Shown here piece after piece: positions 1 through 64,000 of a stretch of DNA of 64,000 nucleotides. The notes under the pieces are model-generated. The model saw nothing but the letters and a program-made list of their open reading frames with translations. It was not told where the DNA came from and did no database searches. Every line of letters begins with the position of its first letter. Position 1 is the first letter of the stretch. The DNA is from Treponema sp. J25 (GTDB lineage: Bacteria > Spirochaetota > Spirochaetia > Treponematales > Breznakiellaceae), in assembly GCF_004343725.1 (NCBI RefSeq), contig NZ_PTQW01000042.1, positions 1 through 64,000 on the forward strand, given 5' to 3'. A program made the position numbers and the translations under genes.

Positions 1-1
1 G

Positions 2-172
2 TTTAAAGAAGGCCTTATGGAGGGCCGTATAGAAGGCCGCAACGAAGGTCGCTTAGAGGGCCGTATAGAAGAACGCCGGGAGACCGCCCGGCGGATGAAG
101 CAGGAACAGGTGTCTATAGATATTATCATGAGAGTTACCGGCCTTTCCCGGGAAGAGATTGAGGAACTGTAG
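2..172 (+). CDS. 3' end of an Rpn-family (PD-(D/E)XK) nuclease/putative transposase, truncated by the window edge
   Basis: An open frame enters from the left edge and stops with TAG at 170-172, giving 56 residues. It starts with tandem EGR-x units (EGRIEGRNEGRLEGRIEE), encoded by near-identical 12-bp repeats, and ends with RVTGLSREEIEEL. This charged repeat tail followed by a short helix ending in 'EEIEEL' is typical of the C-terminus of Rpn recombination-promoting nuclease/putative transposase proteins, which are abundant in treponemes. The catalytic domain lies outside the window, so it cannot be judged whether the gene is intact. Family assignment rests on the tail alone. Confidence 0.6.
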   Translation, partial: FKEGLMEGRIEGRNEGRLEGRIEERRETARRMKQEQVSIDIIMRVTGLSREEIEEL

Positions 173-383
173 GCTAGCGGGGGGCGGGGCCCAGGGGCCT
201 CTAGGGATTCCGCGGCTTCCAAGGGGCGCTGGCACGCTCCTGAGGAGTGCCGGGGCGGCGGGTATTGACGCACAACAGGGCCCCCTACCTTTCGCGGGTA
301 CAGGACCGTTTCGAACCTGCCTACCGCCGAGTAATGCAAGTCTAGAAAGTGAGGAATACCTTCTTACCCCCCCATAGCCACGA
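173..383. other. GC-rich intergenic gap with a weak hairpin and a C7 tract
   Basis: No gene is supported here. Positions 231-251 can fold into an interrupted stem (GGCA..CTCC tga GGAG..TGCC), but no T-run follows, so it is not a convincing terminator. A run of seven C lies at 367-373, just before the ankyrin gene. The short frame at 159-377 overlaps the Rpn stop and has no recognisable similarity. Confidence 0.4.
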
Positions 384-2030
384 ATAAAAATCCCATTTAG
401 AAAAAAAAGTATTTTTTTCTTGTTGATAGGCCTGGTAGTGCTTACCCACGGTGGCCATGCCCAGAACCTAAAGGACGATCTGGTGAACAATGACTTAGAG
501 GGACTAAAGTCCAAAGTGGCTTTACTTTCTCCCAATTTCAAAGATTTTCCTTACGTGGCCTATTACCTTAAGAACGCCAAAGAATACCAGCAAAGGATGC
601 TCGACTATCTTCTTTCCATGGGGGCAACTCCGGATCAAACGGACGAAGACGGTGTGGGTCCCCTGTACTATGCAATTGCAGATGGGAATCTGGAAGCGGT
701 AAACACCCTTATTGCAGCTAAGGCAAACGTCAATGCAGGCTGGACCAAACCCCAAAATGTGTCCTGGGACTATGACTTTGAAATTGAAAAGGATAGGATA
801 AAAGAATTACCTCTTTTTGATTTGAAAAAAGTAGCCGTTAGCTATGATGGAAGAGGAAAAATCACTTTACGCCCCCTGGCGGTGGCCCTGTATTGCAAGA
901 ATACCGATATTGTGCCGGTCCTGCTGAAAGCGGGGGCGGATCCGCTTGCCACCCTATACCAAATTAAAGACGAAAAGCGTTCCACCGCAGCTAAACCGGT
1001 CTATACCTACGTGAATACTATTTTTGACCATGTGGCGGGGTATTTCGCTACCTACCAAAAAGACTTTCAAAAGGTAACCCCTACATTCTTTGCCAACGCC
1101 GTGGCGGTGTGGAAAACCGTAGAGGCCCTCCCTGCGGACAGGCGTCCTACATTGGAGCCACAACTCAAGAAAAACCTCTTTGCCTATTTTGCCAGTGGCG
1201 CCATGAAAGAATTTAAAGAAGAACTCACTAAAACCGGATCTAACACCCTTGAATTTTTACCCTATGCCGTTCTGGCAGGCAACTGGGACATTGTAGAGCT
1301 GATCCTGAAATACAACGGCCTTGAGATCGACGATCTTATAGATGATCCTACAAGTAATCGAAAACAGCCCCTTCTCGAATGGACAATTCAGAACCTCCAT
1401 GCCGATGCGGCACGACTGGTTCTTGAACATGGAGCGCGCCTTCCTAAAGAAATGGAGGTATATTTCAAAGGCGATTGGGGAATGACCTCATGGGATAAGC
1501 TTCCCCCCCTCGTGTGGGCTACCTGGCAGGGTAAACAGGAACTCGTTAAAGTCCTATTGCAGTATGGTGCTGATCCAAACGATGGGGTGCCCTTATCCTA
1601 TGCCCATCCATTCCCCGTTATCCGACAGCTCTTGCTCGATGCAGGAGCAGATCCCAAGGTCCGCATACGTCGGGGCTCGGTTACGGGAAACCTGGTGTGG
1701 GATGCGGCATGGGATAACAAGCCCGAATCGGTAGCCTTTTGGCTTAGCTATGGGCTTGATCCAAATGGCGACGGCTTAACCGAACCACTCGTTGCCGCCG
1801 TTTGGAGGAGCAACCCCGAGTCGGTAAAGCTACTCTTAGAAAAGGGGGCAAAATCTAAAATTATTATTACGGACAAACACCTCTATTTGTATGACATCCC
1901 TTGGGAATGGGCGCTAGGGAACAAGCCGCTTCTTGAATATGCCAGGGCTCTCGTCAATTCGGCAGATACTCCTTTTGAAAGAACTCGCGCTTCCCAGGTC
2001 CTGAGACTTCTCGAAAAGGCATCACAATAA
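384..2030 (+). CDS. Exported ankyrin-repeat protein with an atypical start codon
   Basis: The product carries degenerate ankyrin units (for example DGVGPLYYAIADGNLEAVNTLI near the N-terminus and LVKVLLQYGADPNDG, VIRQLLLDAGADP and SVKLLLEKGAKS in the C-terminal half). The N-terminus looks like a complete signal peptide, KIPFRKK followed by a hydrophobic stretch ending in HGGHAQ. The codon where Met would be expected (384-386) is ATA, not ATG. The first conventional alternative is TTG at 420, which drops the basic n-region. I give 384 as the biological start; 420 is the conservative choice. No clear Shine-Dalgarno is seen for either. A periplasmic protein-interaction role is likely; partners are unknown. 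It stands alone and converges on glnN. Confidence 0.7.
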   Translation: MKIPFRKKSIFFLLIGLVVLTHGGHAQNLKDDLVNNDLEGLKSKVALLSPNFKDFPYVAYYLKNAKEYQQRMLDYLLSMGATPDQTDEDGVGPLYYAIADGNLEAVNTLIAAKANVNAGWTKPQNVSWDYDFEIEKDRIKELPLFDLKKVAVSYDGRGKITLRPLAVALYCKNTDIVPVLLKAGADPLATLYQIKDEKRSTAAKPVYTYVNTIFDHVAGYFATYQKDFQKVTPTFFANAVAVWKTVEALPADRRPTLEPQLKKNLFAYFASGAMKEFKEELTKTGSNTLEFLPYAVLAGNWDIVELILKYNGLEIDDLIDDPTSNRKQPLLEWTIQNLHADAARLVLEHGARLPKEMEVYFKGDWGMTSWDKLPPLVWATWQGKQELVKVLLQYGADPNDGVPLSYAHPFPVIRQLLLDAGADPKVRIRRGSVTGNLVWDAAWDNKPESVAFWLSYGLDPNGDGLTEPLVAAVWRSNPESVKLLLEKGAKSKIIITDKHLYLYDIPWEWALGNKPLLEYARALVNSADTPFERTRASQVLRLLEKASQ

Positions 2031-2034
2031 TAAA

Positions 2035-2098
2035 AAAGCCCCCCTCCCGTGGAAAATTCTTGGGAAGGGGGCTCCCCGTTGCCTTTATGAGGCAACGC
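2035..2098. terminator. Two hairpins between the convergent ankyrin and glnN genes
   Basis: The first hairpin (about 2036-2072) pairs AGCCCCC with GGGGGCT and is flanked by an A/T run on its left side, so it can end glnN transcripts coming from the right. The second (2078-2098) is CGTTGCCT-ttat-GAGGCAACG, directly behind the glnN stop. Together they probably separate the two convergent genes. Confidence 0.6.
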
Positions 2099-2100
2099 TT

Positions 2101-4221
2101 TTATAGCTTAAACAACAGTTCCTCATAACTCGGATAGGGCCAGGCGCTCTTCGCCACGAGCTTTTCAAGGGCATCGGCCTTACTTCGAACATTGGCCATC
2201 TGCACAAAAACCTTTTCCCGATAGGCCTTTGCCTGGGCAAAGGGGTCACTGATATCCTGGGCTTCCGCAAGAATTTTCTCAAGTTTCTCCGTTTCGTCGT
2301 ATAATTCAGAAGCCAGTTCAGCAATTCGTTTTGCTCGCTTTTCCTGGGGTGCACTTACCGCACCGAGCGCCGCAAGGGATGCGGCATCCCGGGCAAGTTC
2401 CGCCGCATAGGAGGTTGCAGCAGGGAATATGGCCCGCTTGGACATCTCCACCATAAGGCCCGCTTCGATATTAATCTGCTTGGAATAGCGCTCCAGATAA
2501 ATATGATAGCGGCTCTCTAATTCTTCCTTTGAAAGGACCTTATGCCGCTCAAAGAGATCCACCGTTTCCTTCTGGACAAGCACTGGCAGGGCATCTACCG
2601 TGGCCCGCACGTTGGGAAGTCCCCGGCGTTCCGCTTCCCGGACCCATTCTTCCGAGTACCCATTGCCGTTAAACACCACCCTTCGATGCTTACTGTAGGA
2701 CTCCTTCACCAGTTCCTGAATGGCCGCATGTTTATCGGAGGCCTTTTCTAACTTATCCGCAAATTCAGAAAGCACCTGGGCAACCGCCACATTCAGGTAC
2801 GTGTTGGGGGTAGCGATGGACTGGCTTGAACCAACCATGCGGAATTCGAACTTATTTCCCGTAAAGGCGAAGGGACTCGTTCGGTTCCGGTCCGACACAT
2901 CCCGGGGAAGGGCCGGAAGGGAAGTTACCCCGAGGGTTATCTTACCTTTTACCGAAGAACCCGTAAGAGGTTTTCCTTCCGCTATATTTTCAAATATCTC
3001 GGTAAGGGCATTCCCCAAATAAATAGAGATAATCGCAGGAGGAGCCTCATTCGCGCCAAGCCGATGGTCATTCCCTGCCGTGGCCGCACTGGAGCGGAGG
3101 AGCAGCGCATAACGATCCACCGCTTCGATGACCGCCGCAGCAAACAACAGGAAACGGGCATTTGATTCGGGGTTTTCCCCGGGATCCAATAGGTTAATCC
3201 CGTCATCGGTTCCAAGGGACCAGTTGTTGTGTTTTCCCGACCCATTCACCCCCGCAAAGGGCTTTTCGTGAAGCAGGGCCTCCATCCCATGACGGCGGGC
3301 AACCTTCTTAATGGTTTCCATCACGAGTTGGTTCGCATCCACCGCCACGTTGGTGGTGCTGAAAATAGGGGCAATCTCAAACTGGTTGGGGGCAACCTCG
3401 TTATGCTGGGTTTTGGCAAGAACCCCTACTTTCCAGAGTTCGATGTTGAGTTCCCGCATAAAGGCCGCAACCCGTTCTTTAATGGCCCCAAAGTAGTGAT
3501 CCTCCATTTCCTGGCCCTTGGCAGGCATGGAACCAAAAAGGGTCCTGCCGGTTAACAAGAGGTCCGGCCGTTCATCAAAATATTTTTTATCCACAAGAAA
3601 ATATTCTTGCTCAGGCCCTACGGTTGTCAGAACCCGCTTGGAAGTGGTATTCCCCAGAGCCCGGAGAATCCGCATTGCCTGCTTACTGAGGGCATCCATA
3701 GAACGAAGAAGGGGAACCTTCTTGTCCAGGGCATGGCCGTAGTACCCGATAAAAGCGGTGGGGATACAGAGGGTTGTCCCCGTGGGATCTTGCTTTAAGA
3801 AAGCAGGGCTTGTCACATCCCAGGCGGTATAGCCCCGGGCCTCAAAGGTGGCCCGTAACCCCCCGGAGGGGAAACTCGACGCATCCGGTTCTCCCTTGAT
3901 AAGTTCCTTGCCCGAAAATTCCATCAGAACCTTTCCATCCGAAGTGGGGGCAATAAACGAATCATGTTTTTCCGCCGTAAGGCCCGTTAAAGGGTGGAAC
4001 CAGTGGGTATAGTGGGTTGCTCCCTTTTCCAGGGCCCAGTCCCGCATCACCGCGGCCACCACATCGGCCACTTCCAGGGTAAGTTCCTTTTCTCCTGCTT
4101 GGACCGCAAGAATTTCCTTGTAGATGTTCTTGGGAAGCCGTTCCCGCATCACCGCATTGGAAAAGCAATTACTTCCAAACAATTCCGGTACCGAATTCCC
4201 GTTAAAGGTTGTCTCTGGCAT
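2101..4221 (-). CDS. glnN: Type III glutamine synthetase (GSIII)
   Basis: Makes glutamine from glutamate, ammonia and ATP in the cytoplasm. The 706 residues match the length of the GSIII family, well above GSI/GSII (about 350-470). The N-terminus has the GSIII-type stretch with [12 protein letters not shown], and the core contains [10 protein letters not shown]-like ([12 protein letters not shown]), [19 protein letters not shown] and [12 protein letters not shown], which fit the metal and substrate sites of this family. The ATG is preceded by AAGGAG at good spacing. Upstream lie a sigma-54 promoter (4262-4276) and two dyads (4394-4435), so the gene should respond to nitrogen status through the NifA-like activator encoded nearby. 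The amt-glnK unit immediately upstream in the same orientation supports ammonium assimilation. Confidence 0.96.
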
Positions 4222-4261
4222 AATTCACTCCTTGATACTATAGGATGTTGTTTTATATATA

Positions 4262-4276
4262 GCAATTTCTATGCCA
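4262..4276 (-). promoter_or_regulatory. Sigma-54 (-24/-12) promoter of glnN
   Basis: Read on the minus strand the sequence is TGGCAT-N5-TTGC, matching the sigma-54 consensus TGGCAC-N5-TTGC at all but one base. It lies 40 nt before the glnN ATG, leaving room for a short leader with the AAGGAG site. Confidence 0.8.
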
Positions 4277-4277
4277 T

Positions 4278-4344
4278 TGTGTTCTTAATTTCTTCTTCGT
4301 CAAAATAAATATTATTCATTGTTTTATATGAATTTAAGAACACA
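4278..4344. repeat. 11-bp inverted repeat between glnN promoter and upstream dyads
   Basis: TGTGTTCTTAA (4278-4288) is repeated inverted as TTAAGAACACA (4334-4344), with 45 A/T-rich bases between. The left arm abuts the -24 element. It may be a binding site for a second regulator or a DNA-bending region; function is not known. Confidence 0.5.
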
Positions 4345-4393
4345 TTGTACAAAAAGATAAATGATGTAGTAGTATTACGTCGTTGGCATGATT

Positions 4394-4435
4394 CTACATA
4401 AAAGTAGTTTTCTTTAGATTCTTACATTTATGTAG
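4394..4435. promoter_or_regulatory. Paired dyads (candidate activator-binding sites) upstream of glnN
   Basis: CTACATAAAAGTAG at 4394-4407 and TTACATTTATGTAG at 4422-4435 are both CTACA-N4-TGTAG-like dyads, and their starts are 28 bp apart. They lie about 118-160 bp upstream of the -24 box, a normal distance for enhancer sites of sigma-54 activators. The same pair at the same spacing recurs ahead of amt. Confidence 0.65.
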
Positions 4436-4478
4436 GCTCTACTAATTTACCAGGGATTTTTACTTTTTCCGGGCATAT

Positions 4479-4516
4479 AAAAAGGGGCCATTCCTAGAGA
4501 GGAACAGCCCCTTTTA
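4479..4516 (-). terminator. Rho-independent terminator of the amt-glnK operon
   Basis: AAAAGGGGC-ca-TTCCT-agag-AGGAA-ca-GCCCCTTTT forms a long stem; on the minus strand it is followed by TTTTTATA. It lies behind glnK and upstream of the glnN control region, insulating the two units. Confidence 0.85.
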
Positions 4517-4553
4517 CCTTCAATCGTCGGTCCTAGACCACCCTGAGTTCAGG

Positions 4554-4895
4554 CTACCCAATTGCAGAAGAACCGGTCTCTCCCGTTCGAATCCGGATAC
4601 ATTCTTCCAGGGGAAGGATGAAAATCTTTCCATCCCCGATTTCTCCTGTCCGGGCACCCTTAATAATGGCCTCAACCGTGGGTTTCACAAAATTATCGTT
4701 GACCGCAATCTCAATACGAACCTTTTTAAGAAGGTTCACCTCAATATCTACGCCTCGATAACTTTCGTGATACCCCTTTTGCTGACCACAACCCATGGCA
4801 TTGGTAACCGACATCTTGTATACCTCTGCCTTGTACAACTCTTGCTTTACCTCGTTAAGCTTGTGGGGCTGAATGTAGGCAATGATTAATTTCAT
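4554..4895 (-). CDS. glnK: PII nitrogen-regulatory protein (GlnB/GlnK family) lacking T-loop Tyr51
   Basis: PII trimers sense 2-oxoglutarate and ATP/ADP and bind the ammonium channel. The 113 residues are full length, with [15 protein letters not shown] at the N-terminus, the T-loop region [19 protein letters not shown], and the C-terminal [11 protein letters not shown] nucleotide-binding segment. Tyr46 is present, but the position of the uridylylated Tyr51 is Ile, so control by uridylylation at that residue is not possible. The gene follows amt by 11 bp with a GGGAGG ribosome site, the usual amt-glnK arrangement. Control is therefore expected to be by direct effector binding and channel docking. 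Confidence 0.95.
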
Positions 4896-4906
4896 AGGTG
4901 CCTCCC

Positions 4907-6226
4907 TTACATGTTACTGAAGATCTGGAAGCCCGAATAGGCCTCTGCTTTGTGCTCTACCAGGTCAAGCCCCATAAGCTCTTCGGTCACCGAAACCCGC
5001 AATCCCACGGTTTTCTTAATACCCCAGAAGAGGAGGAGACTCATAAGACCGGCCCATATACCAACCGCCGCAACACCCAGGGCCTGAACACCGAGCTGAT
5101 GCCAGCCACCACCGTGCAGTACGCCAACAGCCACACCTTCCACGTTCCCCCAGATCCCAACGGCGAGGGTTCCAAAGACACCGTTCACCATGTGGACCGA
5201 TACAGCACCCACCGGATCGTCAATATGGAGCACCTTATCAAAAAACTCTACCGATAGAACAACCAATACTCCTGCAATAAGACCTATTACCACAGCGGCC
5301 CCAGGGCTTACCACCGCACAGGGGGCTGTAATCGCCACCAATCCTGCGAGGGCACCGTTCATGGTCATGGATGCATCGGGCTTCTTGAACCACAACCAGG
5401 AAAAACTCATAGCCGCGATCGCACCCGCACTGGCTGCGAGGGTGGTGGTAACCGCCACTCGAGCAATATCGGCACTGACCCCCGAAAGGGTGGAACCGGG
5501 GTTAAAACCATACCACCCAAACCAGAGAATGAATACGCCGAGGGCTGCGAGGGGAAGATTATGGCCTGGTAAGGCCTTTACGCTCACCTTCCCGTTTACC
5601 CGGACATATTTACCCGTACGAGGCCCAAGCATAATCGCTCCCATTAGAGCTGCCCAGCCACCTACTGAATGGACCACGGAGGATCCCGCAAAATCATGGA
5701 ACCCCATTTGAGAGAGCCATCCCCCACCCCAGGTCCAGTGACCAGACACGGGATAAATAAAGGCAGAAATAAACACCGTATAAATCAAGTAAGACTTAAA
5801 CTGGGTTCGCTCTGCCATAGCCCCCGAAACAATTGTTGCTGAAGTAGCAGCGAAAACCACCTGGAAAAACCAATCCCGGTAAAATTTAGGATCCCCCATG
5901 GGGCCTTTAAAAAAGTCAGAAAAACCGATAAGCCCCGACAGATGATCTTTCCCATACATGAGACCCCACCCGATCATCCAGAAAACCACCGAACCAAAAC
6001 AGAAGTCCATGAGGTTTTTCATCAAGATGTTGGTGGCGTTTTTCGCCCGGGTAAGACCGGTTTCCACCATAGCAAAGCCGGCCTGCATGAAGAATACCAG
6101 GGAACCCGTAAGAACCAGCCAGATCATGTCCATCGCTTGGGTTAAAGAGTCCACCGTCTCTTCTGCAAACACCCCAAGCGCCACACCCACGAAAAACAGA
6201 ATAAACAGGATAGCACGCTTTTTCAC
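4907..6226 (-). CDS. amt: Ammonium transporter (Amt/MEP/Rh family) with signal peptide
   Basis: Inner-membrane trimeric ammonium channel. I start it at the GTG at 6226, preceded by GGAGG at 7 nt, giving [22 protein letters not shown] as a signal peptide. The longer frame from 6286 would place the sigma-54 promoter inside the coding region. About 11 membrane helices follow, with family stretches such as [52 protein letters not shown] and the later [14 protein letters not shown] carrying the second pore histidine. The length of 439 residues is normal. It heads the amt-glnK operon and is driven from the sigma-54 promoter at 6265-6279. Confidence 0.95.
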
Positions 6227-6264
6227 GTCTTTCCTCCTTCCAAAGTAGGATATACAGACTAATT

Positions 6265-6279
6265 GCAAAAAACGTGCCA
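6265..6279 (-). promoter_or_regulatory. Sigma-54 (-24/-12) promoter of amt-glnK
   Basis: On the minus strand TGGCAC-N5-TTGC is a perfect sigma-54 consensus, 38 nt before the GTG start of amt. Three CTACATTTTTGTAG-like dyads lie upstream of it. Confidence 0.9.
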
Positions 6280-6295
6280 TCCACATAAAAATTGC

Positions 6296-6440
6296 CTACA
6301 TTTTTGTATTTTCATAGATTTAATAACAAAAAATCTTAAAATTTTCTTTTATTAAACCATGAATTCAGTTTTTTGTAAAAAAATCGGACAAGATTTTACT
6401 ACATTTTTGTAGAAAATAGGCAAGGTCTACATTTTTGTAG
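6296..6440. promoter_or_regulatory. Three CTACATTTTTGTA(G/T) dyads upstream of amt
   Basis: Copies are at 6296-6309 (CTACATTTTTGTAT), 6399-6412 and 6427-6440 (both CTACATTTTTGTAG). The two perfect copies start 28 bp apart and lie about 120-160 bp from the sigma-54 promoter, matching the glnN arrangement. The first copy is only 17 bp from the -24 box. The DNA between them is strongly A/T-rich, which would help looping. Binding by the adjacent NifA-like protein is inferred, not shown. Confidence 0.7.
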
Positions 6441-6459
6441 GTATCCCTCGTGGCATACC
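6440..6459 (-). other. Hairpin behind the NifA-like gene
   Basis: GGTATgCC-acga-GGgATACC on the minus strand, 12 nt beyond the activator's stop. It is followed by TACAAAAATG rather than a U-run, so it is at best a weak terminator. Confidence 0.35.
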
Positions 6460-6470
6460 GGAGAACAACA

Positions 6471-8063
6471 TTACAAATTTTTGGGATTCCGATAGAGGCG
6501 CCAGTTTATCCCATAATGATGAACCCTGAGACCCATCTGGCGCTCGGTGATTCCCAGGCGACGGGCCGCTTCCGACATGTTTCCCTGGGTTATCTTGAGG
6601 GCCTCCACAATCATCTCTTTTTCAAGACGAGAAAGGGCCGCTTCCAGGGTAGAGGTGGGCTCGGTATTGGTCGATTGGGCCGATTGCAAACTCGGTGGCA
6701 AGTGGTAGGCATGAATCACCCCGTCAGTAGAAAGGATGACCGCCCGTTCGATACAATTCTCTAACTCCCGCACGTTCCCTGGCCAATGATACGAAGAAAG
6801 AAGGTCCAGAGCGGGGCTACTGATTCGTTTAATAAGCTTCCCATGCTTTACGGCATACTTTTCGGCAAAATGATCTGCCAGCAGAATAATATCACTTTTC
6901 CGTTCCCGCAGAGGAGGCACATGGATAGGGAAAACATTTAGCCGATAAAAGAGATCTTCCCGAAAACGACCGGTACGCACCTCTTCTTCTAGACGGCGGT
7001 TTGTGGCAGCAATCAGTCGTACATCAATAGGGATCGGTCGTTCTCCCCCTACTCGCTCAATCTCCCGTTCCTGGAGCACCCGTAGCAACTTTACCTGAAC
7101 CTGGGGACTGAGTTCTCCAATTTCATCAAGGAAAATGGTCCCTCCCTGGGCAAGCTCAAAACGACCTTTACGTTGAGAAATAGCCCCGGTAAAAGCCCCT
7201 TTTTCATGGCCAAAAAGTTCGCTTTCGATAATCGATTCAGGCAGGGCCGCACAATTCACTTTAACAAACGGTTTATCCCGTCGACGGGAAAGCCGGAATA
7301 ACTCCTGAGCCACCAGTTCTTTACCCGTTCCACTTTCCCCCGTAATAAGAACCGTCGCATCGGTAGGGGCCACCTGCTGAATAAGGCTGTACAGTTCTTG
7401 CATGAAACGACTGGTCCCAATGAGAAGAGACCCTGGAGCAACCGTAAGTTCGGCCTTCTGTATCCCTGCTTCTTGAGGAAGGGTCATCAAAAATTGATGA
7501 AGATGAAACTGCTCTTCCTGGATACGTTCCCGTAACTTAGCCGAATCAGCCACCAGGGAAGCCACCTGCTCCAAAAAGGAAACATCAAAGGCCATCCATT
7601 CCTCTTTATTAGAAAAACCGATGCGCCGCTCGGCACTCAAGGTTCCCATCACTTCATCCTTCGATTTAATAGGAACACAATAGTAGGTAACGCCCTTAAG
7701 ATCTTCCTTGGAACGATGTCCCGCCCGATTCAAAAAACGACTTTCCTGGGCCAGGTCGGGAACCACGATCTTACAGGCCGTTTCAAACACCGTTCCCACA
7801 AGGCCCTCACCGAGCCGATACCTTCCCCGTTCTTTTTCCTCCGGGGTGAACCCGAGGGCCTCTTCTATCACCAGGAGACCCGATTTTCGATCCAAAAGGG
7901 TTACCATGCCTCGATTAAGACCAAGTCGCACATCTATCATTGAAAGAACCTGGGTAAGGGCACCCCGCAGTTCTACCTGTTTATCCATCACCCGGGCAAG
8001 GTCAAAAAGGATGCGCAGAGTTTCTAATTCGGTGGGAAGAGCCTTAAAAGATTGGTTTTCCAT
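6471..8063 (-). CDS. NifA-like sigma-54-dependent activator (GAF, AAA+, Fis-type HTH)
   Basis: Activates sigma-54 promoters by ATP-driven remodelling. From the ATG at 8063 it has 530 residues: a GAF sensor domain at about 20-170, an AAA+ domain from about 200 with Walker A GESGTGKE, the sigma-54 contact loop GAFTGA and LRERKSDI, and a C-terminal HTH ([26 protein letters not shown]) of the NifA style. No receiver domain is present, so it is not a phosphorelay partner. A TTG start at 8099 would add 12 residues but would cover the promoter. Its neighbours amt, glnK and glnN, with sigma-54 promoters, are the likely targets. No nif structural genes are in the window, so the name nifA is not assigned. 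Confidence 0.9.
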
Positions 8064-8070
8064 GAAGAAA

Positions 8071-8099
8071 ATAATACATTTTTGTAGTTTTTTACACAA
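8071..8099 (-). promoter_or_regulatory. Putative promoter of the activator gene with an embedded dyad
   Basis: On the minus strand TTGTGT (8094-8099), 17 bp, TATTAT (8071-8076) resembles a sigma-70 promoter; the ATG is only 7 nt past the -10. The dyad CTACAAAAATGTAT (8074-8087) lies in the spacer and overlaps the -10, a typical repressor position, which suggests autorepression. No Shine-Dalgarno precedes the ATG. Confidence 0.5.
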
Positions 8100-8121
8100 G
8101 ATACAATTTTTTCCTGTTTTA

Positions 8122-8149
8122 TTGACAAATACATAGGCGGGTGTACAAT
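8122..8149 (+). promoter_or_regulatory. Sigma-70-type promoter of cstA
   Basis: TTGACA (8122-8127), 16-bp spacer, TACAAT (8144-8149), followed by a 31-nt leader with a strong AGGAGG site and ATG at 8181. Confidence 0.8.
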
Positions 8150-8180
8150 AAAAAAGTAACGATAACAGAAAGGAGGTAGT

Positions 8181-9887
8181 ATGAGTACTCTTATTGCACT
8201 AATCGCCCTGGCGATTTATTTTCTTTTCTACTTTGTATATGGGAAGACCATCCAGGGTCGGATTCTCAAGTCTCAGGAAGCACCGGATGCCCCTTCTCGG
8301 CGGCTCCAGGATGGGGTAGACTATGTTCCCACCAGCAAGTACGTGTTGTTTGGACACCATTTTGCTTCTATCGCAGGGGCAGGTCCTATTACGGGTCCTG
8401 CTATGGCGGTAGCCTGGGGATGGTTACCAGGATTACTGTGGATCTGGTTTGGTAACATATTCATTGGGGCCATTCATGATTATCTTTCCCTGGTGGCTTC
8501 CGTTCGGTACGATGGCCGATCGGTCCAGTTTGTTGCCCAGGATATGGTAGGTAAGCGGGCTGGAAAAGCCTTTGGCTGGTTTATCCTCTTTCTGTGTATC
8601 CTGGTCGTAGCCGCCTTTGGTGATATTGTGGCAGGCCAATTTGCAAATGATGGCCGGGTATTCAGTGCCTTTTTCTTCTTCTGTGTGGCGGCCATTATCA
8701 CCGGCTTTATTATGTATAAATCACCCCTAGGGATAGCGGGGGGATCTATTATTGGAGCCCTTCTTATCATTCTTGCCTTTATAGGGGGCAACTACTTACC
8801 AATAAGCGCTTCAAAAGATGTATGGTTCCTCGTCATATTCATATACATCGTCATAGCATCGGCCTTACCGGTAAATCTGTTATTACAGCCCCGGGACTAT
8901 TTAAACAGCTTTCTGCTCTACTTTGGCCTTCTTATCGGCGGGATAGCGGCACTCTTGAGTTTTGGGGCCTTCGATTCCCTGCCGATAGTCACGACTTTCT
9001 CTGCAAAAGTAATTGAGGGCGCCAAAGGAACGGGGGCAGTGCCCTCGCCGTTCTGGCCCACCGTCCCCCTGGTGATTGCCTGCGGAGCCCTTTCAGGCTT
9101 CCATTCCCTCGTTGCATCGGGAACCAGTTCTAAACAGCTTGCCGCAGAAAAGGACGCTCTTTTTGTAGGATATGGGGCCATGCTTACCGAGGGCTTCCTT
9201 TCCACCATCGTCATTATCGCTATTGCCACCTTTGGAATTGAAGCCATGGGTGCGGCCGATAAGGTATTAGCCACAGCGCCGCTAAACCGTTTTGTCCTTT
9301 CCTATAGTAAAATGGTAAGTAGTACCTTACCCTTCTTTACCGATTCCTTTATGAAACTTTTTGCCGCCGTTTGGGTAAGCTCCTTTGCGCTTACTACCCT
9401 GGATACCACGAATCGCTTAGGCCGCTACCTTGTTCAGGAGATGGTGATCCCCTTAAAAGACAAAAACCAGGGGATATACCAGATTTTCTCTAACAAATGG
9501 GTGGCTTCGGTAATCATTGCCTTTATTGGTATCTTCCTCGCCCGCTCGGGAGGGTATACCACCCTGTGGCCTGCTTTCTCCGGGGCTAACCAACTGATAG
9601 CCTCAATCGTCATGCTTACCATGGCGGTCTGGGTAAAGTATAAGATTAACAAGCACTATACCAATGTGGTTCTTTTCCCGGCCCTCTTCTTATGGCTTAC
9701 CGTAACCGCCGGTCTCATCTGGTATGAGATAGTTATAGTTCCCACCTTCTTTAAAGATATGGCAAAAACTCAGATGGTCATTACCGGAAGTGTGGTAGGC
9801 CTTATCAATCTTATCATGCTCATTCTGAATGTGGTGATGATCGTAAGTTTCTACAAACAATTCAAACAAGAAACAGCCAATAGATAG
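8181..9887 (+). CDS. cstA: Carbon starvation protein CstA-family peptide/pyruvate transporter
   Basis: Polytopic inner-membrane protein of 568 residues. Members of the family take up peptides or pyruvate when carbon is limiting. Family signatures include RLQDGVDYVPTSKYVLFGHHFASIAGAGPITGP, GAIHDYLSLVASVRYDG, GFHSLVASGTSSKQLAAEKDA and TLDTTNRLGRYLVQE. The hydrophobicity pattern suggests about 15-16 helices. It is shorter than E. coli CstA (about 700), matching the shorter bacterial subgroup. AAAGGAGGT precedes the ATG. It heads a plus-strand run with a small ORF, an ArsA-like ATPase and a membrane-anchored unknown, but an intercistronic hairpin may reduce readthrough. The exact substrate cannot be told from sequence. 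Confidence 0.93.
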   Translation: MSTLIALIALAIYFLFYFVYGKTIQGRILKSQEAPDAPSRRLQDGVDYVPTSKYVLFGHHFASIAGAGPITGPAMAVAWGWLPGLLWIWFGNIFIGAIHDYLSLVASVRYDGRSVQFVAQDMVGKRAGKAFGWFILFLCILVVAAFGDIVAGQFANDGRVFSAFFFFCVAAIITGFIMYKSPLGIAGGSIIGALLIILAFIGGNYLPISASKDVWFLVIFIYIVIASALPVNLLLQPRDYLNSFLLYFGLLIGGIAALLSFGAFDSLPIVTTFSAKVIEGAKGTGAVPSPFWPTVPLVIACGALSGFHSLVASGTSSKQLAAEKDALFVGYGAMLTEGFLSTIVIIAIATFGIEAMGAADKVLATAPLNRFVLSYSKMVSSTLPFFTDSFMKLFAAVWVSSFALTTLDTTNRLGRYLVQEMVIPLKDKNQGIYQIFSNKWVASVIIAFIGIFLARSGGYTTLWPAFSGANQLIASIVMLTMAVWVKYKINKHYTNVVLFPALFLWLTVTAGLIWYEIVIVPTFFKDMAKTQMVITGSVVGLINLIMLILNVVMIVSFYKQFKQETANR

Positions 9888-9902
9888 AACAGGTGGCGCC
9901 GT

Positions 9903-9923
9903 TGGGAGCCCTAAGGGCTCCCA
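9903..9923 (+). other. Intercistronic hairpin after cstA
   Basis: TGGGAGCCC-taa-GGGCTCCCA is a perfect 9-bp stem with a 3-nt loop, 15 nt past the cstA stop. No T-run follows, so it may protect or attenuate the transcript rather than end it. It also argues that the next gene starts at 9944 and not at the ATG at 9893, which lies in the leader in front of the stem. Confidence 0.6.
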
Positions 9924-9943
9924 GGCAATGCAAAGGACAGGGA

Positions 9944-10228
9944 ATGTTTCTCACAAACATAAAAACTACCCTTGGCAGGGTGATAGAAATTCTTACGCAG
10001 ATACAACGGGAAAAAGCAACGGCAGTCCTTGAATTCGAAGTAAAGGAACTGCAGAATCTCTTTGCCCTGTTGCTCCTCGGAAGTTTTGTGGGGCTTCCGG
10101 CTCCGCCGCCGGCGATAACCCTGGAACTGCTTCCTCTGATGGAAGCAGAACTGGCCACCATGACAAGCCGGGCCGATTTTGCCCAGGATCCGCTGGGAGC
10201 CCTCATGGGCATGCTGAATGTGGATTAG
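9944..10228 (+). CDS. Small unknown protein preceding an ArsA-like ATPase
   Basis: A 94-residue protein from the ATG at 9944 (MFLTNIKTTLGRVIEI), preceded by a weak ACAGGG. It has an amphipathic N-terminal helix rich in charged residues, a short hydrophobic stretch (LFALLLLGSFVGLPAPPP) and an acidic C-terminus. It is not recognised. It ends 3 nt before the ATPase start, so the two are almost certainly co-translated, and it may be a partner or adaptor for the ATPase. An in-frame ATG at 9893 would add 17 residues encoded by the hairpin and is less likely. Confidence 0.65.
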   Translation: MFLTNIKTTLGRVIEILTQIQREKATAVLEFEVKELQNLFALLLLGSFVGLPAPPPAITLELLPLMEAELATMTSRADFAQDPLGALMGMLNVD

Positions 10229-10231
10229 GCT

Positions 10232-11152
10232 ATGCTTCCCGTCGTTTTTTTCCTCGGTAAAGGCGGGGTAGGTAAAACAACCCTTGCCTGTGCAAGCGCC
10301 TACCGCTTTGCAAGTCATGGCAAACGGGTGCTTCTGTGTTCCCTCGATCCAGCCCACAATGTGGGGGACCTTTTTCATACCCCTCTCACCAACAAGCCCC
10401 GCCGTATACGAGAAAATCTTGAAGGCATAGAAGTGGATCTTAAAGAATGGATACGGACCTACCTCGAACAAAGCAAGGCGGAAATTCAAGAGACCTATCG
10501 GTATGTCTCCGTATTGAATCTCGAAAAATACCTGGATATCATGAACTATGCACCGGGAACCGAGGAGTATGCCGTTTTGTGGGCCATTGAACACCTTTAT
10601 ACCACCTACAAGGAGAGCCATGACTGTCTTATTTTTGACACCCCTCCAACGGCGCTGACCCTCCGTTTTTTAGCCATGCCGGCCTTAACTAACCTGTGGA
10701 TACAGGAACTTTCCCGCTTGCGGGCCACTCTCCTGGAAAAACGGCGAACCCTTTTGAAACTTAATCCTGAGGCTGCCGTCTTAGGAGGTACCATAAAAAA
10801 AGAAGAGGATCCTCTTTACGGGAAATTGCAAAACATGCAGCGCCGGCTTAAGACCCTGCAGGAACTTTTTTCTCAGCACAGTTATATCTCAGTCGTTCTG
10901 AACCCTGATGAGCTGAGTCTTGCCGAAACCCTCCGGATTAACGAGGAACTGAAGAAACTCAAGATACCCATCGCGAGCCTTTGTTATAATAAGGTGTTAA
11001 CAGAAAACAACACAAATCTGAAGATTCAGAAAACCCTGGGAAATATCCCCTTATTTACCTTTAACTATGTTGAAGGGGGTATCCTGGCGTTAGATGATCT
11101 CGCTAAAATCGAGATATCTCCTCTTATACAACACATTCGGAGCTATGCATGA
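10232..11152 (+). CDS. ArsA/Get3-family P-loop ATPase
   Basis: A single ATPase domain of 306 residues. The deviant Walker A GKGGVGKTT is at about residues 9-17, the switch I region CSLDPAHNVGDLF at about 36-48, and the switch II region FDTPPTALTLRFLAMP near 135-150, all typical of the ArsA/Get3 group. It lacks the duplicated domain of arsenite-pump ArsA, and no ars genes are nearby, so arsenic export is unlikely. In bacteria such single-domain proteins are usually of unknown function; handling a membrane or lipoprotein client is possible. It is sandwiched between a small ORF and a membrane-anchored ORF, with a 4-nt stop/start overlap with the latter. Confidence 0.88.
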   Translation: MLPVVFFLGKGGVGKTTLACASAYRFASHGKRVLLCSLDPAHNVGDLFHTPLTNKPRRIRENLEGIEVDLKEWIRTYLEQSKAEIQETYRYVSVLNLEKYLDIMNYAPGTEEYAVLWAIEHLYTTYKESHDCLIFDTPPTALTLRFLAMPALTNLWIQELSRLRATLLEKRRTLLKLNPEAAVLGGTIKKEEDPLYGKLQNMQRRLKTLQELFSQHSYISVVLNPDELSLAETLRINEELKKLKIPIASLCYNKVLTENNTNLKIQKTLGNIPLFTFNYVEGGILALDDLAKIEISPLIQHIRSYA

Positions 11153-11802
11153 ACTGGTACCTTATTCCTCTTACCCTGTTAGCTATTTTTCTCGTCCTTC
11201 GTTATTTCCTTGGCATGAAGAAAAACCGCTGGTTTGCTTCGGTAATCGCCCAGGAAACAGAAAGGGTTCTTCATCCGGTGGATACGACGTATGTAAATAT
11301 CGGCGGAGCCATTGGGTATCACGCTACCTATAGTCTTAAGCCCCCTTTTAAGAAAGCAGAAGGTACCTTTACCTTTCTTCCCCGCCAATCCGCCCTGTAT
11401 CTGCCCTTTGCGCTGCTCTTAGGAGCCCAGGATCGCTACTATCTCACCATCCATAGCGAGCTTCCCCTCATCGGCGAGGGACACATTATCGAAAAAGCAT
11501 ACTACCGGAAAGTAGCTGCTACTATCCGGGGCATTGAACAATTTAACCAGGAAGAACAGGAAAGAATCATCGATACAAAAGGCAGAAAGCGGTCCTACAT
11601 CCTTCTCTGGGATCGGCCTGCCGTATACGAAAAGCTCAGCCTCTTATGGAACGACCTAGACGAAATGAGCCTTTTAAAGCATCTGTGCGTGTATCCAGAA
11701 AATCGACATTTTTACCTTTTTATAAAACCTGAACACGGAAAAATAGAAAAGCTTCTCCGCTCCTTCTGGACCTATCTCCCCCAATTCCAAAGCAAAAGCT
11801 AG
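11149..11802 (+). CDS. Membrane-anchored unknown protein of the ArsA-like operon
   Basis: 217 residues, start overlapping the ATPase stop (ATGA). One N-terminal transmembrane helix (residues about 3-20) is followed by a soluble domain with no motif I recognise; it contains many Tyr and Leu residues and a basic cluster after position 145 (TKGRKRSYILLWD). The tight coupling suggests that it works with the ATPase at the inner membrane. Its TAG stop overlaps the stop of the convergent TPR gene within a single CTAG. Confidence 0.7.
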   Translation: MNWYLIPLTLLAIFLVLRYFLGMKKNRWFASVIAQETERVLHPVDTTYVNIGGAIGYHATYSLKPPFKKAEGTFTFLPRQSALYLPFALLLGAQDRYYLTIHSELPLIGEGHIIEKAYYRKVAATIRGIEQFNQEEQERIIDTKGRKRSYILLWDRPAVYEKLSLLWNDLDEMSLLKHLCVYPENRHFYLFIKPEHGKIEKLLRSFWTYLPQFQSKS

Positions 11803-12755
11803 GGATTCCCCTGCAACACCTTTTGAACGATGGGTAGGCGAGATAAAGGCCCCAGAGTTTCCTGAATAGTACTGAGGGGGATTCCTTCTTGCAGGGCCTT
11901 TTGTATTGCGAGGGCCCCTTCCTGGGAAGCAGAATCGGCAAGTAAGAGATTCTTCCCCTGCAAAAGGTAAATATTCCCCAGAGACTCACCAATTTTCTCA
12001 TAGATTTTTTCTTTGATAATCCGGTTATATAGCTCCGCCGCCCGGCCGTAGAATTGCTGTTCCGTGAGACAGGAGGCAAATTCAAAAAGAACCCGCGGCT
12101 CCTCAGAAGCGGCCAGATAATTTTGATAGAACTCAAGGGCCTCAGGATGCTGCAAGGCCCGTTCGATACGGGCCCGGAGCAGAATCTCATTGCGGTTAGG
12201 GGAAGAAGGCTCTCCCATTTCAGAAATAGTAAGCATCACCTGCCGGGCCGCTTCGTAGGAACCGGTGGTATACAACAGGAGGGCATAATTATAGAAACTT
12301 TCTCGGTGAGCCGGCAATAAGGTTATAATCCTCTGGTAGGTCTGTATCGCTTCTTGATACCGCCCCCCTTTGAGGTAGGAAAAAGCCAGGGCCTGAAGGA
12401 CCATGGTATTGTCGCTATCCCGGTTAAGCAGTTCTTTAAAAAACTGGGCGGCCTCATCATATCGACCTTGTTCAAAGGCGATACGCCCCAAATAGTAGAC
12501 CGCAGCGGCCATAGTTTTTTCATCCCGTCGGGCATAGGAAAACCAGCGGGCCGCTTCAGGGTAGTTTTTCTTTTCAAAATAAAAAACCCCGAGGGAATAA
12601 CTATCCTCTGCGCTCACCGAGGGAGGAACAGAGGTGCAGCCATTCACCAGGATGAACAGGGAAACGCTGGCTATCATGCTATAAAACAGGAGGCAGCCCT
12701 TTTCTTTGTGGGGGAGAGCATACTTTTGTGTTGCCCTGGTACCGGCCTGCCTCAT
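11799..12755 (-). CDS. TPR-repeat lipoprotein
   Basis: The ATG at 12755 has a weak AGGGGA upstream and gives a basic N-terminus, then FYSMIASVSLFILVNGC, which reads as a relaxed spirochaetal lipobox with the lipid-bearing Cys at about 40. About six tetratricopeptide units follow (for example YSLGVFYFEKKNYPEAARWF, YYLGRIAFEQGRYDEAAQFF, ALAFSYLKGGRYQEAIQTYQ). It is probably a periplasmic scaffold. A further start at 12797 would overlap the upstream upp gene; an ATG at 12677 lacks a ribosome site. It is the last gene of the ispG operon. Confidence 0.8.
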   Translation of the reverse strand: MRQAGTRATQKYALPHKEKGCLLFYSMIASVSLFILVNGCTSVPPSVSAEDSYSLGVFYFEKKNYPEAARWFSYARRDEKTMAAAVYYLGRIAFEQGRYDEAAQFFKELLNRDSDNTMVLQALAFSYLKGGRYQEAIQTYQRIITLLPAHRESFYNYALLLYTTGSYEAARQVMLTISEMGEPSSPNRNEILLRARIERALQHPEALEFYQNYLAASEEPRVLFEFASCLTEQQFYGRAAELYNRIIKEKIYEKIGESLGNIYLLQGKNLLLADSASQEGALAIQKALQEGIPLSTIQETLGPLSRLPIVQKVLQGNP

Positions 12756-12783
12756 TTTCTTTCCCCTACCATCGCCTATGCTG

Positions 12784-13854
12784 TTAACGATCCCCACCGA
12801 GGACGGTGTCCTCTATTTCTCGGAGCTGGGAACGATATAAATTGGCAATATTTGAACCGTAGTCGGCAATCAGCTGAATGATGTTGCGGGGTTGATCTTC
12901 CCGATCTTTCCCGTTGATACGGTCCCCCGCATCTCCCAGTCCAGGAAGGATATAGGCCATTTCATTCAACACCGGATCCATCCAGAGGGTATACACCTTA
13001 CAGTTTTCCAGGGCCCGGACTACCCGGAGCGCTCCTTTCAGGGCAGAAATAACATTAAAGAACTGAACCGACCGGGGCCGTACTCCCTGATCAAGGAGAT
13101 ATTTTACCACCGTGACCAGACTTCCACCGGTGGCATTCATGGGATCTGCAAAAATAAGGTCCTTGTCATTAAGGGACTCTAATTTAAAATAGGACTTTTC
13201 GAGATCCAGAATATATTCCATATCATTTTCGTGGCGGGACTCATCCCGTTTTATCTTAAACAGCGCAAAGGGAGTAACATACCCATGGGAAGAATATTCC
13301 TGAATTTCCTTTGACATGATCATCGAAGGTAAGAGGGCTCCCCGCAGCATAACACACATCACGGTATTTTCAATCTTATCATCAATATTGGGAATTTTAT
13401 GGACCGCATAATTCTGTACCGGGATAGTAACTGGGGTTTTCACGATAAGATAGTTTTTGCTTGCTGCCTGGGGAAGCGCATAGGCCAGCTTAAACAGCAT
13501 CTCATAGGCCCGTTGAATATAGTAGACGAACTCCTGGCCACCGGTTCGCACATCCCGGAGCTTTGCAATAAGGCGAGAGGCCTCGGGATGACTTTCCTGG
13601 GGAGTTAAAAACGAATACACATGGATACGGGGTTCATCCTTGCAGATATCCTGCATTCGCTTCCCCATCTCGTTGTACAGGGCTATCAGATTCTGTTCTT
13701 CCTTCGCCTTCTCTGTGGCAGACTGAGTGGTAGAAAGGATACTAAAAGAAAGCAACACCTGCCGATAGAGGGCGTCCATATCGGCGATGTTTTGTTTATC
13801 CGTTTCGGTTAAAAAACCATCCAGATCTTGAGCCTTGAGAATGATCTTATTCAT
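12784..13854 (-). CDS. Uracil phosphoribosyltransferase with a long N-terminal extension
   Basis: The C-terminal half (about residues 140-340) matches [15 protein letters not shown] near the middle, the PRPP-binding loop [10 protein letters not shown] and the uracil-binding [13 protein letters not shown] makes UMP from uracil and PRPP. At 356 residues it is about 150 longer than the usual enzyme (about 210). The extension contains a helical N-terminus and a segment [23 protein letters not shown] of unknown role. It overlaps the upstream barrel gene by 4 nt. Because of the extension I leave the symbol blank; upp would be the family name. Confidence 0.85.
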
Positions 13855-14417
13855 TTTTTACCGCCCCCTTTTGTTGAAGCCGTCCGGGGAAACCAGTAGC
13901 GAAGCCCCAACTCGGCGCCGATAAACCAGTCGGGGAATTTAAGCTCCGGTGCCAGAGAAATCCCCACCGTAGGAGTGAGGGCAAGGAACAGTTCCCACTC
14001 TTTATTGATGTGCCAGGAAGCCCCCAGGGGGAACCGAGCTCCCGTAGCCATGATAAAAACATCCCTTTGAGAACCAACGGTAAGATAGCCACCAAGGCCA
14101 AAGTACCAATCCAGCTTAAATCCCTTTTCGGCGATCAGGTTTTCATCATAGATATACTTATCGCCGGTTAAACTAAAACCAAAAGAATCGGAGGTGAATC
14201 CCACATAGGTGGCCCAGAAAAGGGGAATATCCGGGAACTTTAATGCGAGCCCAAGGCTGCTCCCCGCCCCTTTAGCTCCATACTGGGCTCCAATCACCGG
14301 TCCCAGGGCCAGCTGATTTTCTGGATGATCTGCCGCAAGAGGGAAAATACCCCCTACCAGCATGAAAGCCAGCACCATACCATAGTATTTTTTGGTACCC
14401 ATGTTTTTACTCCGCAT
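13851..14417 (-). CDS. Small outer-membrane beta-barrel candidate
   Basis: 188 residues with a signal peptide ([30 protein letters not shown]). The mature part alternates hydrophobic and polar residues and is rich in Gly and aromatics ([48 protein letters not shown]), as in 8-stranded barrels. It may belong to the small barrel group that includes the Borrelia BAPKO_0422-like (DUF3996) proteins. The lysine-rich tail KGGGKK after the last strand is odd for a C-terminal barrel strand. It is co-transcribed with upp and a TPR protein. Confidence 0.65.
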
Positions 14418-14429
14418 GTTGCTTCTCCT

Positions 14430-15548
14430 TTACCAGGGTTTATCATTAACTGGTTCTATAAAGGGTTTTTGTAGCTGCCTACTCGAACGACTTTTCCATT
14501 CCTGTTCGGCACTGTAGGTAGCCACATATCCCCATATTTTCTGTGCAAGAAAGCGTTCTCCCACCGCATAAAAGGATGCGGCCCCATAATATAACATTTT
14601 GAAATACTCCTCAGTTTTAACATACTCGAGTATGGTCGGGACTTTCATAAGACGACCCAGCATGTCTGGATAGGTAGTGTAGGTATATTCAAAAACCTGT
14701 CGTTTTAACTCTTCTATCAAAAGGGTGTTTTGAATAAGGAAACTAAAAATAAAATGCTCTGCCGCCCGTTCGTAACGACCGGTCTGATAATAATAAAAAC
14801 CGAGGTACCGATGGGCCTTTTCAAAAAGGGCCTTATCGTAACGATAAATCGTAAGAAATTTTTCTATCCCTTCCTGGAAAAGGGTCCTTTGCATGGCCTT
14901 CTTGATAAAGGTATCCTTTATCCACCATGGGTCATTTTCAAGAACTGCCAGAAGGGTCTTCTCATACTCGATGTACTCACCCCTTGCTTTATATACATCT
15001 ACCATGGCATACAAAATATGAAGTGCGAAGTCAGGTTCTTGGAGGGCAGAGCGTTGTTCATAGGCTTTTTTATACTGCATCAGGGCGATCGCCGTTTCAC
15101 CGGTAACCCGATAGACTTCACCAATCCAGTACTCGGCCTCGGGATACTGTTGCAATTCCTTAAGAATTTCTAATGCCTGTTGCACTGAATTTTTAAGTCT
15201 TTCAGAAGAAGCACGGTACTGCAACTCCTGGATGATTTCCTTGCCCCGCTGCAAATTTTTCTCTGAGATATACCGTTCTACATCAGGTAAAGAATCACCA
15301 AGTCGCCGCACCTCAGCCACACTAAGGATCGTAATGAAATCCTCTCGAAATCGTTCATATCGCTTTTTCTGGAGATCCCGGGCCTGTTCAAAATACCCCA
15401 GGGCCGTTCCATATTCCCCTTTTCGAAAGAGCTGTTTCCCTTTTTCCAGAACGAGCCATGGGGGATCTTCCAGTGTAAAAGCTCTGGCAGGTACAAGCCA
15501 TCCCAGGAGAACCATGCCAATAAGGAAAAAAGCCCCCCCGTGTCTCAT
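14430..15548 (-). CDS. Exported TPR-repeat protein
   Basis: 372 residues with a cleavable signal peptide (GGAFFLIGMVLLGWLVPARAF). Helical repeats resembling TPRs span the mature protein (QLFRKGEYGTALGYFEQARDLQ, YWIGEVYRVTGETAIALMQYKKAY, YLGFYYYQTGRYERAAEHF). It is likely periplasmic. Similar Treponema proteins are annotated only as hypothetical or TPR. Its start overlaps the ispG stop by 4 nt, and the next gene follows after 12 nt. Confidence 0.75.
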   Translation of the reverse strand: MRHGGAFFLIGMVLLGWLVPARAFTLEDPPWLVLEKGKQLFRKGEYGTALGYFEQARDLQKKRYERFREDFITILSVAEVRRLGDSLPDVERYISEKNLQRGKEIIQELQYRASSERLKNSVQQALEILKELQQYPEAEYWIGEVYRVTGETAIALMQYKKAYEQRSALQEPDFALHILYAMVDVYKARGEYIEYEKTLLAVLENDPWWIKDTFIKKAMQRTLFQEGIEKFLTIYRYDKALFEKAHRYLGFYYYQTGRYERAAEHFIFSFLIQNTLLIEELKRQVFEYTYTTYPDMLGRLMKVPTILEYVKTEEYFKMLYYGAASFYAVGERFLAQKIWGYVATYSAEQEWKSRSSRQLQKPFIEPVNDKPW

Positions 15549-16687
15549 AGAGAATTGAGCTCCTCTTCGAAGGCCTTGTCCGCCTCTTCGGCGGTCACGG
15601 TCCGAACCACAACGCCATGCTTAAAGATCAGGACCCGGTCCCCGGCACCGGTAATACCCAGATCTGCATGGCGAGCTTCGCCAGGGCCATTTACGGCGCA
15701 GCCCATAATAGCCACGGTAATATCCTTTTTAAGGCCATAGAGCCGGTATTGCCATCGCTCCGTAAAAGCATGGGTATCAAACCCATTTCTTCCGCAGCGG
15801 GGACAGGAAACAATGACCACCCCCCGGGAAGAATCGCCAGATATCGATCCCCTCGGGGTCCCTTCCTGGAGAGCCGTAAGAATTTCCCTGCCCGCAATAA
15901 CTTCCTTTTCCATTGTGTCCGAAAGAGAAACCCGTAGGGTTGCCCCAATGCCTTCCTTTAGGAGGCTATACAGGGCGATAGCATTTCGCACCACCCCGGC
16001 AATGAGGGGACCTGCCTCGGTTACGCCCAGATGAAGGGGAATATCGTACTTCTGAGCAAAAAGCCTGTTTGCCTCAAGGGTATCCTGTATTGAAGATGAT
16101 TTAAGCGAAACCAGCACCGTATCAAAACCAAATTGATCAAAAAGCTCTAATTCCCGTTCTGCGGCGGTAAGAAGTGCCACCGGCATCGAGAGGGCTCCCC
16201 TATCAACCTCTCTTCGAAGGTCCTGGGGAAGGCTTCCCCCATTTACCCCAATACGGATGGGCACCCCCCGATCTTTAGCCTTTTCCACAACCTGTCGCAC
16301 CTTCTCGGCACCCCCAATATTACCGGGATTGATGCGAATTTTGGCAATAGGGAAATCCATACAACGAAGGGCGATTTTGTAATCAAAATGAATATCCGCC
16401 ACCAGGGGCATAGAAGTGGAGCGAGCAAGGGTACCAAGAAGTTCTGCCCCTTCCATGGTGGGAACCGCAAAGCGAAGGATGCGGCAACCCAGATTTTGCA
16501 AGGCCTCTATTTGACTAAGGGTTTTGGCAAGGCCCTCCCCTATCAGGTTGTCGGCGGACAAGGCTTCTTTCCACATGGTTTGCACCACCACCGGGTAAGA
16601 TCCACCGAGAAGCAGGGGCTCTATGTGATCAAAACCACCAATTTTCACGATCCGGCTTTTTTTAATTACCGGGTTTGTCTGTTCCAT
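15545..16687 (-). CDS. ispG: 4-Hydroxy-3-methylbut-2-enyl diphosphate synthase (flavodoxin/ferredoxin)
   Basis: Catalyses the [4Fe-4S]-dependent conversion of MEcPP to HMBPP in the non-mevalonate isoprenoid pathway. 380 residues, typical of the two-domain bacterial enzyme. The N-terminal TIM barrel has GGSYPVVVQTMW, VADIHFDYKIAL, KIRINPGNIG and RIGVNGGSL; the C-terminal domain carries the cluster ligands CPRCGRNGFD, and MGCAVNGPGEA with the third Cys. It heads a five-gene operon with two TPR proteins, a barrel candidate and upp. The ATG at 16687 has no evident Shine-Dalgarno and lies 6 nt after a good -10. Confidence 0.97.
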   Translation of the reverse strand: MEQTNPVIKKSRIVKIGGFDHIEPLLLGGSYPVVVQTMWKEALSADNLIGEGLAKTLSQIEALQNLGCRILRFAVPTMEGAELLGTLARSTSMPLVADIHFDYKIALRCMDFPIAKIRINPGNIGGAEKVRQVVEKAKDRGVPIRIGVNGGSLPQDLRREVDRGALSMPVALLTAAERELELFDQFGFDTVLVSLKSSSIQDTLEANRLFAQKYDIPLHLGVTEAGPLIAGVVRNAIALYSLLKEGIGATLRVSLSDTMEKEVIAGREILTALQEGTPRGSISGDSSRGVVIVSCPRCGRNGFDTHAFTERWQYRLYGLKKDITVAIMGCAVNGPGEARHADLGITGAGDRVLIFKHGVVVRTVTAEEADKAFEEELNSL

Positions 16688-16693
16688 GGGTTC

Positions 16694-16722
16694 ATCATAA
16701 AAGAGAATACAAGAAAAGTCGA
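16694..16722 (-). promoter_or_regulatory. Putative promoter of ispG, very close to the start codon
   Basis: On the minus strand TCGACT (16717-16722), 17 bp, TATGAT (16694-16699). Only 6 nt separate the -10 from the ATG, so transcripts would begin at or next to the start codon. Confidence 0.5.
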
Positions 16723-16794
16723 GAGGAAGCTCCCCGACAGGGATTTATTGCCACAGAGGCCCCCAGGTACGCTGGCAGTTCCTTTAAAAACAAA

Positions 16795-16826
16795 AACAGG
16801 GGAACCCCCTCAGGGCCCCCTGTTCT
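16795..16826 (-). terminator. Terminator of the V-ATPase operon
   Basis: On the minus strand AACAGGGG pairs with CCCCTGTT, followed by TTTTTGTTTTT. It lies about 50 nt beyond the atpK stop. Confidence 0.85.
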
Positions 16827-16877
16827 CTGGACAATACCTTTTTAAAGCTAAAGACATCCTCAGGCCTTAAGGATTTT

Positions 16878-17312
16878 TTACCCCACGAGGCCCATGGAGA
16901 ACACCATCACAAAGAGGGCCACCGTTTCGATAAGACCTACCACGAGGATGTAGTTACCAAACCCCTGTCCCGTCTCCGCCAGGGCATCCGCCGCATAGGC
17001 CGCCGCCTTCCCCTGATACAGGGCAGAGGCCCCCATGGCAAGACCAGCAAAAAGCCCCACCGCCATTTTAGCAATCTCATCAAGGGAACTCCCCTTGATT
17101 TGATTCATCAAAATAAAACCGTAGATGGTCTGCGTAAGGGGCGCCCCCGCAAAGGCCACCAGGAGAAAGGGCACCGGTTTATTCTGGAGAAAACACTTTT
17201 TCCAGGATCCAATAGCGGTCATTCCTGCAATCCCTGCACCTAAGGCAGAACCCAACGCAGAAAGCCCGAGGCATGCTGCAATACCAATCATCCCAATATT
17301 CATCATACCCAC
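16878..17312 (-). CDS. atpK: V-type ATPase subunit K (membrane rotor ring)
   Basis: 144 residues in two helical hairpins, the duplicated form found in V/A-type rotors. The ion site residues are visible: Thr60-Gln61 and Tyr64 in PLTQTIYGF, Gln100 in ALYQGKAAA and the essential Glu129 in GLIETVALF. These align with Thr64, Gln65, Tyr68, Gln110 and Glu139, the sodium-binding set of Enterococcus hirae NtpK, so sodium rather than proton coupling is likely. The last gene of the operon, followed by a terminator. Confidence 0.93.
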   Translation of the reverse strand: MGMMNIGMIGIAACLGLSALGSALGAGIAGMTAIGSWKKCFLQNKPVPFLLVAFAGAPLTQTIYGFILMNQIKGSSLDEIAKMAVGLFAGLAMGASALYQGKAAAYAADALAETGQGFGNYILVVGLIETVALFVMVFSMGLVG

Positions 17313-17327
17313 TCCTTAAGAAATGAC

Positions 17328-19229
17328 TCATCCCTCTTGCTCATGCTGTTGCCGTACAGCAAAGGGAACATATTTTACACCGGACCATTCCATCCCTAAA
17401 TGGCCGGAATATTCCAACATGTTAAGCCGAACCCCATGAACCACCACTGAAAGGGCGCTCATGGCAAGATTAAGGCCGTGCCCCGCAACTAAGATAAGAG
17501 AGCCCGCCACAATTCGCACCACCGGCGAGGCAAAACCCAGGGCCATGGCATTAAAACTTTCTCCAATTGCATAGCCCGCAAGTCCAACCGCAAACAAACG
17601 GATATAACTGATAATATCCGAAAAGCTAGATACCGCGGACAAAAAGGTAGGCAGGAAATTGGCCACACTGGTAAGAATGTTTTTAAAGAAGTTTCCCCCC
17701 TTCTGTTCTGCAAAGATAAAATAGGTAGCAAGCCCTCCCCCAATCATCCATAAGGCAAAGGGAGGCACGGGGAAGGTATTTTTATCCAATACGAGGTTAA
17801 GAACGAGGAAATAGAGCCCCGCCACCATGGTAAGCCAGCCAAGCTGAGCCACCGCCGTAAGGGAAGGAAGACTCTTCTTAATGTTTTTTATATGGGCTAA
17901 CACAAGCTGCACCGTTCCGATAATGAAACACAGGTGCTTAATGTTTTGTTGAATAAGACGGTTAGCCTCTTTTGCCGAAAGGCTTGGGTCAGGACGGAAG
18001 GGTGGAATCACTAGGCTCTGCAAAAAGCCCGGAAGTTGTTCATAGGAAATAGCAAACCAGGTTCCCGTAATCGCCCCCCAGCCTATGGTGGCAGAAGAAA
18101 GAAGGAGTAATAACCGTATGCCGTCAGGAACCACCCCGTGTTGCCGTTTATTCTTAAAAGCAAACCAGAGGGAAGTCCCCAAAAGAAGGGCCCCATAGCC
18201 TGCATCCCCCATGATCATGGCAAAGAAAAGGGAAAAGAAGAGGAGGAAAGAAAGGCTGATATCATATTCTCGATACCCTGGGACCGTTCCCAAAAGATCG
18301 AAGACGGGCTGGATGATACGAACAAAGGGGTTATTCTTGATGAGGGTTGGCGGCGAATCCGTATCGCCCGGATCATCCATGATGAGGGCCCAACCGTATT
18401 CCGCGGCGGCCCGCTTCAGTTTTCCTGCCACATCCACCGGTACGTACCCAGTCAGCCAGGAAACAGAAAGGGCTTCGGGGGTATCTTCAGTAATAGTAAG
18501 GGAAAGCCGGGCCATCTCAAATTCGATTTTCTGCCGAAGTCGTTCTATTTCCTTCTCTAAAGAAGAAAAAGAGGGAGCTAACTCAGTAAGTTCGGCTTCT
18601 ATAGAACGAAGTTGTTCCTGGCGCTCCTGAATCCGAGCTTTTAACTCAGAAAGAGGAAGGGCAGGCAGAGGGAAAGGACTTTCTCCGTGGATGGGCTCCC
18701 CCAGGGCTACACAGCGAACTACTGTCGCATCCTGCGAAAGCACGATAAGCTGGACCGTTTTTCCCACTTTTTCGTAGACCCTTCGGGGAAGCTCATAGGG
18801 AATAAGCACTATTCCCTTTTCTTTAAGGTAGTCCAGGTCCGCCGGATTCCAGGATCCCCAGGGTTCAAGGCGGGAAACCTCTTTTTGATCCGTCAGGAGG
18901 GCTTCCTGGAGGTTTTTCCGTTCTTCCACAAGGGAGAGGACCCGATGCCGGACTTCCTGGGCCGAAAGGGAACCTTTCGGGGCAGCTTCCTTTTTCTCGG
19001 AGGAACGCCTTTTTTCAGACTCCCCTTTATCGCTTTGCTTCTGGTAGTTTCGCAGGATGCTCAGGGCTTGTTCGGTTTTCTGTTTCGTTTCCAGGAGCTT
19101 TTGGAGTTCCTCCGATTGAACCGAATGCTTTTCTATATGCAACACCCCTAGTTCACCAAGCCGAGATAGGGCCTCATCCCGTTCCTTTGCAAGAATAACC
19201 AGGGACACCTTTTTCATGGGAACTATCAT
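17328..19229 (-). CDS. atpI: V-type ATPase subunit I (membrane stator)
   Basis: 633 residues. The soluble N-terminal half starts with MIVPMKKVSLVILAKERDEALSRLGELGVLHI, typical of subunit I/a, and contains coiled-coil stretches (about 70-120 and 215-260). The C-terminal half has about seven or eight transmembrane helices, including FSDIISYIRLFAVGLAGYAIGE with the conserved Arg that faces the K ring. It carries ions to and from the rotor. The start overlaps the atpD stop by 4 nt. Confidence 0.93.
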   Translation of the reverse strand: MIVPMKKVSLVILAKERDEALSRLGELGVLHIEKHSVQSEELQKLLETKQKTEQALSILRNYQKQSDKGESEKRRSSEKKEAAPKGSLSAQEVRHRVLSLVEERKNLQEALLTDQKEVSRLEPWGSWNPADLDYLKEKGIVLIPYELPRRVYEKVGKTVQLIVLSQDATVVRCVALGEPIHGESPFPLPALPLSELKARIQERQEQLRSIEAELTELAPSFSSLEKEIERLRQKIEFEMARLSLTITEDTPEALSVSWLTGYVPVDVAGKLKRAAAEYGWALIMDDPGDTDSPPTLIKNNPFVRIIQPVFDLLGTVPGYREYDISLSFLLFFSLFFAMIMGDAGYGALLLGTSLWFAFKNKRQHGVVPDGIRLLLLLSSATIGWGAITGTWFAISYEQLPGFLQSLVIPPFRPDPSLSAKEANRLIQQNIKHLCFIIGTVQLVLAHIKNIKKSLPSLTAVAQLGWLTMVAGLYFLVLNLVLDKNTFPVPPFALWMIGGGLATYFIFAEQKGGNFFKNILTSVANFLPTFLSAVSSFSDIISYIRLFAVGLAGYAIGESFNAMALGFASPVVRIVAGSLILVAGHGLNLAMSALSVVVHGVRLNMLEYSGHLGMEWSGVKYVPFAVRQQHEQEG

Positions 19230-19828
19230 TGGGATACCCTCTCCATCGCTCGTTTGGCAATTTTTCCTCGAACCACCGCTGCGGTCTGCTGATCCCCCAG
19301 ATACACCCGAATTTTCTTTATATTTGCCTTTGTCTCAGGGATTTTCACCTTTTCAAACAAATTCACCCGCTGACTGGTGGTCCGCAGTTCCTGTTCCAAT
19401 CGTTTTTGCTGTTCCCGAAGCACCCGAATCTCCATATCCAGTTCCAGCATCTGGCATAATAGGGATATGGCCGCATCAAGCCAGAGGGGGGTTCGAAGCA
19501 CATCGTAGGGTGCAACCCAGAAATCTAAGCCCTTGTACAGGGGAATATCAACCCCCGCAATGTTCCCCCGCTCGGTATGGACCTGTTGCACCCGGATCAA
19601 ATCGGCAGTGCATATCCCCGTCTCGCCAAACACCGCAATCCAGGGCGTTGCCTTATCTTGCACCTGCTTTTTTGTCTCCTCAAGCCGGGCTATTTTACCT
19701 TCTACCACCCGAATTTCCATCTGAAGCTGCTGTTTTTTAAGCATCAGGGTGGGAAGGTACCGCTCATACATCTTGAGGGCATCCTTCTGTTTTTTAAGCT
19801 CGTTTTTGGTAAGCTTTATCTTTGCCAT
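19226..19828 (-). CDS. atpD: V-type ATPase subunit D (central stalk)
   Basis: 200 residues with the long N-terminal helix IKLTKNELKKQKDALKMYERYLPTL and a C-terminal helix with RVNLFEKVKIPETKANIKKIRVYLGDQQTAAVVRGKIAK, both hallmarks of subunit D. It couples catalysis in A/B to ring rotation. Eleven nucleotides separate it from atpB upstream. Confidence 0.95.
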   Translation of the reverse strand: MAKIKLTKNELKKQKDALKMYERYLPTLMLKKQQLQMEIRVVEGKIARLEETKKQVQDKATPWIAVFGETGICTADLIRVQQVHTERGNIAGVDIPLYKGLDFWVAPYDVLRTPLWLDAAISLLCQMLELDMEIRVLREQQKRLEQELRTTSQRVNLFEKVKIPETKANIKKIRVYLGDQQTAAVVRGKIAKRAMERVSQ

Positions 19829-19839
19829 GGGTAAGCCCC

Positions 19840-21141
19840 CTAGGCTCGCTTTTTAGGCCAATACTGGTTAATCAACTCTGTTCTGAGCCCCGTTTCTTCG
19901 GGCTCAAAACAATCGGCCAGGATTTCCCATCCCAGGTCCAGGGCCCGTTCAAGGGGAATATTTACCGAAAGGTCCATCATTTCCTTTTCGAATTTTTCTC
20001 CGTACTTAAGGAGCTTCATATCCCAGGCGGACATCATGAAGCCCATGGCCTTTTTTTCCAGGGTGTCCTTGTAGGCCGCGTAGAGTTTTATCATCCCATC
20101 CATGAGGGCCCGATGATCGGGACGGGTTTTGCCATTTACCTGCTGTTTTAAACGAGAAAGGGACCCAAAGGGCTCAATCCGACCATTCTTAAGGTAATAC
20201 TGACCTTCGGTAATATAGCCCGTATTGTCCGGAACGGGGTGGGTCACGTCATCCCCCGGCATGGTGGTTACCCCCAGGATGGTAATAGAGCCGGCGGTAT
20301 CAAAATCGACGGCCTTTTCGTACCGGGCCGCAAGCTGACTATAGAGATCCCCCGGATAGCCCCGGTTCGAAGGAACCTGTTCCTGGGTAATGGCGATTTC
20401 CTTAAGGGCATCGGCAAAGTTCGTCATATCCGTCAGGAGGACAAGCACGTCCTTACCCTGAAGGGCAAACTGTTCGGCCACCGCAAGAGATATGTCAGGA
20501 ACCATGAGACATTCTACAACTGGATCCGCAGCGGTATGGACAAACATGACGGTCCGGGAAAGGGCCCCCGCATTCTCCAGGGTATCCTTAAAATACAGAT
20601 AATCGTCGTATTTTAACCCCATGCCCCCCAGAATGATAATGTCTACCTCCGCCTGCATGGCGATCCGGGCAAGGAGTTCGTTATAGGGTTCTCCCGAAAC
20701 AGAAAAAATGGGAAGCTTCTGGGAAACCACCAGGGTATTAAACAGGTCGATCATGGGGATACCCGTCCGGATCATCCGGCGGGGGATGATTCGCTTGGAA
20801 GGATTTACCGAGGGTCCCCCAATGGGGATAAGGTTTTCCCGGAGGGTCGGCCCCTTGTCCCGGGGCTCCCCGGCCCCATTAAAAATACGGCCCAGGAGGT
20901 TTTCCGAAAAGGATACCCGCATGGGATGCCCTAAAAACCGAACCGTATCTCCAGTGGAGATTCCCCGACCTCCCGCAAAGACCTGGAGGGAAACCAGATC
21001 TTCCTGTAGCCGGATTACCTCCGCCAGGGAGGTCCCAAAGGCGGTATCAATTTCCGCCAAATCTCCATATCGTACATCCGTCGCCCGGACGGTGATGACG
21101 TTTCCTGTAATCGATTCAATCTTGCTATATATCTTTTTCAT
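19840..21141 (-). CDS. atpB: V-type ATPase subunit B (non-catalytic)
   Basis: 433 residues. It has the family residues of subunit B ([54 protein letters not shown]) and lacks a Walker A lysine, as expected: the equivalent region is [27 protein letters not shown] and [15 protein letters not shown] are also typical. Partner of AtpA in the A3B3 head. Confidence 0.97.
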
Positions 21142-21155
21142 GGCGCCACTCCGTC

Positions 21156-22916
21156 CTATACCAGTAGTTTTTCTGCCCGGGGATCCAGCCCCTGGCTGCG
21201 TTCGGCCACGGAAGCCATAATTTCTTCCTCGATTTCCTTAAAACGCTGGCTCTTCCATTCCGAACCGTTGTAGTCCAGGAATTTCTGCCGCAGGCGGTTA
21301 AAGTAGGTCCGGGCCTCTTCTTTGGAAGAAAAATTAAATTGGCTTGCCAGGATTTTTAACAGCAGGGCAAACACATGCTTTTGCCGTTCCGGGCTTACCG
21401 CCGCATCCACCGGGTCAAAGGAGTTCTGCTGAAAATACACCGAGTCCAGGAAATTTCCCTTAAGGTAGATAATAAAATCCTCAAGGCTAGTTCCTTCTTC
21501 CCCGACCACCTTCATCATCTGTTCTACTTCACTTCCCCGGGCCATAAAGCTATGGGCATAGCGAACCTTTTCTCTGGGAATGATGCCATTGTATTTGGAC
21601 CAGGAATCTAGGGGATGGATGGCGGGATACTTACGGGCATCGGATCGTTCCCGGGAAAGGCCATGGAAGGCCCCCACCACCTTAAGGGTCGCCTGGGTTA
21701 CGGGTTCTTCAAAGTTACCTCCCGCAGGCGAGACGGTTCCCCCAATGGTCACGGAGCCCACCTTGCCATCTTTAAGACGAACAATGCCCGCCCGTTCGTA
21801 GAAGGCCGCAATGACCGATTCCAGATATGCGGGGAAGGCCTCTTCTCCGGGGATTTCCTCGAGCCGTCCCGACATTTCCCGCATTGCCTGGGCCCAGCGG
21901 CTGGTGGAGTCCGCCAGGAGTAACACATGGAGCCCCATCTGCCGGTAATATTCGGCGATGGTCACTGCCGTATACACGGACGCTTCCCGGGCCGCTACGG
22001 GCATAGAAGAGGTATTACAAATGATAACGGTCCGTTCCATAAGGCTACGGCCCGTTTTGGGATCCAGCAGTTCCGGAAACTCCTTGAGGGTTTCCACCAC
22101 TTCGCCGGCCCGTTCACCACAGGCAGCGATAACCACGATGTCCACATCCGCGTGGCGGCTTGTAATCTGCTGGAGCACTGTCTTTCCTGCCCCAAAGGGG
22201 CCGGGAATACAGTAGGTTCCCCCGCGAGCCACAGGGAAGAAGGTATCAATCAACCGGACATGGGTCACGAGGGGTTCTACCGGTTTAAGCCGTTCTTCGT
22301 AACAATCCACCGCCCGCTTTACGGGCCATCGGAAAGAAAGGGCCACCGGAATTACCGTACCGGAGACATCCTCCAACTCCGCGATGGTTTCCCGGACATG
22401 GTAGGATCCGGCGGGTCGAATCGACTTTACCGTATACTGCCCATACAGATTGAATGGGACCATGATCCGATGGGTAAAGGCCCCTTCTGGAACGGTGCCG
22501 AGGGTGTCTCCCCGCTCCACCACGTCCCCCACTTTTGCCGTGGGGGTAAATTCCCAGTTTGCATCCAGAGGAAGCGCATCAAGGTAGATCCCCCGTTCAA
22601 GGAAATAGCCCGCCTGCTCCGCCAGTTTCGGGAGGGGATTCTGGAGCCCGTCGAACACCTGCCCGAGCAGGCCCGGCCCGAGTTCTACCGAAAGCATGTC
22701 CCCGGAGAATTCCACCGGATCACCGACGGCGATCCCCTTGGTCATTTCGAACACCTGTAGATAACACAGGTTTCCCCGGATCCGGATTACTTCACTTTTT
22801 AACCGTTTATCCTTCACGATAACGTAGGCCACTTCGTTCATGGAGACAATCCCTTCGAAGCGGACACCTACCATGTTACCGTTTACCGCTATCACTGTTC
22901 CCTTCGTTCCAACCAT
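21156..22916 (-). CDS. atpA: V-type ATPase subunit A (catalytic)
   Basis: 586 residues, normal for V/A-ATPase A subunits and longer than F-type beta because of the non-homologous insert around residues 110-190 (containing [22 protein letters not shown]). Walker [10 protein letters not shown] is near residue 240, followed by [20 protein letters not shown] and the Walker B/Ser-Arg region [16 protein letters not shown]. Together with AtpB it hydrolyses or makes ATP. Fourteen nucleotides separate it from atpB. Confidence 0.98.
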
Positions 22917-22937
22917 GCTGGTTCTCCCATCTACAAA

Positions 22938-23534
22938 CTACAGTTTGGCCGCTTCTACGATCGAAGCATAGACCGATGAAAAGGCTTCAAGTCCCCGTTC
23001 TCGCGTAAAGAGACTCCGCCGCTCGAGAATTTGCAATTTAAGATAATAGGCAAAGACCGAATCTCGACCAAAATAATCAAACCCCATAAGACAGTCAATT
23101 ACGGCCCACCGCTCCCGATCCAAGAAGGTCTCTGCCTCCAGGGGATCGCTTATCGTGAGGGCAGAGCGAGCAACCCTGGCCGCATCAAGGGGATCCACCG
23201 GAGGATCCGCAAGGCGGGGAGTCTCCCGTTTAAGCCGCTGATACCGTCCCTGTCCTAGATGAAGGCGAAGGGCCCGTTCCCACCGGCGCCAGCCGTCAAT
23301 TACAGGAGACCCACAGGGCTTTATCTCCTGCTCATACCCACTCCCCAAGGCACCGGTGATATTCCCTTCGGGAGAAAGAGCCAAGAGCGGCAACAAGGCC
23401 CTATCCTTTTCGCTCAGAAAGGATCCACAAAGATCGAGAAAAGAGGGAATATCAATCCCCGCCGGCACTCCAAATGAAAGGGAAGGGAGTTGGGCTACCA
23501 GGTAGTAGTACGCAGACACACCCTTACTCCCCAC
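22938..23534 (-). CDS. V-ATPase operon DUF2764 protein
   Basis: 198 residues beginning with YYYLVAQLPSLSFG, the usual opening of DUF2764 proteins. These are encoded between subunits E and A in V-ATPase operons of spirochaetes and Bacteroidetes, the place where archaeal operons have subunit C. The helical, Arg- and Leu-rich content (FLDLCGSFLSEKDRALLPLL) fits a divergent subunit C (socket/stalk) role. It overlaps the atpE stop by 11 nt. Confidence 0.85.
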   Translation of the reverse strand: MGSKGVSAYYYLVAQLPSLSFGVPAGIDIPSFLDLCGSFLSEKDRALLPLLALSPEGNITGALGSGYEQEIKPCGSPVIDGWRRWERALRLHLGQGRYQRLKRETPRLADPPVDPLDAARVARSALTISDPLEAETFLDRERWAVIDCLMGFDYFGRDSVFAYYLKLQILERRSLFTRERGLEAFSSVYASIVEAAKL

Positions 23535-24150
23535 GGTCTATGTTTTGAGCCACGCCTCGAAGGATTTCTGCCAGGCGAGGATTGAGGTACGTACACAGGA
23601 GTTCTGCTACCGCAGGAGCAGAAAAATCGTAATATACCGCTCCATCTTTCTGTGCAATGCGGAACCCCCGCTTTAAGCTACGATCAGCCTTGAGTTCCAC
23701 CCCTTTTGCAAGCTCATTGGTTAATTTTTTAAACAGGGAATCTTTAAGTTTTTCCAAATCGGCGGGGGAAAGAAGCAATTCCAACGAGTCCTGCCCCTTT
23801 CGTACCCATTCGGTAAGGATGGTGGGTAAGCATTCCTGAAGAACCTTTTCGTCGTATGCCTTCTCCAGTGTGTTTGTCACAAGTTGATTTAAAAGGGCCT
23901 GCACCTCATCTTTAAATTGCAGCAGCCCGTTACGAGCTGCCTGTTCAATCGCCGCAATACTGGCCTTTTCAAGCCGAACGGTTTCTTCCTGGGCCCGTTT
24001 CACCTGGTTTTCGGCATCTTTTTTTGCCTGCTCTACTATAGCCGTAGCCCGCTGTTTTGCTTCCTGGATAATAGCCTCAGCCTGAGCTGTGGCCGCTTCT
24101 ACACCATCCCTTTTTATTTTATCAAGTAGTTCCTGCAATTGAATATCCAT
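23524..24150 (-). CDS. atpE: V-type ATPase subunit E (peripheral stalk)
   Basis: 208 residues with a long, charged N-terminal helix rich in Ala, Glu, Lys and Gln (about 1-100: AEAIIQEAKQRATAIVEQAKKDAE) and a globular C-terminal part with KRGFRIAQKDGAVYYDFS, the pattern of V/A-type subunit E. It links the A3B3 head to subunit I. No subunit G/H or F gene is evident in the operon under those forms; the small gene upstream may fill one of these roles. Confidence 0.9.
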   Translation of the reverse strand: MDIQLQELLDKIKRDGVEAATAQAEAIIQEAKQRATAIVEQAKKDAENQVKRAQEETVRLEKASIAAIEQAARNGLLQFKDEVQALLNQLVTNTLEKAYDEKVLQECLPTILTEWVRKGQDSLELLLSPADLEKLKDSLFKKLTNELAKGVELKADRSLKRGFRIAQKDGAVYYDFSAPAVAELLCTYLNPRLAEILRGVAQNIDRGE

Positions 24151-24176
24151 AGTCTCCTCACTTTCGCCAGGACTGG

Positions 24177-24539
24177 TTAGATCGACCGATCCTCAATGTA
24201 TTTCAAAACCTTAAGCAATTTACGTTTTGCAATAGTGTAAACTGCTTCGGGGTCTTCCAATTCCATTACCACTTTTTGAATAATTTCGTCGATTGCGCCG
24301 GCCAATTCCCGGTAATCCTTATATTGCTCAATATTAAGGGAATCGAGAATCTGAAGAGAATCCCTTAAACCCGCAATTTCTCGTTGGAGCAGGGCCCGGT
24401 TTTCTTGATATACATAATTAGTGACATCATCACTGCAAAAACGACGTTCATACAGGTTAGAAAGGTCTTCTGCATCTTCGATACAGTCCTCTAGTTCTGC
24501 CTTAAATATCTTAAGCAAGAGTTTTTTCTGTTCCGACAC
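24177..24539 (-). CDS. Unknown helical protein leading the V-ATPase operon
   Basis: 120 residues, GTG start with AAGGGGAG 8 nt upstream. Almost entirely helical and acidic (FKAELEDCIEDAEDLSNLYERRF, ENRALLQREIAGLRDSL, CIAKRKLLKVLKYIEDRSI-like end), with no membrane segment. It is 26 nt ahead of atpE and shares the operon promoter. A small hypothetical gene in this position is usual in treponemal V-ATPase operons. It may be a peripheral-stalk or assembly protein, which cannot be shown from sequence. Confidence 0.7.
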   Translation of the reverse strand: MSEQKKLLLKIFKAELEDCIEDAEDLSNLYERRFCSDDVTNYVYQENRALLQREIAGLRDSLQILDSLNIEQYKDYRELAGAIDEIIQKVVMELEDPEAVYTIAKRKLLKVLKYIEDRSI

Positions 24540-24563
24540 CGACCCGACTCCCCTTCTCGTTTC

Positions 24564-24592
24564 AGTTTAATTTTTATTGTTCTTTGTTTCAA
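24564..24592 (-). promoter_or_regulatory. Sigma-70-type promoter of the V-ATPase operon
   Basis: On the minus strand TTGAAA (24587-24592), 17 bp, TAAACT (24564-24569), about 25 nt before the GTG of the first gene. It lies in the 58-nt gap behind galM. Confidence 0.6.
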
Positions 24593-24597
24593 GCACC

Positions 24598-25644
24598 CTA
24601 GCTTTCCCAAGAAAACTGGAAATAAGCTTCTTCTCGGTAAGGACGATTCGGCCCAAAAATAGCTGAGGGGAATTCGCTCCGGTTAGGGCTATCGGGGAAA
24701 TGCTGGGTTTCGAGGCAAAAACCCCCATGCTGGGGATACAAGGACCCCTTCTTGCCTACCTCATTCCGTAAAAAGTTCCCCGTATAAAATTGAACCCCCG
24801 GCTGGGTAGAGAAAACCCTCATCCGCCGCCCCGAAAGGGGAGCATACACCTCGGCAACGGGACGGAGGGTTCCCTCTTTCCCATCGACTACATAACAGTG
24901 ATCATAGCCGCCGGGGATCTTCTGAATATCCTGGCCAATGGGTTTTGGACGGGTAAAATCAAAGGCCCCATGATTTTTATCGGTAACCGAAAGAATTTTT
25001 CCGGTAGGCAAAAGATTCTGGTCCACCTCGAGTACCTGAGAAGCAAAGAGCCGTACTTCGTGATCCAGAATGGTTCCCCGTCCTTCTCCATTCAAATTGA
25101 AATAGGCATGATTGGTTAGATTCACCGGGCAGGGAGCATCCACGAAGGCCCGATATTCACAGGTAATACGGTGATCCTTGGTAAGGGCATAGCGAACCTC
25201 CGCCTGAAGATTTCCCGGGAAGCCTTCATCCCCAGCGGGGCTGTATAATTCAAAACAAACCCCCACCGTATCCTTTGTTTTAAAGGGGCGGGCCTTCCAG
25301 TTTCGTTTATCAAAGCCCCGGTAGCCCCCATGCAGAGTATTTTGCCCATCATTTATAGGAAGATGGTAGGTTGTTCCATCCACCACGAAGGCACCTTTGC
25401 CAATACGGTTTGCAAAGCGTCCTACGGTAACCCCAAAATAGGGACTATTCTTAGTATATCCTTCCAGAGTGGGATAGCCCAGGAGAATATCCTCTTTCTT
25501 CCCGTTTTTATCAGGTAAAAACAGGGCTACCCAGGTAGCGCCATAGGTAGATAAAAAAAGGGTAATTTTTTTATTCGAAAGTTCATACAGATGTACCCGT
25601 TCTCCCGTATAAAGGGTGCCAAAATCATGCTTTCGTATATCCAT
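24598..25644 (-). CDS. galM: Aldose 1-epimerase (mutarotase)
   Basis: Interconverts the alpha and beta anomers of aldoses. 348 residues, full length. Recognisable elements are the substrate-binding GRFANRIGKGAF and NTLHGGYRGFDKRNWKA (with the conserved His), the catalytic region NLTNHAYFNLNGEG with the second His, the PGGYDHCYVVD segment, and the C-terminal CLETQHFPDSPN with the catalytic Glu. It stands alone on the minus strand, with a 31-bp palindrome overlapping its probable promoter. Confidence 0.96.
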   Translation of the reverse strand: MDIRKHDFGTLYTGERVHLYELSNKKITLFLSTYGATWVALFLPDKNGKKEDILLGYPTLEGYTKNSPYFGVTVGRFANRIGKGAFVVDGTTYHLPINDGQNTLHGGYRGFDKRNWKARPFKTKDTVGVCFELYSPAGDEGFPGNLQAEVRYALTKDHRITCEYRAFVDAPCPVNLTNHAYFNLNGEGRGTILDHEVRLFASQVLEVDQNLLPTGKILSVTDKNHGAFDFTRPKPIGQDIQKIPGGYDHCYVVDGKEGTLRPVAEVYAPLSGRRMRVFSTQPGVQFYTGNFLRNEVGKKGSLYPQHGGFCLETQHFPDSPNRSEFPSAIFGPNRPYREEAYFQFSWES

Positions 25645-25679
25645 ACCTACCTCACTTGTTCACCGTTTTATTCGTTATA

Positions 25680-25710
25680 TTTTTAACGATATAAACTATA
25701 TCGTTAAAAA
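25680..25710. promoter_or_regulatory. 31-bp palindrome upstream of galM (candidate operator)
   Basis: TTTTTAACGATATA - AAC - TATATCGTTAAAAA is a perfect 14-bp inverted repeat around a 3-nt centre, 36 nt before the galM ATG. A third half-site TCGTTA at 25672-25677 pairs with TAACGA at 25685-25690 to make a second overlapping dyad. The element is A/T-rich, overlaps where the galM -10/-35 should be (TTGCGA..TATAGT on the minus strand), and lacks a terminator U-tract, so it is best read as an operator. Confidence 0.65.
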
Positions 25711-25812
25711 CTATTTCATCGCAAGGGGTATACCAGGGGAAAGGTTCATAGGCCCCTGTACGGAAGTTCCTTACCCATAGTATATTGAATATATAAAGGG
25801 GTACAAGTAGGT

Positions 25813-26298
25813 ATGGACAAGTTTTTTGATCGTTTGGGGGAGGTTCTCCGCAGTTTTCTTCGAGAAGAGGATCCGTGGTTTTCTCCCCCCCCTCATTCCT
25901 CTTCTCAAAGGCCCTTTAGTGATCCCGATTTAGATGAGGCTTACCAGGAACTTGAGGATTTTCTCAATTCCCGCTCTTCCCGGTGGCAGCGGCAAACAGA
26001 CTTTGAGGGTTCTCAGTTTGAAAACGGGGGAAACGCCTTTTCGAGAGCTGCCAGAGGAAGTACTCGAAATCAATCTATTCCCGAGACCCTACGAAAGGAC
26101 TTTGAAGAATTGGGGGTACCCTTTGGCGCCGATGAAGAAACCTGTAAAGCCGCCTATAAACGGCTCCTCAAACTTCACCATCCTGACCGGCATGCAGGGC
26201 ACCCTGCAAACATGCAGCGGGCCACAGAAAAATCGGCCCGCATTAACGCTGCCTACGAACGGATCCAGCGGTGGCGCGAAACCGGCCGGGTAGAATAA
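25813..26298 (+). CDS. J-domain (DnaJ-like) protein
   Basis: 161 residues. The N-terminal part (about 1-90) is polar and low in structure. A J-domain occupies the C-terminus (about 93-157) with LGVPFGADEETCKAAYKRLLKLHHPDRHA and the essential HPD motif. There is no G/F region, zinc finger or substrate domain, so it is a type III J-protein that probably directs DnaK to a particular client. Transcribed alone; diverges from galM. Confidence 0.85.
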   Translation: MDKFFDRLGEVLRSFLREEDPWFSPPPHSSSQRPFSDPDLDEAYQELEDFLNSRSSRWQRQTDFEGSQFENGGNAFSRAARGSTRNQSIPETLRKDFEELGVPFGADEETCKAAYKRLLKLHHPDRHAGHPANMQRATEKSARINAAYERIQRWRETGRVE

Positions 26299-26383
26299 GC
26301 AACCAGAAGGTCCTCTTTTTTAAAGACCTGTGCATCCCATCCAAAACAAGCAAACAGAAGGTGCATTTTTTTAAAGATCTGAG
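26298..26383. repeat. Two imperfect direct repeats downstream of the J-domain gene
   Basis: AGCAACCAGAAGGTCCTC and AGCAAACAGAAGGTGCAT, each followed by a T-run, AAAGA and (C/T)CTG, start 51 bp apart. They cover the space between the J-domain gene and the end of the two-component operon. The first copy can form AGGTC..GACCT; no role is known. Confidence 0.5.
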
Positions 26384-26480
26384 GGTTGGGTTAAGGCTCT
26401 TACCTTTCCCTTACAGGAATGAGGGGGGTCTATTCCCCTTACTAATCCCACCCAAGAGGACCATACAACAGGCGCCCTTT

Positions 26481-27872
26481 TCAGGAACCTGAGGAATCCT
26501 CCTCTTCCTCAATAGCTTCTGCTTCGGAAAGGTCTCCCCATTCGGCAAGCTTCCGATGGAGCGTTTTGCGGCCGATACCGAGCACTTCGGCGGTCTTGCT
26601 TTTATTTCCCTGTTGGGCTGCCAGGGTTTCCCGGATGATAATCTTTTCTGCCTCCGCCAAGGTCGTCCCCAGGGGAATTCGGATATGACGGGCCCCTTGA
26701 CTGTTTGCCACCGTGGGAGGAAGGTCGTCCAGGGTAATCACCGAGCCCTTTGCCATGACCACCGCACTTTCGATACAATTCCGTAGCTCCCGCACATTCC
26801 CGGGCCATTCATAGGAGTACAGAGCCTGGCGGGCTCGGTTGTCGATTCCCTCAATATTTTTGTTATTTTCCCGGGCAAATTCCCTTAAGAAGGCAGCCAC
26901 CAAGAGAGGAATATCATCTTTCCGTTCCCGCAGGGGCGGCACATGGATATTAACCACATTAAGGCGATAATACAGGTCTTCCCGAAAATTCCCCTTTTCT
27001 ATTTCCGCCTTAAGGTCCCGATTGGTGGCCGCCACAATGCGGACATCCACTTCGATGGTTTCTTCGCCCCCCACCCGCTCAAACTTCTTTTCCTGGAGGA
27101 CCCGGAGAATTTTAATCTGTACATTCTGGTCGATTTCCCCAATTTCATCGAGAAACAGGGTCCCCTCATGGGCCAATTCAAAGCGCCCCCGCTTCCGGGC
27201 CACGGCCCCCGTAAAAGCCCCCTTTTCGTGACCGAAGAGTTCGCTTTCCAGGAGGGTTGCCGCCAAAGCCGCACAGTGGACCTTAACCAGGGGTTTTCCC
27301 TTTCGTGGCGAAAGCTCGTGGATCGCATCGGCCACCAATTCCTTCCCTACCCCCGATTCGCCGGTGATGAGCACCGAGGCTTTGGTAGGCGCCACCTGCC
27401 GTATGGTATCGTAGACCTTTCGCATGGCGGGACTCTTACCAATAATGGTGGCAATATCCCGACTCCGCTCGAGTTCTTCTTCCAGTCGATGATGCTGGAT
27501 AAACAGTTCTCGGTTTTGCAGGGCCCGCTTTACCAGGAGAGACAAGCGATCCAGGTTCACCGGTTTGGTAAGAAAATCATAGGCCCCGTTGCGCATGGCA
27601 TCTACCGCATTTTCTACGGTGCCATGACCGGTAAGAACGATAACCGGAAGCCCTGGGCTTTCAGAGGTAATCCGCCGGAGCAATTCTTCCCCACTCATTC
27701 CGGGCATGCGGAGATCCGTAATAACCAGATCTATATCCCCTTTCTGAAAACGGTTGTACGCTTCATCCCCATCCGCAGCCAGGGCTACTTCATGACCATC
27801 AAGCTGCAGGGCTTCCGCAAGGCCTTCCCGGATATTTTTTTCATCATCCACCACAAGGAGTTTGAACTTCAT
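26481..27872 (-). CDS. NtrC-type response regulator (receiver, AAA+, Fis HTH)
   Basis: 463 residues. The receiver domain (about 1-120) has the acid pocket VDDEK and the phospho-acceptor Asp in DLVITDLRMPGMSG. The AAA+ domain has GESGVGKE, the sigma-54 loop GAFTGA and LRERKDDI. The Fis HTH at the C-terminus reads GNKSKTAEVLGIGRKTLHRKL. It activates sigma-54 promoters when phosphorylated by the kinase whose gene overlaps it by 4 nt. An acidic tail (EAEAIEEEEDSSGS) ends the protein. The same pair next to murG occurs in treponemes; targets are unknown. Confidence 0.95.
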   Translation of the reverse strand: MKFKLLVVDDEKNIREGLAEALQLDGHEVALAADGDEAYNRFQKGDIDLVITDLRMPGMSGEELLRRITSESPGLPVIVLTGHGTVENAVDAMRNGAYDFLTKPVNLDRLSLLVKRALQNRELFIQHHRLEEELERSRDIATIIGKSPAMRKVYDTIRQVAPTKASVLITGESGVGKELVADAIHELSPRKGKPLVKVHCAALAATLLESELFGHEKGAFTGAVARKRGRFELAHEGTLFLDEIGEIDQNVQIKILRVLQEKKFERVGGEETIEVDVRIVAATNRDLKAEIEKGNFREDLYYRLNVVNIHVPPLRERKDDIPLLVAAFLREFARENNKNIEGIDNRARQALYSYEWPGNVRELRNCIESAVVMAKGSVITLDDLPPTVANSQGARHIRIPLGTTLAEAEKIIIRETLAAQQGNKSKTAEVLGIGRKTLHRKLAEWGDLSEAEAIEEEEDSSGS

Positions 27873-29125
27873 GCTGAGGCGCCTCCTTCATAGGCAATAA
27901 GCCGCCGTTCTTTCTGGGGAACCGGCAGGATAATCGTGAAGGTAGTTCCTTCGCCTTCCTTTGAGTGCACCGTAATTTCTCCCTGATGTTCCTTGATAAT
28001 TTTAAAGACCAGGGTAAGTCCGAGTCCCGAGCCCGTCTCTTTGGTGGTAAAGTAGGGCTCGAATATTTTAGAAATATACTCCTCGGGGATACCGATCCCC
28101 GTATCGATTACCGAGATATGTACTTCTGAACCACAGGACTGGGTTTGAATGGTCAGGGTTCCCCCTTCGGGCATGGCGGCAATCGCATTTTTTATCAAAT
28201 TGAGCAGGGCCTGCTTGATGTACCGTTCATCATAGGTAAGGAGCGGCAGGTCCTTATCAAGCTCCAATTTGGGAACAATCTTATTCTGCTCAAGTTCGTA
28301 CTGCACAAAGGCAACAAGCTCTTTAATGAGTTCGTTCAGGTTTCCTTCCCGCAATTCCATGTCCATCGGGCGGACCGCAAACAGGAAATCTACCACAATC
28401 CGGTTCAGCCGGTCGATTTCTTCATTTACTACCGCGAGATATTTCTCAAGTAGGTCGAAGGGAGCTACCGGTGGAACCTCCCGGGACGATACGGATGAAG
28501 AAGCAGGGCTGGCCACCGCCGGGTCTTCTTCTTGGGGATCAAGACAGGCCGCCCTACTCGCCTTCAGGGCTTTCTGGATAAGCTGAATATGGATCGAGAT
28601 TGATCCGAGGGGATTCTTAATCTCATGGGCCACCCCTGCCGCCAGGGTGGTAAGGCTTGCGAGGTTTTCTGCCCGACGTAGTTGGGCCTCCTTAGCCCGC
28701 TTTTCAGTTATATCCTCCACATGTACCAGGGAGCCCGTCACCCGTCGGTCCTTAACCAGGGGAAGCACACTTATCGAGAGAAGCCGGTGGATACCCTTTA
28801 CCTCCACATCAAATTCCCGATCCAGGACCCGATCTCCTTCGGTAAGGGTTTTTTTTAGGAAGTCCGCAATGCCCTCATCGCCAATTGCAAGCCACAGGGG
28901 CCGCTCCCCCTGTTCATGAAAAATAAGCGGTAAGAGCCGCTCCGCCGATTTATTGAGAAGAATAAGGTTCCCCTCTGTATCACAGACTAAAAGTCCCTCT
29001 GCAAGGGAATCAAGAACCGTTTCGAGCCGTTCGTTTTCCTCCGCAATACTCAGAAGAAGGGAGGTAATTTGCTCCTGGTTCATCCGGGGTAATTTTTTTA
29101 AGGCCCGTTCAATAAAGGTTCTCAT
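27869..29125 (-). CDS. Soluble histidine kinase with a PAS domain
   Basis: 418 residues without transmembrane segments, so it senses an internal signal. A PAS domain (about 30-145; LDSLAEGLLVCDTEGNLILLNKSAERLL) precedes the dimerisation helix with phospho-acceptor His in AAGVAHEIKNPLGSI (about 165-180) and the ATPase domain with the N-box NLIKNAIAAMPEGG, DTGIGIPEEY and GSGLGL. A Ser/Ala/Pro-rich insertion of about 35 residues interrupts the dimerisation helical hairpin (around 200-235). It forms a pair with the NtrC-type regulator downstream. Both overlaps are 4 nt. Confidence 0.94.
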   Translation of the reverse strand: MRTFIERALKKLPRMNQEQITSLLLSIAEENERLETVLDSLAEGLLVCDTEGNLILLNKSAERLLPLIFHEQGERPLWLAIGDEGIADFLKKTLTEGDRVLDREFDVEVKGIHRLLSISVLPLVKDRRVTGSLVHVEDITEKRAKEAQLRRAENLASLTTLAAGVAHEIKNPLGSISIHIQLIQKALKASRAACLDPQEEDPAVASPASSSVSSREVPPVAPFDLLEKYLAVVNEEIDRLNRIVVDFLFAVRPMDMELREGNLNELIKELVAFVQYELEQNKIVPKLELDKDLPLLTYDERYIKQALLNLIKNAIAAMPEGGTLTIQTQSCGSEVHISVIDTGIGIPEEYISKIFEPYFTTKETGSGLGLTLVFKIIKEHQGEITVHSKEGEGTTFTIILPVPQKERRLIAYEGGASA

Positions 29126-30516
29126 AGTCTTTTCCCTGCCTCTCCTCTGACATATACCGCGGGAGCCACCAGGGGATGATGATACAATATATCCGCCAAT
29201 CTTACAAAGAGGGCCTCCAGGCCAAGGGTACTTTGTTGGTTATACAGGTTTATGTCCCGATAGACCTCTTCGATACAGACCTGCCAGCGTTCCTCAAACA
29301 GGGGGTCCGAAAGAGGAAGCCCCCCTTGCCGAAGCAAGGACCGAAGCTCCTCTTCTAACTGGTAGAAAAAAAGGGTGAGAACCGAGGGAGAAGAAAAAGA
29401 ACACAATCGTTCTGCCAGGGATGCGACAACCCGCTGGGGACTCAAGGGGGGAGGAAAAAGGTCCTTCTCTCCCCGATTCAAAAGAAGGGACAGGCTGTTT
29501 TCCAATTCCCTCTTATTTTCATCGGAGAACGCCGCAATTCCACCGATCTGTTCCAACACATATAACACCACCTGTTTAAGAAAAAAACGGGCCCCTTCCT
29601 GTACTTTTTCGGCCGAGCAGGGAAGGAACTGTTGCAGGTAAAGAGGCAAGTGTTCGAACTTTGCCGCCCCGTTTTCGTCCCGAAAAACCCGGCGGATCAC
29701 CTGTTGCTCTATCGCTACCGGCCGCTGGATAAAGTGATAGGGCCGAAGCCGCGAGAGAATAGTAGGAAGGATGGCCCCCTTCCGTTGAGTAGTGAGAACG
29801 AGCACTACCTGTTCAGGGGGTTCTTCTAGAATTTTAAGGAGAGCGTTTCGAGCCCCCTCTTGCATACGATCCGCATGTTCAATAATTAGAACCTTTTGTT
29901 TTCCCAAAGGGGCAAGACGGCACCAATAGGTGGCGTGGCGTATCTGAAACAGGGGGATGCTTTCCGATATTCCCCCACTTTCGAGGGAAGCCGCATCCTC
30001 CACAAGGGAAGTAACCAGCTTTTCCCGCCGGGAAGCGAACTCTTCCGGCTTCTCCTCTGTTTCTAACGGAAGCTGCTGGAGGGTTTCTATACCCTCCTCC
30101 AGGGCAGTAATAAGGGGAAGCAGTTTGGTAAGTCGATTCTCTTCCCCTTCCCACAAAACAGGATTAAAACGAGCCAGGAGCTTTCGCAGGGAGCGAATAA
30201 AGAAAAGACGACTTCCCTGAGAAGGAAGTCGCAAAAAGGCCCCGGCGGCGGCCCGAATTTCCACCCCAAAATCTTTACTCCCCATCATGAGCACATCGGG
30301 ATGAGCTAAGAAGCGATGCTGTTCGCAGGCCGGACAAGTGCAATTCCAGGGAGCTTCTTCCTGGTTGCACGAGAGGATCCGGGCCAGTTCCAGGGCAGCG
30401 GTTCCCTTTGCCGAGGCGGGGGGTCCCTCAAAAAGGAGAGAAGAGGGTAAACGCCGGCTCCCTATGTCCCGGAGGAGTTGTTCTGCCGCAGGCTGACCAA
30501 GGATATTTTCAAACAT
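29122..30516 (-). CDS. DNA polymerase III delta-prime/gamma-like clamp-loader ATPase
   Basis: I choose the ATG at 30516 (MFENILGQPAAEQLLRDIG), where similarity to clamp-loader subunits starts; the frame is open to 30642 but that part overlaps cvpA. The P-loop region is GPPASAKGTAALELAR, a degenerate Walker A as in many delta-prime subunits, followed by a zinc-site pattern (CNQEE..CTCPACEQHRFLAHPD). The sensor region KVLIIEHADRMQEGARNALLKILEEPPEQVVLVLTT is characteristic. At 464 residues it is longer than E. coli HolB (334) because of an insertion at about 100-190. No pairing of holB with this operon is required for function. Confidence 0.85.
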   Translation of the reverse strand: MFENILGQPAAEQLLRDIGSRRLPSSLLFEGPPASAKGTAALELARILSCNQEEAPWNCTCPACEQHRFLAHPDVLMMGSKDFGVEIRAAAGAFLRLPSQGSRLFFIRSLRKLLARFNPVLWEGEENRLTKLLPLITALEEGIETLQQLPLETEEKPEEFASRREKLVTSLVEDAASLESGGISESIPLFQIRHATYWCRLAPLGKQKVLIIEHADRMQEGARNALLKILEEPPEQVVLVLTTQRKGAILPTILSRLRPYHFIQRPVAIEQQVIRRVFRDENGAAKFEHLPLYLQQFLPCSAEKVQEGARFFLKQVVLYVLEQIGGIAAFSDENKRELENSLSLLLNRGEKDLFPPPLSPQRVVASLAERLCSFSSPSVLTLFFYQLEEELRSLLRQGGLPLSDPLFEERWQVCIEEVYRDINLYNQQSTLGLEALFVRLADILYHHPLVAPAVYVRGEAGKRL

Positions 30517-30544
30517 GGATGTATACAGTCTCCCTACACGGTAA

Positions 30545-31024
30545 TTATTTAGACAGGTTAGGCAGAGCCGCCTTATGAAATTCGGAAACCAGAGGTAAGA
30601 GAAGCCGCGCAAATATACTTGTTTCCAGGAGGGGAGAAGCATCTACAAAGGGCTGGTAATAGAGCACAAACACCACAAGGGATAGTACTAAAAAGCCTTC
30701 GAGCATACCCAGAAAAAATCCTAAGAATCGGTCTATTCCTTCAAAGTTGATTCGATCCACTATGTCGGTAAGAATGTACTGAAATACCTTTACTACAAGA
30801 AAAACAACAAAAAAAATGCCAATAAAAGCAAGGAACTCGCTCATCATCGCCAGGTTCCATCGTTGCCGTATATAGGCGGCTACGGGCTTTACAAGCAACA
30901 CCGCGGCCAGGGCTCCAAGAATTGGTCCAGCCAGGGATAGAATTTCTTCCACAAAGCCCCGCAGGGTACACCGGAGCACTAAAATCACCACAATAGCAAT
31001 AAAAATAGTATCTAACAGGTTCAT
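30545..31024 (-). CDS. CvpA-family membrane protein
   Basis: 159 residues, four predicted membrane helices. It starts NLLDTIFIAIVVILVLRCTLRGFVEEILSLAGPILGALAA, the usual CvpA opening (small residues and a Gly-Phe-x-Glu turn). The family is linked to colicin V production and biofilm or cell-envelope functions, with no proven mechanism. It overlaps the murG stop by 4 nt. Confidence 0.85.
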   Translation of the reverse strand: MNLLDTIFIAIVVILVLRCTLRGFVEEILSLAGPILGALAAVLLVKPVAAYIRQRWNLAMMSEFLAFIGIFFVVFLVVKVFQYILTDIVDRINFEGIDRFLGFFLGMLEGFLVLSLVVFVLYYQPFVDASPLLETSIFARLLLPLVSEFHKAALPNLSK

Positions 31025-32136
31025 TCCTCTCCTGCCTCCAGAAAGCGAAGAATCTCTTCTGCTATCCGTTGAGCGGCCCGAATCGCCCCAATCCTCTGGG
31101 CCGCTTCTGCCATGGAGGTACGCAGGCTCCTTTCATTAGCAAGACGTTGTACTTCCTGTACTAGCGTGTCCGGCTGGGCCGCCTCTCCAACCAAAACCCG
31201 GGCCGCGCCGGCCCGTTCAAAAAAGCGCGCATTATCCACCTGGTCCCCCCGGGTTCCCGACCCCGCAAGGGGGATAAGGACCATGGGCTTACCGACGGTA
31301 GCGGCCTCCCACACCGTCCCGGCACCGCTCCGGCCTACCACGACTTCACTGGCCGCAAGAAGATGGGGGAGTTCATCCCGTATATACGGAAAAGGACGAT
31401 AGCGCTCTGATGGCAGAGGACAGCCATCCTGTATCGGCCCCGTCTGGTGCACCACCACATAGTAAGAAATAAGCCGGGGAAGACTTGCCCAGATGAGTTC
31501 GTTGACCTGTCGGGCCCCCTGACTACCCCCCAGGACCAGGAGGATCCGCTCTCCTGAGGGGAGCCCCAAAAAGCGCCAGCCCTTTTCTGGATCCGCTTCG
31601 TAAAAGATCCGCCGCACGGGATTCCCCACTGGGACAATCCGCGGTTGTACAGAGGAAGGGAAAAAACGGCAGCTTTCTTCATAGGCCACAAAGATCCTGC
31701 GGGCAAAGCGCAGGTTGATTTTTGTGGCAAGCCCCGGCGTATAGTCCGATTCATGGGTAAACACGGGAATTCCTAAACTTGCCGCCGCCGCACAGGGGGG
31801 CACACTGACAAAGCCCCCTTTAGAAAAAACCAAGACGGGTTTGAGTTCTTTTAGAATCTTTCGGGCCGCAAAAAAACCCCGTCCGACCTTTCCTATATCA
31901 GCAATATTTTGCAATGACCAATAGCGCCGCAGCTTCCCCGAGGGGATCCCATAAAATTCAATTCCCTGATCCCGGATAAGCTTCCCATCCATACCCTCTT
32001 CGTTCCCAATCCACACAACGCGAAAAGGATAGCGCCGCTGTAGTTCTTCTATAACCGCTAAACCGGGATAAATATGCCCCCCCGTGCCGCCGCCGGTACA
32101 TATAATGGTCTTTATCTCTGTGGTATGCTGTTTCAT
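31021..32136 (-). CDS. murG: UDP-GlcNAc--undecaprenyl-PP-MurNAc-pentapeptide GlcNAc transferase
   Basis: Makes lipid II from lipid I at the inner face of the membrane. 371 residues, two Rossmann-like halves. The N-terminal loop is CTGGGTGGHIYPGLAV, the acceptor region KGGFVSVP lies near 105-115, and the C-terminal donor site contains VVGRSGAGTVWEA with GGSQGA around 210. These are the family's glycine-rich signatures. It is second in a run of overlapping genes with cvpA and the kinase-regulator pair, 22 nt behind the TIR-like/ankyrin gene. Confidence 0.97.
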   Translation of the reverse strand: MKQHTTEIKTIICTGGGTGGHIYPGLAVIEELQRRYPFRVVWIGNEEGMDGKLIRDQGIEFYGIPSGKLRRYWSLQNIADIGKVGRGFFAARKILKELKPVLVFSKGGFVSVPPCAAAASLGIPVFTHESDYTPGLATKINLRFARRIFVAYEESCRFFPSSVQPRIVPVGNPVRRIFYEADPEKGWRFLGLPSGERILLVLGGSQGARQVNELIWASLPRLISYYVVVHQTGPIQDGCPLPSERYRPFPYIRDELPHLLAASEVVVGRSGAGTVWEAATVGKPMVLIPLAGSGTRGDQVDNARFFERAGAARVLVGEAAQPDTLVQEVQRLANERSLRTSMAEAAQRIGAIRAAQRIAEEILRFLEAGEE

Positions 32137-32157
32137 AGGAACCCCATTATCGCCAGT

Positions 32158-33060
32158 TTAGCCGGGAACCTTTGCTTCAATCAATCCCAGGATTTCCTGA
32201 TTATGGAACAGGGTTGCATATTTTCGCGCACTGAGTCCCAACTTGTCTGGAATATCCGGATCGGCCCCATGGTCCAGAAGCAATTTAACTAACTGAGGAT
32301 CTTCCTTGCCTACCGCAATCACCAGGGCGGTCTGGTCATCCTTGCTTTTGATATTCACGTCCGTACCGGCCTCGAGAAGGTCCTCCACAATCTCATAAAA
32401 GCCCCCCGACACGGCATCCATAAGGGCCGTCGATCCCCGATCTTCGGAGCGAAGATTCACCTGGGCCCCCGCATCGATGAGCAAATCCACCATGGCCCGG
32501 TTGCCACTGCGGGCCGCAAGACACAGGACCGGCACCCCCCGCTTGTCCCGGCTATCCGGCGGGAAGCCCGCCCGAAGGAAAAGATCCACCCCGTGAATGT
32601 TCCCTTCCTGGACGGTCTCCGCAAAGGCATCCCCCCGCAGGGATATGCCTAATTCCAGCAGTTCCCGGCGGGCTTCCCGCCGATCCGCCACTTCCTGCCA
32701 TTCCCGGCGTTCCGCCTCCAGGAAGGCCGAAAGGTCCTCCAGGGAAAGGACCAGAAAGAATGAACTCAGATAGGCCGCCTGAAAGGGATAGCGGGAAGGG
32801 CGGAATAGCACCAGGGGCTTTTCTGCCCCTAAACAAAACCCCGCCATAAAGGAAAGCCAGCTTGAAGCAATGGAGTGCTCCGAATACACCACCACCAGGT
32901 GGGTGTAGCGGGAGAGAAGCTCATCGAGACGGGTGGTATCACTCCGCCAATGGGTCCGTACCACAAAGGCTTCGCCGGCCAGATCCAGGGTATGAAAGAG
33001 TTTTAAAATACTCCGGGCCTTATCCAGATCGTGCTGATCGCAGAACACACCAACCCTCAT
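32158..33060 (-). CDS. TIR-like N-terminal domain fused to ankyrin repeats
   Basis: 300 residues. The N-terminus (about 1-120) reads VGVFCDQHDLDKARSIL, then LSRYTHLVVVYSEHSIASSWLSFMAGFCLGAEKPLVLF, resembling the betaC/alphaC region of TIR or TIR-like nucleotide-binding domains (S-x3-S-x-W). Four or five ankyrin units follow (GVPVLCLAARSGNRAMVDLLIDAGAQVN, STALMDAVSGGFYEIVEDLLEAGTDVN, TALVIAVGKEDPQLVKLLLDHGADPD). No signal peptide. A catalytic NADase glutamate is not certain, so TIR-like is only a fold suggestion. It leads the murG-cvpA-clamp-loader-kinase-regulator chain, with GAGG ahead of the ATG. Confidence 0.7.
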   Translation of the reverse strand: MRVGVFCDQHDLDKARSILKLFHTLDLAGEAFVVRTHWRSDTTRLDELLSRYTHLVVVYSEHSIASSWLSFMAGFCLGAEKPLVLFRPSRYPFQAAYLSSFFLVLSLEDLSAFLEAERREWQEVADRREARRELLELGISLRGDAFAETVQEGNIHGVDLFLRAGFPPDSRDKRGVPVLCLAARSGNRAMVDLLIDAGAQVNLRSEDRGSTALMDAVSGGFYEIVEDLLEAGTDVNIKSKDDQTALVIAVGKEDPQLVKLLLDHGADPDIPDKLGLSARKYATLFHNQEILGLIEAKVPG

Positions 33061-33351
33061 GGAGCCTCACCACTTCTTACCCAACGTACCGGAAAAAGTA
33101 AAGGGGCCAGGCCGCCTCCGCCGCCCATCTAAAAGACGTAAACCATGGATTACCAACCTATACGACCGGTGTCTACTTTCTGTTTGCACACATTCCATAG
33201 CAGTAACTCTACTCGATTTTTTCTAAAAATGGTAGAGCGAAGGGGAAAATAGGGTTCTGAGGAACATTGCAAGATAAGTAACGCCCGATATCGAGGAAGC
33301 CCCTGGGGGAATAACGACTCCCGCACCAGTTGCGAAAAAAGTAGACACAAA
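33061..33351. other. Gap without a recognisable gene between the TIR-like/ankyrin gene and tRNA-Phe
   Basis: About 290 bases in which no coding frame of credible composition, RNA motif or repeat is seen. The tRNA terminator lies at its right side. The promoter of the murG operon must be in this stretch, but no clear sigma-70 box stands out. Confidence 0.4.
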
Positions 33352-33377
33352 AAAACCCTTCCAAAAGAAGGGCTTTT
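33352..33377 (-). terminator. Terminator of tRNA-Phe
   Basis: On the minus strand AGCCCTTC-ttttg-GAAGGGTTTTTTTG directly after the tRNA 3' end. Confidence 0.85.
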
Positions 33378-33378
33378 A

Positions 33379-33451
<73 letters not shown>

Positions 33452-33463
33452 AACATGGCTAGC

Positions 33464-33492
33464 TTTATACCCGAGGAACAAAAAAATGTCAA
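33464..33492 (-). promoter_or_regulatory. Promoter of tRNA-Phe
   Basis: On the minus strand TTGACA (33487-33492), 17 bp, TATAAA (33464-33469), 12 nt before the tRNA. A near-perfect sigma-70 site. Confidence 0.85.
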
Positions 33493-33527
33493 GAGCTCGT
33501 CTCGGCGGAATAGGAGTATTTCCTGGT

Positions 33528-33557
33528 TTGGACATTCACCACCGACTGTGCTATATT
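33528..33557 (+). promoter_or_regulatory. Putative promoter of the beta-barrel gene
   Basis: TTGGAC (33528-33533), 18 bp, TATATT (33552-33557), about 100 nt upstream of the start codon at 33658, leaving a leader that contains a hairpin at 33614-33632. Confidence 0.55.
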
Positions 33558-33613
33558 GTAAATACAGCGATTAATGGGGCTTTACAGAGCAGTATCTGTA
33601 AAGGAGCCAGTTC

Positions 33614-33632
33614 CCAATGGGATTCCCATTGG
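33614..33632 (+). promoter_or_regulatory. Leader hairpin upstream of the beta-barrel gene
   Basis: CCAATGGG-att-CCCATTGG is a perfect 8-bp inverted repeat, 12 nt before the AAGGAG ribosome site. It may act in RNA (stability or translation control) or as a DNA operator. Not a terminator, since no T-run follows. Confidence 0.5.
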
Positions 33633-33657
33633 AGATTGAAACGAAAGGAGCATGCTT

Positions 33658-34692
33658 ATGAGGATACGCCGAAGTATTTTTATCTTGATGATGGGGCTTT
33701 TTGTTCTCTGGCCCCTGGCCACCGGTTTTGGGCAGACGAACATAGCGGACATTCAGCGGGGAGCGGAAAAAACAGCCCAGGCCCTCGCGGTGGCGCTACC
33801 CTTTAATTCCACGGTGGGTCTTAACTGGTCCGATGCCTATATTGGCCAGATTCTAGGGGTTCCTCCCCATTTTGGGGTAGGTATTACGGCGGGAGCCACC
33901 ACGGTCCCCACGGTGGACTTAAAGCCCCTTTTAACCAACATGGGGGTAAGCCTTCCCGCAGGGGTTGATAAGGTGCTTCCCCTTCCTGTGGCGGTGGCAG
34001 AGGCCCGGGTGGGCGGGATACTCCTTCCCTTTGATGTGGGGATTAAGGCGGGATACATTCCCGATAGTCTCGGGAACACCATTAAAGACACCACGGGCGG
34101 CCTCTCGGTAAAATACCTCCTCGTGGGGGCCGATATCCGCTACGCCGTGCTGAAGGGAAACCTGGTGCTTCCCACGGTCTCCGTAGGACTCGGGGTAAAC
34201 TACATGGATGGAGGACTTGGAACCACCATCAGCGGGGCAGGGACTTCCTTCACCTATAACGAGGAAGCCACAACCCATACCATTGCGGCCACCGACCCAG
34301 AGGTGGGAGTTTCCTGGCGGGCCACCACGGTGGACCTGAAAGCCCAGGTATCCAAGGGCTTCCTCTTCTTTACCCCCTATGCGGGATTTGGGGCCACCTA
34401 CGGCGCCTCCCGGGCGGGGTACTATGTAAAGAGCAACCTTACTTATGACGGGGGCTCTATCGATCCAGCAGAAATCCAATCTATTAAATCTTACCTTCAG
34501 AGCCAGGGGGTGGCCGTTCCGGATATCTCCGCCACGGGAATCGAAAGTTACTTCGAAAAATCCGGCTGGGCCTTCCGGGCCTACGGGGGATTTTCCTTTA
34601 ACCTCGTCGTAATGAAGTTTGATCTTACAGGACTTTACAACTTCTCCGACGGAAGCTACGGCGCAAGTCTGGGACTCCGGTTCCAGCTGTAG
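33658..34692 (+). CDS. Outer-membrane beta-barrel protein
   Basis: 344 residues from the ATG at 33658, chosen because AAGGAG is 7 nt upstream; the ATG at 33652 is too close to it. The signal peptide is RIRRSIFILMMGLFVLWPLATGFGQ. The mature part has many alternating, Gly- and aromatic-rich segments (GVGITAGATTV, DVGIKAGYIP, VSVGLGVNYMDGG, FFTPYAGFGATYGASRAG, AFRAYGGFSFNLVVMKF) and ends in a strand-like LGLRFQL, consistent with a barrel of 12-14 strands. It resembles proteins called DUF6588 or OmpW-like. Its substrate is unknown. A terminator follows, so the gene is monocistronic. Confidence 0.75.
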   Translation: MRIRRSIFILMMGLFVLWPLATGFGQTNIADIQRGAEKTAQALAVALPFNSTVGLNWSDAYIGQILGVPPHFGVGITAGATTVPTVDLKPLLTNMGVSLPAGVDKVLPLPVAVAEARVGGILLPFDVGIKAGYIPDSLGNTIKDTTGGLSVKYLLVGADIRYAVLKGNLVLPTVSVGLGVNYMDGGLGTTISGAGTSFTYNEEATTHTIAATDPEVGVSWRATTVDLKAQVSKGFLFFTPYAGFGATYGASRAGYYVKSNLTYDGGSIDPAEIQSIKSYLQSQGVAVPDISATGIESYFEKSGWAFRAYGGFSFNLVVMKFDLTGLYNFSDGSYGASLGLRFQL

Positions 34693-34752
34693 GATTTCCG
34701 GGTAAAAGGGGTATCGGCTCCTGCGGGGGGCGGACACCCCTCTTTCTACTAC

Positions 34753-34778
34753 AAAAGGGGGCGATGCCCCCTTTTTTG
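34753..34778 (+). terminator. Terminator of the beta-barrel gene
   Basis: AAAAGGGGGC-gat-GCCCCCTTTTTT, a strong stem with a T-run on the plus strand. Confidence 0.9.
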
Positions 34779-34779
34779 T

Positions 34780-34809
34780 TTGATTCCCCCCCCCTTCATC
34801 TCTTATAAT
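34780..34809 (+). promoter_or_regulatory. cheW promoter with a C9 tract in the spacer
   Basis: TTGATT (34780-34785), 18 bp, TATAAT (34804-34809), then AGGAAGGGGG and ATG at 34833. Positions 34786-34794 are nine C in a row, inside the spacer, so its length would change by slippage. Confidence 0.6.
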
Positions 34810-34832
34810 AGACACTAAGGAAGGGGGCAAAA

Positions 34833-35324
34833 ATGGCAGAAACCCACCAATACCTTACCTTAAGCATCGAAGGGGAACGGTACGCAATTCCGGTACTGAA
34901 GGTCCGGGAAGTCCTGGAATACACCAAGATCACCCCCATACCTCGCATGGCAGAATACCTGAAGGGGATCATCAACCTCCGGGGGGCCAGTGTGCCCGTT
35001 ATCGACCTCAGAATAAAGTTCGGGCTTCCACCGAGCGAACCCACCCGGGAAACCAGTATCATCGTCCTTGATATCGATACCCAGGAAGGACCGCTTATTC
35101 TCGGGGCTCTGGCCGACGCGGTGCATGAGGTAATCGAACTGGATCCTTCCCAGATAGAGGAGGTGCCCCGCTTTGGAACAGGCCTCCTTATGAACTATGT
35201 TCAGGGGGTAGGGAAAAAGGACGGGGAATTCATCATCATCCTTAATATGGATGCCCTTTTTTCCACCGACGAAGTGGTCCAATTGGTTACTTCCCAGGAC
35301 CTACAGTTTGCCCAGAAAGAATAG
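34833..35324 (+). CDS. cheW: CheW-like chemotaxis coupling protein
   Basis: 163 residues in one CheW domain. YLTLSIEGERYAIPVLKVREVLEYTKITPIP, IINLRGASVPVIDLRIKFGLP and VHEVIELDPSQIEEVP are family segments; a second subdomain ends near residue 145. It couples receptors to CheA in the cytoplasm. No cheA or receptor gene is adjacent, and it is transcribed alone, facing the flagellar operon. It may be one of several CheW copies. Confidence 0.93.
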   Translation: MAETHQYLTLSIEGERYAIPVLKVREVLEYTKITPIPRMAEYLKGIINLRGASVPVIDLRIKFGLPPSEPTRETSIIVLDIDTQEGPLILGALADAVHEVIELDPSQIEEVPRFGTGLLMNYVQGVGKKDGEFIIILNMDALFSTDEVVQLVTSQDLQFAQKE

Positions 35325-35351
35325 CCGCCGGGGTGGACACCCAATATCACG

Positions 35352-35484
35352 CTGCTCTTTTCAGGGATCCTTTTCGAAGGGGCCTTGCTCGGTAAGAAGA
35401 GCAGAGACTCCCCCTGGGAGAGCTTTCCTTCCCTCCCGCAAAGGGGGCGCAAAAACTGGAAAGAGGGGCGCCCAAAGCCCCCTC
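35352..35484. other. Inverted repeats in the gap between cheW and the flagellar operon
   Basis: CTGCTCTT (35352-35359) and AAGAGCAG (35397-35404) can pair over a 37-nt loop, and GAGGGGC (35463-35469) with GCCCCCTC (35477-35484). The second is followed on the minus strand by TTTCC. They may jointly terminate the two convergent units, but neither is a clean terminator. Confidence 0.4.
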
Positions 35485-35491
35485 ACCAGGG

Positions 35492-36379
35492 TCAAAGAAG
35501 GGGGTTTTCCTGGTGGCGACGGGCTTCCACGGTGAGGGCCAGTTCTACCTCCGCCACCGTAACCCCCAGTTTTTTGGCAATCACATCAGGGCTTATGCCT
35601 GAACGGTACAGGCCCAGCACCTGTTCCCCCAGGGGAGGCGGTTTCGGCTGGATGGGCTCAGAAGAACGCACGAAAGCAGGAAAAGGTCGAGAAGAGGAGG
35701 GGCTTTTTTCTGGCTCCGCCGATGGGACTTTCTGTTCTGTTTTTTCCGCCCCGTCGGAGGCTTTTCTATCCGCGCCTTCGCCGCTGAAAGAGGGGGTACC
35801 CATCGGAGAGGGATTTTCCCGGGGGAAGGAGGAAAGAGCAGTCTCAACGGTTCCCGGGAGAGGCCCCCTTTGCAGAGGCCCGTTCTGGGGAGAAGCCTGT
35901 GGAATATCACCCTGAGGCCGATCAGAGGAGAGCCGCCGGGGGCTTCCCTCAGGGGAAGCCAGGGCGTTTTCTTCCATCTTCGGGGAAGAAGGGACAGGCA
36001 CTTCGAGTTCAGGGAAGAGAACCCCCGCTCCTTTCGAGGGGGAAGCGGGTTGTGACACACCTCCAGAGCTTTTCGCGCGCCGCCCTAGTTCCTGATAGGC
36101 CCGCTCTTCCTGCACCCGCCGCTCTACTTCCCGTTTGTAGCTTACAATACGCCGGTCCGTTTCTTCCAAAAGGGCTTTCAACTGCTTTACCCGCTCTTCG
36201 ATCAGGGTAATGTCCCGATCGGTGGTGGCATCAATCTCTCGAACAAGCTGGGCCACCTCTGCTTCGAGTTTTTCGAGGATCCGAGCAGGTTCGGTTCTCT
36301 TCTTCACATACCAGCGGAGGTACCACAACGAAAGGGCCCACAGCAACAGCCCCCCAAAAATAAGATAGGTACCCATCAT
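35492..36379 (-). CDS. Spirochaetal membrane-anchored protein with a C-terminal helix-turn-helix-like segment
   Basis: 295 residues. An N-terminal membrane helix (MMGTYLIFGGLLLWALSLWYLRW) precedes a charged coiled-coil (about 30-115) and a long Pro/Ser/Glu-rich unstructured linker (about 115-245). The C-terminus has VLGLYRSGISPDVIAKKLGVTVAEVELAL, a helix-turn-helix-like motif. Last gene of the flagellar operon. Similar proteins (DUF6115-like) follow fapA in treponemes; role unknown, possibly flagellar or cell-shape related. Confidence 0.7.
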   Translation of the reverse strand: MMGTYLIFGGLLLWALSLWYLRWYVKKRTEPARILEKLEAEVAQLVREIDATTDRDITLIEERVKQLKALLEETDRRIVSYKREVERRVQEERAYQELGRRAKSSGGVSQPASPSKGAGVLFPELEVPVPSSPKMEENALASPEGSPRRLSSDRPQGDIPQASPQNGPLQRGPLPGTVETALSSFPRENPSPMGTPSFSGEGADRKASDGAEKTEQKVPSAEPEKSPSSSRPFPAFVRSSEPIQPKPPPLGEQVLGLYRSGISPDVIAKKLGVTVAEVELALTVEARRHQENPLL

Positions 36380-36380
36380 C

Positions 36381-36719
36381 TTACCCGCTGAGATCGATCT
36401 TTGTTCCCAGTTCGGGATCCCGCACCACTTCTTTTTCTTTTTGTTCTGGGACTTCCTCTTCTTTTTCGCCAGGGGAGCGGCGTTGCCGGGGAGGAAGCTG
36501 TTTTTCCTTTTTCCCCGTATCGTCTTTTATTCGTTCTGCGCCGGTTTCGGGATTCTTGGTTTCCTTTACCGTCCGAACCTGTTCTTCATCTTTCTTTATC
36601 TGCTGGGCTACCTGGATAACCTGTTGTGCCGGGATATTTTCTTTGGTGCCACTCTGAAGTTTTCCGGCCTTATCAAGTTGACTGAATAAAGTCTGGAGAT
36701 CAATAGGTTGTATACCCAT
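36381..36719 (-). CDS. Small charged unknown protein in the flagellar operon
   Basis: 112 residues from the ATG at 36719, chosen for GAGGT upstream; the frame is open to 36755 but that would overlap fapA. GIQPIDLQTLFSQLDKAGKLQ at the N-terminus is helical, and the rest is Lys/Glu-rich and disordered. No domain is recognised. It lies between fapA and the DUF6115-like gene with one or two bases between them. Confidence 0.6.
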   Translation of the reverse strand: MGIQPIDLQTLFSQLDKAGKLQSGTKENIPAQQVIQVAQQIKKDEEQVRTVKETKNPETGAERIKDDTGKKEKQLPPRQRRSPGEKEEEVPEQKEKEVVRDPELGTKIDLSG

Positions 36720-38658
36720 CGGGACCTCGCTTTGTCTCTTCATCGGGCTCTTCATATTTGGTTACCCGGATCAGGTTGTTCTCCAGAACAAAGGTGACCG
36801 CCCGGTATTCGCTCTTTACATCTTCCCGGACATCCCGGATGATGATTTTTACTCCCGGGAAGACCTTGCTGGCCGCTGAAATCCTACCCCTGCTCTGGAG
36901 GGCCTGGAGGTACTGCTGGGTAGTAGTAATTTCCTCTTTTATGTCCCCTAGATCTTTCAGAATAAACTGGCGTCGCTCTCCCAGTTCCTGGAGGTAGGCC
37001 TCTTTATCTTCGGGCAGGGATTTCCGTTGCTTTTTTATGTTGATAAGGGTTCGCAGGTTAAGCTCAATCTCATCGAGTTGTTTTTCCAGGGCCTCTTTCC
37101 GGGCAACAAGGTTATCGAGCTTTTCCTTGGCCTTTGGATCGAATCCCACCTCGCAAATGGTTTCGGTTCCACTGACGGGACTCCCCAGGACCTTGGCGTT
37201 AATTTCCTCCGTGGCTCGCAGGTGGCCACCGACAATGTTGGCCCGTTTTCCCTGGCAGATAATCCGTTTTTCTGCCACCACTTTGGAATTAATGATCCCA
37301 TCGGAGACCACCACCATGTTGCCCGCTTCCACGATGGCATTTTCGATAAACCGGGACCAGATGGAGCGCCCCGCCCGGATCAGGCCACTACCCTTTCCCG
37401 CAATTCCCTGATGGACAATGATATCCCCTTCTGCATCCAATTCGGCTTTGCCCACCGTTCCGTGAACTTCGATGTTCCCTGCGGCCTTTACAGAAAAACC
37501 ATCTTCCACATTTCCTGTAATGAGGACCGTGCCCAGGAAGATGATGTTTCCCGTTTTGAGGTTCACATCCCCTTGCACGGTATAGATGGGCTCTACGTTG
37601 ATCTTGCCCCCTGAAAGCACCACCTGACCGTTCATATCGGCGATAATGGTCAGCTGGTCCTCCGCCACATGCACGTTTTTTCCCAGGGGCAAGGGGATAT
37701 CTTTGCCGTTTTTGGCGGGTAAAATCTTGCCGGTGACGGTTTTACCCGGCACGCCCCGTTCGGCCGGGACCTTCTTGGCTAGGGGCTGACCTTCCACCAC
37801 GTTTTGAATGATATTTAGTTCCTTAAAATCAACCCGGCCACCAGGCCCTTCCTTAAGACGGACCTTTGTTTGGTCCGTTTCAAAATTATATTGAATATAG
37901 GCGTCCCGTCCGTTTTGGGGTTTGGTTCCTTCTGCCACAAGGACCATCTCTTTATAAATAGGTCGATCCGTAAATTCCTGAAGGACCTCCTCTTTGATAC
38001 CGTAGACCACCCGATTATTGCGAAGAAAACTCGCGATGGTCTCTGCCGAAAGATCGCAGCCTCCTGGACCAGGGGGATTCACATAGATGTAGGCCTTCAT
38101 TTCCTGATCGGTAATGTTCACCGTAATAATCGCATCGTTGGCGGGGTTCTGTATGAAGGTCCCTACTTTTACGTAGACCCCCGCGGCTTCCTTTACGGTC
38201 TTCTCTACCAGGGCCTCATCTATTTCTCTGACCGCCCGGCTCGCCAGGGCATCCATGGCTTGCTTCACCGTAGCCCGTCGACCCTTACCAGAAGGGGCGG
38301 TTACTTTAAGGAAGGCCCCCTCTGCAGCAAGATGCACAAAAACTTCGCCGTTGCGATCCTCTATCACGGGGCTTTGAATATCCAGGATGCTTTCGGTAGA
38401 AACGAGTTCAGGGGCCTTTTCAAGGGTGGCCCGGGCATAGACCCGGATTTTCCAGGGTTTTTGCAGGGTTCCGAAAAACCCTTTTATTCCCCGCTCCAGT
38501 ATTTCATACTCCAGTTTTTTCACCGGCACATTAAGAAGGGTAGCCCCATTCGCCACCGCCTCTTCGAGGGTTGTCCCCTCTACTTCCACGGTCTGGATGG
38601 CCCGGTCCCGTTCCAATCGTTCTTTCATAATTTTCTGGAGCTGGACAAAATCGACCAT
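36700..38658 (-). CDS. FapA-family (DUF342) polymer-forming protein with a Jag-N-like N-terminus
   Basis: 652 residues from the ATG at 38658, where ACAGG lies upstream; a start at 38730 would overlap fliA. The first 60 residues (EVEGTTLEEAVANGATLLNVPVKKLEYEILERGIKGFFG) look like the Jag-N domain. The large DUF342 portion follows, with VPAERGVPGKTVTGKILPAKNGKDIPLPLGKNVHVAEDQ and many short beta-helix-like repeats (NIEVHGTVGKAELDAEGDIIVHQGIAG). A coiled-coil closes the protein before VTFVLENNLIRV. FapA-like proteins are found next to flhF/flhG in several phyla and affect polar flagellation or cell-shape proteins. End overlaps the next gene by 20 nt. Confidence 0.85.
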   Translation of the reverse strand: MVDFVQLQKIMKERLERDRAIQTVEVEGTTLEEAVANGATLLNVPVKKLEYEILERGIKGFFGTLQKPWKIRVYARATLEKAPELVSTESILDIQSPVIEDRNGEVFVHLAAEGAFLKVTAPSGKGRRATVKQAMDALASRAVREIDEALVEKTVKEAAGVYVKVGTFIQNPANDAIITVNITDQEMKAYIYVNPPGPGGCDLSAETIASFLRNNRVVYGIKEEVLQEFTDRPIYKEMVLVAEGTKPQNGRDAYIQYNFETDQTKVRLKEGPGGRVDFKELNIIQNVVEGQPLAKKVPAERGVPGKTVTGKILPAKNGKDIPLPLGKNVHVAEDQLTIIADMNGQVVLSGGKINVEPIYTVQGDVNLKTGNIIFLGTVLITGNVEDGFSVKAAGNIEVHGTVGKAELDAEGDIIVHQGIAGKGSGLIRAGRSIWSRFIENAIVEAGNMVVVSDGIINSKVVAEKRIICQGKRANIVGGHLRATEEINAKVLGSPVSGTETICEVGFDPKAKEKLDNLVARKEALEKQLDEIELNLRTLINIKKQRKSLPEDKEAYLQELGERRQFILKDLGDIKEEITTTQQYLQALQSRGRISAASKVFPGVKIIIRDVREDVKSEYRAVTFVLENNLIRVTKYEEPDEETKRGPDGYTTY

Positions 38659-38680
38659 CAAAACCTGTCTTCCTCCGGTA

Positions 38681-39469
38681 CTAGACGATACCCTTTCGGA
38701 TGTTGGTAAGCTTTGCCCGTAACCGTACAATAGCCTTCGTATGAAGCTGGGAAACCCGGGATTCGGTTACATCCAGAACCTGGCCGATTTCTTTTAAGGT
38801 CAGGTCTTCGTAATAATACAAAATGAGCACCTTCTTTTCTTTTTCGGGAAGTTCATTAATGGCTTCTACAATAATTCGGCGGATTTCGTCTTTTTCGACG
38901 ATAACCTCTGGATTAAGACTTGCAGGCGCCTCGATACTATCCCCAATGGACATGCGATCGTTTTCATCTCCGGAGAACCAGATATCATTCAATGAAAGCA
39001 AGGAGGTTCCCGAAATTTTCATCACCGTTTTAAGGTACTCTTCTTCATCCATGCCAAGGGCCTGGGCAATCTCCTGATCCGTGGCGGTCCGCCCCAACTG
39101 GGCTTCCAGGGTACTGATGGTTTCTTCTAGTTCCTTGGTCTTTTGCCGCACCGACCGGGGCACCCAATCGATGGAACGGAGTTCATCAAAAATGGCCCCC
39201 CGAATCCGGGTTACCGCATAGGTTTTAAATTTTACATTCTTCGCCGGATCGTATTTATCGATTGCGTCCAGCAAACCAAAAACCCCGAACCCCACCAGGT
39301 CATCAAATTCCACCGTATGGGGCATACCAACGGCGATTTTTCCTGCCACATACTTTACCAGGGGCGCATATTGTTTAATAAAGGCCTCCCGGATTTTTGG
39401 ATCCCGGGTCTTTTTATAGAGTTCCCACAATTCTTCTTCTGTCCGTTCTTCCAGGAGGACATTCCCCAT
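38681..39469 (-). CDS. fliA: Flagellar sigma factor sigma-28
   Basis: 262 residues. Regions 2.1-2.4 ([77 protein letters not shown]), region 3 and region 4 ([48 protein letters not shown]) are all present, with the FliA/WhiG-type signature [19 protein letters not shown]. It directs late flagellar genes. The sigma-28-type promoter at 59370-59396 is a probable target, so the operon would feed back on itself. Confidence 0.96.
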
Positions 39470-39472
39470 ACC

Positions 39473-40162
39473 CTATCCTTTCTGGTCCTTTTTTAACAGG
39501 GTTTGTATCGCCATGGCCATTTCTTTCGGATCGAAGGAATCGGCTCCCCCCTTTCCTTTGGTTCCTTTCCCACCAGGATCTCTCCGGGAGGAATTGGATA
39601 CCTCTTCTTCTTCCTCAACCCCAGGAGTGATAAAAGAATCGGCCATACTTTCTAAATCGGGTAGTTCATCCACATCATCGATGATACCCGGCGGCAATGC
39701 AGGCATGGGTTCTTCCCGTAGCCCCGCATCTGCCACATCCGAACTAGCAACCCCTTGTTTAGTATACTCGCCTTCTTCCATCTGGTCCAGAGCTTTTTCT
39801 GGATTAGGTGCTCCCCCCGGTGAAACCATTTCTTCGAGGCCTTCTTCCTCCGCCGACAACGCTGCGGCAGGACTCAGTTCCTCCCCTTCTCCTTCAAGGG
39901 TAATATTAACTCGAGACCCCGGCGGAGGGCCTTCTTCTTCCAATGATGGAGTTCCTTCTGTTCCTCGCCCTGTCTGCATAAGTTCCGGCAAATATTGGGT
40001 AATAAGCCAATAGGCGATACCGCTCAACACAAAAAAAAGCACCCCCATGAGGAAGGCCCGTAGCAAAAGAACCCAAAAAGAAACCCCACTTATAAGTCCT
40101 ATAAGAAAAGAGATACCGAAGGCCACCGCTGCAGTAATACCACTTATTTTAGGATCAAACAC
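39473..40162 (-). CDS. Spirochaetal membrane protein between flhG and fliA
   Basis: 229 residues. Two N-terminal membrane helices (ITAAVAFGISFLIGLISGVSFWVLLLRAFLMGVLFFVLSGIAYWLITQYL) are followed by a long acidic, low-complexity region (about 65-210) rich in Glu, Gly, Pro and Ser, and a C-terminal basic helix ending KEMAMAIQTLLKKDQKG. Not recognised as a named family. Its fixed place in the operon suggests a motility or regulatory accessory role. Confidence 0.65.
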   Translation of the reverse strand: MFDPKISGITAAVAFGISFLIGLISGVSFWVLLLRAFLMGVLFFVLSGIAYWLITQYLPELMQTGRGTEGTPSLEEEGPPPGSRVNITLEGEGEELSPAAALSAEEEGLEEMVSPGGAPNPEKALDQMEEGEYTKQGVASSDVADAGLREEPMPALPPGIIDDVDELPDLESMADSFITPGVEEEEEVSNSSRRDPGGKGTKGKGGADSFDPKEMAMAIQTLLKKDQKG

Positions 40163-40186
40163 CTGGGCCTCCTTTCTTACAGGGTA

Positions 40187-41071
40187 TCATCGTGCAAAAA
40201 GACGACGGATTAAATTCCCTAAGCCCCCATCTTCCCGAATATCGGTCTTTTCCATCCGTCCCACGATATGTTGAATACAATGGGAAGCCTTGCTTTTCGG
40301 GTCCAACACCAGAAACGGCTTTTGGCGGAGCACCGCCAGGGGAACCGCGGGATCGTCATAGATAAATCCGAGATAATCTACCTTAAGGTTCAGGAACTGA
40401 CTTGCGATGTTAATCATCCGGTCTGCCACTTTTTTTGCTTCCGCCACCGTTTTTACCCGATTAACGATGAGCTTAAGCCCCATGTTAAGATTGTCAATTT
40501 CGGTGGCGATTATTTTAATAATCCCGTAGGCATCGGTAATTGCGGTAGGTTCAGGGGTGGTTACAATAATCGCATCATCTGCGGCGGCTACAAAGGCAAG
40601 CACATTATTCGAAACCCCCGCACTGGTATCGATAATGATAATGTCCGCCTCCTGTAAGGTGTACAGTTCATTGATAAAATTCTGCCGTTCGTCCTCATTC
40701 AAATTGGCAATTTTAGAAAAACCACTCGCCCCGGCCACGATTTTTATGCCATATTCGGTATCCAGAATAATTTCCCGCATGGTCTTTTGCTTGCGGATCA
40801 CATGGAACAGGTTGTACTTGGGAATCATGTTCAGCATCACGTTTACGTTGGCAAGCCCGAGGTCCGCATCCATTACAATAACCTTTTTACCCATCCGGGC
40901 ATAGGCTAAGGCCATGTTCACCGATACATTGGTTTTTCCCACACCGCCCTTTCCACTGGCCACCGTAATAATGCGGGTCTTTTTTCCCCGGGGGGAAGGA
41001 GCGGAGGCGGTTCCCCCATTTTTTGCCTTTACCAGTTCTCGTAGCTGGGCTGCCTGATCTTCCATGCTCAT
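40187..41071 (-). CDS. flhG: MinD/ParA-like ATPase FlhG (FleN, YlxH)
   Basis: 294 residues. The deviant Walker A GKGGVGKTNVSVNMALAYARMGKKVIVMDADLGLANVNVML, the Walker B IIDTSAGVSNNV and VTTPEPTAITDAYGIIK are present. It regulates flagellar number and placement with FlhF. The C-terminus has a membrane-targeting-like amphipathic end (IRRLFAR). Overlaps the flhF stop by 4 nt. Confidence 0.94.
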   Translation of the reverse strand: MSMEDQAAQLRELVKAKNGGTASAPSPRGKKTRIITVASGKGGVGKTNVSVNMALAYARMGKKVIVMDADLGLANVNVMLNMIPKYNLFHVIRKQKTMREIILDTEYGIKIVAGASGFSKIANLNEDERQNFINELYTLQEADIIIIDTSAGVSNNVLAFVAAADDAIIVTTPEPTAITDAYGIIKIIATEIDNLNMGLKLIVNRVKTVAEAKKVADRMINIASQFLNLKVDYLGFIYDDPAVPLAVLRQKPFLVLDPKSKASHCIQHIVGRMEKTDIREDGGLGNLIRRLFAR

Positions 41072-42378
41072 CTCCCTTCGAGTACATCCGAAGCGGTCTT
41101 GGAAAAGCGCTTCTCTATATATGGTCTATCGATTTTAAATCCTTCAAGATTAATAAGAAAATTCACCACCGATGCCCGCTCAATATCCTGAGGCACCCGC
41201 TGGCCATTGGTAATAAAAGAAATGGATTTGCCCTTTTCATTCAGGGCGCTTACCACATTCCCGATGCGATTTGTTTCGTCCAATTTAGTCACAATCACCG
41301 AGCGATAATTAAAGGGCTCAAACTGCTGGAGGATTTCCTTGATATCGCTTGCCTTGGTGGTGGCCGCAAGGGCAAGGTGCACCTCCATGCTGGTGCCACA
41401 GGCGGCAAGGAGTTCCTTCATTTCTGCCAGTTTGATAGAATCCCGGGGACTCTTTCCAATGGTATCCACCAGCACGAGATCGACCTCATCAGCATAGAGG
41501 GAAATGGTTTTTCTTAAGTCTTCGTAGGTTTCTACACAAGACACGGGGATCCCCATGATTTCCCCATATTTTTCAATCTGTTGACGGGCCGCAATACGAT
41601 AGTTGTCGATGGTAATCATCCGCACCGAAACGGCGGGGGTATTATTGATGCCCAGCCCATAGATGGCCGCCAATTTGGCGATGGTAGTGGTTTTACCCAC
41701 ACCGGTGGGTCCCACTAATACCATTACCCGGGGCTTCGTCTTAGATTCGGTTCCTGAATAGAGCTCGATACTTTCCCCGATCCATTCCACCACCTGTTTC
41801 TGAATCCGGTCAAAATCTTCGAGTTCCGCCAAGGGGAATTCCCGTCGTATTCGCTGTTGAATACGGGAAATGTAGGAATGGGAAAACTCATTTCCTGCCA
41901 GGAGTTCTCCGATTTTTATGATGGTGGGATGCTCTTCTGCCGACACTGACATGCCCAATTGGCTTTCGAGCCGTTCCTTAAGGCTCCGCACCTCCTGAAG
42001 CACCACCTTTATGGTGGGATCACTTCCCTTACCCGCGAGGGCAAGAATTTTCTGTTTTTCCTCTTCCAAAGACGTTTCTGCGCTCCGTGGGGATGCGGTC
42101 GCAAGGTTCCGAGATCCCTCTCCCTTCACGGGGGGACTTGCAGCATCCCGACAAGAGGCGACTTCTTTTCGAGCAAGGGAAGAAAGAAGGCTTTGCGGGC
42201 GCTCTGGTTCCTTCACAAAGCCCATGATTTCTACCCCTTCCCGGCTGAAGAGCCCTAAGAAACCACCAATCTGGACTGTCCGCTGCATGTAAATTTGTAT
42301 GTTATCCCCGTACTTTGCTCGGGCTTTTCTGAGGCATTCTTCGTACGTGGCTCCCTGCTCCGCAAAATAGGTCAACAT
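41068..42378 (-). CDS. flhF: SRP-type GTPase FlhF
   Basis: 436 residues. The N-terminal part (1-140) is variable; an NG domain follows. G1 is GPTGVGKTTTIAKLAA (about 220), G2/G3 MITIDNYRIAARQQIEKYGEIMGIP and VDTIGKSPRDS, and G4 TKLDETNRIGN. It localises the first flagellar component and works with FlhG. The start is close to the flhA stop (7 nt). Confidence 0.95.
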   Translation of the reverse strand: MLTYFAEQGATYEECLRKARAKYGDNIQIYMQRTVQIGGFLGLFSREGVEIMGFVKEPERPQSLLSSLARKEVASCRDAASPPVKGEGSRNLATASPRSAETSLEEEKQKILALAGKGSDPTIKVVLQEVRSLKERLESQLGMSVSAEEHPTIIKIGELLAGNEFSHSYISRIQQRIRREFPLAELEDFDRIQKQVVEWIGESIELYSGTESKTKPRVMVLVGPTGVGKTTTIAKLAAIYGLGINNTPAVSVRMITIDNYRIAARQQIEKYGEIMGIPVSCVETYEDLRKTISLYADEVDLVLVDTIGKSPRDSIKLAEMKELLAACGTSMEVHLALAATTKASDIKEILQQFEPFNYRSVIVTKLDETNRIGNVVSALNEKGKSISFITNGQRVPQDIERASVVNFLINLEGFKIDRPYIEKRFSKTASDVLEGR

Positions 42379-42385
42379 AGGCTCC

Positions 42386-44473
42386 TCATTCTTCTAATCG
42401 TATTTCACCTACCGCTTCCACCGTAACATCCGGGACAATCTCCGGCACCGACAACACCACGAGGTCCGGTAGCTCCCGTTCGGTGCTGGATTTTACCAGG
42501 GGGCGGGCCGCCTCTGAACACAGGATGATGGGAATGAGTCCCCGCTCTTGCATGGCCGCCACCGACCGGGACAGGGCCTTAATCCAGGCCCGCTGGACCG
42601 CCGGCTCCAGAACCGCCACGGTTCCGCTTGAAGTTTCGACCCGGCTATCGATTATTTTCTGTTCCAGCGACTGTTCCAGGGTCAATACCCGCAGTACCCG
42701 TTCTTCATCGGCATACTGAAGACAAATCTGCCGGGCCAGGGCCTGACGGGCCTTTTCCGTAAGGAACTGGGTATCCTTGGTAATGCCCCCGTAATCGGCG
42801 AGGGCCTCCAAAATGGCCACCATGTTCCGGATCGACACCTGTTCCCGCAGCAAGGCCTGGAGCACCTTCTGGATTTCTCCCAGGGAAAGGAGTTTCTGCG
42901 CCTCCTCCACCACCGCGGGATATTCCTTTTTAAGGGTTTCCAGGATTCCCTGGGTTTCTTGCCGTCCTAAGATTTCCGCCGCATGGCGCTTAATGATTTC
43001 GGTTAAATGGGTTGCAATAATAGAAGGCGGATCCACCACGGTATACCCTGCCCGTTCCGCCTGATCCCGTTTATCTTCGCTGATCCACACCGCAGGGAGC
43101 CCAAAGGCGGGATCCCGCGTCTTTTCTCCCCCGATATCTTCGGTAACCCCTCCAGGATTGATGCAAAGGAAGTACCCCATTCGGATCTTCCCCCGTCCCA
43201 CATCAACCCCCTTAATCTTAAAACAATATTCTGAGGGTTCTAACCGCATATTATCGATGATACGGATCCGAGGAATCACGAGTCCCAAATCCAGGGCCGA
43301 TTCCCGACGAATCCGGTGGACCCGCTCCAGGAGTTCCGCCCCCTTATCTCGATCCACCAGAGGAATAAGCCCATACCCTAATTCCAGGGAAAGGGGATCC
43401 AGGGGAACCACCGGGGACAACTCCCCTTCTTCGGGGGGACGTTTGGCCTGGGCGGCTTTTACTTTATCCGCCTCTGCCTGTTTCAGATGGGTCTGACCAA
43501 GCCGATAGGCCGTAAAGGCCATAAAGCCCGCCAGGGGAATAAGCACATACCAGGGGAATCCCGGAAGCAAAGCAAAGCCCGCGAGGACAAAGGCGGCGAT
43601 CCAATAAATGCGGGCATCCTGCGAAAATTGCTTTGCTACATCGGCACCAAAGGTGCCTTCAGAAATCGAACGGGTTACAATGATACCCGTAGCTGTAGAA
43701 ATAAGGAGGGCCGGGAACTGGGAAAGGAGCCCATCCCCAATGGTAAAGGTGGTATAGGTTCCCAGGGCCGTAAGGAATGGTTCCCCATGAAGGGTCATCC
43801 CTATGATAAGGCCCCCCAGAACGTTCACAATGGTGATAAAGATACCGACCTTTACGTTCCCAGAAACAAATTTACTGGCCCCATCCATGGCCCCGTAAAA
43901 ATCGGCCTCCCGCTGGAGTTCCATCTTTTTTTTATGGGCCTCTTCTTCGGTAATGGCCCCTGAGTTGTACTCCGCTTCGATAGCCATCTGCTTTCCGGGC
44001 AGGGCATCCAAAGCAAAACGGGCAGCCACTTCGGCAACCCGGGTGGCCCCTTTGGTAATAACGATGGCCTGGACCGCAATGATAACAATAAAAATCACAA
44101 AACCAATCACAAGCCCCTCGGTACCACCGGAACCCACCACAAAGGAGGCAAAGGCCTTGATCATCTTTCCATCAAATTTCATCCCCTTTGAAAGGATAAG
44201 CCGGGTTGAGGAAACATTGAGGGCTAATCCAAAAACGGTAGCCACGAGGAGAATGGTAGGGAAGATGCTAAATTCTACCGGTCGCTTGGTGTACAGGACA
44301 ATGAGGAGAATAAGAAGCGACAATACCAGGTTCATGGCCATAAGCGCATCCAAGAGCACCGTGGGAAGTGGCACAATAAGCATCACCACGACGAGCACCA
44401 CCCCGAGGGCTACAAAGAGATCGCTTGAATTATTGACAAAAGCGGCACTTACTATTCGCCGTGCATCGGACAT
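42386..44473 (-). CDS. flhA: Flagellar export apparatus protein FlhA
   Basis: 695 residues. The N-terminal half has about eight membrane helices with the FHIPEP-family stretch TRVAEVAARFALDALPGKQMAIEAEYNSGAITEEEA and GAMDGASKFVSGN. The cytoplasmic C-terminal half (about 350-695) contains IRIIDNMRLEP and RQETQGILE. It forms the export nonamer for rod, hook and filament proteins. Same operon as flhB with 17 nt between. Confidence 0.97.
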   Translation of the reverse strand: MSDARRIVSAAFVNNSSDLFVALGVVLVVVMLIVPLPTVLLDALMAMNLVLSLLILLIVLYTKRPVEFSIFPTILLVATVFGLALNVSSTRLILSKGMKFDGKMIKAFASFVVGSGGTEGLVIGFVIFIVIIAVQAIVITKGATRVAEVAARFALDALPGKQMAIEAEYNSGAITEEEAHKKKMELQREADFYGAMDGASKFVSGNVKVGIFITIVNVLGGLIIGMTLHGEPFLTALGTYTTFTIGDGLLSQFPALLISTATGIIVTRSISEGTFGADVAKQFSQDARIYWIAAFVLAGFALLPGFPWYVLIPLAGFMAFTAYRLGQTHLKQAEADKVKAAQAKRPPEEGELSPVVPLDPLSLELGYGLIPLVDRDKGAELLERVHRIRRESALDLGLVIPRIRIIDNMRLEPSEYCFKIKGVDVGRGKIRMGYFLCINPGGVTEDIGGEKTRDPAFGLPAVWISEDKRDQAERAGYTVVDPPSIIATHLTEIIKRHAAEILGRQETQGILETLKKEYPAVVEEAQKLLSLGEIQKVLQALLREQVSIRNMVAILEALADYGGITKDTQFLTEKARQALARQICLQYADEERVLRVLTLEQSLEQKIIDSRVETSSGTVAVLEPAVQRAWIKALSRSVAAMQERGLIPIILCSEAARPLVKSSTERELPDLVVLSVPEIVPDVTVEAVGEIRLEE

Positions 44474-44490
44474 ACCATCCTACCCACCCT

Positions 44491-45744
44491 TTATACGGCC
44501 TTTTTATTCCGACCCTTTTGTAGTTTGTACACATGGGCCAGGATTGTGGCAATAGCCTGATAGTACTTTTCTGGTATTATATCCCCAATCTCCGTTTCTG
44601 CATATAAGGCCCGGGCAAGAGGCTTGTTTTCTACGATCGGTACATCGTTTTCCTCCGCAATTTTCCGGATCCGGAGGGCCATTTCATCGGCCCCTTTGGC
44701 AGTCACCATGGGGGCAGTCATGGTAGTCTCGTTCCACTCCAGGGCTACCGCATAGTGGGTCGGGTTCGTAATAACCACATCCGCCTTTGGCACATTGGCC
44801 ACCATGTTCCGCGAAAGAAGTTCCCGCATCCGTTGCCGGAGCCTGCTTTTGATGAGGGGATCCCCCTCGTACATCTTTCGTTCTTCCTTTACCTCTTCCC
44901 TTGTCATTTTTAAGGATTCCCGATACTGCCAGCGCTGAAAAAGATAATCTGGCACCGATAACACCAGTAACAAAAGGGCTGCCGTAATAAGGAGGCGAAT
45001 CGCCAGTTCCGAGACCACCGTAAAACCGGTCCAGAGGTTTGCCCGCTCAAGGGAAACAAGCTGAGCAAACTTCGAACTAATCGTCAGATATGAAACGACC
45101 CCGATGATAGCAATTTTTACCAGCGATTTAGCAAAATTGAAGAGCCCTTCGATAGAAAAAAGGGTCCGCTGAAAATAGGTTCCCAATCGGGGGACAATTT
45201 TTGAAAATTTTGGGGTCAGGGGTTTCGTGGTGAACAAAAAGCCTACCTGGACAAGGTTCGCAAAAATCCCTGCCACCAGCGCCACCAGCATGATGGGAAG
45301 GGCGAGGCGCAGAAAATACGAGATGAAGATTTCATACACCTGTCCATCCTTTGTAGGATCCAGATCGGTAAGCCGGGTAAAGAAAAAACGAAGCAATTCA
45401 AGACAGGTAGTAAACATGGAAGGGCCCAAAAAAAGCAGTACCAGAGCGGGCATCAGCAATACCAGGGCTCCTACCAACTCATGACTTTTGGCGACCCGGC
45501 CCTCTTCTCGGGCCTTGCGGATCTTGTACTCTGAGGGTTCTTCGGTTCGGCCTTCGTCTTCCGCTGCAAACCATTGAAGATCAATAGCCAGGGCCCGCAG
45601 TAACCGGGGGTCCACCTCACGTTGCGGACCGTGTGGTTCAAACCCCTTGTTCCTCTGCATCTCTTTGAACTTTTTATCCTCCGATCCTCCACCGACAGAG
45701 GGGGCCGGAAACAGCATTCTGAAATCCACCGTATTTTGCCTCAT
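44491..45744 (-). CDS. flhB: Flagellar export apparatus protein FlhB with an N-terminal extension
   Basis: 417 residues. Before the typical opening DLQWFAAEDEGRTEEPSEYKIRKAREEGRVAKS there are about 55 extra residues. Four membrane helices follow, then the cytoplasmic domain with the autocleavage site NPTH at 327-330 and the export-switch segment. It sets the switch from rod/hook to filament export. It overlaps the fliR stop by 4 nt. Confidence 0.96.
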   Translation of the reverse strand: MRQNTVDFRMLFPAPSVGGGSEDKKFKEMQRNKGFEPHGPQREVDPRLLRALAIDLQWFAAEDEGRTEEPSEYKIRKAREEGRVAKSHELVGALVLLMPALVLLFLGPSMFTTCLELLRFFFTRLTDLDPTKDGQVYEIFISYFLRLALPIMLVALVAGIFANLVQVGFLFTTKPLTPKFSKIVPRLGTYFQRTLFSIEGLFNFAKSLVKIAIIGVVSYLTISSKFAQLVSLERANLWTGFTVVSELAIRLLITAALLLLVLSVPDYLFQRWQYRESLKMTREEVKEERKMYEGDPLIKSRLRQRMRELLSRNMVANVPKADVVITNPTHYAVALEWNETTMTAPMVTAKGADEMALRIRKIAEENDVPIVENKPLARALYAETEIGDIIPEKYYQAIATILAHVYKLQKGRNKKAV

Positions 45745-46529
45745 ATGCTGCGCCCTACCTTGGCCAGGAAACTTTCGAGTTCAAAAAAACCCCGGTTAAT
45801 CACGTAGGCAAAGGACTCAATAAGAAAGGGCATGCTTACCAGGATAAGAATGTAGGCCACCGTGATTGAAAGGGGAAACCCTTCCGTAAGGATATTGATT
45901 TGAGGAGCCGCCCGAGACAGGAGTCCCATGGCCAGGGATACGAGGAAAAGGGTTCCCAAAATAGGCATGGATATGACCAAGGCATCGATGAAGAGATTCA
46001 CCAGGCCCCCTAGGAGTAGCTTAAAAACCCCTTCCCGCCCCGTCACCAGGGCGCTTACCGAAAGGGTCTGAAACGATCGGAGGAGGCCCCCCTGAAAAAG
46101 CTGTTGAAACCCTTCGATGGAAACAAAGGTAAGCATACCGATGATGTTCAGGTACTGCCCAAGAAGGGGGTTTTCTATCTGGGCCAGGGGATCGTAGGTT
46201 TCGGATGCCCCAAAGCCCATCTGGAGAGAAAAGAATTGGCCCGCCGAAGCAAAGGCGGAATACACGATAGTAAGGAAAAATCCCAGGATAACCCCGATCA
46301 GGGCCTCTCCAATCACCATAAAAAGGAACGTTAGGTTTAAAGCATCCGATGGAAGGGCGAGTTGAGGGGCCTGGGGAAAAATCACAAAGGCAGAAAAACC
46401 TGCCAGGGCAACCTTAGCGACCTGGGGTATCGCATCGGAAGAAAGCAGCGGGGCTGTCTCGATAAGGGCTAAGGCCCGGGTTGCAATAAGAATAAACAGG
46501 GGAGCCTTGGCCAGTATTTCCTCTAGCAT
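45741..46529 (-). CDS. fliR: Flagellar export apparatus protein FliR
   Basis: 262 residues from the ATG at 46529, with GGGAGGG upstream; an in-frame ATG at 46637 would add 36 mostly polar residues and is unlikely. About six membrane helices; FSLQMGFGASETYDPLAQIENPLLGQYLNIIGMLTFVSIEGFQ and GFPLSITVAYILILVSMPFLIESFAYVINRGF fit the family. It forms the export gate with FliP and FliQ. Confidence 0.93.
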   Translation of the reverse strand: MLEEILAKAPLFILIATRALALIETAPLLSSDAIPQVAKVALAGFSAFVIFPQAPQLALPSDALNLTFLFMVIGEALIGVILGFFLTIVYSAFASAGQFFSLQMGFGASETYDPLAQIENPLLGQYLNIIGMLTFVSIEGFQQLFQGGLLRSFQTLSVSALVTGREGVFKLLLGGLVNLFIDALVISMPILGTLFLVSLAMGLLSRAAPQINILTEGFPLSITVAYILILVSMPFLIESFAYVINRGFFELESFLAKVGRSI

Positions 46530-46658
46530 GATAGGAGTTTCCCTCCCCCAGAAACAGGAATATTTCTTTTTGTTGCCCCCCGTTTTTTCTTTCCCCGTGG
46601 AATACGACCTATCATGGTTGTGGTCCCTCTTTTCCATCCATGCTACTTTTTTCCTTTT

Positions 46659-46928
46659 CTATTTTACCATCAAAGGAATCATCTTAAAAAGCTGAACCGT
46701 ATAATCTCCCAGGGAACTAAACATAAAGCCCCCCAGGAAGGCCAGCACAAACAGAATGGCCAGGATTTTCGGTACAAAGGTAAGGGTCTGCTCCTGAATA
46801 CTGGTGGTGGCCTGAAGGATAGAGACAATAAGACCCACCAGCAGGGCCGTGAACAAAATAGGAGCTGAAAGCAGAAGAATCTGAAAAATTCCTCCCCGCA
46901 TAAGGGTCACAATATCACCAATACTCAT
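46659..46928 (-). CDS. fliQ: Flagellar export apparatus protein FliQ
   Basis: 89 residues from the ATG at 46928 (MSIGDIVTLMRGGIFQ), the usual length of FliQ. Two membrane helices (LLSAPILFTALLVGLIVSILQATTSIQEQTLTFVPKILAILFVLAFLGGFM). The open frame upstream to 47042 overlaps fliP and is ignored. A gap of 129 nt separates it from fliR. Confidence 0.95.
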   Translation of the reverse strand: MSIGDIVTLMRGGIFQILLLSAPILFTALLVGLIVSILQATTSIQEQTLTFVPKILAILFVLAFLGGFMFSSLGDYTVQLFKMIPLMVK

Positions 46929-46999
46929 TGGTTTACCTCTTCTTCCTCTTTTTTCAATGGGGGCCATGGCCGAGGGCCCCCATTCTTGGTGACCTTTGC

Positions 47000-47833
47000 T
47001 TATCCAAAGGAACGAATAAGCTGTTCTGTAAGGAGACTCCACCCATCAACCAAAACAAAAAGAATAAGTTTAAAGGGCATGGAGATCATTACCGGTGGCA
47101 ACATGATCATCCCCATCGACATGAGAGCGCTGGCCACCACCATATCGATGACAATGAAGGGAATGTACAAGAGGATACCTATCTTAAAAGCCACCGTAAG
47201 TTCATTCAGGATGAATGCAGGAATAAGCACATAGGTAGGAACATCTGCCAGGGTGTTAGGCTTGGGAAGCCCCCGCATGGCCATGAAAAGGCGGATGTTA
47301 TTGGTGCCCGTCTTATTCCGCATCTGATTATACATAAAAAGCCGTAAGGGCTGTTCCGCTTCCCGGTAGGCCTCTTCTACGCCGATCTTTCCCTCCGAAA
47401 GGGGCTTAAACGACCGGGTATAGATCGTTTCAAAGGTGGGCCACATGATAAAGAGGGTCATGAAAAAGGAAATTCCCAATATCACCTGGTTTGGAGGAGC
47501 CTGCTGCAGCGAAAGGGCCCGCTTAATAAAATCCAGAACGATAGAGATGCGGAGGAAGCTCGTCATCAAAATAAGGATGCTCGGGGCAAGGGAAAGAACC
47601 GTAAGCAATAGGAGCAACTGGATCGAAAAGGCCACTTCCCGGCCACTGGCGGGATTACGAATGGTAAGATCGATAAAGGGAACCACCGGCGGGGCCGGCG
47701 GAGTGGGAACATTCACCGTCCCCTGGGTGGAACGGCCGGGGAAATTACTCTGATTTTGTTGCTGTGCAAAAAGGGGGCCGCTTACACAAAGAAACATGCC
47801 CACCAAAAGGAAGAACAGGCCTCTTCCTTTCAT
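47000..47833 (-). CDS. fliP: Flagellar export apparatus protein FliP
   Basis: 277 residues with a cleavable signal peptide (GRGLFFLLVGMFLCVSGPLFAQ) and four membrane helices. LSLAPSILILMTSFLRISIVLDFIKRALSLQQAPPNQVILGISFFMTLFIMWP and LIPAFILNELTVAFKIGILLYIPFIVIDMVVASALMSMGMIMLPP are typical. Overlaps fliO by 4 nt. Confidence 0.97.
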   Translation of the reverse strand: MKGRGLFFLLVGMFLCVSGPLFAQQQNQSNFPGRSTQGTVNVPTPPAPPVVPFIDLTIRNPASGREVAFSIQLLLLLTVLSLAPSILILMTSFLRISIVLDFIKRALSLQQAPPNQVILGISFFMTLFIMWPTFETIYTRSFKPLSEGKIGVEEAYREAEQPLRLFMYNQMRNKTGTNNIRLFMAMRGLPKPNTLADVPTYVLIPAFILNELTVAFKIGILLYIPFIVIDMVVASALMSMGMIMLPPVMISMPFKLILFVLVDGWSLLTEQLIRSFG

Positions 47834-48441
47834 GATTGTAACCTCTTGAGTCGTTCCCGTTGTTTTCGGATTTCCTCTGCTTCCAGAGCTTCTTTGTGAA
47901 CCTTCCCACCGGTTCCCTTTCCGTAGCCCCAGGAGGCTAAGATCTTTTTAAAATCGAGGGCCCGCTGGGACCGGCGGGCCTGTTGTTCCGATTCTTCAAG
48001 GAAAAGGGCGTCCAGGGTTTCTTGGTCATCTATTTCCGCAATAGGGTGCACTCCCCCATCACTGGCCCCTACGAGGTAGGCCTTTCTGCCCAGGGCTACC
48101 ACATGCACAAAACGATTCGAACCCAGATGCACCGAGGCCACCAGACGAAGATTCGATGCTTCCTGCTGGGTAGGTCGAGAAAGGCGCCTAAAAAAGTAGA
48201 CCACCCCATATACTGCGGCTGCTACCACCGCAAGGATAATGACGAGGCGAAAAACAGTCCAGAAGGAAAAAGGATTTTGTACCGTTGCAGCAGCCGGCGA
48301 CGGCTCTTCGATGGTAAGGGTCCGTTCATCGACCCTCTGGTTTTGAGTATCCCCAATAGCAGGGCCCTCCGCCCCCGTCTGGCCATATCCCATCATTCCC
48401 AGAAGGATCGCCAAGGACCCCACGAGTAGCATCTTTTTCAA
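47830..48441 (-). CDS. fliO: Flagellar biosynthesis protein FliO/FliZ
   Basis: 203 residues. A signal peptide is followed by a polar periplasmic part, a membrane helix (WTVFRLVIILAVVAAAVYGVVYFFRRL, about 61-87) and a FliO domain with LRLVASVHLGSNRFVHVVALGRKAYLVGASD. A charged tail closes it. It stabilises FliP assembly; in spirochaetes the gene is often called fliZ. Confidence 0.9.
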   Translation of the reverse strand: MKKMLLVGSLAILLGMMGYGQTGAEGPAIGDTQNQRVDERTLTIEEPSPAAATVQNPFSFWTVFRLVIILAVVAAAVYGVVYFFRRLSRPTQQEASNLRLVASVHLGSNRFVHVVALGRKAYLVGASDGGVHPIAEIDDQETLDALFLEESEQQARRSQRALDFKKILASWGYGKGTGGKVHKEALEAEEIRKQRERLKRLQS

Positions 48442-48461
48442 TGTCCCCTCCCATTCCGGGC

Positions 48462-49685
48462 TTAACCCATATCACTCATCCGTTCCATGGGCGAAACAAT
48501 CTCGGTAACCCGGACACCAAAATTTTCATCTATGACTACCACTTCTCCTTTGGCAATCAATTTGTGGTTTACCAGGATGTCCACGGGCTCACCGGCCAGT
48601 TTATCCAATTCAATAATGGTGCCTTCCCCCATTCCGAGGATTTCTTTAATAAGTTTTTTTGTCCTCCCGAGCTCCACGGTGAGTTCCATGTACACATCCA
48701 TAATGAGACCGATATTCCCCTGTTCGGCAGGCCCCATCTGGGGAGTCAATGAAGGGAATTGAACGGGCTGAACGCTGGGGGTTTGCAGGGGAGCCCCATA
48801 GGCCCCCATCGCCGGCATAGGCTGCTGAGCCGGCATGGGGCCAAACATGGCCTGCCCTGGCATCATGCCGTACCCACCTTGCGCCATAGCACCACCGGTC
48901 ATGGCAGGCCCCATAGCCATTCCTCCAGCGCCAACGGGGCTCGCCATGGATCCACCTATTCCGGGAGGAACCGCCCCTGCCACAGGGGCGCCCATACCCA
49001 TCATTCCCATCGCAGCACCCGCCGTCGCCCGGGGGCTCGCCCCAAGGGAACTCGCGATAGCAGTGGCCACCGACATACCCAGCACTTCCCAGAGGGGAAT
49101 TTCCACCCCATCGCTAAATTTCATGGTATAGCTAATCCGAACAAAATCTCCTGCCGGTAAGGCTACCACCGCTTTGGGCACATGGGTCGCGTCAGGAGAT
49201 GTGGAAGTGATAGTCTTGTTTCCTGTTTTTTCGGTAAGGGCCGTAATCTGGGTACCCGTGATCTGGCTTACCACTTCCCCTATCACCGAAAGGGCCATAT
49301 CGTCCAGTTCGATATTTTCCTCATGGTTCATGAGGCTGGCAATTTTTCGAGCCCCTTCTTCAGGGAACACAAACATATGTTCCCCCGATAAGCCGGCGGT
49401 AAAATCTACTTTTACCGCTACCGCCATATCGGTTACTTTTTGTAAAAAGGCTTCCCGGTTAGTGCCATCGACCCCCGTCAGCTGCAGTGAGACCGTCGTA
49501 CCCGTCATCATCGAAAGGTTCGACGACTGGGTCGGCAAGGTACCGGTGATAAAATCCTGTAACGCCGATCGCACCCCTTCATCTAAAGAAGCAGATCCAC
49601 CGCCAGAGGGGATTCCAAAACTGCTTGAATCAACACCCGCTAACAGGGCATCTATCTCATCCTGCGAAAGTGCGCCATCGCTCAT
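48462..49685 (-). CDS. fliY: Flagellar switch protein FliN/FliY with a Met/Gly/Pro-rich linker
   Basis: 407 residues. The N-terminal half (about 1-205) has a CheC-like opening SDGALSQDEIDALLAGVDSS and CheC/FliM-type segments; a linker of about 110 residues rich in Met, Gly, Ala and Pro (about 205-315) leads to the SpoA domain with VTVELGRTKKLIKEILGMGEGTIIELDKLAGEPVDILVNHKLIAKGEVVVIDENFGVRVTEI. The arrangement is that of FliY. It overlaps fliM by 4 nt. Confidence 0.95.
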   Translation of the reverse strand: MSDGALSQDEIDALLAGVDSSSFGIPSGGGSASLDEGVRSALQDFITGTLPTQSSNLSMMTGTTVSLQLTGVDGTNREAFLQKVTDMAVAVKVDFTAGLSGEHMFVFPEEGARKIASLMNHEENIELDDMALSVIGEVVSQITGTQITALTEKTGNKTITSTSPDATHVPKAVVALPAGDFVRISYTMKFSDGVEIPLWEVLGMSVATAIASSLGASPRATAGAAMGMMGMGAPVAGAVPPGIGGSMASPVGAGGMAMGPAMTGGAMAQGGYGMMPGQAMFGPMPAQQPMPAMGAYGAPLQTPSVQPVQFPSLTPQMGPAEQGNIGLIMDVYMELTVELGRTKKLIKEILGMGEGTIIELDKLAGEPVDILVNHKLIAKGEVVVIDENFGVRVTEIVSPMERMSDMG

Positions 49686-50713
49686 ACGCTTTCCTCCCCT
49701 TCTGATGCGAGCTCTTCAAATTCTTCCTGTTCAAGCTCCGCAAGTTTCTTTACTATCTGTACCGCCATTTTTTTTCCTACCACCCCTGGTCGGCACAGGA
49801 ATTTCTTCTTGTTACCAATATTAAGCGTCATGGGATCGCCGACCCGGACATTGTACAAGCGGATTACGTCGCCCACTTTTAAGGAGAGCACATCCCGGAC
49901 AGGAATCTGGATCCGCCCCACCTCCGCCACCACGGTAATATCCACCGTGGAAAGTTTATCTTTTAAGATATTCAGGTTTTCGGTAGTGGTACCCCGTCGA
50001 ACCGAGGAATACCAGTACTGGGCCGAAAGTTTTCCAATAATGGGCTCAATAGTGAGGTAGGGGATACAAAAGTTCATCATTCCTTCTACCTCTCCCACCT
50101 TCGTCTCCAGGGTAACCAGCACCACCATTTCAGAGGGAGGCACGATCTGGGCAAACTGGGGATTCGTGTCGATCTGCCCGAGCCGGGGACGGAGGTCAAT
50201 AACCTGGGACCAGGCTTCCCGCATGTTTCCCAGAATACGGACGATGATCCCTTCCATAACAGACTGTTCTATATCCGTGAGTTCATGCTGCACCTTGGTC
50301 CCTTCGCCGGTCCCCCCAAAAAGTCGATCAATAATCGAAAAGGTAACCGCCGGATCGATCTCTAAAATAGCATTCCCCTTCAGGGGGTCCATGTTGATGA
50401 TAGCCAGCGTTGTAGGAGTAGGAATGGACCGGATAAATTCTTCGTAGGTAAGCTGATCTACCGAGGCCACATGCACATGAACCATGCTCCGCAAATAGGC
50501 TGAAAGGGAAGTGGTGGTAAGCCGGGCAAAGGTCTCGTGCATGATAGAAACGGTGCGGATCTGTTCTTTGGAAAATTTATCAGGCCGCTTAAAATCATAA
50601 ATTTTGATTTTACGGGTATCCGCCGCGGGTTTAAATTCCTCCGGTTCTGCCTCTCCCGCATTGATGGCTGTGAGAAGCTGATCTATTTCTTCCTGGGAAA
50701 GGACTTCTGTCAT
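49682..50713 (-). CDS. fliM: Flagellar motor switch protein FliM
   Basis: 343 residues. The N-terminal CheY-binding motif LSQEEIDQLL is visible, then the CheC-like middle domain (TTTSLSAYLRSMVHVHVASVDQLTYEEFIRSIPTPTT, DRLFGGTGE) and the C-terminal SpoA domain. Forms the rotor switch with FliG and FliY. Confidence 0.97.
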   Translation of the reverse strand: MTEVLSQEEIDQLLTAINAGEAEPEEFKPAADTRKIKIYDFKRPDKFSKEQIRTVSIMHETFARLTTTSLSAYLRSMVHVHVASVDQLTYEEFIRSIPTPTTLAIINMDPLKGNAILEIDPAVTFSIIDRLFGGTGEGTKVQHELTDIEQSVMEGIIVRILGNMREAWSQVIDLRPRLGQIDTNPQFAQIVPPSEMVVLVTLETKVGEVEGMMNFCIPYLTIEPIIGKLSAQYWYSSVRRGTTTENLNILKDKLSTVDITVVAEVGRIQIPVRDVLSLKVGDVIRLYNVRVGDPMTLNIGNKKKFLCRPGVVGKKMAVQIVKKLAELEQEEFEELASEGEESV

Positions 50714-50729
50714 AGTTATTCCTTTGCTC

Positions 50730-51284
50730 CTACATTTCCATCACATCCAGTTGCTGGAATAATACTTCCCGAATTCGGGATTTTTGTAAAATATTGTCAT
50801 TTATGAAATTGCGAATTTCAATCTTCAGTTTCTCTTCGTTTTCTGGCCGAAGATCCTCCGCATACTTACTGCTGAAATAATTCCGGATAAAATCTTTCAA
50901 TTGATAAAGCCGGTTTGTCAATTCGGTCTGGGCATTTTTATCGTTTAAATCATAACCCAACACCACCGTAACCACCACCGAATAGGGCGTGGGGTCCTTG
51001 GTTCTCGTTCGTACCTGACCAATGCTGGTGAACCAGGAATATTCGGGCTTTTTTGCTGCGTAGGGGCTCGCGGGCTCCACAATGGTTTGGGGTTTACCGG
51101 AACCGCTCATAACCCGGTACGTGATTACAGAAACAGTAACGATGAATATGAGGGCTCCCAATCCTATGGCCACAAATTTAAGAATCGTGGGAAGCAACCC
51201 TCCCAATCCGGAGGCTTTTCGGGGGGCCCCTTCTCCTCCCTGAGACTCACCTTCATCAAGATTCAATTCTTGATCATCCGCCAT
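50730..51284 (-). CDS. fliL: Flagellar basal body-associated protein FliL
   Basis: 184 residues with a cytoplasmic acidic/Gly-rich N-terminus, one membrane helix (ILKFVAIGLGALIFIVTVSVITYRVM, about 30-55) and a periplasmic FliL domain ending in LFQQLDVMEM. The start has GGAGG upstream. Associated with the stator. Confidence 0.92.
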   Translation of the reverse strand: MADDQELNLDEGESQGGEGAPRKASGLGGLLPTILKFVAIGLGALIFIVTVSVITYRVMSGSGKPQTIVEPASPYAAKKPEYSWFTSIGQVRTRTKDPTPYSVVVTVVLGYDLNDKNAQTELTNRLYQLKDFIRNYFSSKYAEDLRPENEEKLKIEIRNFINDNILQKSRIREVLFQQLDVMEM

Positions 51285-51318
51285 CGCTCATCCTCCGATA
51301 CCACCGGTTCATCGCCTT

Positions 51319-51347
51319 ATAATATCCTATTTTACCTGGAAATGCAA
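51319..51347 (-). promoter_or_regulatory. Putative internal promoter between motB and fliL
   Basis: On the minus strand TTGCAT (51342-51347), 17 bp, TATTAT (51319-51324), within the 97-nt gap. It would drive fliL and the switch/export genes independently of the upstream promoter. Confidence 0.45.
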
Positions 51348-51381
51348 ACCGGCATGTTCTTTTTAATCCTAAAGAGAGCGA

Positions 51382-52122
51382 TTACAGGTGACCTTCGTCA
51401 AGAATCACGATATCTACCCGTCGATTATAGGCCCGTCCTTCCGGTGTATCATTACTCGCCAGGGGTACCGTATCAGCAAAGCCAGCTACCTGGAATCGCT
51501 TCTCCTCTATTCCAATATCGGTAAGAAACTTTAACACATTGATAGATCGAGCAGCGGAAAGTTCCCAGTTTGATGGCCAGGGACCGGCTGGATCCACCGG
51601 CATCGAGTCGGTATGACCTTCGATGCGGAACTTTCGACCTGCCAAATCCGGCGAATTAAGAAGCGATCCTAGGCGTAACAAAATATCCCGGGTTTCTTCT
51701 ATATTGATTTCCGCACTGGCAGGACGGAAAAAAGCGTCTGAAGCAAGGGTGATCACGAGGCCCCGTTCATCGGAACTAATGCGTACCTTGTTCGATTTTA
51801 TTTCCGGTGCAAAAAGGCTCGTGGCTTTTTTCTTTGCCGTAGAGAGGGACTTTCCTTTTTCCATAGAAGGAAGGGACATGATGGTATTTCCGAGGTCAGC
51901 ACTTTTTCCTGCCGTGAGGGTAGCCCCGCCCTCGGCAGGACCCATCCCGAGGTTGTTAAGGGCAGAAATCATCTGCTGGAGTTGGACCTCATCCACTTCA
52001 GAAACATTAAAGAGGGCCACGAAGAAACACAGCAAAAGGGTAACCATGTCTGAATAGGTTACGAGCCATTCAGGAGCCCCCCCACCCCCGCCGCCTTCTT
52101 CCTGTTTTTTCTTTCGGGCCAT
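51382..52122 (-). CDS. motB: Flagellar stator protein MotB
   Basis: 246 residues. The single helix carries the proton/ion-binding Asp25 in APEWLVTYSDMVTLLLCFFVALF. A linker leads to the OmpA-like peptidoglycan-binding domain with GHTDSMPVDPAGPWPSNWELSAARS. Preceded by motA (3 nt apart). Confidence 0.97.
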   Translation of the reverse strand: MARKKKQEEGGGGGGAPEWLVTYSDMVTLLLCFFVALFNVSEVDEVQLQQMISALNNLGMGPAEGGATLTAGKSADLGNTIMSLPSMEKGKSLSTAKKKATSLFAPEIKSNKVRISSDERGLVITLASDAFFRPASAEINIEETRDILLRLGSLLNSPDLAGRKFRIEGHTDSMPVDPAGPWPSNWELSAARSINVLKFLTDIGIEEKRFQVAGFADTVPLASNDTPEGRAYNRRVDIVILDEGHL

Positions 52123-52125
52123 ACA

Positions 52126-52908
52126 TTAATCCTTAAGGATCTCCGCTTCTACACTCTTACGAGTGACAGGATCAAGGTAGGACAGCAGTTTAAGGGCCAG
52201 AATCCGAGGATTATCTCCCGCTTGAATAGAAAGGACCCCTTCGATAATCATCTCTTTTACCTGGGTTTCCGCCGCATCATGACTTTTTAGTTTAGTCATG
52301 ATAGGAATGAGCACCATGTTTGCCATGATGGCCCCATAAAAGGTGGTAACCAGGGCGACGGCCATGTTAGGACCAATCTGGCTTTTGTCTTCCAGATTTT
52401 TCATCATGGCGATAAGACCCGTTACGGTTCCGAGCATTCCCATACCGGGGGCCAGTTTTGACCATGCATCGATGATACCAATACGGTAGGCATGGCGAGC
52501 CTGCATGGCGTTCAATTCATTTTCCATAAGGGTCCGGATAATTTCCACATCACTTCCATCAACCACGAGGCGCAGCCCCTTCTTCATGAATTCATCATCC
52601 AGATCCTCTAATTCTTCTTCCAGGGCCAGGATCCCTTCCCTTCGGGCCTTTTCTGCAAAGGACATGAGTTTAGTAATAATTGCCTGTTCCCCAAATTTGG
52701 GGACCCTCATGGTAAGCCCAATGATTTTGAATACCCCGAGGACATCGGACATGGAGTAACTGGTAAACAACGCAAAATAGGACCCAACAATAGTCATAAA
52801 CACCGAGGGAATATCCACATAGGTCATGATGGTACCCCCGGACGTAAAAATAGCCATGACCAGCATTGCAAAGGCCCCAACAAGCCCAATAATCGTCGCT
52901 AAGTCCAT
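52126..52908 (-). CDS. motA: Flagellar stator protein MotA
   Basis: 260 residues, four membrane helices. The cytoplasmic loop and helices 3-4 contain PGMGMLGTVTGLIAMMKNLED and IGPNMAVALVTTFYGAIMANMVLIPI, typical of MotA. Works with MotB, coupling ion flow to torque. Confidence 0.97.
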   Translation of the reverse strand: MDLATIIGLVGAFAMLVMAIFTSGGTIMTYVDIPSVFMTIVGSYFALFTSYSMSDVLGVFKIIGLTMRVPKFGEQAIITKLMSFAEKARREGILALEEELEDLDDEFMKKGLRLVVDGSDVEIIRTLMENELNAMQARHAYRIGIIDAWSKLAPGMGMLGTVTGLIAMMKNLEDKSQIGPNMAVALVTTFYGAIMANMVLIPIMTKLKSHDAAETQVKEMIIEGVLSIQAGDNPRILALKLLSYLDPVTRKSVEAEILKD

Positions 52909-52916
52909 ATGCGGTC

Positions 52917-53114
52917 CTACTCCTCGTTTTTAAAGCCCCCGATACGCTGTCGATACGCCACGATGCGCTCGATGATTTCCTCTGGCCGTTCCCGGATCAC
53001 CACATGCTTACCCGATAACATAATAAGGGTTGTATCGGGGGTGGTTTCCATCGATTCAATCTGATGAGGATTAATGTAATACTCCGTACCATCAAGGCGT
53101 GTTACGCGTATCAT
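52917..53114 (-). CDS. flbD: FlbD family flagellar protein
   Basis: 65 residues: IRVTRLDGTEYYINPHQIESMETTPDTTLIMLSGKHVVIRE, the usual FlbD (swarming motility) domain, with AGGAG 5 nt before the ATG. Short gene always placed between flgE and motA in spirochaetes. Binds DNA or regulates motility; the mechanism is not clear. Confidence 0.93.
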   Translation of the reverse strand: MIRVTRLDGTEYYINPHQIESMETTPDTTLIMLSGKHVVIRERPEEIIERIVAYRQRIGGFKNEE

Positions 53115-53146
53115 ATTCGCTCCTATTCTACAACGGAGTATCGGGT

Positions 53147-53207
53147 ATGTCCATCATCCTGTTAAAGTTAAAGGCCGCTTTTCTGCGGCCCCTTTACCCA
53201 TGGACAT
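53147..53207 (-). other. Large hairpin in the flgE-flbD intergenic space
   Basis: The outer arms ATGGACAT and ATGTCCAT (53147-53154/53200-53207) flank an inner stem with GCCGC-agaaaa-GCGGC and extensions on both sides. No U-run follows on the minus strand. It could trim or stabilise the long transcript. Confidence 0.5.
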
Positions 53208-53218
53208 CCTTTACGTTT

Positions 53219-54619
53219 TTACCGTTTCAGCGTCAGGAGTTCCTGCAACATCTGATCCGAGGTCTGGATCGTTTTGGAGTTTGCCTGGAATCCCCGCTGG
53301 GTAACAATCATATCGGTGAATTGTTCTGCCAGGTCCACGTTGGACATTTCCAGGGCCCCCGCGATGATTTTACCCTTACCGGCGATACCACTGGGACTGA
53401 TATTGGGAAGCCCTGAGTTATTCGATACCACGTAGGTGTTTTCACCGGTCTTTTCGAGCCCCATGGGATTCGTAAAACTTGCCATCGCCACCTGACCGAT
53501 AAGCCGATTCGTACCATTGGAATATACGCCGGTGATCACCCCACTCTGATCGATCTTAAAGTTCTCCAGATATCCCATGGGGTAGCCATCCTGCATAAAT
53601 GCCTTGGTAGAGCTCTTTTCGGCAAACTGGGTAACCGTGTTTACCACACTCCCAATACGCCCCAGGTTGATATTGAACTCCTGCCGGAGGGGCTGTCCGT
53701 CGGGCCCCGGTGTAGAACCGAGCACATCAAAGGCTACCCGGACATTCACATCCCCCTCCGCCGCAGAGGCGTTTCCGTTGGCGTCCACCGCCCCCGCCAG
53801 GGTCCCCAGGTTAGAAAAATTCACCGTAAAGGTATTGGCAGCGCCGGGGGTGGTAGGCCCGGTACCAATGGCCACCGCGGTTCTGGTAGGAGTAGGGCTT
53901 TCCGGGTCGATAACCACCGTGGCCTGCCAGCTATTGTTCTGTCCCGGGACCCGCGTAAAATCTACCCGCAGAATATGCTCCTGTCCAAAGTTGTCATAGA
54001 TCTTAAATTCCGTCCCCCAGGTCCCTTCCAGGATCGCCGCAGGACCGGCATTCTCTGGAATTTCGGGGGTCCGCTTGTCCAGGTTACAGGCAAAATTCAC
54101 CGAAGTGGTGGCCTTGGCGGGATCCTTCGATCCCACCGGAATAATAAGGTCTTCAATGTCCCGGGACACATCGATCCGCTGGGTACCTTCCACATCCCGG
54201 GCCATCCAGCCCTGGACCCGAAGCCCATTGGCAGGGTTCACGAGGCGCCCGTCCCGATCCAACGAAAAGGCCCCCGCCCGGGTATAAAAGGATTTTTCCC
54301 CATTTTTCAGGATGAAAAAGCCCTGCCCCTGAATCGCCAGGTCTGTTTGCACCCCCGTTGTTTGAAGGGATCCCTGGGTATGGATCGTATCGATCGAAGC
54401 GATAAGCATCCCAAGACCTACTTCTTTGGGGTTAACCCCTCCTACTTCTTCGGTAGGACGGGCAGCACCGGAAAGCTGCTGGTACAAAAGGTCCTGAAAA
54501 TTCACCCGGCCCTTTTTAAACCCCGTGGTGTTCACGTTTGCAATGTTGTTTCCTAACACATCCATCCGGACCTGATGATTCTGTAGACCCGCAACTCCTG
54601 AATACAATGATCGCATCAT
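53219..54619 (-). CDS. flgE: Flagellar hook protein FlgE
   Basis: 466 residues. Typical opening [51 protein letters not shown], middle hook domains, and the C-terminal [41 protein letters not shown]. In spirochaetes hook subunits are cross-linked by lysinoalanine; a matching Cys is seen in [11 protein letters not shown]. Confidence 0.97.
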
Positions 54620-54625
54620 AGGGCA

Positions 54626-55063
54626 TTACTCCTCATATACCTTGCTGACCGCTTCCCAGCTATAATAGTTTCCATTGACGAACACCTGGGGAACCGCTCC
54701 CCGACTTATGGCTTTTACCACCCCGGAAACAACCCTATCCCCTTCCACGATGTCCACCTTTTTACCCAACGCCGCGGTGGCCTCGCTTCCCATAAGTAGG
54801 TTCGTAAGCCGATTAAAATCCTGGGCCATGTTGGTAATCTGTTCCAACGAAGAGAACTGGGCCATTTGGGCAATAAATTCCTTATCTTCCATGGGGGCAG
54901 TAGGATCCTGATGGGTTAGTTGGGTGATAAGAATCTTAATAAAATCGTCCTTCCCCAAACTTTGGGATAGTTTTTTCCCCTCATTCAGGGTTTTATTGAA
55001 GGCATCCACCTGCATCTTTACCAGGGCCTGTTCCTGGCTTGAAAGGGTCGTGTTCAGTTCCAT
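54626..55063 (-). CDS. flgD: Hook capping protein FlgD
   Basis: 145 residues. LGKDDFIKILITQLTHQDPTAPMEDKEFIAQMAQFSSLEQITNMAQDF is the FlgD signature. Short for the family (200 or more in enterics), lacking the C-terminal FN3/Tudor extension, as usual in spirochaetes. 6 nt ahead of flgE. Confidence 0.95.
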   Translation of the reverse strand: MELNTTLSSQEQALVKMQVDAFNKTLNEGKKLSQSLGKDDFIKILITQLTHQDPTAPMEDKEFIAQMAQFSSLEQITNMAQDFNRLTNLLMGSEATAALGKKVDIVEGDRVVSGVVKAISRGAVPQVFVNGNYYSWEAVSKVYEE

Positions 55064-55072
55064 CGATGCCTC

Positions 55073-56416
55073 CTATGCTAAAAGATTTATGCCTCCCTCG
55101 AGGCTTACCACACCGAGGGAAATGGTCCCGGCATCCTGCTGGGATGCATACTGGCCAGCCACAAGCCGTTCCGAATAGAAGGGGCCCTCCCCCGCCAAGG
55201 GGTTCCCGCCGGGACTTCCGTTCCCGCCTCCATTCGAAAGACCCAATTCTAGATGGGCCTGGGCAAAGCCCCCTTCCCTAAAGGCCTGTTCCAATTGGGC
55301 CATTTCCTGTTCAAAGGCCCGGAGCGCTTCAGGGGTGTCTACCAGGATTCTCCCGGTAATATGATTTTCGGTCATTTCCAGACGAATCTTGACGGTTCCG
55401 AGGCTTTCCGGCTTCAAGGCAAGTCGGATCAGGGCTTCTCCCCCATCTTTCATGATAAAGGAGGCCTGATGTACCATTTCTGAGACCAGCTGTTGTTGGA
55501 CCTCCTGACTCAGGACAGATTGAAAAGAGGGAACATGACTATTTTTGCCGACTTCCTTCCCTCCATCCAATCGATCCGCAATTCCCATCTGAGTAGCCAT
55601 TCCAATGGGACGATCGCCGGTGCTGTTGGTAGAATTCTGTTTCTTTTCTCCTATTCCACGTTCAGAGGGCTGTTCCGTCGTCGTATCAGAGGCAAGAGAA
55701 GCTTTTCCCCGCCGCATATCAAGAATTTCGATGGTTTTCGATTTCTTTTCGCGAGAAGACTGTGGTACGCGTTCTGACGAAAACCTTTCTGACGAGGGGT
55801 TTTCTTCTATGGAGCCTGGATTTCCATTCGTTCTGGTCGGGATCTTCATTCCCAGAGCAAAGGGATTCTTTTCTTCAGCCCCATAGGCAAAGGAGTTTTT
55901 AAGGGCCCGCCCGGAAGCAAGGGATAACTCCCCCGGTCCGGCGACATTCTTTTTACTTTGCAGTCCCGGTGCCCCCCTTCCCCCCTCCCCCGTTTCCTCG
56001 ATGCCGAGGAATTTCCGGGAAGCCGCGGGCATAAATACCAGGGCACTTTCACCGCCCAGGCTTCGCGGCTCCCTTTCCTGGGCCTGTTTTTTTTCTTTCC
56101 GGGAAAGGTTCTGACTTGTCGCTACATCTTCAGCGGCGGAGAACTTGTTTCTTTCTTTTTTGGAAACCAGAGTTCCCTGAGCGAGGGGTTTCTCTCCTTT
56201 TTCGGTCCCTTCAGCGGGCGTCCTACCATCTACCCTTGATTCACCCTGGGGAATGCCAGCAAGACCCGACTTTTTCCCCTGCAATAGCGTAGCCAACAGT
56301 CCTTCAAAGGGCGAAGCAAAGCCCTTTTTTTTGCTTTTTGAAACGGGAATGTCCCCAAAGGAGACTGGCTGTTCTCCCCCTTTCAGTTCCTGTGTTTGGG
56401 TTACTTCACTTACCAC
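55073..56416 (-). CDS. fliK: Flagellar hook-length control protein FliK
   Basis: 447 residues from GTG at 56416 with AAGGAGG upstream. A long Lys/Glu/Ser/Gly-rich disordered region (1-300) and the conserved C-terminal domain: ALIRLALKPESLGTVKIRLEMTENHITGRILVDTPEALRAFEQEMAQLEQAFREGGFAQAHLELGL. The low-complexity first part is usual for FliK molecular rulers. Confidence 0.9.
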   Translation of the reverse strand: MVSEVTQTQELKGGEQPVSFGDIPVSKSKKKGFASPFEGLLATLLQGKKSGLAGIPQGESRVDGRTPAEGTEKGEKPLAQGTLVSKKERNKFSAAEDVATSQNLSRKEKKQAQEREPRSLGGESALVFMPAASRKFLGIEETGEGGRGAPGLQSKKNVAGPGELSLASGRALKNSFAYGAEEKNPFALGMKIPTRTNGNPGSIEENPSSERFSSERVPQSSREKKSKTIEILDMRRGKASLASDTTTEQPSERGIGEKKQNSTNSTGDRPIGMATQMGIADRLDGGKEVGKNSHVPSFQSVLSQEVQQQLVSEMVHQASFIMKDGGEALIRLALKPESLGTVKIRLEMTENHITGRILVDTPEALRAFEQEMAQLEQAFREGGFAQAHLELGLSNGGGNGSPGGNPLAGEGPFYSERLVAGQYASQQDAGTISLGVVSLEGGINLLA

Positions 56417-56542
56417 GGATAAACCTCCTTCCGTGTTCCGCCTCCCTTTGCTTGCGGGCTTTTTTACTTTCTACGCATGGCATCTTCCCCGGCCCACGAA
56501 GGGTCTTCTGCGACTCGCCTTTTAGCTCAGAGCCCCCGAGGG

Positions 56543-57169
56543 TTACGGTACCGAACGGGGCTTCCCTGCCATTTTTCGCTGCAGTTCCGCCGCCCGTTCG
56601 GGGGGCATAAGGGAAAGCCAGTACGCCACCAGGGATTGCTTTCCTTCTCGTTGGGCAATCTCCTCGGTCATCCGGAATACGTCGATGATATCCTGGTCAT
56701 CCATCGCGATAAGGATTTTCACCGCCTTATCGGGGGGCATCCCTACCAGATACCGGGAATTCTGTTCGACGTTTACCCTTCTATTTTCGAACTGTTGTAC
56801 CGTAAGGTTAAAAGTTTTTTCCCGTTCATCTAACGCTTTCTGGCGATCCTCTAATTCAGCGGCCATCTGTTCAATCTCGGCCTGTCGTTTATTCAGGGCC
56901 TCTTCTTTCTTATCTAATTCGATACTTCGGAGTTCCAGTTCTTCTAATCGTAGGGCAAGCCGTTCTGCATCGAGAGACAGGGCCTCCCCCGTTGCACCGG
57001 GGCTTCGGGTGGGAAGACGCAAGACCCGATACAGGGGTTGCAAAAAGGCCTTCGCATCGATTACACCGAGATAATCGAACCAGACTATTCCCCCGAGTGC
57101 CAGAATCACAATGAGAACCAGGAGAACCACAATCCGTCCGAGAATTTTCTGTCTGCCATACTGGGCCAC
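56543..57169 (-). CDS. flbB: Periplasmic flagellar collar protein FlbB
   Basis: 208 residues: an N-terminal membrane helix (about 12-32; GRIVVLLVLIVILALGGIVWF), a coiled-coil (about 65-125), and a C-terminal MgtE-N/MotE-like domain (LVGMPPDKAVKILIAMDDQDIIDVFRMTEEIAQ). In spirochaetes FlbB nucleates the periplasmic collar. Next to fliK as in Borrelia. Confidence 0.88.
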   Translation of the reverse strand: MAQYGRQKILGRIVVLLVLIVILALGGIVWFDYLGVIDAKAFLQPLYRVLRLPTRSPGATGEALSLDAERLALRLEELELRSIELDKKEEALNKRQAEIEQMAAELEDRQKALDEREKTFNLTVQQFENRRVNVEQNSRYLVGMPPDKAVKILIAMDDQDIIDVFRMTEEIAQREGKQSLVAYWLSLMPPERAAELQRKMAGKPRSVP

Positions 57170-57190
57170 GCTCTGCCGCTCCTTTCTGAG

Positions 57191-57688
57191 TTATATCGTT
57201 TTATTTATAACCTTCCCCCGTTGCCCCGTCAATTCAAGGTAGGCCTGTTCAGCAAGTCCAAAACCTCCACTCTGTGCAAGCTCTTCGGCGTATTCATCGT
57301 AGAGCATGTCCTCGTACATCTTGCCGGCAAAACCGGTGTCAAAAAGCTCACTTTTCATTACCGTTTTTCGTAGGCCGTTGAGAACGGTCTTCAGCACAAA
57401 GGCCTCCAGTTCCTGGCATTCCTGGTAGAGTTTACTCGTTTTATCAATATGGACCCCAGGAGATTGGGAGCGCTTCTCCTCTGAGGAGGGAGACGTGGAT
57501 GAACCCTGTGATTCAGCCTTTGAAAGGGCGGCTTTTTTAGCCATTTCCTCGGTTTCCTTCTGGGCCCGCAGAAGAAGCTCAGAAAAGGGGGAACCCCCAG
57601 AGCTTTCCGCTTTTTTCTCGACCAGGGGTTCACCGCTACCTATGAAAGGTTGTTCGTATAACAGTGATGTAAGGGAAACTGACTGCAT
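57191..57688 (-). CDS. flgJ: Rod-binding FlgJ-like protein without muramidase
   Basis: 165 residues. The rod-binding domain is KLYQECQELEAFVLKTVLNGLRKTVMKSELFDTGFAGKMYEDMLYDEYAEELAQSGGFGLAEQAYLELT. No peptidoglycan hydrolase domain follows. N-terminal part is disordered. Confidence 0.9.
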   Translation of the reverse strand: MQSVSLTSLLYEQPFIGSGEPLVEKKAESSGGSPFSELLLRAQKETEEMAKKAALSKAESQGSSTSPSSEEKRSQSPGVHIDKTSKLYQECQELEAFVLKTVLNGLRKTVMKSELFDTGFAGKMYEDMLYDEYAEELAQSGGFGLAEQAYLELTGQRGKVINKTI

Positions 57689-57693
57689 AAGGG

Positions 57694-58488
57694 TTACCGT
57701 TTAAGTCCTGTGGCAATGCCCAGCATGTTATCACTGGTTTGAATGGTCTTTGAATTGAATTCGTAGGCCCGCTGGGCCACAATCAGGTTTACCATCTCCC
57801 GAACCACCGATACATTGGACATTTCAAGGAATTTGTGCACGATTTTTCCCATCCCATCAAAACCAGGGCGTCCCGCGATGGCTGGTCCTGAGGCGTTGGT
57901 CACCTTAAACAGGTTCTCCCCAATCGCCGTAAGTCCCACGGGATTCGGGAACCGATAGAGTTCCATTTGCCCTACCTGGATAGGATCGTCCTGGCCGGGG
58001 ATTTTCACCGTTACCCGACCGTCCTGGGAAACGCTTAAGGTTTCGATGAGGAACCCTTCGGGGAGCACGATATCAGGCAGGACGTGATACCCATTCGATG
58101 TAACTAATCTTCCATCGGAATCTACCTTGAAGGATCCATCCCGGGTGTAGGCCAGGGTCCCATCATATAGTTGAACCCTGAAAAAACCTTCCCCCTGGAT
58201 AGCCATATCGGTGACATTTTCGGTATTTTGCAGGGCCCCCTGGGTAAACTGCCGCTGGGTAGCCGCAAGTTTTACCCCGTGACCCATCTGGACTCCCACG
58301 GGAACCACCGTATCCTCCGTGGCAGGGGTCCCGGCGGTTCGCACCGTTTGATACAGCAGGTCCTCAAAATCAGCCCGCATCTTTTTAAAGCCCGAGGTAT
58401 TCACGTTGGCCAGGTTATTGGAAATCGTATCCAGGTTGGCCTGCTGGCCAATCATGCCAGAAGCACCGGTCCACAAGCTTCGTACCAT
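57694..58488 (-). CDS. flgG: Flagellar distal rod protein FlgG
   Basis: 264 residues, canonical opening MVRSLWTGASGMIGQQANLDTISNNLANVNTSGFKKMRADFEDLLYQTVRTAG and C-terminal [39 protein letters not shown], the length and form of FlgG. Forms the distal rod. Confidence 0.97.
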   Translation of the reverse strand: MVRSLWTGASGMIGQQANLDTISNNLANVNTSGFKKMRADFEDLLYQTVRTAGTPATEDTVVPVGVQMGHGVKLAATQRQFTQGALQNTENVTDMAIQGEGFFRVQLYDGTLAYTRDGSFKVDSDGRLVTSNGYHVLPDIVLPEGFLIETLSVSQDGRVTVKIPGQDDPIQVGQMELYRFPNPVGLTAIGENLFKVTNASGPAIAGRPGFDGMGKIVHKFLEMSNVSVVREMVNLIVAQRAYEFNSKTIQTSDNMLGIATGLKR

Positions 58489-58501
58489 CTGTTACCTCCT
58501 C

Positions 58502-59350
58502 TTAGACCCGCACTACTTCGTTGATGAGTTTTCCGAGCATCCCGTCCTCTGCCTGGATTACCTTTTGATTGGCCTCATAGGCCCGGTTTACTTCGATCAT
58601 CTGGACCATTTCAATGACGGGATTAACATTCGAGGCTTCCACAAAGCCCTGGATCACCTTAGGGCGCCGGCCTTCTTCGATGATCCGGGCAGGGCCGGAC
58701 ACATCCGTATCCTTGTAAAGGCTGTTTCCCTGCTTTGCCAGGTACCGATCGTTCTCAAATTCCACAATCTTAAGGGTGTCCAGGAGCACCGTCTGGCTCC
58801 AGGTATTGCTCTCTTTGGAGGTAAACACCTCTGGATCATCGGGATATTCCGCGTTCACCCAGACCCGGCCATCCTTATCAATCTTGAAGTTATGTTCCTT
58901 TACCCGGATAGGCCCATGTTCACCCAGAACAGGATAGCCATCCTTGGTTTCAAGATAGCCTTCTTTGCCAAGCTGGAAGGAACCATTGCGGGTATACCGC
59001 TCTCCCCAGGGGGTGGCCACGGTAAAAAAGCCCTTTCCATCCAGGGCCACATCAAAATCACTTTCCGTTTCTTTTAACGCCCCCTGTTCAAAAATTGTAA
59101 AAAGTTCATTCGTTTCGACGCCGGTTCCAATCTTACCGATGATAGGAGCCGCATCGGCAGAACCAAAGGGATGTAGATACACCCCATCATCGTTGAGCCG
59201 ACGCAATAAAAGCTCAGGGAAGGCCTTGTGAATGGCCACATCCTTTTTATACCCATCGGTATCCACATTGGCCAGATTGTTGGCCACCGCATCAAGCCGG
59301 TACTGCTGGGCAGTCATGCCGCTTGCACCGGTATACCATCCTCGAATCAC
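58502..59350 (-). CDS. flgF: Flagellar rod protein of the FlgF/FlgG family
   Basis: 282 residues, GTG start with GGAGGAGG upstream. Opening IRGWYTGASGMTAQQYRLDAVANNLANVDTDGYKKD and end VNPVIEMVQMIEVNRAYEANQKVIQAEDGMLGKLINEVVRV. Probably the proximal rod FlgF; often labelled flgG2 in treponemes. First gene of the motility operon, 13 nt before flgG. Confidence 0.92.
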   Translation of the reverse strand: MIRGWYTGASGMTAQQYRLDAVANNLANVDTDGYKKDVAIHKAFPELLLRRLNDDGVYLHPFGSADAAPIIGKIGTGVETNELFTIFEQGALKETESDFDVALDGKGFFTVATPWGERYTRNGSFQLGKEGYLETKDGYPVLGEHGPIRVKEHNFKIDKDGRVWVNAEYPDDPEVFTSKESNTWSQTVLLDTLKIVEFENDRYLAKQGNSLYKDTDVSGPARIIEEGRRPKVIQGFVEASNVNPVIEMVQMIEVNRAYEANQKVIQAEDGMLGKLINEVVRV

Positions 59351-59369
59351 CGCCGTTCCTCCTCCTTTT

Positions 59370-59396
59370 GTATCGGCATAAGACGGAGAAGGCTTA
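59370..59396 (-). promoter_or_regulatory. Sigma-28-type promoter for the motility operon
   Basis: On the minus strand TAAG (59393-59396), 15 bp, GCCGATAC (59370-59377), against the sigma-28 consensus TAAA-N15-GCCGATAA. It is 19 nt upstream of the GTG start of flgF. Confidence 0.75.
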
Positions 59397-59420
59397 AGCC
59401 ATAGCCACAGTCCGACGGCG

Positions 59421-59449
59421 TTTACCTTGCGGGAAGTTTTGGGTACTAT
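59421..59449 (+). promoter_or_regulatory. Putative promoter of the EamA exporter gene, close to its start
   Basis: TTTACC (59421-59426), 17 bp, TACTAT (59444-59449), with the ATG only 9 nt further on and no ribosome site. Confidence 0.45.
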
Positions 59450-59458
59450 GGCCCTATC

Positions 59459-60472
59459 ATGAAGAATAACAAGATAGAACAGCTTACGGGCATTGGAGCT
59501 ATCGCCCTCTGTGCCCTTCTGTGGAGTACCTCAGGACTTTTAATCAAACTTATTCCCTGGCATCCTATGATCATCGCCGGTGGACGGAGTGCCATAGCCT
59601 TTTTCCTCATTTTGATAAGTGGCGGCATTGGGTTATCAAAAAAAGAAACCATAAAAAATAACGAATCGACAGCCCCTTCTTCCCTTACCTCCCCTTCCTC
59701 TCATACAGCCCCTTCATCCGTGGGGAACCCTTCACCGGGAAAGCAGCGTTCCTTCCTATCCTCTCGCTTTTTCCTCTTTCTAAAGGGTCCCCTCTTTTTG
59801 GCAGGCCTCTGGTACGCCCTGACCATGATTCTTTTTGTCATTGCCAATAAGCTTACCGCCTCGGCCAATGTCATTGTGCTGCAGTATACCGCCCCCATCT
59901 GGGCCGCTCTTTTTGGCTGGAAAATCGCCGGGGAAAAACCGCGATGGGAACACGGGCTTGCGATGGTTCTTGTCATGATAGGACTGGTGTTCTTTTTCAG
60001 TGAAGGCCTCGCAGGGGGCTCTCCCCTGGGGGACCTTTTGGCCCTCGTATCGGGAGTCTGTTTTGCCCTCTACTCGGTGTATATGCGGCTCCAAAAAGAG
60101 GGGAACCCCGAAGGGTCCCTTCTCCTTTCCCATGGAATAACCGCCCTCGCAGGCCTTTTCTTTCTTTTCTGGAATCCGCCGATCCTCAGTTGGTCTTCCC
60201 TGGGGGCGCTCTTTGCCCTGGGAATTTTTCAGATTGGCCTTGCATCGCTCCTTTTTGCCTATGGTATCCGGAGGGTCTCTGCCCTTCAGGCGATGCTCAT
60301 TGCCATGATTGAGCCAGTGATGAATCCGGTCTGGGTTTTTCTGGTAACCGGCGAACTTCCCGGTCCTGGGGCCTTTGCAGGGGGGCCCATCATTCTGGTA
60401 GCGGTAGTCGGTTCAGCCATCCTCGGCATGTATCACCAAAAAAGGGAAGAACCCGATCCTCCCTTTGATTGA
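59459..60472 (+). CDS. EamA-family (DMT superfamily) transporter
   Basis: 337 residues with about ten membrane helices in two EamA halves (LLWSTSGLLIKLIPWHPMIIAGGRSAIAFFL; VSGVCFALYSVYMR). A Ser/Pro-rich insert of about 30 residues (65-95) separates helices 2 and 3. The conserved charged/polar residues at the start of the halves are present. Exporters of metabolites or amino acids are common here; the substrate is unknown. It diverges from the motility operon and has no ribosome site. Confidence 0.88.
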   Translation: MKNNKIEQLTGIGAIALCALLWSTSGLLIKLIPWHPMIIAGGRSAIAFFLILISGGIGLSKKETIKNNESTAPSSLTSPSSHTAPSSVGNPSPGKQRSFLSSRFFLFLKGPLFLAGLWYALTMILFVIANKLTASANVIVLQYTAPIWAALFGWKIAGEKPRWEHGLAMVLVMIGLVFFFSEGLAGGSPLGDLLALVSGVCFALYSVYMRLQKEGNPEGSLLLSHGITALAGLFFLFWNPPILSWSSLGALFALGIFQIGLASLLFAYGIRRVSALQAMLIAMIEPVMNPVWVFLVTGELPGPGAFAGGPIILVAVVGSAILGMYHQKREEPDPPFD

Positions 60473-60482
60473 GGCAAAAAAG

Positions 60483-60501
60483 GAGGGGGCCCGACCCCCT
60501 C
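60483..60501 (-). terminator. Terminator of hrpB
   Basis: GAGGGGG-tcggg-CCCCCTC on the minus strand followed by CTTTTTTG. It lies between the convergent exporter and hrpB genes. Confidence 0.8.
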
Positions 60502-60534
60502 ACTGTATGCTGGGGCAAGAAAAGGTAAGAGGAG

Positions 60535-63237
60535 TTAGTTTGTTTTTTTCTGTTCGTCCTCCCCTGTACACAGGGGATTCTCGGGCCAAAAATGCTTTGG
60601 GTAGCGCCCCTTCATTTCCTTACGAACCTCCCTATAGGAACCGCTCCAGAAGCGTTCCAGATCATCGGTAACCTGAATGGGCCGATGGGCCGGCGAAAGG
60701 AGGTGAAACACCAGGGGCACCCCACAGATACGGGGCGAAGCACCGCAGCCAAACACTTCCTGAATCCGGATATGGAGACGGGGTGTGCCATCCCCATACT
60801 CTATACGGCGCTGCCGACCGGTGGGGGTCCTAAAGTATTCGGGCACTTCCCTGTCCAGAATCGGGAGGAGTTCCCACCCCAGGCGACTCTGGAGGGCCAG
60901 GAGGAGAGCTTCTCCATCGATGATGGGGCCTTCCCCTTCGGTACGGCCCGCCCACACATAGGGCCCCAGCCAGTGGGGGGCCTCTTCGACAAGGGTCCGC
61001 TCTTCCCAGAGGAGAGAATCTACCGGTCCCCCATGGGAGGCCCAAAACCGAAGCCGCTCCAGGAAACGGCGAGGCGCCCCATCCAGATCATCGAAGGGCA
61101 ACACCCCCAGGCCCTCCCGTTCCAGAAGTACCGGCAAAGCTTCGATGACCTCCACGGTGGTACTTTTGCGGCGTTCTTCCCGAATCACCAGGCGACCCGC
61201 CAAAAGGGTTTCCGCCGTCCGGGGGACAAGGCCATCCCACACCAGTTCCGTGGTCCGCCGTACCAGGGGATGCAAGCCCCGGAGGGCCTCCTCTTCCGAA
61301 AGGGAAACCGCCAGATGGATGCGACCCAGGCGAAGCCCCGCATCAACCTCGGGGGCCACCAGCCACAGGGCGGTAGCCAGGGAACCTTCAAGACGGGCCT
61401 GACGCCCGGAGGGAAACTGGAAACAGCCCTGTTCTACCTGGCGGCATATTCTATCAGGAAAGGCCTGAACCAGCAGCCTTCCCAACCAGGAATCATTCCC
61501 TGCATTGTCTACAGAAAAGGAAGAACCATCAGGGCCAAGACGCCGGTACAGGTCCCGGGCTATTTCAATAGTCCGTTCCACCCAGGGCTTAGCCCGGTTA
61601 TCCGATACGGCCATGACTTTTTGAAGGGTTTCCTTTTCGGTCCCCCCGTCGATACCAGAGTCCCGAAAGAGGGACCCCGTTTGTTCTTTTCGAAGGCCCG
61701 TAACGCTCTTTTCGAGCATCCCTATGCGAAGCTCCAGGTTTTCATCGGGTATCCCCGACCCATCCCGTTCAGAAAGGAAGGCCGCAAGGAGGCACCCCTC
61801 CGCCGGGATCTGCAACGTTTCGGCCGCTAACACGAGGGCCGCAAGCCGGGGGTGCAGCCCTAGATGAGCGGCTCGACGGCCCGACGGCAACACCTCGCCG
61901 GTTGGACCAATAAACTCGATTTCCTGTAAGAGTTCTCGTCCCTGGTCCCAGGTTCGCTGGGGCGGCAACTCAAGCCAGGGAAGGGCCTCCCGGTGAGTCG
62001 CCCCCCACAAACAGGACTCCAGAACAAGGCCACTGAGCTCGGTGCGAAGAATCTCCGGCTCCGTGACAGCCGGTCTCGGCTCTGCGGGATCCCAGAGCCG
62101 GATGCAACGCCCTGGTCCCAGGCGGGCAGCCCGGCCGGCCCGCTGGGCTATGGAACTTTCACTGGCCGCCTCTAAGGAAAGCCGGTTCATCCCCGTAGGC
62201 TGATGGAAACGCTCGAGCCGCACCAGGCCCGTATCCACCACCAAGAAAACGCCGGGGACGGTAAGGCCCGTTTCGGCGATATTCGTGGAAAGCACAATCC
62301 GCCGACGAGCCAGGGGGGACCTCTTTCGAACCCGTTCTTCTCTCCCCTTCCTGGTGATATCGCGCTGGTCTTCCGAAAGGGGGGTAAGCACCCTTCGTTG
62401 TTCTTCAAGGGAAAGGCCTCCATGGAGAGGAAGAATTTCGATGTCCTCCCCTATCATCCCTTCCCGTTGAAAATCCCAGAGGGCCCCGCGGGCCTGCTCA
62501 ATCTCTCCCTTTCCCGGAAGAAAAACGAGCATCGTCTGTCCCGAGGGAAGGCCCTCGAGGGCGAGCAGTTCTTGTACTACCCTCGCCGTTTCTATCCCCA
62601 GGGGCTCCCGATGGGGAAGGGGCCGATAGGAGATTTCGAGAGGATAGGGAGCCACGGGACAAACATGCACCAGGGATTCGTCCTCAGGGACATTCAAAAG
62701 GGGCCGGACAACCCCTTCAAGCTGGGTCCCATCGAGGGTGGCGGACATGATAAGAACTTTGAGATTCCGGCCCATTCGGATAAGATCCATCACCAGAGCA
62801 AAGGCCAGGTCCGTAGCGGCAGAACGCTCATGGAACTCGTCAAAGATCACATATTCTACCCCCGGAAGGTCCGGCTGGTCCTGAAGACGACGAATAAAAA
62901 GTCCCTCCGTGACCACCTCAATGCGGGTATGGGGACCTACTTTCCGTTCAAGCCGGACCGAATAACCCACGGTTTGGCCCACCTCTTCTCCTAAAAGGTC
63001 CGCCATTCGACGGGCGATGCCCACCGTCGCAAGCCGACGGGGCTCAAGCATAAGAATTGCCGGACCTTCGCCCGAAGAAGGAAGGCCCCGTTCCAGAAGG
63101 GCCAGGGGCACGAGGGTTGATTTTCCACTCCCCGCCGCGGCCTCAAGGATTAGAAAGCCCGTCTCTTGCACCCCCCGGCACACATCCGCCAGGTGGGGAA
63201 CAATGGGAAGATTCGTTTGTTGGAGAAGGTCCTGCAT
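60535..63237 (-). CDS. hrpB: ATP-dependent helicase HrpB
   Basis: 900 residues. Motif I AAAGSGKSTLVPLALL (about 35), motif II DEFH in IFDEFHERSAATDLAFAL, motif III MSATLDG, and motif VI QRAGRAARLGPG; the HrpB C-terminal domain ends the protein. DEAH/RHA-type RNA helicase. Slightly longer than E. coli HrpB (about 809-824). Transcribed behind the membrane-anchored gene with a 44-nt gap. Confidence 0.96.
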   Translation of the reverse strand: MQDLLQQTNLPIVPHLADVCRGVQETGFLILEAAAGSGKSTLVPLALLERGLPSSGEGPAILMLEPRRLATVGIARRMADLLGEEVGQTVGYSVRLERKVGPHTRIEVVTEGLFIRRLQDQPDLPGVEYVIFDEFHERSAATDLAFALVMDLIRMGRNLKVLIMSATLDGTQLEGVVRPLLNVPEDESLVHVCPVAPYPLEISYRPLPHREPLGIETARVVQELLALEGLPSGQTMLVFLPGKGEIEQARGALWDFQREGMIGEDIEILPLHGGLSLEEQRRVLTPLSEDQRDITRKGREERVRKRSPLARRRIVLSTNIAETGLTVPGVFLVVDTGLVRLERFHQPTGMNRLSLEAASESSIAQRAGRAARLGPGRCIRLWDPAEPRPAVTEPEILRTELSGLVLESCLWGATHREALPWLELPPQRTWDQGRELLQEIEFIGPTGEVLPSGRRAAHLGLHPRLAALVLAAETLQIPAEGCLLAAFLSERDGSGIPDENLELRIGMLEKSVTGLRKEQTGSLFRDSGIDGGTEKETLQKVMAVSDNRAKPWVERTIEIARDLYRRLGPDGSSFSVDNAGNDSWLGRLLVQAFPDRICRQVEQGCFQFPSGRQARLEGSLATALWLVAPEVDAGLRLGRIHLAVSLSEEEALRGLHPLVRRTTELVWDGLVPRTAETLLAGRLVIREERRKSTTVEVIEALPVLLEREGLGVLPFDDLDGAPRRFLERLRFWASHGGPVDSLLWEERTLVEEAPHWLGPYVWAGRTEGEGPIIDGEALLLALQSRLGWELLPILDREVPEYFRTPTGRQRRIEYGDGTPRLHIRIQEVFGCGASPRICGVPLVFHLLSPAHRPIQVTDDLERFWSGSYREVRKEMKGRYPKHFWPENPLCTGEDEQKKTN

Positions 63238-63281
63238 AGGATTACGGTTCCGTTTGTTAAGATTGCCTTTCTTAAACGTTT

Positions 63282-63962
63282 CTAAAAGGGGAATTTTTCT
63301 TTCAGGGTAAGACCCCCTGTCTGTTCTACCCGTATTTCATAGCGAGAGCCGGCGCTTACCCGTTTATGGATGGCGCTTCCATAGAGGGAACGCACGATCC
63401 CTGCGGGCCGGGAACGGCTGTCACTGCGGAGCAGTTCCATGAGTTCTACCAGTCGTTCCCGATAGATGGCCGGAGCTATACCGTAAATATCTTCGTCAGA
63501 ACGATAGTACATGTAGGGGACCCCCCGGGCATCAAGACCACCCAGGGGTATTCCTTCAACCTGGGGAACCACATCGCTAAAAAGGCGATAGGGGATAGCG
63601 AGGTTAATTTTCCGACCCGCCGCAATTTCCGAATAATCAAAGTTGCACACAATAGCATCGATAAACAGTTCCTGTCCTGGTAGCTCAAACTCCCGGTGTT
63701 CCGCGGGGGTGGTAGGCTGGGCGGGATTGTAAAAATCCACCGAAAACCGCATGATTCCCCCTTTTGTTGAATGGACCGTAACCTCTGCTACCCGGAAGGA
63801 ACCTTCCAGGTGTTTTAACACGGTTTGTAGTTCCCGGATACGCTGTTGAGCCTGGAATACTGCATCAACCTGTTCTATGGTTTTTCCTATCGCCACAAAA
63901 GAAAGACCGATAGCCGCCAACAACAGCAAGGTAGGGAGGGCCATAACAAGACGCCCTATCAT
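63282..63962 (-). CDS. Membrane-anchored unknown protein
   Basis: 226 residues with one N-terminal membrane helix (about 4-27) followed by a coiled-coil (33-50) and a soluble domain containing EFELPGQELFIDAIVCNFDYSEIAAGRKINLAIPYRLFSDVVPQVEGIPL. No family recognised. Its ATG overlaps the stop of the next gene at the right edge (ATGA). Likely exposed to the periplasm. Confidence 0.7.
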   Translation of the reverse strand: MIGRLVMALPTLLLLAAIGLSFVAIGKTIEQVDAVFQAQQRIRELQTVLKHLEGSFRVAEVTVHSTKGGIMRFSVDFYNPAQPTTPAEHREFELPGQELFIDAIVCNFDYSEIAAGRKINLAIPYRLFSDVVPQVEGIPLGGLDARGVPYMYYRSDEDIYGIAPAIYRERLVELMELLRSDSRSRPAGIVRSLYGSAIHKRVSAGSRYEIRVEQTGGLTLKEKFPF

Positions 63963-64000
63963 TTCCAGAAGGGTACTGAAAAAAAGAAAAATCCCCTCTT
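63959..64000 (-). CDS. 3' end of a gene leaving the right edge of the window
   Basis: Minus-strand frame ending in TGA at 63961-63959, overlapping the next ATG by 4 nt. Only 13 residues (KRGFFFFSVPFWK) are visible. The coupling to the downstream gene supports a real stop, but the product cannot be named. Confidence 0.45.
   Translation of the reverse strand, partial: KRGFFFFSVPFWK

Follow-up and report, generated by a model that had tools for sequence, protein, structure and literature searches.

A C9 tract in the promoter spacer of a cheW gene of Treponema sp. J25, a possible graded switch of chemotaxis coupling

Does the run of nine C in front of a cheW gene of Treponema sp. J25 act as a length-variable element that tunes transcription, or is it an accident in a drifting promoter spacer? 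Homopolymer tracts in promoter spacers have been described chiefly for surface proteins of pathogens, where they are explained by immune escape. Should cheW really stand under such a tract, it would be behaviour itself that is bet-hedged. The window analysed here is a stretch of 64,000 nucleotides (contig NZ_PTQW01000042.1, positions 1 to 64,000), and coordinates without a contig label refer to it.

The sequence and a promoter scan place a -35 hexamer TTGATT (4/6) at 34780-34785 (+) and a -10 hexamer TATAAT (6/6) at 34804-34809 (+). Between them lies a spacer of 18 bp (34786-34803), half of which is the C9 tract (34786-34794, +) and the remainder of which is TTCATCTCT (34795-34803). The tract is thus a homopolymer of at least eight bases located wholly between the two hexamers. 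The initial annotation had described a C9 tract separating TTGATT from TATAAT in an 18-bp spacer, and all of its coordinates match the sequence exactly. In an independent promoter scan TTGATT-N18-TATAAT scored 10/12, and it was among the three sites returned from 33500-36500, against a mean of 1.0 in shuffled sequence. The -10 hexamer is 23 bases from the cheW ATG, with transcription predicted to start at about 34816 from the position of the -10, and a likely G-rich ribosome-binding site precedes the ATG at 34819-34827 (+).

The gene itself (34833-35324, +) encodes a CheW-domain coupling protein of 163 aa. PF01584 (E 9.2e-38; 129 bits, cut-off 23.5) covers residues 6-145 and so most of the protein, whereas the match to the NCBIfam equivalog NF007903 reaches 89 bits, under its cut-off of 260. 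It is one of five CheW-like places in the genome. Upstream of three of the others (L010, L011 and L012, the last over 244 bases) C/G runs of at least seven are absent; the remaining CheW-like match, L013 on the minus strand, is not counted in that check. An ORF of 299 aa on the strand opposite the cheW tract is taken as spurious.

Upstream of cheW lies a gene of 346 aa (33652-34692, +) with no match in Pfam or NCBIfam. A hairpin resembling an intrinsic terminator, with ten pairs followed by a T run, was found by hairpin scan and folding at 34753-34775 (+), between this gene and cheW; folding of 34750-34785 gave -16.1 kcal/mol (z -3.2). With cheW cut off from the upstream gene by this terminator-like hairpin, most cheW transcription should come from the C9 promoter. 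No second cheW promoter of the TTGACA/TATAAT type was found within 160 bases upstream. The runner-up there, scoring 8/12, combines the -10 of the C9 promoter with a -35 in a shifted position, so that no rival promoter of this type competes for the gene, and the possibility of a promoter elsewhere, which the initial annotation had named as a refutation, found no support in that stretch. Further upstream, a tRNA-Phe gene at 33378-33452 (-) lies under a 108-aa ORF (33209-33535), which because of this overlap is probably no protein gene.

At E <=1e-45, cheW was found in 6 of 195 family genomes, the own genome included, and in 3 of 56 genera, the genus of strain J25 being represented in this comparison by its own genome alone. 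This leaves five orthologues (L014, L015, L016, L017 and L043), the last from Gracilinema caldarium bin74; L176 has an upstream stretch identical to that of L043 and appears to be the same genome, and the two were counted once. All five have their best promoter, TTGAC[G/T]-N17/18-TA[A/C/G]AAT with a score of 10/12, in the same place before cheW, with spacers of 17, 17, 17, 17 and 18. In each case the promoter comes after the same upstream gene, whose end is conserved at these loci. The orthologue promoters were matched by scan, since the hexamers came out misaligned when MAFFT was applied to the intergenic regions, and that alignment was left out. This conservation of place makes the promoter credible as the one that serves cheW, as the initial annotation had assigned it, as far as sequence comparison can tell.

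The tract, on the other hand, is not part of what is conserved. None of the five orthologue spacers contains a C tract, their longest run being 2 to 4, and the spacer sequences vary freely among them. With the promoter present in 5/5 orthologues and the tract in 0/5, the promoter appears to have been kept in place while the tract belongs to this lineage alone. This is what would be expected of a genuine, constitutive promoter whose drifting spacer has acquired a C run by accident in this lineage, a run that may slip occasionally and has no selected role. We consider such a neutral origin a serious possibility, a little short of even, and the further evidence on it is divided.

The length of the tract fits a neutral origin. 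A single run of at least nine C is seen in the window, against 3.6 expected from dinucleotide composition, and tract length alone was rejected as evidence since C9 is within chance. Its position does not fit so easily. Only 18 of the 3036 intergenic 9-mers of the window (0.6%), those of the cheW spacer itself included, fall inside a promoter scoring at least 10/12, and 56 of 63,880 do so when all 9-mers of the window are taken; these counts apply to spacers of 16-19 on either strand, and the intergenic set follows from a simple longest-ORF call of the genes. When the flanks were shuffled, they equalled the score of the cheW promoter in 0.9% of 1000 trials, under a scoring in which the -35 must start with TT and the second and sixth bases of the -10 must be A and T. 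The position of C9 thus probably exceeds chance, but its length does not, and a location that is unlikely by chance speaks against a mere accident.

The alternative to a neutral run is a graded phase-variation switch, in which slippage of C9 would tune chemotaxis coupling through the spacer of the cheW promoter. We put this forward tentatively, at somewhat under an even chance and as about as likely as the neutral tract. An ordinary promoter of the sigma-70 type, belonging to an accessory cheW, would have been inherited in place, and its spacer would have turned C9 in this lineage. Slipped-strand errors would then either shorten the 18-bp spacer to 17, closer to the optimum and giving a stronger promoter, or lengthen it to 19, giving a weaker one. 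The initial annotation was right in its arithmetic that slippage by one base gives 17 or 19 bp, and with the spacer now at 18 the loss of one C leads to 17, so that the length steps pass through 17. Since a single base gives 17 or 19, a graded effect is expected and no clean on/off. A population would mix levels of cheW transcription, in the manner of porA and TP0126, and might benefit from doing so. MutS-type genes are present at two places in the genome, so slippage may be held down, and a change in cheW may be buffered by the four further CheW-like places.

Such a switch would have well described counterparts. The initial annotation had compared the tract with homopolymeric G tracts near promoters in T. 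pallidum, and the analogy is apt. The closest case is TP0126, an OmpW-like protein gene of T. pallidum with a poly-G between -35 and -10 and an optimum of 17 nt; as in cheW, the homopolymer lies between the hexamers and a one-base change brings the spacer to 17 or away from it (excerpts of PMC7864442). The two differ in that the TP0126 tract is poly-G, serves an outer membrane protein and has a demonstrated effect of length, according to the same excerpts, whereas the cheW tract is poly-C and serves a cytoplasmic coupling protein, for which we infer the effect. Similarly, the tract of porA in Neisseria meningitidis is described there as lying clearly between -10 and -35, with spacing setting transcription (PMC7864442, in part). 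It too differs from the cheW case in being poly-G, in belonging to a surface antigen and in having a demonstrated effect. The opc gene of N. meningitidis shares the poly-C in its promoter, which changed from 11C to 12C or 14C in 5/17 clones (excerpt of PMC6389960), but there the tract extends over the -35 region, and a regulator is presumed to mediate its effect (excerpts of PMC7864442).

Two further systems touch on chemotaxis and motility. In Helicobacter pylori a length-variable homopolymer controls the chemotaxis gene tlpB through the small RNA RepG (excerpt of PMC8295292). In that system, however, the G-repeat forms part of the mRNA leader, acts via the small RNA and concerns a receptor, not CheW (same excerpt). 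Upstream of the spirochaete motility gene fliG1 of T. pallidum there is a tract whose role is merely suggested; it is poly-G, and the excerpt gives no placement relative to the promoter (PMC3373638). Of 46 poly-G/C tracts with eight or more bases, 24 were length-variable among clones of the T. pallidum strain Nichols (excerpt of PMC10013896). Among the matches listed in the full-text literature on phase variation of chemotaxis genes, as titles and abstract starts, there was no report of a tract in a cheW promoter.

Support for the switch comes from other tracts in the same genome (3.18 Mb). It contains 14 C/G tracts of at least nine bases, of which seven are intergenic, six fall within long ORFs and the last occupies the 5' end of a lipoprotein-like frame. 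Five of the seven intergenic tracts sit between promoter hexamers scoring at least 10/12, where the 0.6% rate predicts about 0.04, and the four besides that of cheW, with the same layout, argue against a neutral accident. Two are G13 tracts, in TTGACA-N20-TATAAT (G000:C37:4928-4959, L105) and TTGACA-N21-TACAAT (G000:C41:2675-2712, L111), each before a gene for a short secreted bacteriocin-like peptide. Near both, a C39-type peptidase (PF03412) is encoded in the opposite direction, and a CAAX-type protease (PF02517) is close by at C41. The other two are G10 tracts following TTGACA with N22 (G000:C12:126324-126357 and 127993-128026, L096 and L098), before 73-aa peptides that have a double-glycine leader and a weak match to PF10439, below the cut-off. 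A nearly letter-identical G13 promoter occurs in another genus (G026:C1:296431-296462, L139) beside a similar gene set.

Because the tracts at C37 and C41 are paralogous, as are the two at C12, the five promoter tracts amount to three independent cases, and the C12 pair is the least certain since its spacer of 22 is long. The four G10-G13 tracts at bacteriocin-like loci, one layout being common to a relative, suggest that this genome uses promoter-spacer tracts of the porA/TP0126 kind, and the G13 set of C37, C41 and G026 is a strong candidate for phase variation. The G10-G13 tracts are better candidates than that of cheW, being longer and having spacers above the optimum, with the G13 set conserved between genera. 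The cheW tract, shorter than the other four and the sole one made of C, is the weakest of the promoter-spacer cases. Two other tracts in this genome are peculiar in themselves. One is a G9 tract (G000:C14:150219-150227, L103) close to the 5' end of a lipoprotein-like gene, whose likely ATG and lipoprotein signal stand in different frames in the assembly, as in an off-phase gene or through an assembly error. The other is a C18 tract (G000:C53:27517-27534, L118) located about 60 bases from an apparent contig end, which may be an assembly edge.

Across 98 family genomes the pattern TTGAC-(tract of at least nine)-TANNNT was matched 30 times by G tracts against once in the reversed control; of the 30, overlapping readings counted, 13 came from one genome and 7 from the own genome. 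For C tracts the same pattern in the same 98 genomes gave 15 matches against 18 in the control, and hence no excess. A looser pattern applied to the own genome gave 8 against 3 for G tracts and 6 against 5 for C tracts. On these counts, the idea that the family at large uses poly-C in promoter spacers was rejected. Since G tracts exceed the control and C tracts do not, the device, where enriched, is one of G on the coding side, and the C tract of cheW is without such support; the occurrence of C tracts in promoter spacers at control level favours the neutral origin. A fuller version of the switch, in which cheW is under stochastic graded control by its promoter spacer, in a lineage that also has poly-G promoters at bacteriocin-like loci, and in which clone-mates differ in receptor-motor coupling, seems to us rather unlikely.

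Pairing within RNA offers a different role for the tract. In RNA reading through from the upstream gene, the C tract could shut the cheW ribosome-binding site by pairing with its G run, so that only RNA begun at the cheW promoter would be translated. Folding of 34700-34845 does pair the C tract with the region of the ribosome-binding site (z -2.3 for the whole stretch), but any model would pair a C run with a G run. Moreover, the tract is missing from the orthologues, it lies upstream of the predicted start site, and the terminator-like hairpin should already stop most read-through, which together leave this insulating role very improbable. An opc-like effect, by which tract length would work via DNA shape or a bound regulator and not via hexamer spacing, has a precedent in the explanation given for the Neisseria poly-C promoter (excerpts of PMC7864442), but is highly doubtful here, where C9 lies entirely between the hexamers.

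Apart from cheW, the use of such tracts may extend to other members of the family. One relative (G044; L142, L149-L160) has about ten TTGACG promoters with G12-G17 in the spacer, several of which precede proteins with a secreted or outer-membrane-like start and have a similar stretch upstream; from their sequences, these loci look like a phase-variable surface set. Together with the bacteriocin-like loci of strain J25, this surface-protein set suggests a wider use of the device in some spirochaetes of the family. Windows of nine C or G number in the hundreds in many relatives (e.g. G010, G007 and G009, with 672+573 in G010), against 34 in the genome of strain J25.
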